In this document: in pieces, positions 1 through 62,058 of the stretch | Layout of the letters: each line of letters opens with the position of its first letter | Position numbering within the stretch: position 1 is the first letter of the stretch | Assembly: GCA_021792975.1 (NCBI GenBank) | Contig: JAJYTR010000009.1 | Span: 1-62,058, forward strand | Length of the DNA stretch: 62,058 nt | Reading direction: 5' to 3' | Source of the DNA: Pseudomonadota bacterium | GTDB taxonomy: Bacteria > Pseudomonadota > Gammaproteobacteria > Xanthomonadales > Rhodanobacteraceae | Notes under the pieces: generated by a model | Databases searched by the model: none | What the model saw: the letters and a program-made list of their open reading frames with translations, nothing else | What the model was told of the DNA's origin: nothing | Made by a program: the position numbers and the translations under genes

Positions 1-253
1 TCACGATTCTGCGTGGATTTCTCGCCTCCACCGAGCATCACGATCAACTGGGTGCCGCGTTGCGCGCAGCACATGCGCCAGCCTGGCCCGAAGTGCTCTC
101 GCATCTCGAACACGCCGCGACCAACAGGGCGCACGTCACCCAGATTTCCAAGCTGTGCCTTGCGCAGACCGGCCACCAGGCGCGCCTTGGTCTTGGCGTC
201 ACGCAATCCATGAACCAGGCGTCGAACCGGGGAAGACGGCGGATCGTGACCAT
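1..253 (-). pseudogene. HigB/RelE-type addiction-module killer protein, frameshifted and cut by the window edge
   Basis: The first 14 or so codons from the ATG at 253 read MVTIRRLPRFDAWF. The frame is then lost at about 209-213. In the next frame the family sequence continues as GLRDAKTKARLVAGL, LGDVRPVGRGVFEMR, then a FGPGWRM and LIVMLGGGEKSTQ tail, which is typical of the 'putative addiction module killer protein' branch of RelE/HigB toxins. One missing base explains the break. The 3' end and any antitoxin gene lie beyond position 1. A palindrome just upstream (262-279) looks like the autoregulatory operator. I infer an inactive toxin, although a sequencing error is possible. Confidence 0.7.
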
Positions 254-261
254 GCGCAGAG

Positions 262-279
262 TGTAATCGAACGATTACA
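262..279. promoter_or_regulatory. Palindromic operator upstream of the toxin gene
   Basis: TGTAATCG-AA-CGATTACA is a perfect 8-bp inverted repeat with a 2-bp spacer, followed at 281-287 by a further GATTACA copy. It lies 9 bp upstream of the toxin ATG at 253. It is AT-rich within a GC-rich genome. Type II toxin-antitoxin operons are usually autorepressed through such palindromes, so this is inferred to be the binding site of the antitoxin encoded beyond the left edge. Confidence 0.55.
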
Positions 280-311
280 TGATTACAAGACGATGCTTTC
301 GGGCCACCAGC

Positions 312-590
312 TCACCCCAGTTTCTTCGCCAGATCCGTCGCCCGCGGAGGTAGTACCGCTTGAGCATCTGCAGATCCTTGCGGGGCCGGTAACCGCCGCC
401 AGTTCGATCAGGTTCGGCAGCTTCCCGGACAGCCGGCTGGTCGCCGGCAGGGTCTGGATCCGACGCAACCGCTGCCCAAGGGCGTCCGCCTCGCCGTCTC
501 GAGCCGCATGCGCCGCCGGCGCCGGCGGACTGCGCGCTCGAGCATTCCCGTTTATGAAGGGACACTGTTCGCGACTTCTTGCGGTCAAGC
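312..590 (-). pseudogene. Tyrosine recombinase (phage integrase family) C-terminal remnant with several frameshifts
   Basis: Three minus-strand frames together spell the C-terminal part of a tyrosine recombinase. The pieces are FINGNA in one frame, TSRLSGKLPNLIELAAVTG in one frame, KDLQMLKRYY in the next, and PRATDLAKKLG followed by a TGA at 314-312 in the third. The family consensus is roughly '...HDLRHEA.SRL...IELAAISGHK.LQMLKRYTHPRATDLAKKL'. The catalytic Tyr lies in the KRYY segment, but the box-II His-Leu-Arg region is not recognisable and at least two single-base losses break the frame. No N-terminal half is present. This is a dead integrase, marking past mobile-element activity. Confidence 0.6.
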
Positions 591-643
591 AAGAAGGAGG
601 ATGTGCTCAGGGCAGCGAAAACCGTGGCGCCTAATTCGCGATT

Positions 644-844
644 TTAATTGCCAGGAACAGCCGCATTGAGCAGAGCCAGCACGCATCTCAACCCGCAGCC
701 GATCCACTGGTACAACCCAGGATCGTGTTCAAACAACCGGAGCCACTTCTCTTGCGGATTGCCACACTTGCGATCGGCAATCGGTTCATCAGAATCACCG
801 GCAGGATCGCGCCGATCGGGTTCTTCAAACTGCTCTCTTGAAGA
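644..844 (-). pseudogene. Unidentified gene fragment without a start codon
   Basis: An open minus-strand frame bounded by TAG at 847-845 and TAA at 646-644 encodes about 66 residues. It has a protein-like composition, including SDEPIADRKCGNPQEKW and LRLFEHDPGLYQW. It has no ATG and no upstream continuation, so it looks like the C-terminal end of a gene lost at the junction with the cupin-VOC gene. I do not recognise the family. The stretch between it and the recombinase remnant, about 590-644, shows nothing else. Confidence 0.3.
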
Positions 845-891
845 CTAGACTCGAACCACACCGGTTCGATCCGGCAACTGGAGTCGTCGCC

Positions 892-1791
892 ATGTCCGCA
901 GTCCGGTCGACCACGGCGCTGGAGCACACCTTCGCGGTATACGACCCGCAGGGCCGCGCCACACCCATCGAGTACACGGCCGATTTCTGGCAGGTGCTGC
1001 AGCGCCGCTACGGCGATTTTGCCGGCCGTACGCTGGTGTCGGGCTTCGCCTTCGACTGCGACTGGCCGAACTGGGAAATCCACCCGCATGGCGACGAGCT
1101 GGTCTGCGCGCTGCGCGGCGATTTCGACCTCGTGCTCGACGAGCCGCAGGGTCCGCGGCGGGTGCGGCTGGCGCAGCCCGGCGACTTCGCCATCGTGCCG
1201 CGCGGCACCTGGCACACGGCACGGGTACACGCACCGAGCGCGGCGCTGTTCATCACCCCCGGGCAGGGCACGATGAACCGCGCGGTCGAGCCGTCGGCCG
1301 TTGCCGGCCGCGGCGGCGATCCGGCATCGCCGCGCGGTGCCGAGGCCGGCGGACAACCGGCCAGCCTCGACCAGGTGAACCTGGTGTGCGCCGACTTCGA
1401 CGCCACCCTGCGCTTTTACCGCGAACTCGGCCTGCCCGTGCGCGAAGCCCCACCCTCGCCCGACGGCATCCGCCACGCCACCGCGCTGATGCCCGGCGGC
1501 ATCCAGCTCGAATTCGACAACCGTCCGCTGGCGCGGTTGTACAACGCAGCGTGGCGCAGCGGGGTTCCCGACGGCGCCACCCTGGCCACTTTCGTGCTGC
1601 CGACGCGCGCCGCCGTGGATGCGGCCTACGCGCGCCTGCTGGCGGCCGGCCACAGGGGACGCCAGCGGCCATTCGACGCCTTCTGGGGCGCGCGCTACGC
1701 CATCGTCGCCGATCCCGATGGCCGCGACGTCGGCCTGGCCAGCGCGATCGACGAAGCCCATCGCCACTGGCCTCCCATGCCGTCGCCCTGA
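892..1791 (+). CDS. Cupin-VOC fusion protein
   Basis: A 299-residue protein with two beta-barrel domains. The N-terminal half is a cupin with a metal-site-like segment (HPHGDELVCALRGDF) and a second motif PGDFAIVPRGTWH. The C-terminal half is a VOC/glyoxalase-type domain beginning near VNLVCADFDATLRFYRELG and ending VADPDGRDVG. Both folds bind metals or small hydrophobic ligands, but the substrate cannot be read from sequence. The ATG at 892 is chosen because GGAG lies about 10 bp upstream; a TTG at 838 is possible but less likely. It stands alone, convergent with the DoxX-like gene, and is perhaps an isomerase, dioxygenase or ligand-binding protein. Confidence 0.8.
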   Translation: MSAVRSTTALEHTFAVYDPQGRATPIEYTADFWQVLQRRYGDFAGRTLVSGFAFDCDWPNWEIHPHGDELVCALRGDFDLVLDEPQGPRRVRLAQPGDFAIVPRGTWHTARVHAPSAALFITPGQGTMNRAVEPSAVAGRGGDPASPRGAEAGGQPASLDQVNLVCADFDATLRFYRELGLPVREAPPSPDGIRHATALMPGGIQLEFDNRPLARLYNAAWRSGVPDGATLATFVLPTRAAVDAAYARLLAAGHRGRQRPFDAFWGARYAIVADPDGRDVGLASAIDEAHRHWPPMPSP

Positions 1792-1904
1792 GATTCCCGC
1801 AGCGCTTCCGGTGACCCGGCCCCTGAGCCCGCCGGGACCGATGCCGGGCCATCGTCTCCGCCCGATCCTTCTGCCCGTGCCGCCGCGCTGGTGCTCGTCT
1901 GCTG

Positions 1905-2690
1905 CTAGCGCTTGCCCACGGTGAGCCACGGCGTGCCACGGTACGAATCGGCCACCACCCAGGCGCCGGCCGTCAGTGTCCAGGAGATCACGAACTCGCC
2001 CCACTGCGAGGCATGCGCATGGCCCGACAGCACGACAGGCACCCATACCAGCAGTGTGAACAGGCCCATCTGCATTGCCGATAGCGCAGCCGCCAGCCGT
2101 GCATACACCCCCATCAGCACCGCCATGCCCGCCGCGAGGTAGGCGCAGCCGGTGAAAGAGGCCCAGGCCACGGGCATCGGCAGCCAGCCCGGCACGAGCG
2201 CCGTGGTCAGTTCGAGATAGGCGAAGTGGGACAGACCGAAGGCGATCAAGGCCAGGCTGTAGAGCACTCTCGCGATGCGTACGCCCCGATCGCCGGTGAC
2301 GAAACCGAGGTGCCGCCGGTCCCAGTCCCCGGCAAACCGCGCGTACAGCGCCCAGGCTCCCGCCACGATCACCGCCGTCTCGCCGGCGCTTTCGTAGGAA
2401 ACCGCCACGACGGGCGCGCGCACGATGCCCGGCGCCTTGAACGCCAGTAGCCAGAGCAGCAGATAGACGAACAGCACGCGCGCGGACAGGGCCGCCGTGC
2501 GCGGCCAGAGCAGGCCGACGCCGAATCCCAGCGCGACGAAGTCGCAAAGATAGGCCAACCCCTCGCGGGCGGGCACATCCTTGGGCACCGGCCGCCAGAT
2601 CGCGGCGAAATGGCCATGCACCAGCCCCAGGATCCCCAGCGCGATCAGGGTTGCCGAAAAGACCGCATGCCCCACGCCTGCGATGCGCAT
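1905..2690 (-). CDS. DoxX-like integral membrane protein
   Basis: 261 residues, almost entirely hydrophobic, with about seven to eight predicted membrane helices in two similar halves ([20 protein letters not shown]... and [19 protein letters not shown]...). The second half resembles DoxX/SURF4-type four-helix proteins. The start at 2690 is supported by GGAGGAGC six bases upstream; the open frame further upstream has non-coding composition. The role is unknown. Relatives are often annotated as DoxX family inner-membrane proteins of uncertain redox function. It forms no operon with its neighbours. Confidence 0.72.
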
Positions 2691-2900
2691 CGTTGCTCCT
2701 CCCGACGGGCGAACGAACGGCTTCGGGTCGCAGCATGCCACCCGGGGCGGCACTGGTGCGTCCGCAGCTCGCGGTCGGCATCGGCCGGAAGCGTTCGTCC
2801 AGCGACCCGAATCCGCGACCACCGGAAACCCGCCCGCTGGATCGCAGGGACGGGCCACGACGGGTCCGCCTGCGTCTCTTCGAGCCGTACGGACACCACC

Positions 2901-3356
2901 TCAGCGCACCGCTTTCTTCACGAGCGCGCCGATCCTCGCCTCTTCGGCGGCAGTCAGCTCCTTCAGCGCGTAGGCGGTCGGCCACATGGCGCCTTCGTCG
3001 AGGTTCGCCTCGTGCATGAAGCCGAACGTCGCATATCTCGTCTTGAATCTCCGGGCCGCCTGAAAGAAGCAGACGACCCTGCCGTTCCTGGCATACGCGG
3101 GCATCCCGTACCAGAGCCTGGGCGTGAGGGCCGGCGCGCTGGCCTTGATGAGGGCATGGAGCCGTTCGCCCAGGACACGGTCCGGTTCCGGCATCCCGGC
3201 GATCTTCGCGATCACGGCGCTTTCCCCGTCTGCTTCGTCCATGCGCGGGCGGGGGCGCGCGGCTGCATTTGTCGCGGCCCTCCCGGCGGTGCCCTTGGCG
3301 GCCTTCCGCGGGCCCTGCGTGCGCGGGCGTCTGCCCGGGGTTTTCTTCTCCGCCAT
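2901..3356 (-). CDS. DUF1801-domain protein (YdhG/YjbR-like)
   Basis: A 151-residue cytoplasmic protein. A Lys/Arg/Ala/Pro-rich N-terminal tail (about 40 residues) precedes a DUF1801 domain with the typical segments [30 protein letters not shown] and [18 protein letters not shown]1801 proteins are small single-domain proteins without an established reaction. The second ATG (3356) is preferred because AAGGAG directly abuts the first ATG (3362) and lies 6 bp from the second. The basic tail could bind nucleic acid, but that is speculation. Confidence 0.8.
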
Positions 3357-3450
3357 CCGCATCTCCTTTCCGGTTTCCCGTCATCTGCGTCTGCCGGCCC
3401 AGCGGATTGGCCGGGGCTGGCCGGATTCCGCGCGCGCATCCGATCGGCGC

Positions 3451-5079
3451 CTAATCCTGGTAGTCCTCGTTGCCCGGGGTGGGTACCGGTTTCAGCTTCG
3501 CGATCTGCGCCTGGTCCTGGAACTTCAACACGTAGAAGCCGCCATGGCTCGAAGTGGCCCAAAGGTAGAGCTGGCCATGCCGCCACACGAAGCGGCTGTG
3601 CGCTTTCGACCACGCGAAGTCGATGGGTGGGGAAACACCCTGGAACGAGTTCAACAGCGAGCCCGGATCGATCTCGGTCGGCACCGGCGGTGCCGGACCG
3701 ACGAAATACGCGATCTCCCTCGGTTTTTCCGGATCGTGAATGTCGAACACGCGAATGCCCGCCTGATGACCGGAACAGGCCAGCAGCTTCGCATCACGGG
3801 GGTTGTCGAAGGTGCAGTCGTGCACGCTGTAGCCGTAGCCGCCCATGGTGGCGGTGGTGTCGTGCTCCGTCAGCGCGCAATTCCTGGGATTGTCCACGCC
3901 GAGCATCAGCTGCGCCACGAGTTTGGGCTTCTTGAGATTGCTGATGTCGATCAGCCGCTCCATGCCGAAGGGCGACAGGCCCGCGCGGCACGCGGCGATC
4001 GCGCCTTTGGGGTAGTTGCAGCCGCCGGATCCGCACTCGTCGCCGACGCCGAGGTACGGCTTGCCGTGGATGAACGCCAGATCGGGCTCGATTCCGATGT
4101 CGCCGTCTACCCAATAGAGCGAGCCGATCACCCGGATGACGGGGTGAGGACGGCGGTCCTGCACCTGGCTGACATCGTAGATGACCAACCCGTTGCCCGA
4201 GCTGAAGTCGCCGGGGTGCACCATGTGGCCGACCACGCCGCAGAACAGCAGCGTGCCGGGCGGATGGCCGTCGACCGTGAACTGATTGAGCGAGATCCGA
4301 TGGCAAATCTGATGAGCTCCCGCGCCACCGGGCTGGTGATCGGGGAAATCCCAGTCCAGGAGCTCCTTCGGATGCCGGGGGTCCGAGACATCGATGGCGA
4401 CGAGGCGGCGTTTCGTCCACACCGTGATCCAATACGTCTTTCCATCGGGGGCGAAGTTGCCCGCGTGCGCCTGCAGGTCCGGATCGGGAATCTGCACGCT
4501 CGAGAGCCGTCGCGGGTGCGCGCAATTCGAAAGATCGTAGAACGCGACGGCCGGCTGCGGCCCGGCTCCCATCCAGCTTTCCGCAGTGCCCAAGAGCGCG
4601 CGCCGGGGATTGACCGACGGGTCTTCCCAGTCATACAGCGAAGCCGGATCATCGAGATTGGTGACATACCGGGGCGCGCGGGGGTTCGACACGTCCAGCA
4701 CCTGGATGCCGGGATGCAGGAGCGGCGGCACGCCTTTCTGCCCCGCCTCATAGCCCTCGGTGGTGACGTAGGCGCAATGGCTGTACCACAACAACTGGTG
4801 GCCGGCACCCTGTCCGGCGTATTCGCCGACGATGGCGAGATTGCAGTTGTAGGGCCGGGTCGATGCGCCGCTGCTGCGCTCGGCAATGGTGAGTTGGCCG
4901 TCGACTCCGGTCTCGGTCCGGTCTCCCCGCTGGCAGACCGGTACGGGCACGGGACCGAGGAACGGGGTCCGCACCCCGGCGATCCCCGGCGCCGGCGACA
5001 GCATTGCGATGCCCGCCACCGCCATCGCCCATGCGAGCGGCAACCCGAACCGATGTCCGACCCGATGATGGTTACGCAT
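3451..5079 (-). CDS. Secreted LVIVD-repeat beta-propeller protein
   Basis: 542 residues with an N-terminal signal peptide (hydrophobic stretch about 14-34, then AGV). At least five LVIVD-type repeats follow, seen as IQVLDVSNPRAPRYV, VAFYDLSNCAHPRRL, LVAIDVSDPRHPKEL, ERLIDISNLKKPKLV and IRVFDIHDPEKPREI. Such repeats form beta-propeller blades in exported proteins of unknown function. Several Cys pairs (for example GDECGSGGCNYP) suggest disulfides in the periplasm or outside the cell. It is a single gene with no evident operon. Function is unknown; binding or structural roles are more likely than catalysis. Confidence 0.78.
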   Translation of the reverse strand: MRNHHRVGHRFGLPLAWAMAVAGIAMLSPAPGIAGVRTPFLGPVPVPVCQRGDRTETGVDGQLTIAERSSGASTRPYNCNLAIVGEYAGQGAGHQLLWYSHCAYVTTEGYEAGQKGVPPLLHPGIQVLDVSNPRAPRYVTNLDDPASLYDWEDPSVNPRRALLGTAESWMGAGPQPAVAFYDLSNCAHPRRLSSVQIPDPDLQAHAGNFAPDGKTYWITVWTKRRLVAIDVSDPRHPKELLDWDFPDHQPGGAGAHQICHRISLNQFTVDGHPPGTLLFCGVVGHMVHPGDFSSGNGLVIYDVSQVQDRRPHPVIRVIGSLYWVDGDIGIEPDLAFIHGKPYLGVGDECGSGGCNYPKGAIAACRAGLSPFGMERLIDISNLKKPKLVAQLMLGVDNPRNCALTEHDTTATMGGYGYSVHDCTFDNPRDAKLLACSGHQAGIRVFDIHDPEKPREIAYFVGPAPPVPTEIDPGSLLNSFQGVSPPIDFAWSKAHSRFVWRHGQLYLWATSSHGGFYVLKFQDQAQIAKLKPVPTPGNEDYQD

Positions 5080-5208
5080 GACGAACCTCGCAGAATCACC
5101 GTGACATTGCTTGTGCGCGGGTACTCTTTCGGGCAGGGCCCGGTGCCTGTGCCCGGTCGATCGCGGCCGTCCGTTGCGGATCGGTACGGCAGCGGGCGCC
5201 CGCCCCGC

Positions 5209-5505
5209 TCAGAGACGGAAGTAATAGACCGGCGCGAGCGCCAGAAGAACGGCCATTGCCTGCAGCGCCAGAATCGAAAGCGCGCCGCGCGGCGCCCGTG
5301 GCAGCCAGCGGACGGCGAAGAATGCGATCACCGGCACCTGCGCAACCACAAGCAGTTGAAACAGGTGTGCAGCCGTACCTTCATCGGTCCCGCGGGCCGC
5401 TCCGTAGAGTGCGACGCGGCAAAGTACCAGCGCGCAGGCGACGATCGACATGGCCACGGGCAAAAACGCACTGGGTCGCCTGGCCACAGTCATGAAAGAC
5501 ATCAT
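5209..5505 (-). CDS. Small three-helix membrane protein
   Basis: 98 residues with three hydrophobic segments (about 13-34, 47-66 and 75-95) separated by short charged loops. I recognise no family. AGGAGG stands close to the paired ATG ATG codons, so the second ATG (5502) may be the true start. It lies 12 bp downstream of another small membrane-protein gene and is probably cotranscribed with it. Confidence 0.6.
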   Translation of the reverse strand: MMSFMTVARRPSAFLPVAMSIVACALVLCRVALYGAARGTDEGTAAHLFQLLVVAQVPVIAFFAVRWLPRAPRGALSILALQAMAVLLALAPVYYFRL

Positions 5506-5517
5506 GCACCTCCTCGG

Positions 5518-5784
5518 TCAGTGTGCGCGGCGATACCAGCGCCCGAATGTAATTGCCAGAATGTACAAGCCGCCCGGCAAGACCAGATACTGCCAAGGCC
5601 CTGGACCAGTCAGTATGACCAGGCCCAAACTGGCAATCGAAACCAGCAATAACCCAGCGATGGTTAAGCGTATCCATCGCCATTCAGACGGCCAGTTTTT
5701 AAGTACTTGCCGCCATGACTGAGTACCCAGCCACCAGATTGCCAATGCTGCAAGAACACCATGTACGAAGAGATTCAGGCTCAT
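5518..5784 (-). CDS. Small two- to three-helix membrane protein
   Basis: 88 residues beginning MSLNLFVHGVLAALAIWWLG. A first helix is followed by a polar loop (QSWRQVLKNWPSEWRW), then a long hydrophobic stretch (LTIAGLLLVSIASLGLVIL) and a third segment. The ATG at 5784 has GGAG about 6-8 bp upstream; longer open frame upstream is not needed. The family is not recognised. It lies between a DUF4156 lipoprotein gene and the 98-residue membrane protein on the same strand. Confidence 0.55.
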   Translation of the reverse strand: MSLNLFVHGVLAALAIWWLGTQSWRQVLKNWPSEWRWIRLTIAGLLLVSIASLGLVILTGPGPWQYLVLPGGLYILAITFGRWYRRAH

Positions 5785-5856
5785 CAGGCGTCTCCAAGGA
5801 GCATGCCGTGAATTTCTCAATTGATTCGCTGTAACCCCTGCTGGCCTCATGCTGTT

Positions 5857-6138
5857 TTAGTCGCGACAGGAATAAGCGTTTCCGCTCGCATTCGGATTTT
5901 CGCCGTCTTGAATGGTAAGCCAAACGATTCGATTGGCTCCTAGATGAGCAGCCTGGTCGCGAGCTGTATTTTCTGCGTTTTGCACGACCATGCCTGCGCC
6001 AGTGACAGTGCCAAGAAACTTGCACCCGGCGACCGCGGTAGCGTCTGCGACTTTCACACGCAGCTCGGCCGCAGTCGGCGCGGTCGCGCAAGAACAGAGT
6101 GCCAGGCAAATGGTGGCAAGGATGGGCGTGCGATTCAC
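5857..6138 (-). CDS. DUF4156-type lipoprotein
   Basis: 93 residues with a lipoprotein signal peptide (MNRTPILATICLALCSC, lipidation Cys 15 or 17). A compact domain follows with VKVADATAVAGCKFLGTVTG and a GANRIVWL segment, characteristic of DUF4156/YgdI-like small outer-membrane lipoproteins. It is probably anchored in the outer membrane facing the periplasm; no function is established. It starts the small-gene run 6138-5209. Confidence 0.72.
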   Translation of the reverse strand: MNRTPILATICLALCSCATAPTAAELRVKVADATAVAGCKFLGTVTGAGMVVQNAENTARDQAAHLGANRIVWLTIQDGENPNASGNAYSCRD

Positions 6139-6294
6139 TTGTCAGTCCTCGCTGTATGTAACTTACGACTCCGAGTGGAATAATACCGGTAACAGGACCT
6201 TTTACTCGGGGTCGATCTACGCCAATTACTTATTGCCTTGGAAATACGGAAGCATTTCCATGCCGACATGGGACCATGATCGAGGCGCACTGAT

Positions 6295-6573
6295 TTATTT
6301 TGTTTTATATTTCTTGTGATCAAACCAAACTATGCGCGTCTTCGTTTCACCATCCCCTCGTGATAGCGCGAAATAGATGACATAAAGCCACGAGAATAAT
6401 CCAGACAGTGCGGCCAACACGATGGATTTGTTTCTTTCCCAACTGCAAACAATTGCGATGACCGAACCAATGCCTATTCCCGATACCGCGCCGGTTGCTA
6501 CATTCCCTACGACCATGAGCTGGGCCTGTGTGGATGGCTGTTTTGCGTGTTCAATCCAGGAGAATCGGATCAT
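6295..6573 (-). CDS. Small membrane protein coupled to the Sel1 gene
   Basis: 92 residues. Two hydrophobic segments (VVGNVATGAVSGIGIGSVIAIV and a SIVLAALSGLFSWLYVIYFAL region) are followed by a basic tail ending KKYKTK. The start overlaps the Sel1 gene stop by 4 bp (ATGA), implying translational coupling. Its base composition is clearly less GC-rich than the flanking genes. No family is recognised. Confidence 0.6.
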   Translation of the reverse strand: MIRFSWIEHAKQPSTQAQLMVVGNVATGAVSGIGIGSVIAIVCSWERNKSIVLAALSGLFSWLYVIYFALSRGDGETKTRIVWFDHKKYKTK

Positions 6574-7226
6574 GCACCCCGGGCGTTCAGCTGCACGTTC
6601 CCATTAAACGGCGCGCTTGGCTTCGGCTGCCATGCGGCAACTCGCTGCATGATCGATTCGCGCTGTGCAGGAGTAAGCCCGGCAGACACGCGCGAAAGAT
6701 CTTTTTCCGCAATGGCACGCACCTGCGCAATGTTGTAGATCGTAACATCCGAACGCACCGGTTTGGCTGCTACGGCAAACCAGAAATAGGCGCGCGCATC
6801 ATCCACGCGGACGATATCTCCGGACTCGTAAAGATTGCCAAGCTGCAACTGTGCTGCTGGCCCGCCGCGCTCGGCGGCCCTGTGCAGCCACTTGAGCGCA
6901 ACAACTGTATTTTGTGGCACTCCATGTCCCTGGAGATAAGCCTCCCCCATGTAGTCTTGCGCCATGGTGAGGTTCTGGTCCGCTGCGTGCCGAATCCACG
7001 CCAATCCATTCGCCCGCTCCCGTGCCGAGTGAGCATGTTGGATCGCAGCCAGTCCGACCTGGTACTCGGCGATCGGATTGCCCTGGCGGGCGGCCGCCAA
7101 GATCGCAGGCCCGGGCCGATTGATCATGCCGGGCTGAGAGGCGCAGCTGCCAAGCATCGCAAAGCCTGATGCCGTCAACGCGGTGGCCAACGTTCTCCAG
7201 GACATCGCTCTTGAACGCATCGTCAT
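6570..7226 (-). CDS. Sel1-repeat lipoprotein
   Basis: 218 residues with a lipoprotein-type signal (ALTASGFAMLGSC, lipobox LGSC). About three to four Sel1-like repeats follow, seen as GNPIAEYQVGLAAIQ, LTMAQDYMGEAYLQG and GPAAQLQLGNLYESG. SLR proteins act as helical scaffolds for protein interactions at the envelope. The ATG at 7226 is chosen because AAGGAG lies 9 bp upstream; the open frame extends further but has Arg-rich, non-coding composition. It is translationally coupled to the small membrane protein downstream, which may be its partner. Confidence 0.75.
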   Translation of the reverse strand: MTMRSRAMSWRTLATALTASGFAMLGSCASQPGMINRPGPAILAAARQGNPIAEYQVGLAAIQHAHSARERANGLAWIRHAADQNLTMAQDYMGEAYLQGHGVPQNTVVALKWLHRAAERGGPAAQLQLGNLYESGDIVRVDDARAYFWFAVAAKPVRSDVTIYNIAQVRAIAEKDLSRVSAGLTPAQRESIMQRVAAWQPKPSAPFNGNVQLNARGA

Positions 7227-7473
7227 GGTTATGTGCTCCTTGCGCCGCCGAATGCATCGATTGCGACCGTTCCGAATGTCCGACCCGCGCGACGCACCAT
7301 CGCCCCGGGCCGTCGAGCAGGCCGGTTTCCGCCGCCGCCTGTGCCGCGAAGCATGCCACCCCGATCGACCCCGGGCCAGGCCCGGCAGGAGTCGATTGCC
7401 GATCGAGCCTCGCGCGCGCGGGCGAAGCGTCCGCGCACGGCGGCGTACACTGCGCGCCCGCCATGGTGCCGCC

Positions 7474-8316
7474 ATGAATTACCGCCACGCCTTCCATGCC
7501 GGCAACTTCGCCGATGTGCTCAAGCACGCCGTGCTGCTGGGCCTGCTCGATGCGCTGACCCGCAAGCCCAGACCGCTGTGCTACCTCGATACCCACGCCG
7601 GACGCGGGCTGTACGCGCTGGATGACGGGCCCGCGCGGCGCACCGGCGAATCCGGGGGCGGGATCGCGCGTCTGTACGCGGCACGGGGACTGCCGCCGCT
7701 GCTGCGCCGGTATCTCGAGGCCGTGCGCGCCTGCGATGCGGGCACGCCGCCCGCCCGCTACCCCGGCTCACCCTGGCTGGCGCTGCATGCACTGCGGCCG
7801 GAGGACCGCGCCGTGCTGTGCGAACTGCAGCCCCGGGAGGCCGATGCACTGAATGCCGCGCTGGGTGGGGACCCGCGCGTCCATGTCCACCGGCGCGACG
7901 GTTACGAGGCGCTGCCGGCCCTGCTGCCGCCGGACGAGAAACGCGGACTGGTGCTGGTCGACCCGCCCTACGAAGCGCAGGACGCCGAGTTCGCGGCCAT
8001 CCAGCGCGCGCTGGCGGCGGCGCTGGTGCGCTGGCCGCAGGGCACCTATGCGGCGTGGTATCCGCTCAAGCTGACGCGCACGCGCGAGCCGTTCTGGCGC
8101 TGGCTGCGCGGCTGCGCGGCAAGGCAGGTGCTGGCGGTAGAACTGGCGGTGCGCCCGGAGAACTCGCCGCTGCGCCTGAACGGATGCGGCCTTGCCCTGC
8201 TGAACCCGCCGTGGCGGTTCGACCAGACGCTCGCGGCCGCGCTGCCGGCGCTGGCGCGGCTGCTGGGCGAGGACGGCCAGGGGGGCTGGCGCCTGCAATG
8301 GCTGCGGCATGAATGA
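7474..8316 (+). CDS. rlmJ: 23S rRNA (adenine(2030)-N6)-methyltransferase
   Basis: 280 residues, the usual RlmJ length. The N-terminus MNYRHAFHAGNFADVLKH is diagnostic of the family. A SAM-binding segment LDTHAGRGLY (about 38-47) and the N6-adenine methylase motif DPPY (163-166) are present. RlmJ methylates A2030 of 23S rRNA. The ATG at 7474 begins the conserved N-terminus; a TACACT about 27 bp upstream could serve as a -10 box. It is transcribed divergently from the Sel1 gene. Confidence 0.95.
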   Translation: MNYRHAFHAGNFADVLKHAVLLGLLDALTRKPRPLCYLDTHAGRGLYALDDGPARRTGESGGGIARLYAARGLPPLLRRYLEAVRACDAGTPPARYPGSPWLALHALRPEDRAVLCELQPREADALNAALGGDPRVHVHRRDGYEALPALLPPDEKRGLVLVDPPYEAQDAEFAAIQRALAAALVRWPQGTYAAWYPLKLTRTREPFWRWLRGCAARQVLAVELAVRPENSPLRLNGCGLALLNPPWRFDQTLAAALPALARLLGEDGQGGWRLQWLRHE

Positions 8317-8397
8317 CGCCAGCCGCCGCACGGTAGCGTCGCCTGCGGCTGGCTATGCTCGGCCCAGCCTTGGTTACCGCGTCCGAGGGGTTCCGTC

Positions 8398-8910
8398 ATG
8401 CCTTCATCCTCAAACCGCATCTTCCGCCTGCTGCCGGCATGGGCTGCTGCGGCCCTGCTCGCTGCCTGCGCGCCTGCGCCGATCTTCAAACCGGCACCCG
8501 ATACCGCCAACGTTCCGCCCGATACCGTGGCGCTGGCGCCCGAGCGCTACAGCGGACGCGCCGTGATCTGGGGCGGCCAGGTGGTGGCCGTGCAGAACCT
8601 GCCCGGCAGCACCGAGATCCAGATCCTGGGCTATCCGCTGGATGCCTCGCAGCGCCCGCTGCCGAACAGTCCGGCCGGCGGCCGCTTCATCGCGATCATG
8701 CGCGGTTACGTCGAACCGCTGAGCTACCCGGCCGGCGCGCTGGTGACCCTGACCGGTCACATCGAAGGCGTGCGCAGCGGCAGCGTGGGCGAGGCGCGCT
8801 ACGTGTTCCCGCTGGTGAAGGTGGATGCCGCGCACGTATGGACCGCCGCGGAACTGCGCAGCGACAGGCCGCACGTCAGTTTCGGGGTGGGCGTGGGCAT
8901 CATCCGCTGA
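8398..8910 (+). CDS. slp: Slp-family outer membrane lipoprotein
   Basis: 170 residues with a lipoprotein signal (WAAAALLAACAP, lipid Cys at about 24). The mature domain contains YSGRAVIWGGQVV, LPGSTEIQILGYPLD and the segment GRFIAIMRGYVEPLSYPAG typical of Slp/YeaY. These starvation- or stress-inducible lipoproteins stabilise the outer membrane. A TATGCT at about 8352 may be the -10 box. It is convergent with the DUF2058 gene, 9 bp apart. Confidence 0.88.
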   Translation: MPSSSNRIFRLLPAWAAAALLAACAPAPIFKPAPDTANVPPDTVALAPERYSGRAVIWGGQVVAVQNLPGSTEIQILGYPLDASQRPLPNSPAGGRFIAIMRGYVEPLSYPAGALVTLTGHIEGVRSGSVGEARYVFPLVKVDAAHVWTAAELRSDRPHVSFGVGVGIIR

Positions 8911-8919
8911 GACGCAGGC

Positions 8920-9510
8920 TCAGCCCGCGGCGGCGTCGGCATCGTCGTCGGCCGCCCCGGCATCGGGCAGCAGGGCCACGAACTGCGGCGCGACAGTCCG
9001 CACCGCCTCGGCGTCGGCGCGCGCCACCAGCAGATAGCGGCCGTCGAACTGCACCACGCCGAGCTCGCCGGCGTTCAGCGCCCGCAATTGCGCTTCGTCC
9101 ACGTGCACGCGACGGATCTTGCCGCCGTATTCGAAATGCCGCAGCAGTTCGGCGTCCGGCCGGTTCAGTGCCTTGCCCTCGAGCAGCGCGCGGGCACGTT
9201 CGCGCTGCTCCTTGCGCAGCCGCGCCTTCTCCGCCGCCAGACGCGCGGCCGCGGCCTGCTCGCGCTGCTCCTGCTCGCGACGCAAGGCGTAGGCGCGGGC
9301 CAGGTCGATCTCACCCTCGCCCTTGCGCGGCGGTTTGCCCGGGCCGGATCGCACGCCGGCCGCGGCAGCCGGTGCCGGCGAGCGGCCGGCGGCCGGAGCA
9401 GGCCGGCGGGGGCCGGCTTTCGGCCCGGCGGCCTCGCGCACCTGCGGTGCCGGCTGGGCCCCGGGCTTGAAGCCGGCCTTGAGCAGTTGCTCGCGGAGGG
9501 AGTCAGTCAT
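8920..9510 (-). CDS. DUF2058 (YaiL-like) protein
   Basis: 196 residues. The N-terminus MTDSLREQLLKAGFKP is the family signature. An Ala/Pro-rich linker, a charged coiled coil (about 75-115, ALRREQEQREQAAAARL) and a compact C-terminal domain (IRRVHVDEAQLRALNAGELGVV) follow. It is a cytoplasmic, probably nucleic-acid or ribosome associated protein with no proven role. Its upstream neighbour on the same strand is slyX. Confidence 0.88.
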   Translation of the reverse strand: MTDSLREQLLKAGFKPGAQPAPQVREAAGPKAGPRRPAPAAGRSPAPAAAAGVRSGPGKPPRKGEGEIDLARAYALRREQEQREQAAAARLAAEKARLRKEQRERARALLEGKALNRPDAELLRHFEYGGKIRRVHVDEAQLRALNAGELGVVQFDGRYLLVARADAEAVRTVAPQFVALLPDAGAADDDADAAAG

Positions 9511-9527
9511 GGAACACCTCTGCCCGA

Positions 9528-9740
9528 TCAGTAATGCGGCGGCGGCGGCTCGGTGCGCGTGTCGGGGTCGAGCGCCACCCGCACCGCAGCCAGTTCCAGC
9601 CGCAGCTCGGCCACCGTGCGCTCCAGCCGGTCCTGCCGCAGCGTGCGCGCGGCGTCGGTGGCCAGCAGCCCGTGCAGCGCCTCATCCAGAAAACTCAGCC
9701 GGATTTCGAGTTCGGTCAGGCGGCTTTCCAGCGTGCTCAC
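9528..9740 (-). CDS. slyX: SlyX family protein
   Basis: 70 residues forming one long amphipathic coiled coil ([19 protein letters not shown]...) and ending in the PPPPHY tail characteristic of SlyX. Function is unknown; the name comes from proximity to slyD in enterobacteria. Its start overlaps the ugd stop by 4 bp (ATGA), so it is translationally coupled to ugd. Confidence 0.88.
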
Positions 9741-11080
9741 GGCGGTGTCTCCAGCGAGCGTCCGCGGCCGATGCCGTAATAGGCGATGCCGGCCGCCTCG
9801 ACACTGGCCGGATCGTACAGATTGCGGCCGTCGAACAGTACCGGCGTGCGCAGCATCGTGCGGATGCGCGCGAAGTCCGGGCTACGGAACACCTTCCACT
9901 CGGTGACCAGCACCAGGGCATCGGCGCCTTCCAGGACATCGTAGGGCTGCGCGCACAGCAGCAGGTCGGCGCGGCTGCCATAGATGCGCTCCACCTCGTT
10001 CCGGGCCTCAGGATCGAAGGCGCGCACGCGCGCGCCGGCTTCCCACAGGGCCTCCATCAGCGTGCGGCTGGGCGCCTCACGCATGTCGTCGGTCTCCGGC
10101 TTGAAGGCCAGGCCCCACAGCGCGATGGTGCGTCCCTGCAGCGCGCCGGCGAAGTGGCGCGACAGCAGCGTATACAGGTGCCGCTTCTGGGCCCGGTTGA
10201 CCTCCTCCACCGCGCGCAGCAGGCGGGGCGCGTAGCCATGCGCCTCGGCGGTATGCGCCAGCGCCCGCACGTCCTTGGGGAAACACGACCCGCCGTAGCC
10301 CGCTCCGGGATAGATGAAGTGGTAGCCGATGCGCGGATCGGCACCGATGCCGCGGCGGACGTGCTCGATGTCGGCGCCCGCCCGCTCGGCCAGGTTGGCC
10401 ATTTCGTTCATGAAGCTGATCTTGGTCGCCAGCATGGCGTTGGCGGCGTATTTGGTGAGTTCGGCCGAACGCGTGTCCATGGCCACGATGCGTTCGTGGT
10501 TGCGGTTGAAGGGCGCATACAGCTGCCGCAGCAGGTCCAGCGCCCGCGCGCTGTCGCTGCCGACGACGATGCGGTCGGGACGCATGCAGTCGTTGACGGC
10601 GTCACCTTCCTTGAGAAACTCGGGGTTGGAAATCACATCGAACGGCACCTCGACGCCACGCGCCGCCAGTTGCTCCGCGATGCATGCACGCACCCGTTCG
10701 GCGGTGCCGACCGGCACCGTCGACTTGTTCACGACCACCGTATAGCGCTGCAGGTGGCGGCCGATGCTGGCCGCCACGGTCAGCACGTAGCGCAGATCGG
10801 CGCTGCCGTCCTCCCCGGGCGGCGTGCCCACCGCGATGAACAGCAGCTCGCCGTGCGCCACGCCGGCGCCGGCGTCCACCGTGAAGTCCAGTTGCCCGGC
10901 CGCGTGATTGCGCTGGACCAGAGGCGCCAGACCGGGCTCGAAGATGGGGATGCGGCCCTGCTTGAGGGCCTCGACCTTTGCCGCGTCCACATCGACACAC
11001 AGGACCTGGTTGCCCATCTCGGCCAGGCAGGCGCCGGTGACCAGGCCTACGTAACCGGTGCCGAAAACGGTGATGCGCAT
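9737..11080 (-). CDS. ugd: UDP-glucose 6-dehydrogenase
   Basis: 447 residues, full length. NAD-binding GTGYVG (7-12), a [13 protein letters not shown] loop, the dimerisation helix region and the catalytic Cys266 in GGSCFPKD are present. It oxidises UDP-glucose to UDP-glucuronate with two NAD+, feeding exopolysaccharide, LPS and lipid A sugar pathways. slyX follows it. Near an amyloid operon it may also contribute matrix sugars, but they lie 12 kb apart and no link is shown. Confidence 0.95.
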
Positions 11081-11139
11081 GACGGGTCACGCTGGCGGAA
11101 AGTCGCCGATTCTACGCGCAGCCGCATCCGCAGGCGGCT

Positions 11140-11171
11140 AAAAAAGGACGGGGCGCGATGTGCGCGCCCCG
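11140..11171 (-). terminator. Rho-independent terminator of the FKBP gene
   Basis: Arms CGGGGCGCG (11149-11157) and CGCGCCCCG (11163-11171) form a perfect 9-bp stem with a 5-nt loop. On the minus strand the stem is followed by TCC and six T residues (11145-11140). It lies just downstream of the FKBP stop, so this is the clearest intrinsic terminator in the window. Confidence 0.88.
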
Positions 11172-11203
11172 CCCCGACAACGCCGTTCGTGGCTGCAGCC
11201 GTA

Positions 11204-11947
11204 TTACTTGCCGCCGCCCGCCGCAGGCGCCGCCTGGTCGGCGGCCGCCGGGACGATCTTCAGGGTCTCCACATCGAAGATCAACGTTTCATTGGGCGGC
11301 ATCGGCCCCTGCGGCTTGTCGCCGTAGGCCAGACTGGAGGGAATGAACAATTTGAAATGGCTGCCCACTGGGAACATCGTCAGACCTTCGCGGAAGCCCG
11401 GAATGACGTTGGCCAGCGGGATGCTGGCGGGACCGCCATGGTCCGCCGATGCGTCGAATTTCTTGCCGTCGACGAAGGTGCCGGTGTAGTTGATCTGCAC
11501 CGTGTCGTTGGCAGTGGGCTTGGGGCCGGTGCCCATCTTGATGACTTCGTATTGCAGCCCGTCGGGCAGAGTCTTCACGCCGGGCCGGGTCTTGTTCTTG
11601 GCCAGGAAGGCGGCGCCCTCGGCGGCATTCTTGCGGGCTTCGGCGACACGCATGGCCTCGGCCTTGGCCTGCAGCTTCTTCATGAAGGCCTCGCGCACGG
11701 TCTTGGCCTCGGCCTCGCTCATGGCCGGTTTCTGGCCGGAGAGCACCGTGCGCAGCGCATCGGCCACGATGGCCGGATCCAGCTCCTGGCGCACCAGCGG
11801 CGGGATACCGCCGGCCAAGTCCATGCCCACGAGATAGCTGTTCTTGGCCTTCACGGTGGTCAGGGCCGGCGCCGCATGGGCCAAGCTCACGCCCAGCGTG
11901 GTGGTGAGAGCCGCCGCGAGCAGCGCGGGGCGCAGAATCTTGGACAT
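11204..11947 (-). CDS. fkpA: FKBP-type peptidyl-prolyl cis-trans isomerase, FkpA/Mip-like
   Basis: 247 residues. A signal peptide (MSKILRPALLAAALTTTLGVSLAHA) is followed by an FKBP_N dimerisation helix region (about 40-125) and an FKBP domain (about 140-235). Key FKBP segments include VQINYTGTFVDGKKFDAS, VIPGFREGLTMFPVGS and FIPSSLAYG. It is a periplasmic folding catalyst and chaperone for exported proteins. The ATG at 11947 has GAGGAA upstream. The transcript ends at the strong terminator 11171-11140. It could help outer-membrane and secreted proteins fold. Confidence 0.92.
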   Translation of the reverse strand: MSKILRPALLAAALTTTLGVSLAHAAPALTTVKAKNSYLVGMDLAGGIPPLVRQELDPAIVADALRTVLSGQKPAMSEAEAKTVREAFMKKLQAKAEAMRVAEARKNAAEGAAFLAKNKTRPGVKTLPDGLQYEVIKMGTGPKPTANDTVQINYTGTFVDGKKFDASADHGGPASIPLANVIPGFREGLTMFPVGSHFKLFIPSSLAYGDKPQGPMPPNETLIFDVETLKIVPAAADQAAPAAGGGK

Positions 11948-12176
11948 TCGGATTTCCTCGATGGATGGCGGACGCCCGGCGCCCGTGCGGCACCGATGCG
12001 GGCGGCCATTGTGAGGCCGCCGCAAGAGCTTGGCAAACCGCAGGGCACGGAACCCGGCGCAACGATGCAGCGTGGATTCATCCGTGCCGCACGCGGTGCC
12101 GCGTGCGATGTCGCGCGGACCGCGGCCGCATGTTGACGCTCCATCACCGCATCCGTACCATTGCGCGTTCCAGTGC

Positions 12177-12252
<76 letters not shown>

Positions 12253-12261
12253 ACGGTCCGA

Positions 12262-12337
12262 GTCCCCATCGTCTAGAGGCCTAGGACATCACCCTTTCAC
12301 GGTGGCGACCGGGGTTCGAATCCCCGTGGGGACGCCA
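12262..12337 (+). tRNA. tRNA-Glu (TTC)
   Basis: A 76-nt cloverleaf. The acceptor GTCCCCA pairs with TGGGGAC, the anticodon loop is CTTTCAC (anticodon TTC), the T-arm is CCGGGGTTCGAATCCCCG, and GCCA follows at the 3' end. It lies 9 bp after tRNA-Ala and is probably cotranscribed. Confidence 0.96.
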
Positions 12338-12384
12338 CATCGGCGACGATGCGGCAGCACTGGCGGCAAGGTAGGGCAAGGCGC

Positions 12385-12461
12385 GGAGCGGTAGTTCAGC
12401 TGGTTAGAATGCTGGCCTGTCACGCCGGAGGTCGCGGGTTCGAGTCCCGTCCGCTCCGCCA
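12385..12461 (+). tRNA. tRNA-Asp (GTC)
   Basis: A 77-nt cloverleaf. The acceptor GGAGCGG pairs with CCGCTCC, the anticodon loop is CTGTCAC (anticodon GTC), the T-arm is CGCGGGTTCGAGTCCCG, and GCCA is at the 3' end. It is the third member of the Ala-Glu-Asp cluster. Confidence 0.96.
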
Positions 12462-12478
12462 TTCCCGCAATCATGCGC

Positions 12479-12510
12479 AGGGCCCGGAGCGATTCGGGCC
12501 TTGTCGTTTG
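12479..12510 (+). terminator. Likely terminator of the tRNA cluster
   Basis: GGCCCG (12481-12486) and CGGGCC (12495-12500) form a 6-bp stem with an 8-nt loop, extendable by a G-T and an A-T pair. It is followed by TTGTCGTTT. It lies 18 bp after tRNA-Asp and 10 bp from the convergent DUF1249 stop. The T-tract is imperfect. Confidence 0.55.
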
Positions 12511-12520
12511 CGGGTTCCGC

Positions 12521-13009
12521 TCAGGCCGTCGCCAGCGTGCCGGCAGCGGTCCCGACCAGATGCAGCGTGTGCGGCATGTGCCCCTGCGCCGCGAGATATT
12601 CGAGCCAGCGGCTGAGGAAACTGGCCATGCGCAGGCGATGGCGCAGGATGTGCTGCGGCGGTGCGCGCAGATCAAGGACATCCCAGCGTCCGCGCCCGGG
12701 ATGGCAATGCAGCGCCTCGGCCAGATGCGCATCGAGATACATGCGCACCTGCGCTTCCGGCGCCCGGCGGCCGGTATCCGGATCGTGGAACGCGTAGGAC
12801 AGTTCCATCTGCAGCGTGTAGGTGTGGCGCTCGAAGACCTCCACACGCACATCCAGCCCATCGCCCACACCGGAGACATACACGCCGGGCGCACGCGCAT
12901 GCACCGCGAACAGCCGCTCGAGCCGGTGGTAGCTCTCGGCCTGCAGTCCCATCAGCAGCCCGAAGCGGCTGGGCAGCAGATGGATGATCCCGCGCGTTTC
13001 CAGTTGCAT
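12521..13009 (-). CDS. DUF1249 (YqiB-like) family protein
   Basis: 162 residues. The family pattern is visible in LPSRFGLLMGLQAESYHRLERLF, in VFERHTYTLQMELSYAF, and in APEAQVRMYLDAHLAEALHC followed by RHRLRMASFLSRWLEYLAAQGH. It is cytoplasmic with no established function, and in many gammaproteobacteria sits near nudF/cpdA. Here it follows ppsR by 25 bp. The ATG at 13009 starts the conserved N-terminus; the frame upstream is shadow of ppsR. Confidence 0.82.
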   Translation of the reverse strand: MQLETRGIIHLLPSRFGLLMGLQAESYHRLERLFAVHARAPGVYVSGVGDGLDVRVEVFERHTYTLQMELSYAFHDPDTGRRAPEAQVRMYLDAHLAEALHCHPGRGRWDVLDLRAPPQHILRHRLRMASFLSRWLEYLAAQGHMPHTLHLVGTAAGTLATA

Positions 13010-13034
13010 GGCGCGAGAGTAGCAGCCGCGTCGT

Positions 13035-13850
13035 TCACAGCAGGTGCCGTTCGATCCCCAACTGGGCCAGGATCTTGCTGCCGATCTCCTCGATCGAGGT
13101 GTGCGTGGTGTTGAGCACGGGGATGCCCTCGCTGCGGAACAGCCGGTCGGCCTGCGCCAGTTCCCAGCGGCACTGTTCCGGTTCGGCATAGCGGCTGCCG
13201 GGGCGGCGCTCGGCGCGGATCTGCGCCAGCCGCTCCGGCGCGATGGTCAGTCCGAACAGGCGCTGCCGGTGCGCACGCAGGCGCCGGGGCAATTCGGAGA
13301 GTTCCAGATCGTCCGGCGTTAGCGGGTAGTTGGCGGCGCGCAGCCCGAAGTGCAGCGCCATGTACAAGCAGGTGGGCGTCTTGCCCGAACGCGACACCCC
13401 CACCAGCACCAGATCGGCATCCTTGTAGCCCGGATCGAGCCCGTCGTCGTGCGCCAGCGCGTAGTTGGTGGCGTTGATGCGCGCCTCGTACTTGGCGAAA
13501 TCCACCAGGCCGTGCGCGCGGTTGACCAGCTTGTGCCGGCGCACGCCCAGTTCGGTCTCGAGCGGGCCGATGAAGGGCGCGAACACGTCCAGCATCAGCG
13601 CGCCGGTGCCGGCGATGATCTCGCTGAGTGCGGCATCCACCACGGTGTTGACCACGATCGGCCGCAGGCCGCTGCGCGCCCAGGCCGACTTGATGCGCGT
13701 GGCCGCGGCATTGGCCTTCTCGGTGTCGTCCACGAACGGCAGCCGATGGGTGTCGAAGCTGACGCCGTCGAACTGGGTGAGGATGCTGTGACCGATGGTC
13801 TCGGCGGTGATGCCGGTGGAATCGGAAACGAAGAACACGGTGCGTTGCAT
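13035..13850 (-). CDS. ppsR: PEP synthetase regulatory protein (bifunctional kinase/pyrophosphorylase)
   Basis: 271 residues, the normal DUF299 length. The N-terminus [20 protein letters not shown] and the P-loop [15 protein letters not shown] (about 150) are diagnostic. PpsR inactivates PpsA by ADP-dependent threonine phosphorylation and reactivates it by Pi-dependent phosphorolysis. It is divergent from ppsA across a 173-bp intergenic region, the usual arrangement. The start at 13850 is chosen to match the conserved N-terminus. Confidence 0.95.
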
Positions 13851-14023
13851 GGCGGCTCCCGCACGGACCCGCGCAGTGTAGCCAGCGCCCTGCGCGGGCT
13901 GCGGCGCGATCGCGCGGTAATCGTTTGCAGGCGCATGCCGCATGCGGACCGCGGCGGTCAAACGGTTGTTTCAATCCGGTGCGCGCCGGACAATGACCTG
14001 CTGATCCCTTGCGGAGTGCCGTC

Positions 14024-16387
14024 TTGAATCCATCCGTGCTGTGGCTGCATGAGATCGGCCTAGCCGACCACGACCAGGTGGGCGGCAAGAATTCCTCACT
14101 GGGCGAGATGATCCGCGAACTCGCCGCTGCGCGGGTGTCGGTGCCGGGCGGCTATGCCACCACCGCGCACGCGTTCGAGCGGTTTCTGGCGCAGGACGGA
14201 CTGGATGCGCGCATCCGCGCGCGACTGCACGCGCTGGACGCCGACGACACGCAGGCACTGGCCGCGGCTGGCAGCGAGATCCGCGGCTGGATTCTGGCCA
14301 CGCCGCTGCAGCGCGAGCTGGAGCAGGCCATCCGCAGCGCCTATCGCCAGCTCTCGGCCGACAGTGGCCAGGCCGCGGCCGCGGTGGCGGTGCGCTCCTC
14401 GGCCACCGCCGAGGATCTGCCCGACGCCTCCTTCGCCGGCCAGCAGGAGACCTTCCTCAATGTGGTCGGCGAAGACGCCGTGGTGGTGAAGGTGCACGAG
14501 GTGTTTTCCTCGCTGTTCAACGACCGCGCCATTTCCTACCGTGCTCACCACGGCTACGCGCACGACCGGGTGCACCTCTCCGCCGGCGTGCAGCTGATGG
14601 TGCGCTCCGACCTCGCCACTTCCGGCGTGATGTTCACGCTGGACACCGAATCGGGCTTCCGCGAGGTGGTGTTCATCACCGCCAGCCACGGCCTCGGCGA
14701 GATGGTCGTGCAGGGCGCGGTCAATCCCGACGAGTACTACCTGTACAAGCCCAACCTGCGCGCCGGGCGCCCCGCCCTGCTGCGCCGCCAGCTGGGCAGC
14801 AAGCAGCAGCGCATGGTGTTCTCCGACGCGCCCGGCGAGCGCGTGCGCGTCGAACCCACGCCCGCAGCGCTGCGCGGGCAGTTCTGCCTCGGGCCGGCGG
14901 ACCTGGACGAACTGGGCCGCCTGGCGCTGGCCATCGAGACGCACTACGGCCGTCCCATGGACATCGAGTGGGGAAAGGACGGCAACAGCGGCCGCATCTA
15001 CATCCTGCAGGCGCGCCCGGAGACCGTGCGTTCGCGCACGATGCGGCTGGAGCGCTACACGCTGGCCCGGCGCGGCCCGGTGCTGGCGGAAGGCCGCGCC
15101 ATCGGCCAGAAGATCGGCGCCGGCACGGCGCGCGTGGTGGCTTCGGTGGCCGACATCCACCAGGTGCGGCCCGGCGACGTGCTGGTCACGGACATGACCG
15201 ATCCCGACTGGGAGCCGATCATGAAGCGCGCCGCCGCCATCGTCACCAACCGCGGCGGGCGCACCTGTCACGCCGCCATCATCGCGCGCGAACTGGGCAT
15301 CCCCGCGGTGGTCGGCTGCGGCGATGCCACACGGCGCGTGCGTGATGGCGCGGCAGTGACGGTTTCCTGCGCCGAAGGCGACGCCGGGTTCGTCTACGAC
15401 GGCCTGCTGTCATTCGAGCGCAACGAGACGGACCTGGGCGCAATGCCGCCGGCGCCGCTGAAGATCATGATGAACGTGGCCAACCCCGAGCGCGCGTTCG
15501 ACTTCGCCATGCTGCCCAACGCCGGCGTGGGTCTGGCGCGACTGGAGATGATCATCGCCAGCCACATCGGCGTGCATCCGCGCGCGCTGCTCGAGTACGA
15601 CCGCCAGGACGCAGAGACGCGTGCGAAGATCGACGCGCGTATCGCCGGTTACGCCGGCCCGGTGGACTTCTATGTCGACCGCCTGGCCGAGGGCGTCGCC
15701 GCCATCGCCGCCGCCTTCGCGCCGCACCCGGTGATCGTGCGCCTGTCCGATTTCAAGTCCAACGAATACGCCAACCTGATCGGCGGCAACGCCTACGAAC
15801 CGCATGAGGAAAACCCGATGATCGGCTTCCGCGGCGCCAGCCGCTACGTCGATCCCGGCTTCGCCGGCGCCTTCGCGCTGGAGTGCCGGGCGATGCGCAA
15901 GGTGCGCGAGACGATGGGCCTCGGCAACGTCTGGGTGATGATCCCGTTCGTGCGCACTCTCGACGAAGGCCGCCGGGTGATCGAGGTGCTGGCGCGCAAC
16001 GGCCTCGAGCGCGGCAGGAACGGGCTCAAGGTGATCATGATGTGCGAACTGCCGTCCAACGCGCTGCTGGCCGACGAGTTCCTGGAGATCTTCGACGGCT
16101 TCTCGATCGGCTCCAACGATCTCACGCAACTGACGCTGGGGCTGGACCGCGACTCGGCCATCGTCGCCCCGCTGTTCGACGAGCGCAACGCGGCAGTGAA
16201 GAAACTGCTGGCCATGGCCATCGCCGCGGCGCGCGCCAAGGGCAAGTACGTGGGTATCTGCGGACAGGGTCCGTCCGACCACCCCGACCTCGCGGAGTGG
16301 CTGATGGATCAGGGCATCGAATCGATGTCGCTGAATCCCGATACGGTGGTGGACACCTGGCTACGGCTGGCCCGTCGCGCCGGCTGA
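14024..16387 (+). CDS. ppsA: Phosphoenolpyruvate synthase
   Basis: 787 residues. It has an N-terminal PEP/pyruvate-binding ATP-grasp domain ([18 protein letters not shown]...), the phosphohistidine swivel domain [14 protein letters not shown] with His416, and a C-terminal TIM barrel with catalytic Cys746 in [11 protein letters not shown]. It converts pyruvate and ATP to PEP, AMP and Pi in gluconeogenesis. The TTG at 14024 is preferred because GGAG lies 7 bp upstream; an in-frame TTG at 14009 is less well placed. It is regulated by the divergent ppsR. The stop abuts the convergent methyltransferase stop (TGATCA). Confidence 0.95.
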
Positions 16388-17041
16388 TCAGTCGGCCGCC
16401 GCGGCCGGCCGCGCGGGTGCCGGTGCCGCGTGCCGGTAGCTGTACACCGTGGCCGGCGGCATGTTGCGCCAGGCCACGCCGCACCGCTGCGCGCGCAGAC
16501 CGTGGCGTTCGCGCAGCGCCGGCGGCACCGGGCTGAACGGCCCATAGGTGAACTGCACCAGGCGTCCCTGCGGATGCAGCAGGGACGTGCTCGCGGCGAT
16601 CACGCGCGCCACCACCGCGCGCGGCATCGACAGCAATCCCAGTCCGCTGATCACCGCGGCCACCGAGTGGCCGGCGATCCCGTGCCGTGCCGCCAGTTCG
16701 GCGATGTGGCAGGCGTCGGCGCATTCGACTCGCACGCGTGGGAAGCGCCGCATGAGGATGCGGTGCAGATCGCGGTTCAACTCGATCACCAGCAACTGCT
16801 GCGGGGCGACGCCCGCGTCCAGCAGCGCCTGCGTGAACACGCCGGTACCGGCTCCCAGTTCGATCACCGGCGCGTCCGCTGCGAACGCCACCGCCGGCAA
16901 CTGCGCCACCATCAGCCGGGCCAGTTGCGTGCCGGAGGGCGAGACCGCCGCCGTGCGCAATGGATCGCGCGCCCAGGCCCGCACGAACGCCAGCCAGTGC
17001 GCGGGATCGTGCCGTCGGGTTGCGCCAGTGGAGATCGTCAT
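16388..17041 (-). CDS. SAM-dependent methyltransferase, phospholipid N-methyltransferase-like
   Basis: 217 residues. A class I methyltransferase fold is shown by motif I VIELGAGTGVFTQALL (about 60-75), an acidic motif II end (LLVIELNRDLH) and ISGLGLLSMP. The lead-in FVRAWARDPLRTAAVSPSG is shared with PmtA-type phosphatidylethanolamine N-methyltransferases and with rRNA dimethylase-like proteins. Phospholipid methylation is plausible but unproven. It ends directly against ppsA and has a low-complexity Ala/Pro tail. Confidence 0.72.
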   Translation of the reverse strand: MTISTGATRRHDPAHWLAFVRAWARDPLRTAAVSPSGTQLARLMVAQLPAVAFAADAPVIELGAGTGVFTQALLDAGVAPQQLLVIELNRDLHRILMRRFPRVRVECADACHIAELAARHGIAGHSVAAVISGLGLLSMPRAVVARVIAASTSLLHPQGRLVQFTYGPFSPVPPALRERHGLRAQRCGVAWRNMPPATVYSYRHAAPAPARPAAAAD

Positions 17042-17264
17042 TTAGGACATTTTCCCGGTTGGGCCTGCGTGCGACGCCGTCTATGCTGCCTGCCAGCAGC
17101 GGCGCTGGCGGGCCTCTTCCGTGTACGACGCACACGCGGTGCGACCTGCGCAGTGCAGACCGCGACTGTATCGCACCTCCGGACCCAAGGGCTTGAATGC
17201 GCTGCCGGAGCCGCGTCATGATCGGTCGGGACGCGGGAATGCTGGTGGGGGGCATGCACGCATC

Positions 17265-17702
17265 ATGAACCGAAGATTACGAATCCGTCTGCTGGCCGTC
17301 GCACTGCTGGCCGGCGTTCTGGCGCAGGCGTCGTGGGCGCAGGACAGCGGGGCCCAGGCGGCGCCGGCCGCGGCCGCAAGCGCCGCCGTGCAAGCCTGGG
17401 GGCCCGTGCAGCCCACATCGCAGTGCCTCGACCCGGCCGCCGTCGACCGCTGGCACCGGCTGGACGAGCGCACCGTGCTCGCCGCCACCCGCGGCGGCGG
17501 CTACTTCGAGCTGCGCTTCGCCGATGCCTGCGCCAGCAGCACCCGGCCCAGCGCCTGGCAGATGTCCGCACAGGCGCCCGGACGCCTGTGTGGATTCGCC
17601 GGCGAGGTGGCGGTGGACGCCGAAGGCAACCTGTGCCGCATCGCCGGCCTGCGGCGTCTGGACCGCGCGCAGTTCGACGCTCTCGAGAAGCGGGAGCGGT
17701 AG
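17265..17702 (+). CDS. Secreted DUF6491-like protein
   Basis: 145 residues. A signal peptide (MNRRLRIRLLAVALLAGVLAQASWAQ) and an Ala-rich linker precede a domain with CLDPAAVDRWHRLDERTVL, YFELRFADACASS, LCGFAGEVAV and CRIAGLRRL. The pattern and its conserved cysteines match DUF6491, small periplasmic proteins of unknown role. It lies 65 bp upstream of pxpB on the same strand but is not clearly part of that operon. Confidence 0.68.
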   Translation: MNRRLRIRLLAVALLAGVLAQASWAQDSGAQAAPAAAASAAVQAWGPVQPTSQCLDPAAVDRWHRLDERTVLAATRGGGYFELRFADACASSTRPSAWQMSAQAPGRLCGFAGEVAVDAEGNLCRIAGLRRLDRAQFDALEKRER

Positions 17703-17767
17703 GCGGCCGCGTCTGCCAGCGGCCCGGTTCTTGCCGGCCTGCCCTGCCCTGCGGCAGGCTGCAGGGA

Positions 17768-18484
17768 ATGGAATATCCGCAAGCCCAGCCGCTCGGCGAA
17801 GAGGCGCTGCTGCTGCAGTGGGACGAGCGCGTCGACGCGCGGCTCAATGCGGCCGTGCATGCCGCGGCCACCATCGTGCGCAGCGCGGCATTGCCCGGTG
17901 TGCACGAGCTGGTGCCGGCCTACGCCAGCCTGCTGGTGCGTTTCGATGCGTCGATCTGGAGCACAGGCGGCCGGCGCGATGCCCACGCCGCGCTCCACGC
18001 GAAGCTGATCGAGATACTCGCAGCGGGCGGCGGCAAGGTGGAGGTCGCGCCGCCGCCCGCGCGCGTGCATGAGATCGCCGTGCGCTATGGAGGCGAGGAC
18101 GGGCCGGACCTGGCCGGGCTGGCCTCGACGCTGGGCCTGGACGAGGCCGAGGTGATCACCCGTCATACCGCCCCGCTGTACCGCGTGGCCATGCTGGGCT
18201 TCGCACCCGGCTTCGCCTACCTGCTGGGACTCGATCCGCGGCTGGCGGCACCGCGGCGGCCCCGGCCGCGCACGCGCGTGCCGGCGGGCAGCGTGGCCAT
18301 CGGCGGTCTGCAGACCGGCATCTACCCGGCGGCGCTGCCGGGCGGCTGGCAACTGGTCGGACGCACCGCGCGGGTGCTGTTCGACGCCGCGCGGCAGCCG
18401 CCGGCCCTGCTGCAGCCCGGCGATGGCGTGCGGCTGGTGGCGCTGTTCCCGCACGCGGCGGCATCCGGCCGCGCCAGCGTATGA
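17768..18484 (+). CDS. pxpB: 5-oxoprolinase subunit PxpB
   Basis: 238 residues of the KipI/AHS1 family. PLGEEALLLQWDERVD at the N-terminus and the signature MLGFAPGFAYLLGLDPRL are present, followed by PRTRVPAGSVAIGG. PxpA, PxpB and PxpC form the prokaryotic ATP-dependent 5-oxoprolinase that opens pyroglutamate to glutamate. The start at 17768 fits the conserved N-terminus. It overlaps pxpC by 4 bp. Confidence 0.93.
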   Translation: MEYPQAQPLGEEALLLQWDERVDARLNAAVHAAATIVRSAALPGVHELVPAYASLLVRFDASIWSTGGRRDAHAALHAKLIEILAAGGGKVEVAPPPARVHEIAVRYGGEDGPDLAGLASTLGLDEAEVITRHTAPLYRVAMLGFAPGFAYLLGLDPRLAAPRRPRPRTRVPAGSVAIGGLQTGIYPAALPGGWQLVGRTARVLFDAARQPPALLQPGDGVRLVALFPHAAASGRASV

Positions 18485-19446
18485 GTCTCGAGATGCTGGC
18501 CGGCGGACTGGCCACCAGCGTGCAGGACCTGGGACGCCCCGGCTGGCAGGCGCAGGGCGTGGGCGCGGCCGGCGCACTGGATGCCGACTGCCTGCGCCTG
18601 GCCAACGCACTGGTGGGCAATGCGGCGGAGGCCGCCGGACTGGAAATCACGCTGCGGGGTCCGTGTCTGCGATTCACCCGCGCCGGTGCGTTCGCACTGT
18701 GCGGAGCGCCGTTCGAGCTGACCCTGGATGGCGTGCCCTGCGACCCCTGGCGCTGCCATCCGGCGCATGCGGGCCAGGTGCTGGCGGTGGGCCGCGCGCT
18801 GCGGGGTGCACGTGCCTGGCTGGCGCTGGCCGGGGGCATCGACCTGCCGCCGCTGCTGCACAGCCGTAGCAGCGACCTCAACAGCGCGCTGGGGCCGTTG
18901 CCGCGCACGTTGCGCGCCGGCGATACGCTGCCGCTGGGTACCGCGGCACGGCTGCCTCCGGCGTCGCCCGCGCGCTGGTCGCTCGATCCGGCACCCTGGT
19001 TCGCCGAGGCCGGCGGCGTTCCCTTGCGCCTGCTGCCCGGCGCGCATTATGCACGGCTGTCGCAGCACGCCCGCGCCGCACTGTACGGGTCGGTCTTCAC
19101 GGTGGCCGCGCAGAGCAGCCGCGCCGGCCTGCGCCTCGACGGCACACAGCTGGACCTGGTGCAGCCGCTGGAGTGTGTTTCCAGCGGCTGCGTGCCCGGC
19201 GTCCTGCAGTTGCCACCCGGCGGCCAGCCCATCCTGCTGCTGGCCGAGCACCCGGTCAGCGGCGGCTATCCGCGTATCGCGCAGGCAGCCGCCGTGGACC
19301 TGCCCCGGCTGGCGCAGGCGGTGCCGGGCACTGCGTTACGCTTCGCCGCGGTGGACATGGACACCGCCACGCGCCTGCTGCTGGCACGGCGCACCGCGCG
19401 GACCCAGCTGGAGGCGCGCATCCGCGCGCGCCTGGAACCGACATGA
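18481..19446 (+). CDS. pxpC: 5-oxoprolinase subunit PxpC
   Basis: 321 residues of the KipA/AHS2 family. LEMLAGGLATSVQDLGRPGWQ at the N-terminus and a central ARAWLALAGGIDLPPLLHSRS segment are typical. The near C-terminal stretch CVPGVLQLPPGGQPILLLAEHPVSGGYP is the strongest family marker. It acts with PxpA and PxpB on 5-oxoproline. It is coupled to pxpB and pxpA by 4-bp overlaps. Confidence 0.94.
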   Translation: MSLEMLAGGLATSVQDLGRPGWQAQGVGAAGALDADCLRLANALVGNAAEAAGLEITLRGPCLRFTRAGAFALCGAPFELTLDGVPCDPWRCHPAHAGQVLAVGRALRGARAWLALAGGIDLPPLLHSRSSDLNSALGPLPRTLRAGDTLPLGTAARLPPASPARWSLDPAPWFAEAGGVPLRLLPGAHYARLSQHARAALYGSVFTVAAQSSRAGLRLDGTQLDLVQPLECVSSGCVPGVLQLPPGGQPILLLAEHPVSGGYPRIAQAAAVDLPRLAQAVPGTALRFAAVDMDTATRLLLARRTARTQLEARIRARLEPT

Positions 19447-20198
19447 ACAGCATCGATCTCAACTGCGACATGGGCGAGTCGTTCGGCGTGTGGCGCATGG
19501 GCCAGGACGCGGAAGTGATGCCCTGGATCAGCTCGGCCAATATCGCCTGCGGCATGCATGCGGGCGATCCCGCCACCATGCTGCGTACGGTGGATCTGGC
19601 GCGTGCGCACGGCGTCGCCATCGGCGCGCACGTGGCGCTGCCGGACCTCGCCGGCTTCGGCCGTCGGGCCATCGCGATCGAGCCGGCCGACCTACACGCG
19701 CTGGTGCTCTACCAGTTGGGCGCACTGGCCGGCGTCGCCCGTGCGCGCGCGATGGAACTGCGGCATGTCAAACCGCACGGTGCGCTGTACCACCAATTGG
19801 CAGCCGATGCGGCGCTGGCCGACGCCTTCGCGGCAGCGGTGCAGGCCTTCGACGCGCGCCTGCGCGTGGTCACCCAGGTGCAGGGCGCACTGCCGGCGGC
19901 GGCGGCGGCACACGGACTGCGCGTGCTGCGTGAGGCCTTTGCCGACCGCGGTTATGGCAGCGACGGCCGCCTGCTGCCGCGCAGCCAGGCCGGTGCGCTG
20001 CTCCCGCCCGCGCGCGCGGCCGCACAGGCCCTGCTGCTGGCGAGCGCAGGCTGTGCCGAGGATGCCGATGGACGGCGCGTGCCGGTCGCCGCCGACACGC
20101 TGTGCCTGCATGGTGACCGCGAAGATGCCGCCGCGCTGGCGCACGCGGTGCACCGGCGGCTGGCCGCAGCCGCGATCCGCATCGAGGCGCCGGCATGA
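19443..20198 (+). CDS. pxpA: 5-oxoprolinase subunit PxpA
   Basis: 251 residues of the LamB/YcsF family. The start MNSIDLNCDMGESFGVWRMG, ISSANIACGMHAGDPATM and HVKPHGALYHQLA are diagnostic, with a late CLHGD. It is the glycoside-hydrolase/deacetylase-like subunit that completes the 5-oxoprolinase complex. It overlaps pxpC (4 bp) and the DUF969 gene (4 bp), showing a single tightly coupled operon. Confidence 0.95.
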   Translation: MNSIDLNCDMGESFGVWRMGQDAEVMPWISSANIACGMHAGDPATMLRTVDLARAHGVAIGAHVALPDLAGFGRRAIAIEPADLHALVLYQLGALAGVARARAMELRHVKPHGALYHQLAADAALADAFAAAVQAFDARLRVVTQVQGALPAAAAAHGLRVLREAFADRGYGSDGRLLPRSQAGALLPPARAAAQALLLASAGCAEDADGRRVPVAADTLCLHGDREDAAALAHAVHRRLAAAAIRIEAPA

Positions 20199-20905
20199 AT
20201 CCCTGGCCCCTGCTGGGGGTGGCACTGGTTGTGCTGGGCTTTGCGCGACGCTGGAATCCGGTGCTGGTGGTGGTGGCTGCGGGAGTGCTCAGCGGCCTGT
20301 TGGCGGGCTTCGCACCGGGACGGGTGCTGGCCCTGCTGGGTGACAGCTTCGCTGGCAGTCGCGCGCTGCTGCTGTATGCATTGACGCTGCCGGCGATCGG
20401 CCTGCTCGAACGCGCCGGGCTGCGCGAGCATGCGCATTCGCTGATCGGACGGTTGCGCGGCATGACGCTGGCGCGTCTGCTGATCGGCTATCTGGCACTG
20501 CGGCAGATGCTCTCGATGCTGGGCCTCACCAACGTGGCGGGGCAGGCGCAGACGGTACGGCCGCTGCTGGCCCCGATGGCGGAAGCGGCCGCCGCGCGCG
20601 AGGCAGGCCAAGCGGCGAACGCGGACACGGCGGAAGCATGCGCGCAAGAAGTGCGCGCGCTGGCCGCGGCCACCGACAACGTGGGCCTGTTCTTCGGCGA
20701 GGACGTGTTCATCGCGCTGGGCGCGGTGCTGCTGATCCAGGGCTTCTACGCGCAGCAGGGGATCGTGCTGTCGCCGCTGCACATCGCGCTGTGGGCGCTG
20801 CCCACCGCGCTGGCGGCCTTTCTCATCCATGCCCTGCGCGTGCGGCGCGCGGCGCGTGTGCTGGCGGAACGCCGCAGCGGTGAAGGCGGCGATGCTGCAT
20901 CTTGA
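20195..20905 (+). CDS. DUF969 membrane subunit, probable 5-oxoproline transporter
   Basis: 236 residues with about six membrane helices, starting MNPWPLLGVALVVLGFARRWNPVLVVV. The segment RLLIGYLALRQMLSMLGLTNVAGQAQTV is typical of DUF969. DUF969 and DUF979 proteins occur as pairs resembling split ion-transporter halves and are commonly found with 5-oxoprolinase genes. Here both sit between pxpA and pcp, supporting pyroglutamate uptake. Function is inferred from family and context. Confidence 0.82.
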   Translation: MNPWPLLGVALVVLGFARRWNPVLVVVAAGVLSGLLAGFAPGRVLALLGDSFAGSRALLLYALTLPAIGLLERAGLREHAHSLIGRLRGMTLARLLIGYLALRQMLSMLGLTNVAGQAQTVRPLLAPMAEAAAAREAGQAANADTAEACAQEVRALAAATDNVGLFFGEDVFIALGAVLLIQGFYAQQGIVLSPLHIALWALPTALAAFLIHALRVRRAARVLAERRSGEGGDAAS

Positions 20906-21857
20906 CGCCCTGTATCAGTTGCTGGCGATGCTGCTGCTGGGCACGGCGGCGCTGGATGCGCGGGCACGGCGCTGGACGCATGCCGCATTCTGGACCGTAC
21001 TGGCGCTGCTGTTCGCCGGCGGGCACGCGGTGCTGGCGGCGCAACGCTCGGGCGATGCGCGGCCGGCGCAGATCGCCGGCACCGGTGTGCTGCTGCTGGC
21101 ATTGCTGGCGCCGCGAATGAGCCGTGCGGATCACCCGGAGGCTGCGGCGCGGCTGCGCGCGCTGCGCGCCGGCCGGCTGGGTTCGCGGCTGCTGCTGCCG
21201 GCACTGCTGATCCCGGGCGGGACACTGACGGTGGCGCTGGCGGGATCGGCGCTGCGCTGGCACGGCGTGCCGCTGCTGGATCCGGCGCAGCAGACGCTGC
21301 TGGGTCTGGGGCTGGCCTCGCTGCTGGCGCTGGTGGCGGCCTGGCGGATGACGCGCGCGCCGGCCATCGCCGTACTGCAGGAAAGTCGGCGCCTGATCGA
21401 TGCGCTGGGCTGGGCGGCGCTGCTGCCGCTGGTGCTGGCCGCGCTGGGCGGCGTGTTCGATGCCGCCGGTGTGGGCCGGCTGCTGGCGCACTACACCGGC
21501 GCACTGATCCCCACCGCCAGCTACGCGGCCTGCGTGCTGGCCTATGCGCTGGGCATGGTCGTGTTCACGGTACTGATGGGCAATGCGTTCGCCGCGTTCC
21601 CGGTGCTCACCGCAGGCATCGGCCTGCCGCTGCTGGTACGCCTGCACGGCGCCGACCCCGCCGTAGTCGGCTCGCTGGGCATGCTGTGCGGCTACTGCGG
21701 CACGCTGCTGACGCCGATGGCGGCCAATTTCAACATCGTGCCGGTGGCGCTGCTGGAGCTGAAGAGCCCATGGGCGGTGATCCGCGCGCAGTGGGCCACG
21801 GCCCTGCCGCTGCTGGCCTTCAATGTCGCGGCACTGTATCTGCTGGCGAAGCGCTGA
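20892..21857 (+). CDS. DUF979 membrane subunit, probable 5-oxoproline transporter
   Basis: 321 residues with about nine hydrophobic segments. The DUF979 hallmark MVVFTVLMGNAFAAFPVLTAGIGLP is followed by LGMLCGYCGTLLTPMAANFNIVPVALLELK. It overlaps the DUF969 gene by 14 bp, so the ATG at 20892 is the likely reinitiation start. Together with DUF969 it probably forms a bipartite permease for 5-oxoproline. Confidence 0.84.
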   Translation: MLHLDALYQLLAMLLLGTAALDARARRWTHAAFWTVLALLFAGGHAVLAAQRSGDARPAQIAGTGVLLLALLAPRMSRADHPEAAARLRALRAGRLGSRLLLPALLIPGGTLTVALAGSALRWHGVPLLDPAQQTLLGLGLASLLALVAAWRMTRAPAIAVLQESRRLIDALGWAALLPLVLAALGGVFDAAGVGRLLAHYTGALIPTASYAACVLAYALGMVVFTVLMGNAFAAFPVLTAGIGLPLLVRLHGADPAVVGSLGMLCGYCGTLLTPMAANFNIVPVALLELKSPWAVIRAQWATALPLLAFNVAALYLLAKR

Positions 21858-21908
21858 ATCGCCCCGACCCACCGCCACGCTGGCCAGCAGCCGGCGCGGC
21901 GCGCGATC

Positions 21909-22583
21909 ATGGGCGGCATGACCCGCCGCGCCCCGCCCTGCATGCTGCTGACCGGTTTCGATGCGTTCGGCGGCGAGCCGATCAATCCCTCGTGGGAGGC
22001 GGTGCGCGCCCTCGACGGAGCGCGCATCGCCGGCCATCGCATGGTCGCGCGCCAGCTGCCCACCGCGTTCGCGCGCGCGCCGCGCGTGCTGCGTGCGGCC
22101 TTGCGCGAACTAGCGCCGGCGGCGGCGGTGTGCGTGGGCCAGGCCGGCGGACGCGCGCAGGTTTCGCTGGAGCGCGCGGCTCTGAACGTATGCGACGCGC
22201 GGATTGCCGACAACGACGGGGCGCAGCCGTGCGGCGAGCCGGTGGTCGCCGGGGGGCCGGATGCGTATTTCAGCCGATTGTCGCTCGAGGCCTGCCTGGC
22301 CGCGCTGCACGCGGCACGGATCCCCGCCGAAATCTCCAACACCGCCGGTACATTCGTGTGCAACCAGGTGATGTACGTGCTGCTGCACGCGCTGCGTGCG
22401 CGCCGCTCGGTGCCCGCGGGTTTCGTGCACATCCCCTTCGTTCCCGCGCAGGTGATGCAGCGCCGCGGCACATCCAGCATGGCGCTGGAGCACAGCGTGG
22501 CGGCGCTGCGCGTGATCGTCGCCACCACCCTCGATCCGTCAGCCGCGCCACGCGGCACGCACGCCACGGGACGCGAGCACTGA
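21909..22583 (+). CDS. pcp: Pyroglutamyl-peptidase I (pyrrolidone-carboxylate peptidase)
   Basis: 224 residues. The C15 catalytic triad is visible: Glu89 (SLERAALN), Cys151 (NTAGTFVCNQVMY) and His174 (FVHIPF). The N-terminus MLLTGFDAFGGEPINPSW matches the family. It releases N-terminal pyroglutamate from peptides. It follows the transporter by 51 bp and completes a pathway of peptide cleavage, uptake and ring opening. The start could be 21909 or 21918. Confidence 0.94.
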   Translation: MGGMTRRAPPCMLLTGFDAFGGEPINPSWEAVRALDGARIAGHRMVARQLPTAFARAPRVLRAALRELAPAAAVCVGQAGGRAQVSLERAALNVCDARIADNDGAQPCGEPVVAGGPDAYFSRLSLEACLAALHAARIPAEISNTAGTFVCNQVMYVLLHALRARRSVPAGFVHIPFVPAQVMQRRGTSSMALEHSVAALRVIVATTLDPSAAPRGTHATGREH

Positions 22584-22590
22584 GGCTGCG

Positions 22591-22620
22591 ACCGCCACTG
22601 CCACGGTCATGGCAGTCGGT
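22591..22620. terminator. Bulged hairpin between convergent genes, possible bidirectional terminator
   Basis: ACTGCCA (22597-22603) and TGGCAGT (22610-22616) form a perfect 7-bp stem. It is extended by ACCG/CGGT (22591-22594 and 22617-22620) across a 2-nt bulge. It lies 8 bp after pcp and 20 bp from the convergent small-gene stop. There is no T-tract on either strand, so it may stabilise or pause rather than terminate. Confidence 0.4.
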
Positions 22621-22640
22621 GTCGAGCTTGCCACGGCCCC

Positions 22641-23021
22641 TCATTCGGAAGTATTGGACTTGCTACCTCTGACCGTGATTGCGATCGCCGCCGCCTCATC
22701 CTCGGGTTGCGTCAGAAGGACAATCCCCGTCTCCTTCATGGTCCTGTCGCGAGGCAGGACGATGATCTTCTTGACCTGGTCGCCCGCGATACCAAAGCGC
22801 CTGAAATTGGCAGGCAGCCACTGCTTCAACCGCGCGGCGTCGGCAGGACCCATCCTGTCCAACTCCGCAAGCATCGCCTGCACTTGAATCGGGCTGGCGA
22901 GTTCGCCGGGATAGGTCAGTCGATAGATGTTGCTCTTGGAAAGGTTGAGGTTTGACGCAGCCCCCGCGATCGTCGCGAAAAGCAAGGACGCGACCACACA
23001 CAACGTATATCGTGCTTTCAT
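22641..23021 (-). CDS. Small exported protein of unknown function
   Basis: 126 residues. A signal peptide (MKARYTLCVVASLLFATIAGAAS) precedes a compact domain with SNIYRLTYPGELASPIQVQAML and DRTMKETGIVLLTQPEDEAAA. I do not recognise the family. The ATG at 23021 has a weak GAGGA-like stretch upstream. It lies 235 bp from the outer-membrane amyloid gene on the same strand, but the hydrophilic domain gives no hint of a link. The 235-bp gap shows no gene. Confidence 0.62.
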   Translation of the reverse strand: MKARYTLCVVASLLFATIAGAASNLNLSKSNIYRLTYPGELASPIQVQAMLAELDRMGPADAARLKQWLPANFRRFGIAGDQVKKIIVLPRDRTMKETGIVLLTQPEDEAAAIAITVRGSKSNTSE

Positions 23022-23256
23022 TTCGAGTTCCTCATTCCGCCGACCCATGTCGGCAAACGCTTCGGTTCAACGGCGGCGCGGAGCGCCCACGCGTCGTTCC
23101 GGGTATCCGTATCCGGTCCGTGTTGTTCCATCGCTCCGGCGATGCCTCGATCACCGCCGTTCCGGTTCGCTGATATTCATGCCTTTGCGGGTCGCAGGCG
23201 CGTCCCTGCCTGTGCAGGCTCCAGCAGCCTGCCGAGAGCAGGCGCGCTGAAACATG

Positions 23257-24624
23257 TCACAACACGAACGGCAGCTTGGCGGTGATGCTGAAGTCCGGCG
23301 CGTCGGGCGTGAGGCCGATCCCCAGGCTGCCCACGAAGGTCATGCGTTCGCCGAGCGCATAGGTCATGCCGAGGCCGAGCGTGGCAGCGTTGCCGTCGCT
23401 GCCGATCACTTTCTCCCACACGCCGGTGGCGTCGTTGCGGATCTTCGCGCTGCCGTTGAGGCGCTGCGCCAGACTCATGCTGAGACTCATGCGTTCGTTG
23501 AGCGCGAACGCCACGCCGACGCCGTAGTTGAAGGCGTTGCCCAGATTCACCTTGCCCGGGCTGACGGTGTCGGGACTGGTGTCCAGGTCGGCGAAGTGGC
23601 GGATGAAGGTATGGGTGATGCCGGCATTGGCGAAGAGGATGGCGGGATCCAGCGTCCTCAGCACGGAGGCACCGGCATGGACACTCCACACACCCTGACC
23701 GGTGGGCTGGCGCGTGGGCACCGCGAAGCGGATGAAGTCGTTGCTGTCGCGTTCCAGCACGTTCCAGGGAATGCCGTAGGGTGCCTGGCCGGTAGGCGCC
23801 GACAGGCCCGCGTTGAGGGCGAGTTCGGGACGGCCCGGTGTTTCGCGCAGTAGCCGGTAGCTGGCGCCGACGGCGACATCGCCGATGCGCGGTCCACCCG
23901 ACACGCTGGCCTCGGCCACGGCCGCCGCCGCACCGCCGGCACCGCCTTTCTGGTAGTCGGTCCAGCGCTGCACGAAGGGCACCTCAATGCTGGCCGTGAA
24001 ATTCTCGGTGAGGCCCTTGCGCGCGGCGAAACTGTAGGTGAAGGTATCCGAGGCCACGCGCTCGATGGCGATGGAGCCCAGGAAGATCGCGTCCAGCGCC
24101 AGGAAGCCGTTCAGCGTGAGCTGCTTGCGGTCGTAACGCTGGTAGTTCAGGCCCACTTCCAGCGTCAGCGGCTGATTGAACAGCACGTGCTGCTGCTGCA
24201 GCACGTCCTCGACGCTGCGCGCGGCCGGCTCCTGCCGCACGCTGCCCTCGCTGCCGACCAGGGCTTCGCCCGTCGCCGCTGCTGCTGCCGCAGCGGGGCT
24301 GGGTGCAGGCGCGGCCGGTAGTGCCGCGCCATCACCCTGCCGCATGGCCTGCACGCGCGCCACGCCTTCCTGCGCCTGTACACGCGCGGTCAGCGCCTGC
24401 AGCCGGATCTCCAGTTCGCGCAATCTGCGCACTTCCTCCGCGTAGCGCGACTTCAATGTCCGCAGCTCGCCCGCCATGGCGCGCACGTCCTGCGCGTTTT
24501 CGGCCGCGGCGGCGGCACCTCCCGCCTGCTGGACCGCGCTCTGCTGCGCACGCGCGGGTGCTGCCCGCGCGGCCAGCGCCATCACGATCAATGCCAGCAG
24601 CGCGCCGCTGTTGATCCGGTGCAT
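23257..24624 (-). CDS. fapF: FapF-like outer-membrane secretion barrel
   Basis: 455 residues. A signal peptide (to about 26, ARAQ) is followed by a heptad coiled coil (about 46-86, LRTLKSRYAEEVRRLRELEI). An Ala/Pro linker leads to a C-terminal beta barrel (about 150-455) with alternating strands and a final ITAKLPFVL. Pseudomonas FapF has this same plan: an N-terminal trimeric coiled coil and a 12-strand pore that exports amyloid subunits. It is last in the six-gene operon, preceded by a strong GGAGGAG site. A generic phenol_MetA_deg transporter label is the alternative. Confidence 0.75.
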   Translation of the reverse strand: MHRINSGALLALIVMALAARAAPARAQQSAVQQAGGAAAAAENAQDVRAMAGELRTLKSRYAEEVRRLRELEIRLQALTARVQAQEGVARVQAMRQGDGAALPAAPAPSPAAAAAAATGEALVGSEGSVRQEPAARSVEDVLQQQHVLFNQPLTLEVGLNYQRYDRKQLTLNGFLALDAIFLGSIAIERVASDTFTYSFAARKGLTENFTASIEVPFVQRWTDYQKGGAGGAAAAVAEASVSGGPRIGDVAVGASYRLLRETPGRPELALNAGLSAPTGQAPYGIPWNVLERDSNDFIRFAVPTRQPTGQGVWSVHAGASVLRTLDPAILFANAGITHTFIRHFADLDTSPDTVSPGKVNLGNAFNYGVGVAFALNERMSLSMSLAQRLNGSAKIRNDATGVWEKVIGSDGNAATLGLGMTYALGERMTFVGSLGIGLTPDAPDFSITAKLPFVL

Positions 24625-24665
24625 GCCTCTCCTCCCCCCGCAAGGTCACGGATGCGATGATGTTT

Positions 24666-25466
24666 TCAGCGCCCGCCGCGCAGGCCCTGCAGCAGACCCA
24701 GCGACTGCGCCACGTTCTGCCGCAGCATCTGTGCCGCGCTGCCGCCCACGGGCTGTACCAGGGTGATGCGCAGCTGATTGCTGACCGCGTGACTGTCGCC
24801 CAGCAGGCTGACGGTCTGCAGCACTGCGCCGCCGCCGTCGGCGTCGCCGCGGATGAGCTGGCGCAGGCTGCCCTGGCCGGCCAGATCCAGCGTCACGGCC
24901 ATGCGATCCGGCTGCAATGTCACGCTGGCGCTGGCAATGCCATCGCTCACCGCCGCGTTGCCGGCGACACCCGTGGCGGGCGTGGCCGGAAAGGCGGTGG
25001 TCAGATGCAGCTCGGTGCTGTTGCCGGCACTGTTGTGGTCGCCCGTGATCTGGATGCCCTGGACGATACCGCCGACGTTGGCCAAGCCACTGGCGTCGAT
25101 GCTGCGGCCGGTGGTGTCCACGAGCGCACCGCCGCTGCCCTGCACCAGGCTGACGGTGGGCACGAAGCTGATCTGCGGCGCGCCCTTGCTGAAATCGAAG
25201 CCCAGCAGCGCGCTGCCGCTGAACACGCGGCCGTCGCTGCTGCGCCATGTGGACAGCATCTCGACGCCGAAGTACAGGATCTGCCCGGCACCGGTGATGA
25301 AACGGCCTCGCATGTGATCGAGGGAGGCATCGGATACCGGCCGGATACCCGTGGCCGGCTGCGGGATGTACTCGCCCAATGCGGCCTGCTGGGCCATCAG
25401 TGGCAACGGCAGCGCCGTGTACACGAGCACTGCGGCAAGCGTGGCGAGTCTGACAAACGGATTCAT
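24666..25466 (-). CDS. fapE: FapE-like amyloid-associated secreted protein
   Basis: 266 residues with a signal peptide (to MAQQ, about 27). The mature protein carries GRFITGAGQILYFGVEMLSTW and two Asn/Gly-containing stretches (GIQITGDHNSAGNSTEL, LLGDSHAVSNQLRITLV) that echo the repeats of the FapB- and FapC-like proteins. It ends in an amphipathic tail QNVAQSLGLLQGLRGGR. In Pseudomonas FapE is a minor fibril component and possible chaperone. The assignment rests on operon position and repeat echo, not direct recognition. Confidence 0.6.
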   Translation of the reverse strand: MNPFVRLATLAAVLVYTALPLPLMAQQAALGEYIPQPATGIRPVSDASLDHMRGRFITGAGQILYFGVEMLSTWRSSDGRVFSGSALLGFDFSKGAPQISFVPTVSLVQGSGGALVDTTGRSIDASGLANVGGIVQGIQITGDHNSAGNSTELHLTTAFPATPATGVAGNAAVSDGIASASVTLQPDRMAVTLDLAGQGSLRQLIRGDADGGGAVLQTVSLLGDSHAVSNQLRITLVQPVGGSAAQMLRQNVAQSLGLLQGLRGGR

Positions 25467-25510
25467 ATCGGTCCTCGGTCCGTGACGGGGTGTGGGCCTC
25501 GTGCGTCGAT

Positions 25511-26221
25511 TCAGAACAGGTCGGCGTGGGTGAAGCCGAAATCGATCAGTTCGGCATCGGTGATCGGGCCCTGGCGGCTGCCCAGCAGGGCGCGCGCGCT
25601 GGGTCCGCTGCGCGCGTCCAGCAGTACGGTATTGCGGTCGAAGCCGGAGCCGATCACCACGAATACCGCCTGCGACGGCCACGCGGCCATGAAGTCCCGG
25701 AAGGTGTAGGTCCTGTTGCCCAGCGCCGGATCGGCCACGTACACACGGTCGCCGGCGACGCGCTTGAGCACCACGAAATGCTTGTAGCCGCGGGTATCCA
25801 GCAGCACGATGCCGGGCACGCGCAGGCTGCGCAGGCGCTGCTCGGACACCTTGTAGCCGCGGCCGCGCATGCCCAGTCCTTCGACATAGCGTTTGATGTC
25901 GAGCAGCGAGAAACCCTGCCGTTCCACCTTGACCGGATCGGCCTTGGCCAGCATGCCGGCCATCACCGTCCATTCGTCCACGCCGATGCCGTAGGCATAC
26001 TTCAGCAGCGTGGCCAGCGCCGCTGCACCGCAGCTGAAATCGGTGTTCTGCGGCACGATGTTGCGGAAGCGCGCCTCGCGCAGGCTGGTGACCCTGCCGG
26101 TGTACATCTCGCCGGTGGGCAGCACATCGCCGAAGCGGATGTCGGCCGCCCGCGCGGAACCACTGGCCGCAAGGACCAGCCAGCTCCACAACAGCATCAT
26201 GCGCGCGCGGCGGATGTCCAT
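25511..26221 (-). CDS. fapD: FapD-like C39-family peptidase
   Basis: 236 residues with a signal peptide or N-terminal anchor (to about 25) and a papain-like C39 domain. Catalytic Cys64 sits in NTDFSCGAAALATLL with Gln58 as the oxyanion partner, His148 in YKHFVVL and Asp164 in VADPALG. Fap D proteins are periplasmic C39 peptidases needed for fibril biogenesis, probably clearing or processing subunits. All catalytic residues are present, so it should be active. It is preceded by a hairpin (26259-26280). Confidence 0.82.
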   Translation of the reverse strand: MDIRRARMMLLWSWLVLAASGSARAADIRFGDVLPTGEMYTGRVTSLREARFRNIVPQNTDFSCGAAALATLLKYAYGIGVDEWTVMAGMLAKADPVKVERQGFSLLDIKRYVEGLGMRGRGYKVSEQRLRSLRVPGIVLLDTRGYKHFVVLKRVAGDRVYVADPALGNRTYTFRDFMAAWPSQAVFVVIGSGFDRNTVLLDARSGPSARALLGSRQGPITDAELIDFGFTHADLF

Positions 26222-26258
26222 GGGGGCTGATGCGTGATCAGGTCGATACCGGAGAGGA

Positions 26259-26280
26259 CGGGGCGGCCTGCGCCGCCCCG
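26259..26280 (-). other. GC hairpin between the fapC-like and fapD-like genes
   Basis: CGGGGCGGC (26259-26267) and GCCGCCCCG (26272-26280) are perfect 9-bp arms with a 4-nt loop. It lies 23 bp after the fapC-like stop. No T-tract follows on the minus strand, so it is more likely an mRNA-stabilising or attenuating stem than a full terminator. Such a stem could keep the major subunit more abundant than the downstream export proteins. Confidence 0.5.
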
Positions 26281-26303
26281 CCCGTCACGTCCGTGTCGCG
26301 ATA

Positions 26304-27668
26304 TCACTCGGGAGGCGTGCCGCCACCGCCACCCGTGCTGGGCTGCGTCACCGCCAGCGCCAGCGAGTTGGCCTGCTGGTTGCCGGTACCCGCGGCGATG
26401 TTGACGCCGATGTTGCCCATGGCGTTCTGCAACGCCGAACCGTTGAGCGTGGCGCTGTTGGTCGAGAGCACCGCCACTGTGGTCAGGTAGGTGATCGAAC
26501 CGGTGAGCATCGCGTCCATCTGCTCCAGCGTGATCTCGTTGTTGTTGTTCATCACCAGCGAGCCACCGTCGTTGCTGGGATCCCCGGGGTCGCTGCCCGG
26601 CGTGCGGCTGAGGTTGTTGTTGCCGATGTCGGTCAGCTGGGTATGCGTATCCCAGTCGGTATGGCCCTGCCACGGTCCGCTGGTCGGATGCGGCGTGGAC
26701 GGCGACTCACCCGACGCCTTGCCCCAGTTGTCGGGGTACATGTTGTAACGCTGGTCCGAGGTACCGATGGAAGTGCCCAGCACTTCGCCCCCCTCGCCGC
26801 TGCCGCTCACCGTGCCGGACAGGCTGACCGTGGCACTGTTGACTACCGTCTGGAAGTAGCCCTCGTTGAGCGTGTAGTTGCCCATCGCGTCCTGCTTGCC
26901 GTTGACCGAGGCCGTGGCCATGCTGTTGGTGCCGGTCGAGGCAGTCAGGTTGTTCTGCTGCTGGTTGTTGTTGCCGGCGGCGATGTTGACGCCGATGTTG
27001 CCCTGCGCGTTCTGCAGCGCGTTGCCGCCCAGGTTGGCGGCGTTGGTCTGGCCGAAATTGCCCGTGGTGTTGGCGGCGTTGAGCTGCTCGACGAACACTT
27101 CCGAGTCGGCCATGGTGAAGGCGAACGAGGCGTCCGCCGCGGCCAGGGCCGCCGCGTTGTGCTGCTGGTTGTTGTCGCCGGCCGCCACGTTCAGGCCAAT
27201 GTTGCCCTGGGCGTTCTGGGCTGCGTCGTCCGCGACTTGCGCGTCGTTGGCCAGCAGGTAGTTCTCGCCCTGGTTCTCGACGTTGTGCTGGCGATTGTCC
27301 ACCACGGCGATGGCGGCGGAGTCGGTCTGGATGCTGCCGCTGACCGTCGGCGCGCCGGTGATGGAGATGTTGGTCAGCAGGCTCAGATCCTTGTTCATGC
27401 GCACACGGCGGATCGAGGTGTCGCTGTTGACATCGACGTTTTCGTCATAGCGCACATTGCTGTAGATGTCGTTGTAGATGTAATTCAGCGTGGTGTTCTG
27501 GGTGTTGTGGATGGTGTTGGTGACGTCGTCGGTGTAGCTCAGCCACATCGCGCAATCGCCGGAACCCACATCGATCCCGCTGCAATCCTGCGCCAGCGCC
27601 GCCGGCGCGATACCGCCCGCACCGGCCAGGATGGCCAGCGCCAGCAGGTTTCGTTTCACGTTACGCAT
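26304..27668 (-). CDS. fapC: FapC-like major functional-amyloid subunit with three repeats
   Basis: 454 residues. A signal peptide (cleaved near ALA-QD, 26/27) leads to a Cys-containing N-terminal segment (Cys29, Cys39). Three imperfect repeats follow, with cores GNIGLNVAAGDNNQQ (155-169), GNIGVNIAAGNNNQQ (223-237) and GNIGVNIAAGTGNQQ (418-432), each preceded by QNA(Q/M). Linker 1 is about 50 residues and linker 2 about 180. Pseudomonas FapC has three repeats with a GVNVAA-type core and two linkers. The C-terminus ends in Gly/Pro without the Cys pair I recall from Pseudomonas. AGGAG precedes the ATG. Confidence 0.85.
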   Translation of the reverse strand: MRNVKRNLLALAILAGAGGIAPAALAQDCSGIDVGSGDCAMWLSYTDDVTNTIHNTQNTTLNYIYNDIYSNVRYDENVDVNSDTSIRRVRMNKDLSLLTNISITGAPTVSGSIQTDSAAIAVVDNRQHNVENQGENYLLANDAQVADDAAQNAQGNIGLNVAAGDNNQQHNAAALAAADASFAFTMADSEVFVEQLNAANTTGNFGQTNAANLGGNALQNAQGNIGVNIAAGNNNQQQNNLTASTGTNSMATASVNGKQDAMGNYTLNEGYFQTVVNSATVSLSGTVSGSGEGGEVLGTSIGTSDQRYNMYPDNWGKASGESPSTPHPTSGPWQGHTDWDTHTQLTDIGNNNLSRTPGSDPGDPSNDGGSLVMNNNNEITLEQMDAMLTGSITYLTTVAVLSTNSATLNGSALQNAMGNIGVNIAAGTGNQQANSLALAVTQPSTGGGGGTPPE

Positions 27669-27699
27669 TGCTGCATCTCCTGTCGTTGGAATGGATACA

Positions 27700-28329
27700 T
27701 CAACGGGGTGGCAGATCGACGGTGATGAGCAGGCGGTTGCCCGCCGTGTTGCCCATGCCGGCGATCTGGTTCAACTGCACCACCCCCTCGGCCCCGCGCA
27801 GCGCCGTACCCGAGACGGACGCGCTGCGTGGTGAAATGGAAGGGGAAGCGGCCGGGCGGCCCCCCGCAGCACCGCCCGATTGCGTGTCGAGGGCGGCCAG
27901 CGCTTCGCTGTCCGCCTCTTCGATACCCTGCGGCATCACCCCGCCGACTTGCATGGTGATGCGATTGGTCTCGCGGTTGCCCACCCCGCTGGCCTGGTTG
28001 ATGGCGATCAGCCCGGTGGCCCCGGACAGCGCGTTGCCGCCGATCAGCGCCGCCATCGCGTCGGGCGCGCTGGCACGGAACGCGGTGATGTGCTGCAACT
28101 GCACGACGTCGACCTGCGCCTGCCGGCCCATGGCGATGGCCTGCGCATTCGACTGCTGGTTGCCGTCGCCCGCGGCCAGGTTGACGGCGATGACCCCGCT
28201 GGCGCCGGACAGGGCATTGCCTTCCAGGCGGGTACTGGTCAGATAGCCCAGCCATGTCTCATGGGTATCCTGCGCCTGTGCCGGGCAGGAGCCCAGCAAC
28301 AGCATGCACAGGGCCGGCAGACGCACCAT
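27700..28329 (-). CDS. fapB: FapB-like minor amyloid subunit or nucleator
   Basis: 209 residues with a signal peptide (to PAQAQ, about 20). Three repeats follow: GNALSGASGVIAVNLAAGDG (37-56), GNALSGATGLIAINQASGVG (98-117) and GTALRGAEGVVQLNQIAGMG (174-193), separated by about 40 and 55 residues. The repeats resemble those of the larger fapC-like protein, and shorter FapB-type proteins are considered nucleators. The repeats degrade toward the C-terminus. The start overlaps the upstream stop by one base (TGATG), with AGGGAGG just before it. Confidence 0.78.
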   Translation of the reverse strand: MVRLPALCMLLLGSCPAQAQDTHETWLGYLTSTRLEGNALSGASGVIAVNLAAGDGNQQSNAQAIAMGRQAQVDVVQLQHITAFRASAPDAMAALIGGNALSGATGLIAINQASGVGNRETNRITMQVGGVMPQGIEEADSEALAALDTQSGGAAGGRPAASPSISPRSASVSGTALRGAEGVVQLNQIAGMGNTAGNRLLITVDLPPR

Positions 28330-28829
28330 CACCCGCCTCCCTTGAGCAGGCCGGCGCCCTGCAGTGCGCCGGTGATCTGGCCGCCCAGGTTGCGCGTCGC
28401 TCCGTGGATGTTGCCCAGGACACCGCCGGGGCCGGCCGCCGGTACCCCCGTGCCGCCCGCCGGGCCGCGCCCCGCGCCCAGTCCGAGCAGTCCGGCTCCC
28501 TGCAGTGCACCACCCACCGCCCCACGCGCGGAACGTCCCGGCACGGCGGCGGTGATCGCCGAGAAATCGGCATCGTCCAACTCGCTTCCGCCCAGCATCT
28601 GCTGCGTTTCGGGCTGCACGTTGGCAGACACCAGCACCGCCATGCCCGGCGGCTGGGTGCGGACGGCATGGCGCGCGGGCACCGTGCGTATCAGCACGAA
28701 CTCGCCGTTCTGCGCCTGCACCCCCCGCCGCACTCCGGCGGCTTCGGCCGGCAGCACCAGCAGGCCCAGCACCATCAATACGGCCAGCAGCAGCACCGAG
28801 CCGACGAACATGCGGGGAAACTTGAGCAC
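28329..28829 (-). CDS. fapA: FapA-like secreted protein, first gene of the amyloid operon
   Basis: 166 residues. The GTG at 28829 is chosen because GGAGAG lies 4-6 bp upstream and the expected sigma-54 start point falls near 28845, which excludes the in-frame ATG at 28847. MLKFPRMFVGSVLLLAVLM begins a signal peptide ending near AEAAG. The mature part has EFVLIRTVPARHAV and SELDDADFSAIT, then a Gly/Ala/Leu-rich low-complexity tail with two GALQGAGLL copies. Pseudomonas FapA is a short, disordered chaperone-like periplasmic protein, which this resembles in position and character. Confidence 0.65.
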   Translation of the reverse strand: MLKFPRMFVGSVLLLAVLMVLGLLVLPAEAAGVRRGVQAQNGEFVLIRTVPARHAVRTQPPGMAVLVSANVQPETQQMLGGSELDDADFSAITAAVPGRSARGAVGGALQGAGLLGLGAGRGPAGGTGVPAAGPGGVLGNIHGATRNLGGQITGALQGAGLLKGGG

Positions 28830-28855
28830 GACACTCTCCGTTGCCATGTCTGTAC

Positions 28856-28872
28856 TGCAAGGGTGGTGCCAA
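28856..28872 (-). promoter_or_regulatory. Sigma-54 promoter of the amyloid operon
   Basis: On the minus strand TTGGCACCACCCTTGCA matches the -24/-12 consensus TGGCAC-N5-TTGCA exactly. The -24 GG (28870-28869) and -12 GC (28858-28857) are 12 bp apart. Transcription should begin near 28845, about 16 nt before the fapA-like GTG. It implies RpoN and an enhancer-binding protein. Confidence 0.8.
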
Positions 28873-29367
28873 TGCGTGATTCGCTGCTTCATCAAGCGGT
28901 TGCACGGCATGCTCCGGCCGCGTCGCGCAGCCGCTGTCGCGCTGCCGATACAGCCGGGCGCGTCCGTTTCCCTGCAGGCCTTGGCCCTGCTCGCGCACTG
29001 CGCTGCGGCACCTGTAGCGGCCACGCAACAGCGCCGGTGCCATCGCATGTGGGGCCTGCCCGTTCTTGCCCGCTGCCGATCGCCGGTACGGTTGCCGCGG
29101 AACTTTGGCATGCGGCGTACACCGCCCCACCCGCATGTCCGCCCGTGATCGGCGGTGGCCAGTCGTTGCCTCCTGCGTACTCATCGGGCTCGCGCATCGT
29201 CCCGCCGCGCCCAGTCGATCCGGCTACGCCGGCGCGCGTCACGCGGGGCGGAACAGGCGCTGCACGGCGGCTGCGGCACGGCTGTGCATCGGCGCCGGTG
29301 AACGCGGTGCGGTGGCTGCGCAACCGTATGGACGCCGGGGATGCGACCGGCGCCTTATGCTGGATGC
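28873..29367. other. Long intergenic region between the amyloid operon and the diguanylate cyclase
   Basis: About 495 bp with no convincing gene; open frames here have shadow-like Arg/Ala/Pro composition. As the shared upstream region of two divergent units, it would be the place for enhancer-binding-protein sites and the cyclase promoter. I see no clear palindrome or -35/-10 pair. Confidence 0.5.
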
Positions 29368-32180
<2,813 letters not shown>

Positions 32181-32287
32181 CTATGCTCGCCATCCCGGGC
32201 TCGCCAAGTCACCCCGCCTGCGGCCCCGGGACGGAATGGTCCGAATGCGGGCCGCGCGCGACGGCAGCGGCGCGACGGCCACCCGCA

Positions 32288-33148
32288 TCACTTGCCCGGA
32301 GCGTCGAAATAGCGCATGAACTCGGATCCAGGTTTCAGCAGCAGCACGCCGTGGCCGCTGCCGAAACTGCGGCGGTAAGCCTCGAGACTGCGATAGAACC
32401 GGAAGAACCGGGGATCCTGGCCATAGGCGGCGGCGTAGATCTGCGCGGCCTTGGCATCGCCCTCCCCGCGCAATTCCGAGGCCTGCGCCTCGGCTTGCGC
32501 CACCAGCACCTTGGCCTGCTTGTCGGCATCGGCACGGATCTTGGCGGCGGCTTCTTCGCCGCTGGAGCGCAGCGCATTGGCCAGACTCAGGCGTTCGGCG
32601 CGCATGCGCCGGAACACCGACTCGCTGACCGATTCGGGCAGTTCGATCTGGCGGATGCGCACGTCCACGATACGCACGCCGAGCGTGCGCTGCGCCGAGG
32701 CGTTGGCCTGCGCGCGCACGCGCGCGGTGACGTCGTTGCGGCCGCCGGAAACCAGCTCGTCCAGCGGACGCGAGCTGAACTCGAAACGCAGCGCATCCTT
32801 GATCATGGGCGTCAGCCGGGCCTGCGCCTGCAGCTCCTGCCCGCCGGTGGCCTGGTAGTACAGCGCGGGGTTGGCGATGCGCCACTTCACGTAGAAGTCC
32901 ACGTTCACCACTTTCTTTTCGGCGGTGAAGTAGCGCTCGGGCTGCGCATCGAGGGTGAGGATGCGATTGTCGAACTTCACCACCTGCTGCATGAAGGGCA
33001 GCTTGAAATGCAGTCCGGGCGCGAAGTCGCTGCCCACGATGCGCCCGAACTGCAGCAGCAGCGCGGTCTGGTCCTGGCGTACGGTGAACACGCTGCCGTA
33101 TCCGGCCAGCACCAGCAGGACGGCGGCGACGATGGCGATCGGCTTCAT
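32288..33148 (-). CDS. hflC: HflC, FtsH modulator subunit
   Basis: 286 residues. An N-terminal membrane anchor (MKPIAIVAAVLLVLAGYGSVF) precedes an SPFH domain with QDQTALLLQFGRIV and VVNVDFYVKWRIANP. A long helical region ELRGEGDAKAAQIYAAAYGQD is typical. HflK and HflC form a periplasm-facing complex around FtsH and modulate membrane proteolysis. It overlaps hflK by 4 bp. Confidence 0.95.
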   Translation of the reverse strand: MKPIAIVAAVLLVLAGYGSVFTVRQDQTALLLQFGRIVGSDFAPGLHFKLPFMQQVVKFDNRILTLDAQPERYFTAEKKVVNVDFYVKWRIANPALYYQATGGQELQAQARLTPMIKDALRFEFSSRPLDELVSGGRNDVTARVRAQANASAQRTLGVRIVDVRIRQIELPESVSESVFRRMRAERLSLANALRSSGEEAAAKIRADADKQAKVLVAQAEAQASELRGEGDAKAAQIYAAAYGQDPRFFRFYRSLEAYRRSFGSGHGVLLLKPGSEFMRYFDAPGK

Positions 33149-34269
33149 GGCTGCGCTCCTCCGGCCGCCGTCGAACCGGCCTCGGGCGGCGCGGTGTCGC
33201 TGCCGCCGGCCGTGCCGGAGGCGGCCGGCGCCCGCAGCAACGTGCCGGCGCCGGGCAGCGCGGCCTTGGGCAGGGCCGGTGCAGCGGCGCCATGGGACAG
33301 CGGCAGGTAGATCAGGTTGCGGCCGCCGCTTTCGTCCAGCACCTTGGTGTTGACGGCCATCACCTTCTCGACGGTCTCCAGCCACAGGCGCTGGCGCGTC
33401 ACCTCGGGCGCGGCGCGGTATTCCCTCAGCATCGCCAGGAAGCGCTGCGCGTCACCCTGGGCGCGCGCCTCGCGGGTGGCCTCGTAGGCCTGCGCATCGG
33501 CGGTGATGCGCGCGGCTTCGCCACGCGCCTCGGGCAGGATCTTGCTGGCGTAGGCCTTGGCTTCGTTCTCGATGCGCTGCTTGTCCTCACGCGCCTTGTT
33601 GACGTCGTCGAAGGCGTCCTTCACCTCGGCCGGCGGCGCGATGTTCTGGAAATTCACTTCGGTGATGGTGATGCCGGCCGCGTAGCTGTCGAGCAGTTTC
33701 TGCAGCGCCTGCTGCGTGGCCGCCACCATCGCCGCCCCCTCGCCGGAGAGGATGGTATCCATGGTGTCGGCGCCCACCACGCGCCGCACCACCGACTCGG
33801 CGGCCTGGCGCACGGTGGCGTCGGGATCCTGCAGCGAAAACAGATACTGCTCGGCGTTGTTGATCTGGTACTGGACGTTGAAATCGATCTGCACGATGTT
33901 CTCGTCCTTGGTCAGCATCTGCTGCTTGTCGGAGACCGAGCGCACCGAGGTCATGTCCACCTTGCGGACGGTTTCGACGGGGCGCGGCAGCACGAAATGG
34001 AAGCCCGGCCCGAGCGTGCGGTCGTAGGCGCCGAAACGCGTGACCACGCCGACCTGGCTGGTGCCGATCACCGTCCACGAATCGAACAGCAGCCACGCCA
34101 GCAGCAGCGCGACGAGGACCGTGCCGATGCCGCCGGCGCCGCCGCCGCGCAATCCGCCCAGGCGCTGGCGCAACCGCCGCAGCCAGGCTTCGAGGTCGGG
34201 GCCTTTGCCGCCACCGCTGCCGCGTCCCCAGGGATCGCGCTGGCCGCCGCCGGGTTCGTTCCAAGCCAT
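33145..34269 (-). CDS. hflK: HflK, FtsH modulator subunit
   Basis: 374 residues. The Gly-rich, polar N-terminus MAWNEPGGGQRDPWGRGSGG, one membrane helix (about 50-75), an SPFH domain (VVTRFGAYDRTLGPGFHFVLP) and a C-terminal Pro/Ala tail are typical. The ATG at 34269 fits the conserved MAWNEPG; longer frames are shadow. The stop overlaps the hflC start (ATGA). Confidence 0.95.
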   Translation of the reverse strand: MAWNEPGGGQRDPWGRGSGGGKGPDLEAWLRRLRQRLGGLRGGGAGGIGTVLVALLLAWLLFDSWTVIGTSQVGVVTRFGAYDRTLGPGFHFVLPRPVETVRKVDMTSVRSVSDKQQMLTKDENIVQIDFNVQYQINNAEQYLFSLQDPDATVRQAAESVVRRVVGADTMDTILSGEGAAMVAATQQALQKLLDSYAAGITITEVNFQNIAPPAEVKDAFDDVNKAREDKQRIENEAKAYASKILPEARGEAARITADAQAYEATREARAQGDAQRFLAMLREYRAAPEVTRQRLWLETVEKVMAVNTKVLDESGGRNLIYLPLSHGAAAPALPKAALPGAGTLLRAPAASGTAGGSDTAPPEAGSTAAGGAQP

Positions 34270-34425
34270 CTCAGTCGCTCGTCGGATCGGGAGTGCGGCC
34301 CGCGGCCGCCGCTGCAAGGGTCGCCGGCGCACCGGCCGCGTGCGTGTGCCGGAAGCCGGCCCGCGCATGCGCAAGTCTAGCAGCCGTGCGGGCGGCGCCG
34401 ATGCCGGCCCGCTGCGCCACGGGGC

Positions 34426-35676
34426 TCACGCGGACCCGGCCAGCAGCCGCTCCAGCGCCGTGCCGCCTTCGCGGCGCAGCGGCTCGAGCAGTGCGCGCGG
34501 GGCGTCGATGTCCAGGTGCCAGCCGCGGGCGTCGAAGTGCTCCTCGCGGATCGCACCCAGCGTGCGCAGCCGCGCGCGCAACCTGCCGGCGGCCGGTTCC
34601 AGGTGCAGGGCGCCGCGCACGCGGGCGCCGCCCAGGCGCTGCGCAAGGGCCGTACGCAGCGCATCCAGCCCCAGCCCGCGCGCGGCCGAGATCCACACCC
34701 GCCGCGGCTCGCCCGCATCCTCCGCGCCGCAGGGCACCGGCGATTGCAGTCGGTCGATCTTGTTGAACACCGCCAGTTGCGGAACCTGGCCTGCACCGAT
34801 CTCCTCGAGCACGGCATCCACCACGTCGACGCGGCGCTCACGCTCCGGATCGGCGGCGTCGGTGACATGCAGCAACAGGTCGGCATCGCGCGCCTCGGCC
34901 AGCGTGGCGCGGAATGCGGCGACCAGATCGTGTGGCAGGTTGCGCACGAAACCCACGGTGTCGGCCAGCACGACCGGCCCGCAGTCCAGGTTCTCGATAC
35001 GGCGCACGGTGGGATCGAGCGTGGCGAACAGCTGGTCGGCAGCATATACCGCCGAGCGCGTCAGTGCGTTGAACAGGGTGGACTTACCGGCGTTGGTATA
35101 GCCCACCAGCGCCACGCGCGGCATGCCGGCATCCAGGCGCGCGCGACGCTGCTGGCCGCGCTGCGTGCGCACCCTCTCCAGGCGCTTCTGCAATTGCCTG
35201 ACGCGTTCGGCCAGCAGGCGGCGGTCGGTTTCCAGCTGCGTCTCGCCGGGGCCGCGCAGGCCGATGCCGCCGCGCTGGCGTTCCAGGTGCGTCCAGCCGC
35301 GTACCAGTCGCGTGGCCAGGTGCTTGAGCTGCGCCAGCTCGACCTCGAGCTTGCCCTCGTGCGAACGCGCGCGCTGCGCGAAGATATCCAGGATCAGCCC
35401 GGTGCGGTCGACCACGCGCACGCCCAGATACTGCTCGAGATTGCGCTCCTGCACCGGGCTCAGCGTGTGGTCCACCAGCACCAGGTCGGCGTCCAGCGCG
35501 GCGATCAGATCCTTGAGTTCATCGGCCTTGCCGCTGCCGATATAGAAGCGTGGATGCGGCGCAACCACGCGTGCCGGCACGCACGCCAGGACTTCGGCGC
35601 CGGCCGAGCGGGCCAGGTCCTCGAACTCGCGCGCACCGGCCTCGGCATCGAGGCCCTGCCGCGCATACGGCAGCAC
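34426..35676 (-). CDS. hflX: GTPase HflX
   Basis: An HflX-type GTPase with its N-terminal HflX domain (PHPRFYIGSGKADEL, VDHTLSPVQERNLEQ), the GIGLRGPGETQLETDRR linker and a G domain. G1 is GYTNAGKST, G3 DTVGF, G4 NKID. It splits stalled 70S ribosomes. The first ATG/GTG/TTG start in this frame (GTG 35676) omits about 13 conserved residues (FERGRKGERALLV) that are encoded upstream in frame. The true start may be CTG at 35715, six bases after the hfq stop. Confidence 0.92.
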   Translation of the reverse strand: MLPYARQGLDAEAGAREFEDLARSAGAEVLACVPARVVAPHPRFYIGSGKADELKDLIAALDADLVLVDHTLSPVQERNLEQYLGVRVVDRTGLILDIFAQRARSHEGKLEVELAQLKHLATRLVRGWTHLERQRGGIGLRGPGETQLETDRRLLAERVRQLQKRLERVRTQRGQQRRARLDAGMPRVALVGYTNAGKSTLFNALTRSAVYAADQLFATLDPTVRRIENLDCGPVVLADTVGFVRNLPHDLVAAFRATLAEARDADLLLHVTDAADPERERRVDVVDAVLEEIGAGQVPQLAVFNKIDRLQSPVPCGAEDAGEPRRVWISAARGLGLDALRTALAQRLGGARVRGALHLEPAAGRLRARLRTLGAIREEHFDARGWHLDIDAPRALLEPLRREGGTALERLLAGSA

Positions 35677-35720
35677 CAGCAGCGCGCGCTCGCCTTTCCG
35701 GCCGCGTTCGAACAGCGTCT

Positions 35721-35984
35721 TCAGATCTTTTCGTCCGGGCTGTCGGGCACGGCCTCGGCCGCATCCTCACCGCCGACGCGTACCGCGCGGGCCGGCACCA
35801 CGGTGGAGATGGCGTGCTTGTAGACCATCTGGCTGACCTGGTTGCGCAGCAGCACCACGAACTGGTCGAACGATTCGATGGTGCCCTGCAGCTTGATGCC
35901 GTTGACCAGATACACCGAGACGGGGATGCGCTCGCGGCGCAGCGCGTTGAGAAACGGGTCCTGCAGCGATTGTCCTTTCGACAT
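35721..35984 (-). CDS. hfq: RNA chaperone Hfq
   Basis: 87 residues. Sm1 ([29 protein letters not shown]) and Sm2 ([10 protein letters not shown]) motifs are canonical. A short acidic tail ([15 protein letters not shown]) replaces the long disordered tail of E. coli Hfq. It forms a hexamer that pairs small RNAs with mRNAs. It sits between miaA and hflX in the usual order. The ATG at 35984 begins the conserved MSKGQSLQ. Confidence 0.97.
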
Positions 35985-36059
35985 GGTTGGAATCCTCGCT
36001 TGCGGGCCGGCCAAAGAACGCGTCGCAACGGCGGCGGTCCCGGCCCAACGACGCGCAGT

Positions 36060-37040
36060 TTAGCGCAAGCCCGTCGCCGTGCCGTGATCGCCGACCGCCA
36101 GAAATGCCTGCAGCAGCGCCTGCGCGCGCGGCTGCAGATCGGGTGCGAAGGGATCCAGCCGCTGCAGGCCGCGCTCACCGCGCAGCCAGGTCAGCTGGCG
36201 CTTGGCCAACTGGCGGCTGGCGTGGATCGCCTGCAGGCGGAAGGCGGCGAAGTCGGTCGCACCTTCGAGATGCGCCCATGCCTGGCGGTAGCCCACCGCG
36301 CGCAGTGCCGGCAATCCGGGGTGCAGATCGCCACGCGCGCGCAGGGCGCGCACCTCGTCCAGGAATCCGGCCGCGAGCATGGCGTCGAAGCGTTCGCCGA
36401 TGCGCCGGCGCAGGTGTTCGCGATCCAGCGGCAGCAGCGCCAGCTTGAGCACGCGCCAGGGCAGCGCCGCCGGCCTGCGCGCCTGTTGCCGGCTGAGCGA
36501 CTGTCCGGTCAGTTCGATCACCTCCAGCGCGCGCTGGACGCGTTGCGCATCGCCGGGCCGGATGCGCCGTGCCGCCGTCGCATCCACGGCCGCCAGCCGC
36601 GCGTGCAGCGCCGGCCAGCCGTGCACGGCGGCCGCGGCCGCGAGGCGCGCGCGCAGCGCCGGATCGGCTCCCGGCAGCGGCGAGAGGCCCTGCTCCAGCG
36701 CGCGGAAGTAAAGCCCGGTGCCGCCCACCAGCAACGGCACGCAGCCCGCCGCGCGCGCGGCGTCCATAGCGGCGAGGGCGTCGGCGCGGAACTCGGCGGC
36801 CGAGTAGCTCTGCGCGGGATCGCGCAGGTCCAGCAATGCGTGCGGATGGCGTGCGCGCGCGACGGCGTCGGGTTTGGCGCTGCCGATCTCCAGTCCACGG
36901 TAGACCTGCGCCGAATCCACGCTGATCAGCGCCAGCGGGAAACGCTCGGCCAGCGCGCAGGCCAGCGCGGTCTTGCCGCTGCCGGTGGGGCCCATCAGGA
37001 ACACCGCCGGCGGCAGGGCCGCCGCATCCGCTGCCGCCAT
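36060..37040 (-). CDS. miaA: tRNA dimethylallyltransferase
   Basis: 326 residues. The P-loop GPTGSGKT lies about 17-24, followed by ISVDSAQVYRGLEIGSAKP and the LVGGTGLYFRALEQGL substrate motif, with VGYRQAW near the end. MiaA adds dimethylallyl to A37 of tRNAs reading UNN codons. The ATG at 37040 lies 5 bp downstream of the sulfotransferase stop. It heads the miaA-hfq-hflX run. Confidence 0.95.
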   Translation of the reverse strand: MAAADAAALPPAVFLMGPTGSGKTALACALAERFPLALISVDSAQVYRGLEIGSAKPDAVARARHPHALLDLRDPAQSYSAAEFRADALAAMDAARAAGCVPLLVGGTGLYFRALEQGLSPLPGADPALRARLAAAAAVHGWPALHARLAAVDATAARRIRPGDAQRVQRALEVIELTGQSLSRQQARRPAALPWRVLKLALLPLDREHLRRRIGERFDAMLAAGFLDEVRALRARGDLHPGLPALRAVGYRQAWAHLEGATDFAAFRLQAIHASRQLAKRQLTWLRGERGLQRLDPFAPDLQPRAQALLQAFLAVGDHGTATGLR

Positions 37041-37045
37041 GCCGC

Positions 37046-38656
37046 TCACGGCCAGTGCTCGGGAATGTGTTCGGCCAGTTCGGGCAGATGCGGCGCCCAG
37101 GCGCGCCAGCCCCCGATCGCCTCGCGGTGCACGCGCTGCCGCGCCTGCCACACGCTGGCGGTGCGGATGGCTCCGTCACCGTCGCCCGCCTGCGCGGCGG
37201 GCGCCAGGTCGAGGAAGGCGCGCAGTTCCTCCAGCACGGTATCGGTATCGCTCACCAGACGCTCGTACTCGAGCGTAAGGAACGGTACCGGAAGTGTGGC
37301 GCGCCAGTGCGCCATCAGCCGGGCCTCGCCGCGCGCGAAGGCGGCGATGTCGGCGAACGCGCAGGCATAGTCGTTGTCCGCGTGCGCGAACATCTGCCGA
37401 TAGAGCGACAGCGCGGTGTCGCGCGCGCCGCGCCGGCAATGGATGACGCGCAACCCCGGTAGCAGTGCCGCGGCCATGCCCAGCTGGCGGAAGTTGAGCG
37501 GATTCTTGTCCACGATCACCTGCGCCGGCCCGTCGTCGCGGCGCATCTGCGCGGCGTACAGCGCCGCGGACTCGGCCAGCAGTGCCGGCCGCCGGCCGCC
37601 GGTCTCCACGTGCAGCGCCATCTGCGCCAGCCAGTTCAGCTCGCCGCGGTTGCGCACCAGCGGATGACGCGCCAACAGCCGCGCGGCCAGCGTGGTGCCG
37701 GTGCGCGGCAGCCCGACGATGAGCACCGGCGTGAACGGCAGCCGCTGCGCGACCGGCGGCGGCGGCGGCTGGTCGATCTGCCGCTGCACGTAGGCCGCAA
37801 AGCCCTGCGCCGACCATTGCCGCTGCAGCGCCAGTGCGGCGTTGGCGGCGCGCAGCGGCGGTACCGCCTCGTCCAGCGCGCCGAGGTCGGCCAGCACTTT
37901 CGACCAGGCGAAACGCGCGGCGATGCCGGCCTCGCTGTCGCCGGGCAGCTCGCGCGCGGCCTGCGCAATCAGCCGCGCGTCCGGCTCGTCGCGCGCGCCG
38001 AACACGTGTGCGGCCGCCAGGCGCAGCCAGCCCGAGGCGAAGCGCGGCTGCGCCGACAGCGCCCGGCGCAGATGCACGCGCGCCTGCTCGAAGCGGCCCA
38101 GTTCCAGCGCCAGCTCACCCGCGGCCGCGTGCAGCTCGCCATCGTCGGGAGCCTGCATCAGCGCGCGCTGGGTCAGCTCCAGGGCCGGGTGCGCGGCGTC
38201 GCATTCGCGCAGGAACGCCAGCGTCTGCCGCAGCACCTGCGGACCGGGCAGCGCCGGCAGCGCGTCCAGCGCCAGCCGCGCCGCTGCCGCCAGCCGCCCC
38301 TCGCCGCGCAGCAGATGCGCCAGCGAGGCCACCGCACCGGCGTGCTGCGGCTGCATCGCCAGCACCGCGCGCAGCTCGCGTTCCGCAGCCTGGCGCTCGC
38401 CGATCATGCGCAGTGCATTGGCCAGGTGATAGCGCAGCTCCAGCAGATCGGGATGGCGCGCGAGGCCCTCTTCGGCCAGCGCCACCGCGGCACCGGGCGC
38501 ACCCTGCTGCAGCAGTCCCTGCGCCAGCGCCAGCCAGTCGCCCGGCTGCGGCAGGTCCGCGCGCAGGCTTTGCAGCAGCGCGGCATAGGCGGTGCCCGCG
38601 CCGCGCCGCTGCGCGTCGCTGCGGAACGCGGCCAGCAGGGCGGCAGGATCGTTCAT
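37046..38656 (-). CDS. TPR-containing sulfotransferase
   Basis: 536 residues. The first 270 or so residues form about seven TPR units (for example LELRYHLANALRMIGERQAAE, AGAVASLAHLLRGEGRL). The C-terminal half is a sulfotransferase fold with the PAPS 5'-phosphate loop LIVGLPRTGTTLAARLL at about 308-324 and VIDKNPLNFR-like downstream motifs. It probably transfers sulfate from PAPS to an unidentified acceptor. The start overlaps the glycosylase stop by 4 bp; miaA follows within 5 bp. Confidence 0.85.
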   Translation of the reverse strand: MNDPAALLAAFRSDAQRRGAGTAYAALLQSLRADLPQPGDWLALAQGLLQQGAPGAAVALAEEGLARHPDLLELRYHLANALRMIGERQAAERELRAVLAMQPQHAGAVASLAHLLRGEGRLAAAARLALDALPALPGPQVLRQTLAFLRECDAAHPALELTQRALMQAPDDGELHAAAGELALELGRFEQARVHLRRALSAQPRFASGWLRLAAAHVFGARDEPDARLIAQAARELPGDSEAGIAARFAWSKVLADLGALDEAVPPLRAANAALALQRQWSAQGFAAYVQRQIDQPPPPPVAQRLPFTPVLIVGLPRTGTTLAARLLARHPLVRNRGELNWLAQMALHVETGGRRPALLAESAALYAAQMRRDDGPAQVIVDKNPLNFRQLGMAAALLPGLRVIHCRRGARDTALSLYRQMFAHADNDYACAFADIAAFARGEARLMAHWRATLPVPFLTLEYERLVSDTDTVLEELRAFLDLAPAAQAGDGDGAIRTASVWQARQRVHREAIGGWRAWAPHLPELAEHIPEHWP

Positions 38657-39300
38657 GCGTCGCGCCGCGCGTGTTCCACCACGCGCCAGAGGTAGAACCC
38701 GGCCAGGCTGCGGTAGGGCGCCCAGCAGGCGCCGCGGGCCGCCAGCGCACGCGGCGTCGGTGCCGCCGCCAGCCCGTCCACCAGCGCAGCGCCCTGACGC
38801 ACGCCCAGATCGTCCACCGGCAGCACGTCGGGCCGGCCCAGACGGAACATCAGCAGCATCTCCACCGTCCAGCGGCCGATACCGCGCACCTGCGTCAGCG
38901 CCGCGATGATCGCCGCATCGTCCAGATGTTCGAGCTGGCGCGCCGAGGGAATCCCGCCGCGCAGGGCGCGCGCGGACAGATCGCGCAGCGCCGCCTGTTT
39001 TCCGACAGAGACGCCGGCCGCGCGCAGCGCCGCGGCATCGAGGGCCTGCAGGCCAGCGGCAGTGAGGCGGCCGCGTGGCATCAGCGCGGCGACGCGCGCG
39101 GTAATGGTGGCCGCGGCCCTGCCGGAAAGCTGCTGGTGCAGGATCGAGCGCGCCAGCGCATCGACCGTCTCGAAACGCAGGTCGAACGCCAGCTGCAGCG
39201 GCCCGATGCGGCGCATCCAGCGCGCCAGCCGCGCATCGCTGCGGCGCAGGTGCGCGTGCGCGGCATCCAGATCGAATCCGCGCGCGATACGCGATGTCAT
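38653..39300 (-). CDS. DNA-3-methyladenine glycosylase II (AlkA-type)
   Basis: 215 residues. An HhH-GPD glycosylase with HhH motif VRGIGRWTVEMLLMF (about 138-152) and the catalytic Asp in LPVDDLGVR (163/164). It lacks the N-terminal transcription or methyl-transfer domain of Ada-type fusions. It removes alkylated purines from DNA. It is coupled to the sulfotransferase by a 4-bp overlap. Confidence 0.88.
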   Translation of the reverse strand: MTSRIARGFDLDAAHAHLRRSDARLARWMRRIGPLQLAFDLRFETVDALARSILHQQLSGRAAATITARVAALMPRGRLTAAGLQALDAAALRAAGVSVGKQAALRDLSARALRGGIPSARQLEHLDDAAIIAALTQVRGIGRWTVEMLLMFRLGRPDVLPVDDLGVRQGAALVDGLAAAPTPRALAARGACWAPYRSLAGFYLWRVVEHARRDA

Positions 39301-39358
39301 GGCGTGCTCCCCGCGCCGGCCACGGCGCGCCGCATTGTCGCCGCGCCACCGCGGACGC

Positions 39359-39745
39359 TCAACCGCGAGCGCGCGCGGCCGCCAGCGCCAGCGCCACCCA
39401 TCCGGCCGCCAGCGCGATGCCGCCGAGGGGTGTGACCAGGCCCACCGCGCGCGGCGCTCCCAGCGCCAGTGCGTACAGGCTGCCGCAGAACAGCAGCATG
39501 CCGGCCGCGAAGGCATCGCGCGCCATCCGCCGCAGCGATGCACCCCGCGGCAGCCCCAGCAGCGCGGCCGCCAGTGCCAGCGTGTGCCAGAACTGGTACT
39601 GCACGGCGGTGTGCCAGACCCCCAGCATGCCCGCGTCCAGGCGGCCGGCCAGCAGATGCGCGCCGGCCGCTCCCAGCAGCACCGCGCTGGCACCGTATCC
39701 GCCCAGCAGCAGCGCCTCGCCGCGGCCGACACGCGCACTGCTCAC
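39359..39745 (-). CDS. DUF423 membrane protein
   Basis: 128 residues with four membrane helices. Family segments are SAVLLGAAGAHLL, YQFWHTLAL and the late RAVGLVTPLGGIALAAGWVAL. YgdD-type DUF423 proteins have no established function. The start is GTG at 39745, overlapping the DUF4340 stop (GTGA). Confidence 0.82.
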   Translation of the reverse strand: MSSARVGRGEALLLGGYGASAVLLGAAGAHLLAGRLDAGMLGVWHTAVQYQFWHTLALAAALLGLPRGASLRRMARDAFAAGMLLFCGSLYALALGAPRAVGLVTPLGGIALAAGWVALALAAARARG

Positions 39746-40770
39746 GGCCTCGCGCCCCGCGATCCGGGGGCGGAGGACGACCCCGCGCCCGGATACAGCG
39801 CGCCGTGCAGCAGCGACCAGACACCCGGCATCAATCGCCAGGTGTGCGCCTGCACACGCTCGGCGGTGCGCGCCAGGCCCGCCGCGGCATCTGCCGGCAG
39901 CCCGCCGGCCGGGGCCTGGATCGTCAGGTTGCCCAGTGCCTGCCCCTGCGCGCTGCGCCAGACATGCAAGGTCAGCAGACTGCCGTCGCTGAGCAGCGCG
40001 CGCAGCCGCAGCGCCTGCGCCGGCGCCGGTTCGGGTGCATGCACGCCGTCGTAGTCGAAACCCTCGAAGAGATCCAGCAGCAGACGGCCCGTCGCCAGCG
40101 GCTGGGCCAGGCCGCGCGGCCGCATCGGCACGTGCAGCGCGCCGTCCAGACCGCGATCGACCAGGAAACGCGCACCGCCCGGTCCCAGCAGATCGACCTG
40201 CAGCACGGCTCCGGCCGGCAGCGCCAGCAGCGGGTGATGCATCCAGTCCACCGCACGCCGCGGCGGGGTAAGGTCGCCGCCGGCCAGCAGCGCCTGCGGC
40301 CGGCCGGACAGGCGCACGAACGTGCCGTCCTCGCGCGCGTCGTAGCGGCCGATCAACAGCGCCGGAATGCCGGGAACCCCCGTGAGCCACAGCAGGATTC
40401 CAGCACCGCGCGCACCGGGCGCGGCGACGTCCAGCTCGGCATAGCGGGCCGCGTCACGGGTCTTGGCCTGCACGATGCGCGCACGCGCCAGGCGCCGCAG
40501 CCACGACTGCACCAGCGCACCGTCGGCCGCCATCGGCGGCGACTGGATGTGCCAGAGCCCGCCGCGACGTGCCAGCACCAGCGGTGGCGCACCGGGTGCA
40601 TCGAGCCGGATGCCGCCGACCTGCGGCAGCCTCGCCTGCAGCCCCGGCAGCAGCAGCCGGCCTTCCGGCAGCGCGGCCGGTGCGCGCGTTCCGCCGCCCG
40701 GCACCACGGCGTCCAGCAGTACAGCCAGCGCCGCCGCCAGCAGCCACACCAGTACCGCGCGCGCGCTCAT
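39742..40770 (-). CDS. DUF4340 protein of an ABC/gliding-motility-like cluster
   Basis: 342 residues. One N-terminal membrane helix or signal (AVLVWLLAAALAVLLDAVVPG) is followed by a periplasmic domain with DUF4340-like blocks, including GGLWHIQSPPMAADGALVQS. DUF4340 proteins usually accompany Gld_G/ABC-type genes. Its start overlaps the GldG-like stop by 4 bp. The role in the complex is unknown. Confidence 0.72.
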   Translation of the reverse strand: MSARAVLVWLLAAALAVLLDAVVPGGGTRAPAALPEGRLLLPGLQARLPQVGGIRLDAPGAPPLVLARRGGLWHIQSPPMAADGALVQSWLRRLARARIVQAKTRDAARYAELDVAAPGARGAGILLWLTGVPGIPALLIGRYDAREDGTFVRLSGRPQALLAGGDLTPPRRAVDWMHHPLLALPAGAVLQVDLLGPGGARFLVDRGLDGALHVPMRPRGLAQPLATGRLLLDLFEGFDYDGVHAPEPAPAQALRLRALLSDGSLLTLHVWRSAQGQALGNLTIQAPAGGLPADAAAGLARTAERVQAHTWRLMPGVWSLLHGALYPGAGSSSAPGSRGARP

Positions 40771-42581
40771 GGCAGCGCATCCGCACGGCTGCCGCGCACG
40801 CGGCGCCAGACGGCCAACAGCAGCGCGAGCGCGGCCAGCAGCGCCGGCACGGCGACGCTGTCGAGCAGCTGGATGCGCCACTCCAGCCGGCGCACGCGCG
40901 CCTCGGCGCGGCTGTCGATCTCGCGCAGTTCGTCGCGGATCACCTGCCGGCGCTGGCGTGCGCGCCGGTACTGCGCGGCCTCCAGCGCGGCATCGGCACC
41001 GGGGCGCAGCTGCGCCTGCTCGATCTCCAGCATGCGCTGGCCGAGGGCATCCAGTTGCTGCTGCAGGGCCAGCTTGCGCGCGCGGTCGGCCTGCTCGGCT
41101 TCGGCGCGCAGGGCGTCCAGACGCGTCAGCGGCCGCGCCGCGACCGCGCGGCCGCGGATCGAGATCAGGGCGCCGGATCCGCTGAGGTTGTCGACGATGT
41201 TCAGCAGGAAATCGGCGTTGTTGGCGAACGGGCGGGTCAGCGTCCTGCCGAAGAACGGCAGCCGCTGCACCCACAGCCGGTCCTCCAGCAGATCGGTATC
41301 GGCCACCAGCACGATGTCGGCCGGTCGCGCCCCGGGCATCAGCGCCCCGGTGATGCGCGCGGCCAGCACGTGGCGGGTCGACGCCGGTTGCAGGTCCGCC
41401 AGCAGCTGCTGGGGATCGGCGGTCGCCAGCACGCGCCTCACGCTGACGGTGCCGGCGTCGCCGCTGGACTGCAGCAACGGCACCAGCCGCAGCGGCGCCT
41501 GTTCGGTCTGCTCGAAACTGCCGATGGTCGAGACATTGATGCTGCGCAGTCCGGCGGTGATCACATCATCGCGGTTGAGTTCCGCGCGGCCCAGGCCCAG
41601 CAGCAGCGGATCGGGCGCCGGCGCGGCGCCCGGCTGCGCCGCCACGCTGCGCGCCAGGCTGGGATCGAGCAGCACGCGGTCGGGGTCGAAACCTACGCCC
41701 CATTGCGCGAACAGCGGCGCGAGTGCATGCCAGCTGGCCTGGGCGCTGGCCACGGCGGCCACGGGTGGCAGCGCTTCGGGATCCGGGTCGATGAACAGCG
41801 CCAGATGTCCGCCGTGCGCGAGAAATCCGCGGATCGCCGCCACCGCCGCCGGCGCCAGCGTATCCGGCTGCACCAGCAGCAGCACGCGCAGGCCGGCGGG
41901 CACCGCGCGCAGGGTACGGCCGTCGAGCACCTGTACGCGAAACAGCTGGCCCAGTTGCCGGAATGCCGTCCACGGCGGCAGCCCCGGCCCGGTGTCGCTG
42001 GCCGGCGTGCCCATCACCGGCAGGCCGGTGATCAGGCCCACGCGCGGACGCCGCGCCTCGGTCAGGGCGTGGATCATGCGCGCCACGTCGTACTCGAGAA
42101 AGGCGGCCTTGTCCGGCTGCAGGAAAGGAATGGTATCCAGGCCGGTCGTGGCGTTGCTGCCGACCAGCCCGAAGATCACGCGCTGGCCCTCCGGGCCGAC
42201 CGGCAGGGCGCTCAGTCCCGCCGCCAGCGCGCGCGCCTCGGCCTGCGAGTACGGCCGCGGATCGACCATCTGCACGCGCACGCGTCCGTGCGAGACCTGC
42301 GCGATTTCCCCCAGCAGCAGGCGCACGCGCTGCGCATAGGCGCGCAACTGCGGCAGCCCGCGCGCCGCGGCGGCGGAGAAATACAGCGTCAGTTGCACCG
42401 GCTCGCGCGGCGAGCGCGCAATGTCGACCGTGCCCGGCGCCAGCGTGTAGATGTGGCCTGCGGTGAGATCGAGCTGGCGGCCGGCCAGCAGGCGCATGGC
42501 CAGCTGCGTCAGCGACACGTACAGCACCGCCAGCGCCAGCAGCGCCAGCAGCAGGCGCAGCCCGCGCAGGTATGCGCTCAC
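40767..42581 (-). CDS. GldG-like ABC-associated membrane protein
   Basis: 604 residues. An N-terminal helix (LRLLLALLALAVLYVSLTQLA) precedes an ABC-type_uncharacterised (GldG) extracytoplasmic domain containing GHIYTLAPGTVDI, FLEYDVARMIHAL and GGHLALFIDPDPEAL. A coiled coil (about 505-560) and a C-terminal helix follow. Start is GTG at 42581, overlapping the permease stop (GTGA). It probably forms the periplasmic arm of an ABC exporter. Confidence 0.82.
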   Translation of the reverse strand: MSAYLRGLRLLLALLALAVLYVSLTQLAMRLLAGRQLDLTAGHIYTLAPGTVDIARSPREPVQLTLYFSAAAARGLPQLRAYAQRVRLLLGEIAQVSHGRVRVQMVDPRPYSQAEARALAAGLSALPVGPEGQRVIFGLVGSNATTGLDTIPFLQPDKAAFLEYDVARMIHALTEARRPRVGLITGLPVMGTPASDTGPGLPPWTAFRQLGQLFRVQVLDGRTLRAVPAGLRVLLLVQPDTLAPAAVAAIRGFLAHGGHLALFIDPDPEALPPVAAVASAQASWHALAPLFAQWGVGFDPDRVLLDPSLARSVAAQPGAAPAPDPLLLGLGRAELNRDDVITAGLRSINVSTIGSFEQTEQAPLRLVPLLQSSGDAGTVSVRRVLATADPQQLLADLQPASTRHVLAARITGALMPGARPADIVLVADTDLLEDRLWVQRLPFFGRTLTRPFANNADFLLNIVDNLSGSGALISIRGRAVAARPLTRLDALRAEAEQADRARKLALQQQLDALGQRMLEIEQAQLRPGADAALEAAQYRRARQRRQVIRDELREIDSRAEARVRRLEWRIQLLDSVAVPALLAALALLLAVWRRVRGSRADALP

Positions 42582-43315
42582 GGTGCGCCCGCCTGCCGGC
42601 GCAGTAGCAGCAGCGAGGCCATCAGCCAGGCGGCGATGGTCAGCAGGAAAAACGCCAGATCGGGGAAGTCGAGCACGCCGCGCTGGATCGCCTGGAAATG
42701 CACCAGCATGCTGAAGCGCGCTACCGCAGGCGGCAGCGCCGCCGGCAGCGCCGCCGCCAGCGCGCGCTGCACCTGCGGGGTGCCGGGCAGCAGGTACAGC
42801 AGCCCCAGCGCCAGTGCCAGCACGTAGGCCACCGGCGCACTGCGCGTCGACAGCGAGGCGCAAGTGGCCACGGCCAGCAGCGCCGCACCCAGCAGCAGAC
42901 TGCCCAGATAGGCGGCCAGGATGGCGCCGTTGTCCGGATGGCCCAGCGCGTTCACCGTCAGCCACAGCGGGAAAGTCAGCGCCAGTGCCAGCGCCACATA
43001 CAGCAGCGCCGCCAGGTACTTGCCCAGCAACGCCGCCAGCGGCGTCACCGGCAGCGCCAGCAGCAGTTCGAGCGTTCCCGCCTGGCGCTCCTCGGCCCAC
43101 TGCCGCATGCCGGCGGCGGGCACCAGCACCAGCAGCAGCCAGGGCACGAAGTCGAAGAATGCGGTCAGATCGGCCTGTCCGCGTGCGAAGAAATCGCCCA
43201 GCACGAAGGTACACAGACCCGCCAGCAGCACGAACACGACCAGGAACATCCACGCCAGCGGCGTCACCAGACCGGCATACAGCTCGCGCAGCAGCACTGC
43301 CCGCAGGCCGCTCAC
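42578..43315 (-). CDS. ABC-2 type permease
   Basis: 245 residues with six membrane helices. WAEERQAGTLELLLALPVTPLAALLGKY is the characteristic gating segment of ABC-2 permeases. Start is GTG at 43315, overlapping the ATPase stop. Together with the ATPase and GldG-like protein it forms a single transporter; the substrate is unknown. Confidence 0.88.
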   Translation of the reverse strand: MSGLRAVLLRELYAGLVTPLAWMFLVVFVLLAGLCTFVLGDFFARGQADLTAFFDFVPWLLLVLVPAAGMRQWAEERQAGTLELLLALPVTPLAALLGKYLAALLYVALALALTFPLWLTVNALGHPDNGAILAAYLGSLLLGAALLAVATCASLSTRSAPVAYVLALALGLLYLLPGTPQVQRALAAALPAALPPAVARFSMLVHFQAIQRGVLDFPDLAFFLLTIAAWLMASLLLLRRQAGAP

Positions 43316-44250
43316 GGCGCGTCCTCTCCGCCCGGTGCCGCGGTAAGGCTGCGGAACACGTCCTCGATGCGCCCGCCTTCCAGTTCGAGCGCACGCGGCA
43401 GTACGTGATAGCTGGCCAGCAGCGCCTGCACGCGCGGCAGCAATTCGCGCCCCGGCTTGGGCAGCACGGTGATGCGTCCGCTGACCCCGTCGGTCTCCAC
43501 CGTGTCGACCTCGGGCAGGAGGCCCAGCGCGGCGCGCACGGGGCCGGCCGCGGGAGCCTGGAAACTCACTGCGCCGCGATAACGCGAACGCGCGGCCAGA
43601 CCGGCCGGCGTGTCCTCGGCCACCAGCCGGCCGTACGCGAGGATGGCCACGCGGTCGCACAGACGCGGTACCTCCTCGAGCTGCTGCGTGCAGACCAGGA
43701 TGGCGCGGTCGCGCGCCAGACGCCGCAGCAGCGCACGCACGCCGGCCTGCTGGCCGGCGTCCAGACCATCGCCGGGCTCATCCAGGATCAGTGCCGGCGG
43801 ATCGTGCAGCACCGCCTGCGCCAGCGCCACGCGGCGGCGCTGCCCCTTGGAAAGGGTCGCCACGGTGCGAGCCAGCAGGGGTTCGAGTTCCAGTGCGTGC
43901 ACGAGCTCCTGCAGACGCTGCTCGAGCACGGCGCGGCGCAGTCCGCGCGCGCGCGCCACGAACAGCAGGAACGCCAATACGCTCATCTCGCCGTACAGCG
44001 GTGCGCCTTCGGGCAGGTAGCCCAGCGCGCAGCGCGCTGCCTGCGGCCGGCGCTGCACGTCGTGGCCGCCGATGCGGGCGAAGCCGGCATCCGGCGCCAG
44101 CAGCCCGGCCAGCATGCGCACACTGGTGGTTTTGCCGGCGCCGTTGGGGCCCAGCAGGCCGACGATCTCGCCGGGCCGCACGCACAGATCGAGCTGCGTC
44201 ACCGCGCGACGCCGACCGAAACTGCGGGTCAGGCCCTGGGCTTCGATCAT
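43312..44250 (-). CDS. ABC transporter ATP-binding protein
   Basis: 312 residues. Walker A GPNGAGKTTSVRML (about 34-47), the LSKGQRRRVALAQA signature, Walker B ALILDEPGDGLD and the C-terminal DUF4162-like domain are present. It powers the adjacent permease. It is first of the run 44250-39742 and follows the SRPBCC gene by 93 bp. Confidence 0.93.
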   Translation of the reverse strand: MIEAQGLTRSFGRRRAVTQLDLCVRPGEIVGLLGPNGAGKTTSVRMLAGLLAPDAGFARIGGHDVQRRPQAARCALGYLPEGAPLYGEMSVLAFLLFVARARGLRRAVLEQRLQELVHALELEPLLARTVATLSKGQRRRVALAQAVLHDPPALILDEPGDGLDAGQQAGVRALLRRLARDRAILVCTQQLEEVPRLCDRVAILAYGRLVAEDTPAGLAARSRYRGAVSFQAPAAGPVRAALGLLPEVDTVETDGVSGRITVLPKPGRELLPRVQALLASYHVLPRALELEGGRIEDVFRSLTAAPGGEDAP

Positions 44251-44343
44251 GGCCGCCCGCTCCGGTCACCGGTGCCGCGCCGGCCTGCGGTGGACGGCTG
44301 ACGCGACGCGGACATCGGCGGGGGCAAGGAACGCGGGGCGGGC

Positions 44344-45672
44344 TCAGCCCGCCGTGGCGGCCGTGGCGGGTGCGGCGACGCTGGCGGCGGGTGCGGTCGA
44401 GGCGGCGGCGCCGACCGAGGCGGAAGCGCTGATGGTGGCGGCGGCGGCGGGCGCGGCACTGGTGGCGCCGGCCGGCTGCGTGCCCTGTCCGGGAACCGCA
44501 TCCGGCGCCCAACTCAGCGGCAGGTAGACCTTGTAGCTGCCCTCGCCGGTGTTGGGGTCGACGTCCTGTACCACCACGTCGTACATGCGGTGGGCGTTGG
44601 GATCGAAACCGTACCCGTGGGTCTGCGCGTAAGCCTCCAGGTTCAGGCGCATCAGCGGCAAGCTGGCCGGACTGGCCTGCAGATCGGCCTCCAGCGCCTT
44701 GCCGCCGAATGCCATGCGCGCCATGACGTTGCCGTCGACCACCAGCGTGCCGTCCTTCTCCCAACTGCCTGGCGCCGGCGCCGTGCCCTGCGTCTGCGCA
44801 GTCGGCGTGCCGGGCCGGGTCAGGTCGTAACTCTGCTTGGCCAAGGCAAGCGTGGAAGTGTCGATCGGCACCGCCACGTCGAAGGCGTAGTTCTGGCTGC
44901 CGTAGTCGGTGGTGATGGTGATGCGCGGGCCGGCGGCCTTCACGCCCAGTTTCTTCATCGCCGCGTCGATCTCGGTTAGGGCCTTCTGGGTCGCCGTGGA
45001 GACATCCTCCAGCGTGCGCTTGGCCCGGGTCGAGACGAACAGGATCGGCTCGCGCCGGGTCTGCACGATGGCCGGCGTCAGCGGGTTGTAGTCGACGTTG
45101 GGGATCGAGGCCAGCACGTTCTGCAGGTTGGACAGCGTGTACTGCACGAAGGCCGCCGGATCACCGTGGATGTACAGCTGCGAGTAGCGGTCGAGCAGGT
45201 TCCAGCCGTAGTCGACCTTGTAGCGCATGGTCACGCGTACCAGGCGTCCGCTGCTGCCGGCGCGCTCCAGCTCGATCACGAAACGCTTGTTGTGACCCAC
45301 CCACGGATTCTTCAGCGTCCACTCGATCTCGGCGCTGCCCTGGGTGGAAACCTCGGTGGGCCTGGGCTGGTCCCTGGTGATGGTCAGCGTGCCCCACTGC
45401 ACTTTCGGATTGCTGCTCTTCCAGCTCACTGCGGCGCCATCGCCATAGGCGGAACCCGAATAGACGAACCGCGTGTTGGGATCGTAGGCGCGCAGCACGC
45501 CGTAATCGGGAAAGCGGCGGAAATTGCTGAGGATGTCGTAGACCTGCCGCAAGTCGTGGCTGACTTCCACGCTGCGCGAGGTCGAGCTGTGATCGGGCAT
45601 CAGCACGCCGATCACGACAAACAGGATCGCCACCATGATCAGGGCGACGATGAATTCGAGAACACGCATCAT
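44344..45672 (-). CDS. Membrane-anchored SRPBCC/polyketide cyclase-like protein
   Basis: 442 residues. One N-terminal helix (MMRVLEFIVALIMVAILFVVIGVLM) precedes an SRPBCC domain (about 35-195, YDILSNFRRFPDYGVLRAYDP), a second alpha/beta region and an Ala/Thr/Ser-rich tail. The bulk faces the periplasm. GGAG lies 9 bp before the first ATG of ATGATG. Function is unknown; hydrophobic-ligand binding is the family tendency. Its neighbour on the same strand is a NarL-type regulator. Confidence 0.72.
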   Translation of the reverse strand: MMRVLEFIVALIMVAILFVVIGVLMPDHSSTSRSVEVSHDLRQVYDILSNFRRFPDYGVLRAYDPNTRFVYSGSAYGDGAAVSWKSSNPKVQWGTLTITRDQPRPTEVSTQGSAEIEWTLKNPWVGHNKRFVIELERAGSSGRLVRVTMRYKVDYGWNLLDRYSQLYIHGDPAAFVQYTLSNLQNVLASIPNVDYNPLTPAIVQTRREPILFVSTRAKRTLEDVSTATQKALTEIDAAMKKLGVKAAGPRITITTDYGSQNYAFDVAVPIDTSTLALAKQSYDLTRPGTPTAQTQGTAPAPGSWEKDGTLVVDGNVMARMAFGGKALEADLQASPASLPLMRLNLEAYAQTHGYGFDPNAHRMYDVVVQDVDPNTGEGSYKVYLPLSWAPDAVPGQGTQPAGATSAAPAAAATISASASVGAAASTAPAASVAAPATAATAG

Positions 45673-45837
45673 TCGGACAGTCTCCGCAGCCATCGGGGCC
45701 GGCGCGGGGGCACCGGCAGGTCGCACCAGCGGCGGGCGCCTGACCCGCGGCTGAAGGGCGGATGGTAACGGCTCGTTCCGGCCGGCGCCATCCGCGCCGC
45801 AGCGCGCCACGCCGGCGCGTGCGGGCAGCGCGCGGGA

Positions 45838-46479
45838 TCAGACGATGCCCAGCTCCAGCGCCTTGAGCACGGCGCGGGTGCGGTCGCGCACGCCCAGCTT
45901 GGAGAGGATGTTGGAGACGTGGTTCTTCACCGTGCCCTCGGCCACCGCCAGCGAGTTGGCGATTTCCTTGTTGCTGAAGCCGCCGGCCATCAGGCGCAGG
46001 ATCTCGGTTTCGCGCTCGGTCAGCGGATCGGGCTGCTCGAGGCTGCGGAAGGGCGTGCCGACGCGCTCGATGCCGGCCTTCAGCCGCTGGGTGACCGCCG
46101 GGGACACCAGCGACCCGCCGGCCGCCACCGTGTGCACCGCTTCCACCAGCTGTTCCAGCGAGACGTCCTTGAGCAGATAGCCGCGCGCGCCTGCCTTCAG
46201 CCCGGCCAGCACCAGCTGGTCGTCGTCGAAGGTGGTGAGGATCACCGTGGGCGGCACCGGGCCTTTGGCCGCCAGCGCCTGCAGCACCTCGATGCCGTTC
46301 ATGCCGGGCATGCGCATGTCCAGCAGGACGACGTCGGGCCGCAACCGCGGAATGGCCTCGACCGCCTCCTTGCCGTCCGCGCACTCGGCCACCACGCGGA
46401 TATCCTCGGCCAGTTCCAGCAGCGAGCGGATGCCCTGGCGCACCAGGTTCTGGTCATCCACCAGGCAGACGTTGATCAT
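45838..46479 (-). CDS. NarL/LuxR-family response regulator
   Basis: 213 residues. A receiver domain with phosphoacceptor Asp54 (VVLLDMRMPGMNG), conserved Lys in YLLKD, and a C-terminal LuxR helix-turn-helix (LTERETEILRLMAGG, AEGTVKNHVSNILSKL). It is the output partner of the overlapping kinase. Its targets may include the downstream SRPBCC/ABC genes; this is inference from position. Confidence 0.93.
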   Translation of the reverse strand: MINVCLVDDQNLVRQGIRSLLELAEDIRVVAECADGKEAVEAIPRLRPDVVLLDMRMPGMNGIEVLQALAAKGPVPPTVILTTFDDDQLVLAGLKAGARGYLLKDVSLEQLVEAVHTVAAGGSLVSPAVTQRLKAGIERVGTPFRSLEQPDPLTERETEILRLMAGGFSNKEIANSLAVAEGTVKNHVSNILSKLGVRDRTRAVLKALELGIV

Positions 46480-47657
46480 GCGCTTTTCTCCATCGGCAGC
46501 CAGGCCGACAGCGTGAAGCCGCGGCCCGGTGCGGCGCTGAAGCTTAGCCGACCGCCCACCGCCGCCAGCCGTTCGCGCATGCCGTTCAGGCCGTTGCCCG
46601 GCCGGATGGTAACCGCACCGCGGCCGTCGTCGCGCGCATCCAGCTTGAGCTCGCCGCTGCCGGTGCGCGTGAAGCGCAACCAGAGGTTGCGCGCGCCGGC
46701 ATGCCGCGTGGTGTTGGTGAGGATTTCCTGCACCGTGCGCAGCATCACCTGCGCGCGCTGCGGATTGTCGACGCTGAATGCCGGCGGCAGCTCCAGGTGC
46801 ACGGCCAGCGTCGGCACGCCCTCGATTAGGTCCCGCAGCGCCTGGCTGAGATCCAGTGCCTCGCCCTGGCGCAGCTCGCTGACCACTTCGCGCACGTCGG
46901 CCAGCAGCTGCTTGGCGATGGCCTGCGCCTGGCGCACCGACTCCACGGCATCCGGCTGCACGCGGTGGCTGGCCACCTCCAGGTTCAGCGTCAGCGCGGT
47001 GAGGTGATGGCCGACCAGATCGTGCAGCTCGCGCGCGATGCGCATGCGCTCGCCGATGCGGCTGGATTCGGCCAGCAGTGCACGGGTGGCGCGCAGTTCG
47101 CTGTTGAGCCGGCGCTGCTCCTCGCGCGCCTCGTCCTGCTGGCGCGCCACCATGGAGGTGACGAACATCAGCGCGGCGAACCCGAGGTACAGCGCCGCCT
47201 GCAGCGTGGCCGTACCCCAGCCGAAACCGGGAAAGCCGCGGAACAGCGGAATCAGCGCCAGGTTCTGCAGCAGCAGCCAGGCCACGCCCACCGACAGCGG
47301 CAGCGTCCACGGCAGCGTCACCGCGACCACCACCAGCAGCAGCGCCGACAGCCCGCTGTGGCTGAACCAGCCGACCCCGATCGCGGTGGCGGTCAGCACG
47401 ACCAGGCCGAGGATCTTCAGCGCCGGATGCCGGCGCGAACCCAGCCGGCGCGTCAGCAACGCGTACACCACGCCGAACAGCACGTAGCTGAGCAGCAACA
47501 GCAGCAGTCCGGCGTGCGGATCGCTGAAGCCGCTGACGCGCTCCAGCGTCCAGTCCACGCGCAGCAGCGGGATGCCGGTGCACAGATAGGTGAACAGGCC
47601 GGCGTAGCGCAGCAGCCGGGTATGGTCGATGCTGGACCCGCGCATGCCGGCCATCAT
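46476..47657 (-). CDS. NarL-type sensor histidine kinase
   Basis: About 393 residues. Six membrane helices form the N-terminal sensor. HisKA_3 motif RELHDLVGHHLTALTLNLE carries the phosphorylated His. The HATPase region has VQEILTNTTRHAGA and GNGLNGMRERL. The start is uncertain between paired ATGs at 47657/47654 and 47645. It overlaps the regulator start by 4 bp (ATGA). The membrane module hints at sensing an envelope or lipid signal, as in DesK-like kinases. Confidence 0.87.
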   Translation of the reverse strand: MMAGMRGSSIDHTRLLRYAGLFTYLCTGIPLLRVDWTLERVSGFSDPHAGLLLLLLSYVLFGVVYALLTRRLGSRRHPALKILGLVVLTATAIGVGWFSHSGLSALLLVVVAVTLPWTLPLSVGVAWLLLQNLALIPLFRGFPGFGWGTATLQAALYLGFAALMFVTSMVARQQDEAREEQRRLNSELRATRALLAESSRIGERMRIARELHDLVGHHLTALTLNLEVASHRVQPDAVESVRQAQAIAKQLLADVREVVSELRQGEALDLSQALRDLIEGVPTLAVHLELPPAFSVDNPQRAQVMLRTVQEILTNTTRHAGARNLWLRFTRTGSGELKLDARDDGRGAVTIRPGNGLNGMRERLAAVGGRLSFSAAPGRGFTLSAWLPMEKSA

Positions 47658-47755
47658 GCACGCGCCGTCCGCGCGCGCAAGCACAGCCGTCTTGGCGTCG
47701 CGCCGGCCCATGCGATAATCGCGGCCGCGGGCGCCCCGCCCCTCCGGAGACCGGC

Positions 47756-48364
47756 ATGAGCCTGGCCCTGCGCGACGCGCGCGAAGACGACCTCGACGCC
47801 GTTCTGGCCATCAACAACAGCGCCGGCACCGGCATCCTGCCGCTGGACGCCGCACGCCTGCGCCGGCTGTACGAGGAAGCCGACTACTTCCGCGTCGCCG
47901 AGCTGGAGGGCCGCACCGCCGGATTCCTGCTGGCCTTCCGCGAACATGCCCGCCACGACAGCCCCAATTTCCGCTGGTTCGCCGAGCGTCACCCGTCCTT
48001 CGTCTACATCGACCGCGTGGTGATCGCCGGCAACATGCGCGGGCGCGGCCTGGGCCGCGTGTTCTATTCCGACGTGCACAGCTTCGCCGAGGTGCGCGTG
48101 CCGCTGCTGGCCTGCGAGGTATTCCTGGAGCCGCCCAACGACGCGGTCGTGCTGTTCCACGGTACCTACGGCTTCCGTGAACTGGGCCAGCAGGTGATGC
48201 CGGGCATCGGCCGCCGCGTCAGTCTGCTGGGCAAGGAACTGTGCAGCTTCCCGTTCGTGCGTGACACCTACCTTGCGCAGGGCGGTCTGCCCGACCTGCC
48301 CTGGCTGGGCGGACGCCGGCGGCCCACGCTGCCCGCCCGCTCGGCAACCATGGCGCGGGGCTGA
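47756..48364 (+). CDS. GNAT-family acetyltransferase
   Basis: 202 residues. A GNAT fold with the acetyl-CoA loop VIAGNMRGRGLGRVFYSDV (Q/RxxGxG/A type) and FLEPPNDAVVLFHGTYGFREL. It resembles uncharacterised gammaproteobacterial acetyltransferases. It lies 3 bp upstream of minC on the same strand, so it is cotranscribed with the Min operon, an unusual partner. Confidence 0.82.
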   Translation: MSLALRDAREDDLDAVLAINNSAGTGILPLDAARLRRLYEEADYFRVAELEGRTAGFLLAFREHARHDSPNFRWFAERHPSFVYIDRVVIAGNMRGRGLGRVFYSDVHSFAEVRVPLLACEVFLEPPNDAVVLFHGTYGFRELGQQVMPGIGRRVSLLGKELCSFPFVRDTYLAQGGLPDLPWLGGRRRPTLPARSATMARG

Positions 48365-48367
48365 GCC

Positions 48368-49123
48368 GTGGCGACCGCGGCCTCGCCTGCCGTACCCGTC
48401 TGCGACCTGCGCTTCGGCCAGGTCGGCATCGCCAATGTGCGCGTGCTGGCCGACGACGCGCCGGCGCTGTACGAGACACTGGCCGAACGCGTGCGCAAGG
48501 CGCCGCAGCTCTTCGCGCGCGCCGCGGTGGTGCTCGACCTGGGCCACCTGCCGCAGGATCTGCAACGCGACCGCGCAGCCGCACTGCTCGAAGCCGTGCG
48601 CGCGGCCGGCATGCTGCCGGTGGCGCTGGCGTACGGCAGCCGGCATACCGAAGATCTGGCGCAGTCATTGGGCCTGCCGCTGCTGGCCAAGTTCCGCGCC
48701 GCCTACGAGCCCGATGCCACGGGTGCGCCGACGGCCGCACCGGCTCCGTCCACGCCGGCCGCCGCCCCCGCTCCCGCCCCCGGCGTCGCCCTGCCGGCGC
48801 TGCACCACGCGCAGCCGGTGCGTTCCGGCCAGCAGCTCTACGCCGAAGGCCGCGACCTGGTGATCACCGCCAACGTCGCCGCCGGCGCCGAAGTCATCAG
48901 CGACGGCAGCATCCACGTGTACGGCAGCCTGCGCGGCCGCGCCCTGGCCGGCGCCGGCGGCAGCGAGCAGGCACGCATCTACTGCCGCAGCTTCCACGCC
49001 GAACTGGTGTCCATCGCCGGCCGCTATCGCACCTTCGAAGAGATTCCGGATGACCTCGCCGGCCGCGCCGTGCAATGCTGGCTGGAAGGGGAAAAACTCA
49101 TGATCGCCCGGCTCGAGCGCTGA
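48368..49123 (+). CDS. minC: Septum-site determining protein MinC
   Basis: 251 residues. An N-terminal MinC_N domain (8-100), a Pro/Ala linker (about 115-140) and a C-terminal beta-helix with QQLYAEGRDLVITANVAAGAEV and GSIHVYGSLRGRALAG. It inhibits FtsZ polymerisation away from mid-cell. It starts with GTG. Confidence 0.94.
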   Translation: MATAASPAVPVCDLRFGQVGIANVRVLADDAPALYETLAERVRKAPQLFARAAVVLDLGHLPQDLQRDRAAALLEAVRAAGMLPVALAYGSRHTEDLAQSLGLPLLAKFRAAYEPDATGAPTAAPAPSTPAAAPAPAPGVALPALHHAQPVRSGQQLYAEGRDLVITANVAAGAEVISDGSIHVYGSLRGRALAGAGGSEQARIYCRSFHAELVSIAGRYRTFEEIPDDLAGRAVQCWLEGEKLMIARLER

Positions 49124-49149
49124 GCGCGGGCCACCCAGGAGAGCACGCC

Positions 49150-49962
49150 TTGACTGAAACCATCGTCGTCACCTCCGGCAAGGGAGGCGTGGGCAAGACC
49201 ACCACCAGCGCCTCGCTGGCCACCGGCCTGGCCCAGCGCGGCAGGAAGGTCGCCGTCATCGATTTCGACGTGGGCCTGCGCAACCTCGACCTGATCATGG
49301 GCTGCGAGCGCCGCGTGGTGTACGACTTCGTCAACGTCATCCACCAGGAAGCCACGCTCAGGCAGGCCCTCATCCGCGACAAGCGCCACGAGACCCTGCA
49401 TGTGCTGGCCGCTTCGCAGACGCGCGATAAGGAAGCGCTGACGCGGGACGGCGTGCAGCGCGTGCTGGAGGAACTGGCGGCCGAGGGCTTCGACTACATC
49501 GTCTGCGACTCCCCGGCCGGCATCGAGAAAGGCGCGTTCCTGGCCATGTATTTCGCCGACCGCGCGCTGGTGGTGGTGAACCCCGAGGTCTCCAGCGTGC
49601 GCGATTCCGACCGTATCCTCGGACTGCTGGCCAGCAAGACGCGCAAGGCGGAGTCCGGCGAGGGCGGCGTGCCCGCGCACCTGCTACTGACGCGCTACAA
49701 CCCGGTGCGCGTCGAGGCCGGACAGATGCTGGGCATCAGGGACGTGGAAGAAGTGCTGGGACTGCCCGTGGTCGGCGTGATCCCGGAGCACGAAAGCGTG
49801 CTGATGGCCTCCAACCAGGGGGTTCCCGTGATCCTCGACGAAGGCTCGCAGGCCGGCCAGGCCTATGCGGACGCCATCGCGCGACTGCTGGGCGAGGAGC
49901 GGCCGCTGCGTTTTACCGAAGCACCCAGGAAAGGCCTGTTCAAGCGCATGTTCGGGAGCTGA
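49150..49962 (+). CDS. minD: Septum-site determining ATPase MinD
   Basis: 270 residues. The deviant Walker [10 protein letters not shown] (10-18), [14 protein letters not shown] and the C-terminal amphipathic membrane helix GLFKRMFGS are present. It recruits MinC and is displaced by MinE. It starts with TTG at 49150, with AGGAGA well placed upstream. The family start [17 protein letters not shown] supports this. Confidence 0.96.
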
Positions 49963-49964
49963 GC

Positions 49965-50234
49965 ATGGGCATCCTCGACTTCCTCAAATCGCGGCCGCGC
50001 AACACCGCCGTCATCGCCAAGGAGCGCCTGCGCATCATCGTGGCGCAGGAGCGCTCCTCGCGCGCCTCGCCCGACTACCTGCCGCTGCTGCGCACCGAAC
50101 TGCTGGCGGTGATCCGCAAGTACGTGCACGTGGACCTGGAGGCCATCAACATCCAGGTCGAGCGCGACGGCGAACACGAGGTGCTGGAGCTCTCGGTGGC
50201 GCTGCCCGAGCACAAGCCGGGCCCCGGCACCTGA
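49965..50234 (+). CDS. minE: Cell division topological specificity factor MinE
   Basis: 89 residues. The N-terminal [11 protein letters not shown] membrane and MinD-binding segment is followed by [18 protein letters not shown] and the dimerisation domain. It drives MinD oscillation. It starts 2 bp after minD and ends the minCDE operon. Confidence 0.95.
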
Positions 50235-50542
50235 GCCGCGCCGCGGACCGGCCCGACATCGGGCCCCGCCCGCGCGCCGCGCTGCCGTCCCTGGCGTCCA
50301 CCCGAGATGACGTGCACCCGTCCGATATCGCCCTGCCGGCGGCGCGTGCCCCCGCCCTGCGCCGTCATCTCGGACGCCGCGTGGCACCGGACCGGAAGCC
50401 GCGCGCGCCACGATCTCCGCTGGCGCGCTCCCGCCGCGACCCGCACTGCGGACGGCCCGGCCACCCGGCGACGGCATGCGCCTGCCCGATGCATAGCGCG
50501 GCGCCGCCGGACACGGCGGCCGGCCTGATCACACGCCCGCCG
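50235..50542. other. Intergenic region after minE
   Basis: About 308 bp with no convincing gene; the open frames have Arg/Ala/Pro-rich shadow composition. A short inverted repeat GGCCCG-ACAT-CGGGCC (50250-50265) may be a pause hairpin but has no T-tract. In-frame codons upstream of 50543 could slightly lengthen the next gene (ATG at 50489). Confidence 0.4.
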
Positions 50543-51031
50543 ATGGTTGCCGCACACCGGCCCCTGTCCTCCGTCCTGCGCCTCGCCGATACCGGCTTCG
50601 CAGCCCCTCGCGCGCTGCTGGCCCGCTACGGCCTCGCCCTGGTCGAGATTGCGCCCGCATGCCCCATTCCCGGCAGCTACTGGGGCGAATGCGAGGCCGG
50701 CGTCATCGGCGGCACGGTGTACGCACGCGCCGACACCCCGCTGCATTCGCTGCTGCACGAGGCCTGCCACATGATCGTGCTGCCGCCGGCATGGCGCGCG
50801 CAGGTGCACACCGACGCCACCGACTCGATCGAGGAAGAGGACGCCACCTGCTACCTGCAGATCGTGCTGGCCGATGACCTGCCCGGCGTGGGCCGCGCAC
50901 GCATGCAGGCCGACATGGACGCGTGGGGCTACAGCTTCCGCCTGGGCAACGCGCGCGCATGGTTCGAGCGTGACGCCGCCGAAGCGCGCGCGCTGCTGGT
51001 CGGACGCGGACTGCTGCCCGCGGGCGCCTGA
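50543..51031 (+). CDS. HExxH-motif protein, putative zinc metallopeptidase
   Basis: 162 residues. The motif LHEACHMIVLPP (HEACH, 72-76) fits a zincin-type HExxH. ATDSIEEEDATCYLQIVL and DMDAWGYSFRLGNARAWF follow. The compact domain is conserved-looking, but I cannot name the family. The start is uncertain (50543 or 50489); neither has a clear Shine-Dalgarno. It stands between minE and ribB on the same strand. Confidence 0.65.
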   Translation: MVAAHRPLSSVLRLADTGFAAPRALLARYGLALVEIAPACPIPGSYWGECEAGVIGGTVYARADTPLHSLLHEACHMIVLPPAWRAQVHTDATDSIEEEDATCYLQIVLADDLPGVGRARMQADMDAWGYSFRLGNARAWFERDAAEARALLVGRGLLPAGA

Positions 51032-51089
51032 GCGCAGCGCCGGCATACGGCCAGCGGCTAAACTCGAGGCTTTCCGAACACCCACGGCT

Positions 51090-52196
51090 ATGGCTTTCGA
51101 CCGCATTCCCGACATCCTCGAGGACATCCGCGCCGGCCGCATGGTGGTGATCCTCGATGACGAGGACCGCGAGAACGAGGGCGACCTGATCATGGCCGCG
51201 GAAAAGGTGCGGCCCGAGGACATCAACTTCATGGCGCGCGAGGCGCGCGGACTGATCTGCCTGGCGCTGACCGCACAGCGTTGCCGGCAGCTGGGCCTCA
51301 GGCCGATGGTCAGCGAGAACACTTCGCCGCACCACACCAACTTCACGGTATCCATCGAGGCCGCCGAAGGCGTCACCACCGGCATCTCGGCGTACGACCG
51401 CGCGCACACCGTGCGGACCGCGGTGCGCGCCGATGCGCGTCCGGAGCACCTCACCCAGCCCGGACACGTTTTCCCGCTGATGGCGCAGCCCGGCGGCGTG
51501 CTCACCCGTGCCGGCCACACCGAAGCCGCCAGCGACCTGGCTGGACTGGCGGGACTGGAGCCGGCCGGCGTGCTGGTCGAAATCCTCGACGAGGATGGCC
51601 GCATGGCGCGGCGGCCTGAGCTCGAGGGATTCGTGCGCCGGCATGGCCTGCGCATCGGCACCGTGGCCGACCTGATCCGCCACCGCCTGGAGACCGAGAC
51701 CACCGTGCGGCGCGTGCACGAGTCGGCGGTCGAGACCGAGTTCGGCCCGTTCCGCCTGGTCGCCTACCGTGATCTGCTGCACCACTGCCTGCACTTCGCC
51801 CTGGTGCGCGGGCGCATCGACGATGGCGCGCCCGTACTCACCCGCGTGCACGTGCGCAACACGCTCTCCGACGTGCTGCACCTCAAGCGCGAGGATCTCG
51901 GCCTCACCGTCACCGCCGCGCTGCGGCGCATCGCCGAGGCCGGCCGCGGCGTGGTGGTGGTGCTGGCCGGCGACGACCATCTCGAGGCGCTGATCGATCG
52001 CCTGCAGACTCCCGCCGCACCCGCCGCCGTGCGCGGCGACCGGGACCGCCGCCGCCGGGAGTGGCGCCAGCTCGGCCAGGGCGCGCAGATCCTGGCCGAT
52101 CTCGGCGCGCGCCGGCTGGACGTGCTGGGCACCCCGCGCCGGCTGGTGGGCCTGGCCGGCTTCGGCCTGGAAGTGGTGGCGCAGACGGAAGCCTGA
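51090..52196 (+). CDS. ribB: 3,4-dihydroxy-2-butanone-4-phosphate synthase with degenerate GTP cyclohydrolase II domain
   Basis: 368 residues. The N-terminal RibB domain is canonical: DDEDRENEGDLIMAAEKV, then GHVFPLMAQPGGVLTRAGHTE. It makes the four-carbon unit of riboflavin from ribulose 5-phosphate. The C-terminal half (about 205-368) aligns with RibA, starting FGPFRLVAYRDLLHH, but the zinc Cys cluster and catalytic GHRD-like residues are absent. It is probably structural. No FMN riboswitch is visible in the 58 bp upstream. Confidence 0.93.
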   Translation: MAFDRIPDILEDIRAGRMVVILDDEDRENEGDLIMAAEKVRPEDINFMAREARGLICLALTAQRCRQLGLRPMVSENTSPHHTNFTVSIEAAEGVTTGISAYDRAHTVRTAVRADARPEHLTQPGHVFPLMAQPGGVLTRAGHTEAASDLAGLAGLEPAGVLVEILDEDGRMARRPELEGFVRRHGLRIGTVADLIRHRLETETTVRRVHESAVETEFGPFRLVAYRDLLHHCLHFALVRGRIDDGAPVLTRVHVRNTLSDVLHLKREDLGLTVTAALRRIAEAGRGVVVVLAGDDHLEALIDRLQTPAAPAAVRGDRDRRRREWRQLGQGAQILADLGARRLDVLGTPRRLVGLAGFGLEVVAQTEA

Positions 52197-52333
52197 GCGC
52201 GGCGGCATCGGGGTGCATCCCGGCGGCAAGCGGCCGCCCGCCGCGGGCGCGCGGATCGCGAACAGCGTGCCGCGGTGGCACGGACACGGGGTTTCTGTCA
52301 GCATCGCCCGGTTCCTCCGGCATGGAGCGCGCG

Positions 52334-52711
52334 ATGAAAGCTTCGCTGCTGATGATGGTCGTGCTCGCGGGTGTCGCCGCCAGCGCCTGCGCGCAGGCGC
52401 TGGACAGCCTGCCGCTGCCGGCGGGTACTCGCGCCCTCCTGCACGGCGAGGATGCCGTTCTCCCCGCCGCTACCGCCAGCCGGCCGCAGGCCGATGCCGC
52501 GACCGCGCCGGCCGCGACCGCCACCCGCAACGCCGCAGCGGCGGCGCGTACGTCCCGGCCGGCGGCCCGCGCGCATCCCGCGGCGACGGCGGGCGGATCG
52601 ACCAGCGACACCATGCCCGCGCCCGGCCCCGCCGACCGCGCGGCGGCGCAGCCGCTGCGCGTGCGGCCGGTGCTGAGCTGGCAGTCGCTGCTGCCGGGGT
52701 CGATCCAGTAG
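52334..52711 (+). CDS. Small Ala/Pro/Thr-rich exported protein
   Basis: 125 residues. A signal peptide (MKASLLMMVVLAGVAASACAQA) is followed by LDSLPLPAGTRALLHGED, a low-complexity Ala/Thr/Arg/Pro stretch and a C-terminal RPVLSWQSLLPGSIQ. GGAG lies 5 bp before the ATG. No family is recognised. It ends 5 bp before mtfA and may be cotranscribed with it. Confidence 0.5.
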   Translation: MKASLLMMVVLAGVAASACAQALDSLPLPAGTRALLHGEDAVLPAATASRPQADAATAPAATATRNAAAAARTSRPAARAHPAATAGGSTSDTMPAPGPADRAAAQPLRVRPVLSWQSLLPGSIQ

Positions 52712-52716
52712 CGCAC

Positions 52717-53496
52717 GTGCCCTCCGGCTGGTGGAGCGCCCTGCGCGGCCGCCTGCACGGCGGACGCGCCATCCCCGAAGACCTCTGGCAGCAGGCGCTG
52801 CATGCGGCACCGCTGGTGGCGGCGCTGGACGCCGCGCGGCTGGAGCGTCTGCGCGGACTGTGCGGCCGCTTCCTGGCGCACAAGCGCTTCAGCGCGGTGG
52901 CGGGCGCGACGCTGGATGACCTGCGCTGCCTGCTGATCGCACAGCAGGCCTGCCTGCCGGCGCTGCAATCCGGCTTCGCCGCACTGCGCGGCTGGCGCGA
53001 GGTGATCGTCTACCCGGGCGAGTTCCGCGTGCGCCGCCAGCACGAGGATGCCGACACCGGCGTGGTCAGCGAGGGCGACGAGGACCTGATCGGCGAAGCC
53101 TGGGAGCGCGGGCCGGTGGTGCTGTCCTGGGCCGATGTCGCGCAGGATCTGGCGCATCCGCACGAGGGCTTTAACGTGGTGGTGCACGAGATCGCGCACA
53201 AGCTCGACCGGCTCGATGGCGCCATGGACGGCGTGCCGGTGCTGCCGCCCGCGCTGCCGCGGCGACAGTGGATCGATACCTTCCAGCGCGCGTTCGATGC
53301 GCTGAAGCAGCAGGTGGATCGCGGCCGCCGTACCGCCATCGATCCCTACGCCGCGGAGAGCCCGGAGGAGTTCTTCGCGGTCGCCAGCGAACTGCACTTC
53401 TCGCAGCCGGCGCTGCTGGCGCGCCAGATGCCCGGCGTGGCCCGCCTGCTGGCCGCGCTGTACGGTCCGCCGCCGTGGCCGCAGGCCGGCGGCTGA
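52717..53496 (+). CDS. mtfA: Zinc-dependent peptidase MtfA
   Basis: 259 residues of the MtfA/YeeI family. HEIAH (157-161) within VVVHEIAHKLDRLDG is the zinc-binding active site, and RTAIDPYAAESPEEFFAVASE carries the distal Glu. In E. coli MtfA binds Mlc and affects glucose transport. The start is GTG at 52717. It is convergent with phoQ. Confidence 0.88.
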   Translation: MPSGWWSALRGRLHGGRAIPEDLWQQALHAAPLVAALDAARLERLRGLCGRFLAHKRFSAVAGATLDDLRCLLIAQQACLPALQSGFAALRGWREVIVYPGEFRVRRQHEDADTGVVSEGDEDLIGEAWERGPVVLSWADVAQDLAHPHEGFNVVVHEIAHKLDRLDGAMDGVPVLPPALPRRQWIDTFQRAFDALKQQVDRGRRTAIDPYAAESPEEFFAVASELHFSQPALLARQMPGVARLLAALYGPPPWPQAGG

Positions 53497-53499
53497 GCC

Positions 53500-54891
53500 T
53501 CAGCGGATGGGCGGGAAGCGCAGCCGGAAGCGCGCGCCGCCCAGCGACTCGGAGCGGTCCACCGCGAACGTGGCGCGGTACGCGTTGACCAGATCGACCA
53601 CGATGGCCAGACCGATGCCGTGTCCCTGCACGCGCTCGTCGCCGCGCACGCCACGCTGCAGCAGGTAGTCCACGCGATCGGCCGGTATGCCCGGACCGTC
53701 GTCCTCGACGCAGATCTCCAGTCCTTCGCGCAGCGCGCCGGCTTCGCCCAGCGGATGCACGCTCAACAGCACGCGCGTGCGCGCCCACTTGAAGGCGTTC
53801 TCCACCAGGTTGCCCAGGATCTCCAGCAGATCGCCCTCGGGGCCGTAGAAGCGCGCCTGCGCGTCGATATCGAACTCGCACAGCACCTGACGCGCGGCGT
53901 GGACCTTTTCGAGGCCCCGCACCAGCGATTCGGCATGCGGCGCCACCGCCACCGGCGCGGCGAAGGTCTGCCGGCCCTTGGCGGCGGAGCGCGAGAGCTG
54001 GTAGGCGACGATGCTGTCCATGCGCCGCACCTGCTCGAGCACGTCGTGCCCCAGCCGCGCGGATGCCTCGCCGGCCGACTCGAAGCGGGCGCGGATCACC
54101 GCCAGCGGCGTTTTCAGGCTATGCGCGAGATCAGCCAGCGTGTGCCGCTGGCGTTCGAGATTCTCGCGCTCGGTCTGGATGATGCTGTTGAAGCCGCGGA
54201 TCAGCCCGGCGATTTCGACCGGATAGTCGTCGGAGAGCTGGCTGGCCGCGCCGCGCCGCACCGCCTGCAGCTCTTCGCGCACGCGCTGCAACGGCGACAG
54301 GCTCCAGCGCAGCAGCAGCTGCTGCATGGCCAGCAGTGCGGCACCCAGCCCCAGCAGCCAGGCCAGCAGCGTGCGCCGGTAGGCATGCACCTGGCGCTGG
54401 AAGGCGCGATCGGATTCGGCGATGTGCACCGTCAGCCGCAACGGCTGGCGGTGCGGCAGATCCCAGCGGATGCCTTCGCTGAGTACGAACACGTAACCGG
54501 CGCCGGCGGCCAGCAGCGGGCCACGGAAGTCCACCGTGCCGGGCGGCAGGTCGCCCTGGAAGGGCAGCACGCCACCGCGCAGCGAGCGCGAGCGCCACAG
54601 CACGCCGCGCGGATCGGTGATCAGCGCGTACAGCCCGGAGCCCGGGCGGTCGAAATCGGGCTGCGGCGGCGTGTCCGGGGGGATCAGCGTGCCGTCGCGG
54701 CGTACGTCGAAACCGGCGAGGTAGGCGTACAGATAGCTCTGCAGGCGCTCGCGCTCGGCCGTGCGCGTGCCTTCGTAATAGGCACGGTCGAGCGCGAAGC
54801 CGGTCACCCCCAGGAACGCCACCAGCGCCAGCAGCGAAGCCCAGGCCGAGCGGGCAAGCAGCGTGAGCGGCCGGGCCGGATCAGCCCTCAT
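53500..54891 (-). CDS. phoQ: PhoQ-like sensor histidine kinase
   Basis: 463 residues. Two membrane helices (about 14-34 and 173-194) flank a periplasmic sensor. A HAMP region leads to the H-box TLADLAHSLKTPLAVIRARF with His257, characteristic of PhoQ. The N-box LGNLVENAFKWA and G-box DDGPGIP are present. The start overlaps phoP by 11 bp. The cognate signal (Mg2+, peptides) is inferred only from family. Confidence 0.88.
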   Translation of the reverse strand: MRADPARPLTLLARSAWASLLALVAFLGVTGFALDRAYYEGTRTAERERLQSYLYAYLAGFDVRRDGTLIPPDTPPQPDFDRPGSGLYALITDPRGVLWRSRSLRGGVLPFQGDLPPGTVDFRGPLLAAGAGYVFVLSEGIRWDLPHRQPLRLTVHIAESDRAFQRQVHAYRRTLLAWLLGLGAALLAMQQLLLRWSLSPLQRVREELQAVRRGAASQLSDDYPVEIAGLIRGFNSIIQTERENLERQRHTLADLAHSLKTPLAVIRARFESAGEASARLGHDVLEQVRRMDSIVAYQLSRSAAKGRQTFAAPVAVAPHAESLVRGLEKVHAARQVLCEFDIDAQARFYGPEGDLLEILGNLVENAFKWARTRVLLSVHPLGEAGALREGLEICVEDDGPGIPADRVDYLLQRGVRGDERVQGHGIGLAIVVDLVNAYRATFAVDRSESLGGARFRLRFPPIR

Positions 54892-55573
54892 CGGCCTCGC
54901 TGCGCGGGATGGCGAAGCGGTAGCCGCGGCCGCGCACCGTCTCGATCGGCTTCAGCGTGCCGTCCGCATCCAGCTTGCGTCGCAGGCGGCCGATGAACAC
55001 CTCGAGCACGTTGGAATCGCGGTCGAAGTCCTGCTGGTAGATGTGCTCGGTGAGGTCGGCCTTGGACACCAGCTCGCCGGCGTGCAGCATCAGGTACTCG
55101 AGCACCTTGTACTCGTAGCTGGTGAGGTCGGCCGGCCTGTCGTGCACGCTGACCGTCTGCGCGGTGGTGTCCAGCACCACCGGACCGCAACGCAGCACCG
55201 GCTTGGACCAGCCGCTGGCGCGGCGCACCAGCGCGTTGATGCGCGCCAGCAGCTCCTCGACGTGGAACGGCTTGACCATGTAGTCATCGGCGCCGTGCTT
55301 GAGCGCCTCCACCTTGTCCTGCCAGGAACTGCGCGCGGTCAGCACCAGAATGGGAAACCGCTGCCCGGCCTCGCGCAGCGCCTTCACCAGTTCCATGCCC
55401 GAGAGCTTGGGCAGGCCGAGGTCGATGATGGCGAGGTCGAACGGCACCTCGCGACCCTGGAACAGGCCGTCCTCGCCGTCGGCGGCCATGTCCACGGCAT
55501 AGCCGTCACGCTTCAGGCGCGCCGCCAGCGTCTCGCGCAACGGCGCCTCGTCTTCCACCAGCAGGATGCGCAT
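54881..55573 (-). CDS. phoP: PhoP-like response regulator
   Basis: 230 residues. The receiver has Asp51 (LAIIDLGLPKLSGMELV), Thr in VLTARSSW and Lys in DYMVKPFH. The winged-helix OmpR-type output ends with EVFIGRLRRKLDADG and VRGRGYRF. It overlaps phoQ by 11 bp. The start touches the PepSY stop (TGATG). Confidence 0.93.
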   Translation of the reverse strand: MRILLVEDEAPLRETLAARLKRDGYAVDMAADGEDGLFQGREVPFDLAIIDLGLPKLSGMELVKALREAGQRFPILVLTARSSWQDKVEALKHGADDYMVKPFHVEELLARINALVRRASGWSKPVLRCGPVVLDTTAQTVSVHDRPADLTSYEYKVLEYLMLHAGELVSKADLTEHIYQQDFDRDSNVLEVFIGRLRRKLDADGTLKPIETVRGRGYRFAIPRSEADEG

Positions 55574-55827
55574 CAGCGTTTCTCCTTCAGTTCGGTCCGG
55601 ATCTGCACCACCTTCACCACGCCCTTGGGCGTCAGCACCTTGATGCGATAGATCACCTCGCGCCGGCCGATGCGCATGCTGTCGGCCGACAGCACCTTGC
55701 CGCCGGTCTGCGCCTGCACCCTGGCCACCGCCTGGTCGAGGCTGATCTCGGGTTTCTCCGCGGCCAGCGCGGCACCCAGGAACAGCATCATCGCCAGCCC
55801 GGGCAGGGATCGATGGGGCTTCATCAT
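55573..55827 (-). CDS. Exported PepSY-domain protein
   Basis: 84 residues. A signal peptide (MMKPHRSLPGLAMMLFLGAALAA) is followed by a PepSY domain, LDQAVARVQAQTGGKVLSADSMR and YRIKVLTPKG. Such small proteins commonly precede PhoPQ-type systems and may modulate the sensor or a protease in the periplasm. It shares one base with the phoP start, showing translational coupling. Confidence 0.85.
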   Translation of the reverse strand: MMKPHRSLPGLAMMLFLGAALAAEKPEISLDQAVARVQAQTGGKVLSADSMRIGRREVIYRIKVLTPKGVVKVVQIRTELKEKR

Positions 55828-55944
55828 GGCACGCTCGTTCAGCTTGTTCAGCTAGCTTGCCGCGTCCATGCGGCGGGCGGCGGAATCGCACCTGAATCGG
55901 CGCGATCCCCGCCCGGCCGCGCCGCCCGTCCGCACCACGGGCGC

Positions 55945-56955
55945 TCAGGCCGCCGGCCACTCCTCGACCTGCGCCAGCGCGCGTTCGATCAGCGCCCAGC
56001 CGACACCCGGATGCCGCGCGTCCTCGGTGAGCCGCCGGCGGAAGGCGCGCGCGCCAGGCCGACCGGCGTACAGGCCCAGCAGATGCCGGGTGATGCGCGG
56101 GAGCGGCGTGCCGCGCGCGCATTCGGCCTCGATGTAGGGCCTGAGCGCGCGCAGGGCTTCCGCGCGCGCGGGCGGCGCCGCACCGCGCAGCGCGGCATCG
56201 AGCGTGGCCAGCACATACGGGTCGTGGTAGGCGGCGCGGCCCAGCATCACGCCGTCGACGTGCGCAAGCTGGGCCAGACTGGTCCCGACGTCCGCCAGCC
56301 CGCCGTTGAGCACCACGGCGAGCTGCGGATGGCGCTGCTTCAGGCGGTACACGCGCGCGTAGTCCAGCGGCGGCACGCTGCGGTTCTCGTGCGGCGAGAG
56401 GCCCTGCAGCCACGCCTTGCGCGCATGCACGATCAGCACGCCGAGGCCAGTGGCGCGCACCAGGCCGTCGACGAAGCGGTCGAGGTCGGCCTCGCTGTCC
56501 TGCCCATCCACACCGATACGGCACTTCACCGTCACCGGCACGGCGACGGCGTCCTGCATGGCGCGCACGCACGCGGCCACCAGCTGCGGCTCCAGCATCA
56601 GGCAGGCACCGAACCGCCCGGCCTGCACGCGCTCGGACGGGCAGCCGACGTTGAGGTTGATTTCGTCGTAACCGTGTGCCGCGCCGATGCGTGCGGCGGC
56701 GGCCAGCGCGGCCGGTTCGCTGCCGCCGAGCTGCAGCGCGGTGGGCCGTTCGCCCGGCGCCTGCCACAACAGGTGCGCAACATCGCCATGCAGCAGCGCC
56801 TGCGCGTGCAGCATCTCGGTGTACAGCCGCGCCGAAGGCGCCAGTACGCGGTGGAAGGCGCGGCAGTGACGGTCGGTCCAATCCATCATCGGCGCCACGC
56901 ACAGGCGCCAGGGAGCGGGGGCAGCGGACACGGGCATGGGACAGGCGGCCTGCAT
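55945..56955 (-). CDS. dusA: tRNA-dihydrouridine(20/20a) synthase
   Basis: 336 residues. The FMN barrel start RLCVAPMMDWTDRHCRAFHR, the catalytic Cys105 in NLNVGCPSERVQAGRFGACLM and KCRIGVDGQDSEADL identify DusA. It reduces U20/U20a in tRNA D-loops. The start is chosen at 56955; the ATG at 56937 is equally possible. Separated from PepSY by 117 bp. Confidence 0.94.
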   Translation of the reverse strand: MQAACPMPVSAAPAPWRLCVAPMMDWTDRHCRAFHRVLAPSARLYTEMLHAQALLHGDVAHLLWQAPGERPTALQLGGSEPAALAAAARIGAAHGYDEINLNVGCPSERVQAGRFGACLMLEPQLVAACVRAMQDAVAVPVTVKCRIGVDGQDSEADLDRFVDGLVRATGLGVLIVHARKAWLQGLSPHENRSVPPLDYARVYRLKQRHPQLAVVLNGGLADVGTSLAQLAHVDGVMLGRAAYHDPYVLATLDAALRGAAPPARAEALRALRPYIEAECARGTPLPRITRHLLGLYAGRPGARAFRRRLTEDARHPGVGWALIERALAQVEEWPAA

Positions 56956-57049
56956 GCGCGCATTGTCCGCGATCGCCGCGGCGGGCACAGCTTGGCGCTT
57001 GGCGCGGCCATGGCCCGCAGGCTAGCCTGCGCGCTTTGCCCAGACCTCC

Positions 57050-57952
57050 ATGAGCGCCGTGCCCCGCATCGCCTTGGTCAGCACCCGCGACGCCCTGCAG
57101 CGGGACGACGACCTGGTTCCGCTGGAAGCGGCGCTGCGCGCGGCCGGCGCGGCACCCGCCGTCGTCTGCTGGGACGATGCCGCCGTGGACTGGGGCGGCT
57201 TCGACACCGTGCTGATCCGCTCGACCTGGGACTACACCTGGCGCCTGCCCGATTTCATGGACTGGGCCGCGCGGGTGGCCGCACGCACGCGCCTGTTCAA
57301 CCCGCTGCCGCTGCTGCGCTGGAACGCCGACAAGCGCTATCTGCGCGATCTGGCCGGTCACGGCATCGCCACCGTGCCCACGCAGCCCGTCGCGCCCGGC
57401 GAGGACGCCGCGGCGGCGCTGGACGCGGCGCGACGGCACTGGCCGCGACAGGAACTCGTGATCAAGCCCAGCATCGGCGCCGGCTCGCGCGGCGCGCGGC
57501 GCCTGCGCGCGGACGACCGCGACGGGCAGCAGGCACATCTGCACGACCTCATGGCCCAGGGCAGGCACGCGCTGATCCAGCCCTACCTGGGACGCGTCGA
57601 CATCGAGGGCGAGAGCGCGCTGCTGTTCTTCGGCGGCCGCTTCAGTCACGCCATCCGCAAGGGCCCCCTGCTGCGCACCGGGGCGGCGCCCACGCGCGCG
57701 CTGTTCGCGCCCGAGCACATCCAGCCGCGCACGCCGGCCGCCGACGAACTGGCCCTGGCCGGGCGCATCCTCGATGCGCTGCCGCGGCTGCTGCTGGATG
57801 CGCCGCCCCCGCTCTACGCGCGCGTGGACCTGCTGCGCGATGCCGCCGGCACACCCTGCCTGATCGAGCTGGAGCTGATCGAGCCCTCGCTGTTCCTCGA
57901 TTTCGCGCCCGGCGCGGCGCCGCGCCTGGTGGACGCGCTGCAGCGGGCGTGA
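57050..57952 (+). CDS. ATP-grasp protein (RimK/DcsG-like)
   Basis: 300 residues. VLIRSTWDYTWRLPDFMDW in the N-terminal half and LVIKPSIGAGSRGARRL with ALIQPYLGRVDIEGESAL and RVDLLRDAAGTPCLIELELIEPSLF in the ATP-grasp half. The family resembles cycloserine-type ligases and uncharacterised RimK-like proteins. A carboxylate-amine ligase is likely, but the substrate is unknown. It is divergent from dusA. Confidence 0.78.
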   Translation: MSAVPRIALVSTRDALQRDDDLVPLEAALRAAGAAPAVVCWDDAAVDWGGFDTVLIRSTWDYTWRLPDFMDWAARVAARTRLFNPLPLLRWNADKRYLRDLAGHGIATVPTQPVAPGEDAAAALDAARRHWPRQELVIKPSIGAGSRGARRLRADDRDGQQAHLHDLMAQGRHALIQPYLGRVDIEGESALLFFGGRFSHAIRKGPLLRTGAAPTRALFAPEHIQPRTPAADELALAGRILDALPRLLLDAPPPLYARVDLLRDAAGTPCLIELELIEPSLFLDFAPGAAPRLVDALQRA

Positions 57953-58110
57953 CACCGCGCCCGCGGCGGCGTGTGCGGCGCAGCAGGTAAACTTGCGTGC
58001 TGGCATGGCGGTGCGGCTGATCGCGGGCATCGCTCGTGCACGCCCGGCACAGGCACGGCCGGCACTGTACTGCCTGCGCGGCGCGCAGGCCCGCACATGA
58101 AGGACACAGC

Positions 58111-58857
58111 ATGAAAATTCTGGTCGGCTACAAGCGCGTGGTGGATTACAACGTGCGCATCCAGGTCAAACCGGACGGCTCCGGCGTGGCCACCGAGGGC
58201 GTCAAGCTGTCGCCCAACCCGTTCGACGAGATCGCGCTGGAAGAGGCGCTGCGCCTGCGCGAGAAGGGCGTCGCCGCCGAGGTGGTGATCGTCGGCATCG
58301 GCCCTGCCGACCTCACCGCACACCTGCGCAACGGTCTGGCCATGGGCGCCAACCGCGCCATCCACGTCGCGACCGGCGATGCGGTGCAGCCGCTGACCGT
58401 CGCGCGCGTGCTGCTGAAGCTGGTGCAGAAGGAACAGCCCGGCCTGGTGATCCTGGGCAAGCAGGCCATCGACGACGACAGCAACCAGACCGGGCAGATG
58501 CTGGCCGCGCTGTGGGACCGCCCGCAGGCCACCTTCGCCAGCAGGCTCGACATCGAGGGCGGCACGGCGCGCGTGGTACGCGAGGTCGACGCCGGCCTGG
58601 AGACGCTCGAGATCGACCTGCCCGCTGTCGTCACCACCGACCTGCGGCTCAACGAGCCGCGCTTCATCAAGCTGCCGGACATCATGAAAGCCAAGAGCAA
58701 GCCCATCGAGACGCTGGAACTGGCGTCGCTGGACGTCGAGTCCGGCGATCACCTCAGGATCACGCACTACGCGCCGCCGCCCAGGCGCGGCCGGGGCGTG
58801 ATGGTGAAGGACGTGGCCGAACTGGTGGCTGCACTGAAGAACAAGGGCCTGGTCTGA
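58111..58857 (+). CDS. etfB: Electron transfer flavoprotein subunit beta
   Basis: 248 residues. MKILVGYKRVVDYNVRIQVK starts the conserved fold, with AMP-binding GKQAIDDDSNQTGQMLAA. It carries electrons from acyl-CoA dehydrogenases to ETF-ubiquinone oxidoreductase. A TAAACT about 120 bp upstream may be a -10 box. etfA follows after 16 bp. Confidence 0.96.
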   Translation: MKILVGYKRVVDYNVRIQVKPDGSGVATEGVKLSPNPFDEIALEEALRLREKGVAAEVVIVGIGPADLTAHLRNGLAMGANRAIHVATGDAVQPLTVARVLLKLVQKEQPGLVILGKQAIDDDSNQTGQMLAALWDRPQATFASRLDIEGGTARVVREVDAGLETLEIDLPAVVTTDLRLNEPRFIKLPDIMKAKSKPIETLELASLDVESGDHLRITHYAPPPRRGRGVMVKDVAELVAALKNKGLV

Positions 58858-58873
58858 GCGAGGAGCCGAAGCC

Positions 58874-59815
58874 ATGCACAAGATCCTGATCGTCGCCGAG
58901 CACCACGACGGCAAGCTCGACCCCGCCACCGCGCGCTGCGTGAGCTGCGCGCAGAAGATCGATGGCGAGATCACCCTCGCCGTGCTGGGCGACGCGCCCG
59001 CGGCGGTGGCCGCGCAGGCCGCCGCGCTGGCGGGCGTGACGCGCGTGCGGACCGTGGCACACCCCGTCCATGCGCACGCGCTGGCGGCGGCGTACGCGCC
59101 GCAGATCGCAGCCCTGGCCGCAGGCCACACGCACGTGCTGGCACCCTCCACTACCTTCGGCAAGGATCTGCTGCCGCGCGTGGCTGCGCTGCTGGGCGTG
59201 GCGCAGGTGAGCGACCTGATGCAGGTCGAGGACGCACGCCGCTTCGTGCGCCCGATCTACGCCGGCAACGCGCTGGTCACCGTCGAAGTGCCGCAAGAGC
59301 AGACCGTGGTGGCCACCGTGCGCACCGCCTCGTGGCCCGAGGCCGCGGCCACGGCGCAACCCGCGCCGATCGCGCCGCAAGCGCCGGATGTCGCCCCGCC
59401 CGCACACACGCGCTTCGTCGCGCTGGAATCCGGCAAGAGCGACCGCCCCGACCTGCAGAACGCCGGCCGCGTGGTTGCCGGAGGGCGCGCGCTGGGCTCC
59501 GCGGAAAACTTCCAGCTCCTCTACCGGCTGGCCGACAGGCTGGGCGCGGCGGTGGGCGCCTCGCGCGCGGCGGTGGACGCCGGCTACGTGCCCAGCGATC
59601 TGCAGGTAGGGCAGACCGGCAAGATCATCGCGCCGGCGCTGTACATCGCGGTGGGCATCTCCGGCGCCATCCAGCACCTCACCGGCATCAAGGATGCCGG
59701 CACCATCGTCGCCATCAACAAGGATGCCGAGGCGCCGATTTTCGAGGTGGCCGATTACGGCCTGGTCGGCGACCTGTTCAAGCTGGTGCCCGAACTGACG
59801 CAGGCGCTGGATTGA
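58874..59815 (+). CDS. etfA: Electron transfer flavoprotein subunit alpha
   Basis: 313 residues. The FAD-binding C-terminus is intact: [19 protein letters not shown], then [20 protein letters not shown] and [20 protein letters not shown]. With EtfB it forms the heterodimer for fatty-acid and amino-acid oxidation. It ends the etfBA operon and is followed by a hairpin terminator. Confidence 0.96.
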
Positions 59816-59831
59816 TACGCCCGCGATGCAG

Positions 59832-59857
59832 ACGCCCCGCCGGACGCGGGGCGTTTG
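59832..59857 (+). terminator. Terminator of etfBA
   Basis: ACGCCCCGC (59832-59840) and GCGGGGCGT (59846-59854) are perfect 9-bp arms with a 5-nt loop (CGGAC), followed by TT. The T-tract is short, but the stem is strong and lies 17 bp after the etfA stop. Confidence 0.6.
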
Positions 59858-59908
59858 GACCTGCCCGTGCTTGTGCGTAGCATGGCGCACAGCCCCGAGG
59901 ATCCGCGC

Positions 59909-61885
<1,977 letters not shown>

Positions 61886-61925
61886 TGCGCACCATCCGCA
61901 GGCGCGTCCGCGCCATGTGTCCGCC

Positions 61926-62058
61926 ATGAGTCCCGCCGCCAAGGCGCGCGCGCAAATCCACTTCTGCGTGTTCCTGTGGGGCTTCACCGCCATCCTCGGC
62001 AAGCTGATCACGCTGGCCGCGCTGCCGCTGGTGTGGTGGCGCATGCTGCTGGTCAGCG
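61926..62058 (+). CDS. EamA/RhaT-type transporter, 5' end only
   Basis: The first 44 codons before the window ends. MSPAAKARAQIHFCVFLWGF begins helix 1; TAILGKLITLAALPLVWWRM continues as the typical drug/metabolite transporter start. The rest lies outside the window, so the call is provisional. Confidence 0.7.
   Translation, partial: MSPAAKARAQIHFCVFLWGFTAILGKLITLAALPLVWWRMLLVS

Follow-up and report, generated by a model that had tools for sequence, protein, structure and literature searches.

The locus analysed here raises the question of whether six adjacent genes in an uncultured bacterium form a complete operon for Fap functional amyloid, and in what respects such an operon differs from that of Pseudomonas. 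The ORF list of the window (the whole stretch of DNA analysed, 62,058 nucleotides or 62 kb) contained six ORFs on the minus strand, all in the same direction and in the canonical order fapABCDEF between positions 23257 and 28872, with spacing between the genes ranging from a 1-base overlap of fapA and fapB to a gap of 82 bases.

Identity of the six genes

A preliminary description of the DNA had proposed a complete fapABCDEF in the Pseudomonas order within a Xanthomonadales-type host. The host identification was right, the organism being an uncultured relative of Rhodanobacter, and the gene order was confirmed by a profile scan of the window proteins, in which each of the six products matched, in order, its corresponding NCBIfam model from FapA to FapF at levels far beyond chance (E-values of 9e-9 for FapA, 2e-26 for FapB, 6e-48 for FapC, 1e-74 for FapD, 3e-23 for FapE and 8e-112 for FapF). 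The features, with predicted functions, are as follows.

Sigma-54 (-24/-12) box, 28871-28857, minus strand: TGGCAC-N5-TTGC, exact consensus, in front of fapA
fapA, 28829-28329 (alternative ATG start 28847), minus strand: NCBIfam FapA; predicted secreted chaperone-like protein, Gly/Ala-rich tail
fapB, 28329-27700, minus strand: NCBIfam FapB; predicted minor three-repeat fibre subunit or nucleator
fapC, 27668-26304, minus strand: NCBIfam FapC; predicted major three-repeat fibre subunit
FapC linker 2 module, 26738-26637, minus strand: YPDNW...HP...GHTDWD...Q, from residue conservation and pattern match
fapD, 26221-25511, minus strand: NCBIfam FapD and Pfam PF03412; predicted C39 cysteine protease
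fapE, 25466-24666, minus strand: NCBIfam FapE; predicted exported fibre-associated protein with Fap-type repeats
fapF, 24624-23257, minus strand: NCBIfam FapF and solved FapF; predicted export barrel of the outer membrane, putative coiled coil at the N terminus

None of the six products reached its NCBIfam equivalog cut-off (for FapA, 35.8 bits against a cut-off of 110). The same was true elsewhere, as FapF fell below its cut-off in 61/61 genomes and FapE in 369/369 genomes examined, while the FapC cut-off was passed by 19 of 79 Pseudomonadaceae genomes. Because relatives also fall short and Pseudomonadaceae pass, the cut-offs mark Pseudomonas-like members and not the family as published, whose definition relied on wider HMMs (PMC3792158).

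The individual products were then compared with what had been described from the sequence. The low-complexity tail attributed to a short secreted FapA is visible as a Gly/Ala-rich tail, and residues R142, V144, R147, A149, R151 and P155 (numbering of the 260-aa ORF) were kept in 100% of 81 deduplicated FapA sequences. The C39 peptidase (PF03412, E 2e-20) does have the intact Cys64-His148-Asp164 that had been noted, its similarity to FapD resting on the NCBIfam match, and these three residues together with Q58 were kept in 100% of 105 sequences, sister-operon C39 proteins included. The outer-membrane barrel expected in the last gene was borne out by homology, with FapF aligning over residues 132-453 with the solved FapF barrel 5o65 (E 5e-78). 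The putative coiled coil at the N terminus of the same protein was judged by eye and from a weak Pfam coiled-coil match (ATG16, E 0.07). The FapE profile matched FapB (E 2e-6) and the AlphaFold2 model of FapE was beta-rich and fairly confident (pLDDT 80, pTM 0.71); the best Foldseek match to this model had E 0.017 with a probability of 0.09 and was not meaningful. No novelty is claimed for FapE as a repeat protein, since AlphaFold-based solenoid models of it have already been mentioned (PMC11787515).

The small and the large three-repeat protein each proved to have three imperfect repeats. Those of FapB span G45..N61, G106..N122 and G182..N198, with an invariant G/N/Q skeleton in all three across 47 aligned sequences, and in FapC the repeat motif begins at residues 155, 223 and 418, again with invariant repeat residues (62 aligned sequences). 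That these repeats stack had also been suggested. The FapC profile matched the cryo-EM FapC fibre (9nqd, E 2e-24; 9u4u, E 4e-24), and the AlphaFold2 model of FapC placed strands on all three repeats at low confidence (pLDDT 55, pTM 0.40); Foldseek with this model returned FapC UK4 as its best match (E 0.24), followed by a CsgA fibre (E 1.6), neither significant. For a repeat stack in the fibre subunits of the window, the stronger support thus comes from homology to the cryo-EM structure of FapC and the weaker from the model.

Relatives were examined at 120 loci, a number that counts in the window itself, sister operons, loci truncated at contig ends and some places retrieved two times, and the A-B-C-D-E-F order was found in 80 of them. 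A FapF match above 360 bits was present in 18/61 genomes and in 9/13 of the window's genus, its own genome being counted in both. The sister operons, from the same bacterial order, combine C39, FapE-like and FapF-like genes with glycine-rich subunits. One interpretation is that the locus itself belongs to such a sister family, either FilB/FilC-like or of the glycine-rich C39/FapF kind, and not to Fap proper; consistent with this, FapD also matched FilB (121 bits) and FapF also matched FilC (86 bits). The Fap models were, however, far stronger (251 vs 121 bits for FapD, 374 vs 86 bits for FapF), the glycine-rich operons reach just ~133-170 bits with the FapF model, and the window has FapB and FapC repeats that can be aligned with solved FapC, which makes a sister family very improbable. 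It is also conceivable that the operon is decayed or silent and that fibres are no longer made, given that 4/13 genomes of the genus had no full FapF match (drafts, 77-94% complete, one with a partial match containing an internal stop). With six open frames, and with the FapD catalytic residues, the repeat skeletons and the promoter box all intact and conserved, decay was judged highly unlikely. We are confident that the locus is a complete and probably working Fap operon of the common Lysobacterales type. Points that weigh against this reading are the scores below the cut-offs, the low-confidence FapC model, a FapC that lacks the CxxC motif described for Pseudomonas, the genomes of the genus without a full FapF match and the few related upstream regions without a promoter box.

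Two neighbouring genes were considered as further parts of the system and rejected on counts over 119 loci, some of which end at contig ends. The divergent GGDEF gene (29341-30942), a candidate c-di-GMP partner, had a close homologue at one place only (L056 and L083, the same contig), the next matches (L067, L157, L161 and L148) scoring far lower. The small secreted ORF downstream of the operon (22641-23048) had relatives at three places, all in the same genus (L053; L056, identical with L083; and L058, identical with L085).

The promoter and start of fapA

The box in front of fapA is the sole exact match to the sigma-54 consensus on both strands of the window. Upstream regions of relatives were anchored on the FapA profile, not on ORF starts, and a site with 0-1 mismatch was found within 200 bases upstream in 66 of 72 non-redundant relatives, the other six having no site within one mismatch; the chance level was 1.9/72 in dinucleotide shuffles and 1/72 on the reverse strand. 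The redundant set gave 86/92, the 72 non-redundant regions providing the fairer figure. Anchoring on ORF starts with a stricter pattern that allowed no free mismatch gave 26/92 only and missed the window's own box; ORFs extended too far at their starts had enclosed some of the boxes, that of the window among them. Lying at a conserved distance before the first gene, the box is a predicted sigma-54-dependent promoter. Since it would place the transcript start at ~28845, the GTG at 28829, which is preceded by a GGAG Shine-Dalgarno-like stretch, is the more likely fapA start than the ATG at 28847.

The window's genome encodes rpoN and four strong sigma-54 activators, and none of its six activator-domain matches lies on the contig of the window. 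A -24/-12 element has been reported at the fapA start that 5'-RACE mapped in P. fluorescens PF07, where expression of fapA-E falls in an rpoN mutant (PMC9207406). Judged from sequence, RpoN-type control of fap seems to have been conserved throughout an order, so that its regulation should be testable in many cultured species.

By analogy with work on Pseudomonas, RNA polymerase carrying RpoN (sigma-54) would, with an activator, transcribe fapABCDEF from this box, and all six proteins would reach the periplasm via Sec. FapA would keep FapC and FapB soluble, proteolysis by FapD would license export, and FapF would carry FapB, FapC and FapE across the outer membrane. FapB would then nucleate, the FapC repeats would stack into the Greek-key amyloid fibre of the biofilm matrix, and FapE would join the fibre. 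What was observed here is homology, the order of the genes, the catalytic residues, the repeat skeleton and the conservation of the promoter; that the proteins are exported, nucleate and form fibres, and what each of them does, is taken over from that work.

A conserved module in FapC linker 2

Deduplication by identity reduced 105 FapC proteins to 94, some of them truncated where contigs end. Of these, 62 were aligned (A3), namely the window's FapC and 61 drawn from 78 others of 280-560 aa. In this alignment Y291, D293, W295, H307, G315, H316, D318, D320 and Q324 were each at least 90% conserved, and the linker 2 module was recognised by pattern in 57/62 sequences, with one more (L053) having F for Y. 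A further alignment (A6) was built from 40 sequences chosen for having the motif, and the invariance of its columns therefore carries no independent weight.

The distribution of the module was explored with two patterns. The relaxed form, [YF].[DE].W..H..GH.D, was present in 74/78 FapCs of the Lysobacterales set, 13/16 other FapCs and 2/20 from Pseudomonadaceae (20 loci; 19 genomes with a FapC match among 79), and the strict form (D only, HP) in 62/78, 10/16 and 0/20, respectively. The two Pseudomonadaceae proteins with the module carry E for D. Note that the Lysobacterales set was defined by kinship labels and record titles and holds a few doubtful titles (L092 'Gammaproteobacteria bacterium', L137 'Proteobacteria' and L147, labelled Bacillus subtilis).

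This conservation could reflect mere shared ancestry of close relatives, with no function attached. Most of the sequences are from Lysobacterales, weighting at 70% identity leaves ~24 effective sequences, and average conservation is higher in linker 1 than in linker 2 (0.64 vs 0.43). Against this, the nine key columns of the module had weighted conservation of 0.79-0.92 while the remainder of linker 2 varies, and the same residues recur beyond the Lysobacterales set and in the two Pseudomonadaceae proteins; shared ancestry as the whole explanation is considered rather unlikely. Tentatively, we propose that the module is displayed on the surface of the Fap fibre. A bolder reading, judged rather unlikely, is that in most FapCs examined outside Pseudomonadaceae linker 2 is no passive spacer, the module being presented at high density and possibly binding Ca2+ or another metal and cross-linking the matrix, and that the module is ancestral and was lost in Pseudomonas. 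A D-x-[NDS]-x-DGG loop is additionally present in 22/94 FapCs. Metal binding is speculation, with weak EF-hand and zinc-knuckle matches in single members (best E 0.0057). Profile searches gave no convincing Pfam or PDB family for the module, the PDB search returning one chance match (E 1.5). The motif is not mentioned in those portions of the open-licence literature that were searched, where linker 2 is described as variable. In Lysobacterales and several other groups a conserved module sits within a segment treated as a variable linker, and if the bolder reading is correct then Pseudomonas, where the experiments were done, lacks a function of the ancestral fibre.

Comparison with known systems

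The preliminary description implied that a Fap operon outside Pseudomonas was new, and this part of it did not stand. Fap systems beyond that genus, including Stenotrophomonas, were published in 2013 (Dueholm 2013, PMC3792158) and surveyed systematically in 2025 (PMC12392863, PMC12822426), one survey of GTDB listing 1602 fap clusters (PMC12822426). The operon is not new in kind but one more member from a lineage already known to have Fap. In Stenotrophomonas, Rhodanobacter, Pseudoxanthomonas, Lysobacter and Luteimonas the gene order is the same and FapC is mostly of the same type with the module; the window's FapF is ~45-55% identical to the FapF of these five genera, whereas MAGs of the genus to which the window belongs give 56-81%.

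With Pseudomonas fapABCDEF the locus shares the six genes, their order and the three repeats in FapB and FapC, as well as the matches to solved FapF and FapC and an RpoN-type promoter before fapA like that of P. fluorescens PF07. It differs in that all its proteins lie below the NCBIfam cut-offs and in its FapC, which has the linker 2 module and a Gly-rich tail closing with Glu, and is without a C-terminal CxxC. The CxxC was found in 17/20 Pseudomonadaceae FapC loci and in 0/78 FapCs of the Lysobacterales set; a Pseudomonas review calls it conserved (PMC6173800), and in the literature consulted it does not serve to define Fap.

More distant systems share parts of this design. Curli (csg) resembles Fap in its working, with a nucleator, a repeat subunit and a dedicated outer-membrane exporter (PMC12822426), but the exporter is a different one, and no Csg family matched among the seven window proteins scanned with Pfam and NCBIfam. 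The Fil system of Acinetobacter (FilB/FilC) likewise has a C39 peptidase and a FapF-like barrel, and its NCBIfam models match window proteins, although much more weakly than the Fap models do. Fil is not known to have Fap repeats. Set beside these systems the find itself is ordinary, and it adds a reason to examine Fap beyond Pseudomonas.

The fap operon and its setting

The preliminary description had read this region as a six-gene fapABCDEF functional-amyloid operon, and this reading was confirmed by matches to the six NCBIfam Fap models, which run from FapA to FapF in gene order. The six adjoining minus-strand ORFs span 28847-23257 and are spaced from a 1-base overlap (A/B) up to an 82-base gap (C/D).

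NCBIfam matches of the six ORFs, each below the equivalog cut-off
FapA ORF: FapA model, E 9e-9
FapB ORF: FapB model, E 2e-26
FapC ORF: FapC model, E 6e-48
FapD ORF: FapD model, E 1e-74
FapE ORF: FapE model, E 3e-23
FapF ORF: FapF model, E 8e-112

Comparison with solved structures bore the assignment out, since FapF residues 132-453 aligned by sequence to the barrel in the FapF crystal structure 5o65 (E 5e-78) and the FapC profile matched cryo-EM FapC (9nqd, E 2e-24; 9u4u, E 4e-24). Among the six ORFs, Pfam matches above cut-off were confined to the C39 domain of FapD and Phenol_MetA_deg, an outer-membrane family, in FapF (E 2e-7). The top solved-structure matches of FapD were C39 domains of bacteriocin transporters (E 1e-7), and its catalytic Cys-His-Asp, described earlier as intact, proved to be so: C64, H148 and D164, together with Q58, are 100% conserved in 105 sequences.

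The gene order A-B-C-D-E-F was found in 80 of 120 loci, a count that includes the window and takes some places twice. The 40 non-canonical loci comprised eight with D-F (the sister operon described below), seven with B-C-D-E-F and a remainder that was incomplete or sorted differently, the deviant sorting probably arising from an over-extended ORF start; individual layouts came from an earlier pass over 41 loci. Three loci from the genus of the window (L045, L048 and L049) carry ~650-1000 additional bases between fapE and fapF. Two genes flank the operon:

29341-30942, plus strand: diguanylate cyclase gene with GAF and GGDEF domains, oriented divergently to fapA
22641-23048, minus strand: small secreted protein of unassigned family (no Pfam match at E 1), ~200 bases downstream of fapF

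Among the 119 other loci, a close homologue of the GGDEF gene adjoins fap at one place only (L056, identical to L083), and the small secreted protein does so at three further places, each of them within the same genus.

The draft genome to which the window belongs, as contig 74, comprises 2.28 Mb and is 76% complete. With this genome counted in both figures, a FapF match above 360 bits was present in 18 of 61 genomes, including 9 of 13 from its genus. Among the best 80 of 122 FapF matches, the nearest named loci were from the metagenome-assembled genomes DS4.bin36 (80% identity), YP4.bin86 (74%) and Mizugakiibacter sp. SZUA-23 (61%), and farther ones included Rhodanobacter, Oleiagrimonas, Stenotrophomonas, Pseudoxanthomonas, Lysobacter, Luteimonas, Guyparkeria and Halothiobacillus. 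The same 80 matches included a fap operon in a record titled Bacillus subtilis (L147, JAHREJ010000021.1), whose FapF is 53% identical to that of the window, a value resembling the Stenotrophomonas loci; contamination or mislabelling is the probable explanation. A fap operon outside Pseudomonas is an already-known class of finding. Excerpts of Dueholm 2013 (PMC3792158) place fap in Beta-, Gamma- and Deltaproteobacteria, naming Stenotrophomonas and Rhodanobacter, and those of a 2025 survey of GTDB v226 (PMC12822426) give 1602 clusters, spread over numerous families of Pseudomonadota and several further phyla.

A sigma-54 box ahead of fapA

With both strands searched, the window contains a single exact copy of TGGCAC-N5-TTGC, immediately upstream of the operon:

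28871-28857, minus strand: TGGCACCACCCTTGC, sigma-54 box

The best site upstream of fapA had 0-1 mismatch in 66 of 72 non-redundant regions, as against 1.9/72 in dinucleotide shuffles and 1/72 on the opposite strand, and 71 of the 72 best sites fell 71-156 bases ahead of the FapA profile start. The genome encodes one rpoN (E 5e-69), and a genome-wide search returned four strong and two weak matches to sigma-54 activators, none of the six being on the contig of the window. In P. fluorescens PF07, excerpts of PMC9207406 describe a -24/-12 element at the fapA start mapped by 5'-RACE, together with a drop in fapA-E in an rpoN mutant.

FapE and a sister operon

In 47 FapB sequences the invariant residues were G45-N50-G54-N57-Q59-N61 in repeat 1, G106-N111-Q112-G115-N118-N122 in repeat 2 and G182-Q185-Q188-G191-N194-N198 in repeat 3. 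FapE keeps G133-Q136-Q139-G142-N145-N149 across 55 sequences, with Q136 nearly invariant, a set spaced as in the third FapB repeat, and hhalign matched the FapE and FapB families (E 2e-6, probability 89%). From this spacing and the family match it follows that FapE has at least one Fap-type repeat. The reading is not new, because PMC11787515, as excerpted, mentions AlphaFold-based solenoid models of FapE. The AlphaFold2 model of FapE (pLDDT 80, pTM 0.71) has eleven strands and a C-terminal helix, with no credible match in the PDB.

Outside the window, eight loci in related genomes (L062, 6866-11179; L076, 6945-11059; L077, 7795-11803; and L078-L082) carry a sister operon encoding, in order, a glycine-rich secreted protein, a small secreted protein, a FapD-like C39 protein, a FapE-like protein and a FapF-like barrel, with no FapB or FapC match. 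The first two proteins of L076 matched no NCBIfam family, and the FapE likeness was detected with an iterated profile, a reverse comparison for L076 giving a weak score (1.2 bits). Both FapF types occur in three genomes (G014, G019 and G037). Exact sigma-54 boxes lay near the ORF start at 3/8 loci (L076, L078 and L081) and one-mismatch boxes at two more (L062 and L077), both being counts without a control. The sister operon may represent a second, unnamed fibre system of Fap type. Co-located fapD and fapF homologues in five additional phyla are noted in excerpts of a 2018 review (PMC6173800).

A conserved module in FapC linker 2

Besides repeat residues, nine positions were at least 90% conserved in 62 aligned FapCs, namely Y291, D293, W295, H307, G315, H316, D318, D320 and Q324 (numbered as in 26304-27608), all in linker 2. 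Conservation weighted at 70% identity (~24 effective sequences, gaps counted) was 0.79-0.92 for these columns, with region means of 0.43 for linker 2, 0.64 for linker 1, 0.27 for the N-terminal region and 0.76-0.78 for the repeats. The strict pattern (D only, HP) was present in 62/78 FapCs of the Lysobacterales set, which is grouped by kinship labels and record titles and includes a few suspect titles, in 10/16 from other loci, in 0/20 from Pseudomonadaceae and in 0/18,800 shuffled copies. A D-x-[NDS]-x-DGG loop was found in 13/78 and 9/16 of the first two groups.

Pfam has no family for the module, giving weak matches to single members, and no credible relative was found among solved structures. 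The AlphaFold2 model of FapC, built on an alignment of 62 rows (mean pLDDT 55, pTM 0.40), has strands across the three repeats and linker 2 mostly below or near 50 pLDDT; its top Foldseek matches, FapC UK4 (E 0.24) and a CsgA fibre (E 1.6), were not significant. FapC linkers are called highly variable in excerpts of Dueholm 2013, and those of a cryo-EM paper (PMC12392863) give linker 2 as 35-259 residues in four Pseudomonas variants and take it as variable, flexible and perhaps a fuzzy coat. In the parts of the literature searched, no prior report was found of the module or, the single-strain PF07 promoter excepted, of the order-wide sigma-54 box, and these two merit follow-up.

The relaxed pattern [YF].[DE].W..H..GH.D was present in 74/78 FapCs of the Lysobacterales set and 13/16 from other loci, whereas only 2/20 Pseudomonadaceae loci (L182 and L183) had it, both with E instead of D. 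A CxxC was present in 3/90 FapBs. The C-terminal CxxC of FapC, termed conserved in excerpts of the 2018 review, was found in 17/20 Pseudomonadaceae and 7/16 other loci but in 0/78 of the Lysobacterales set.
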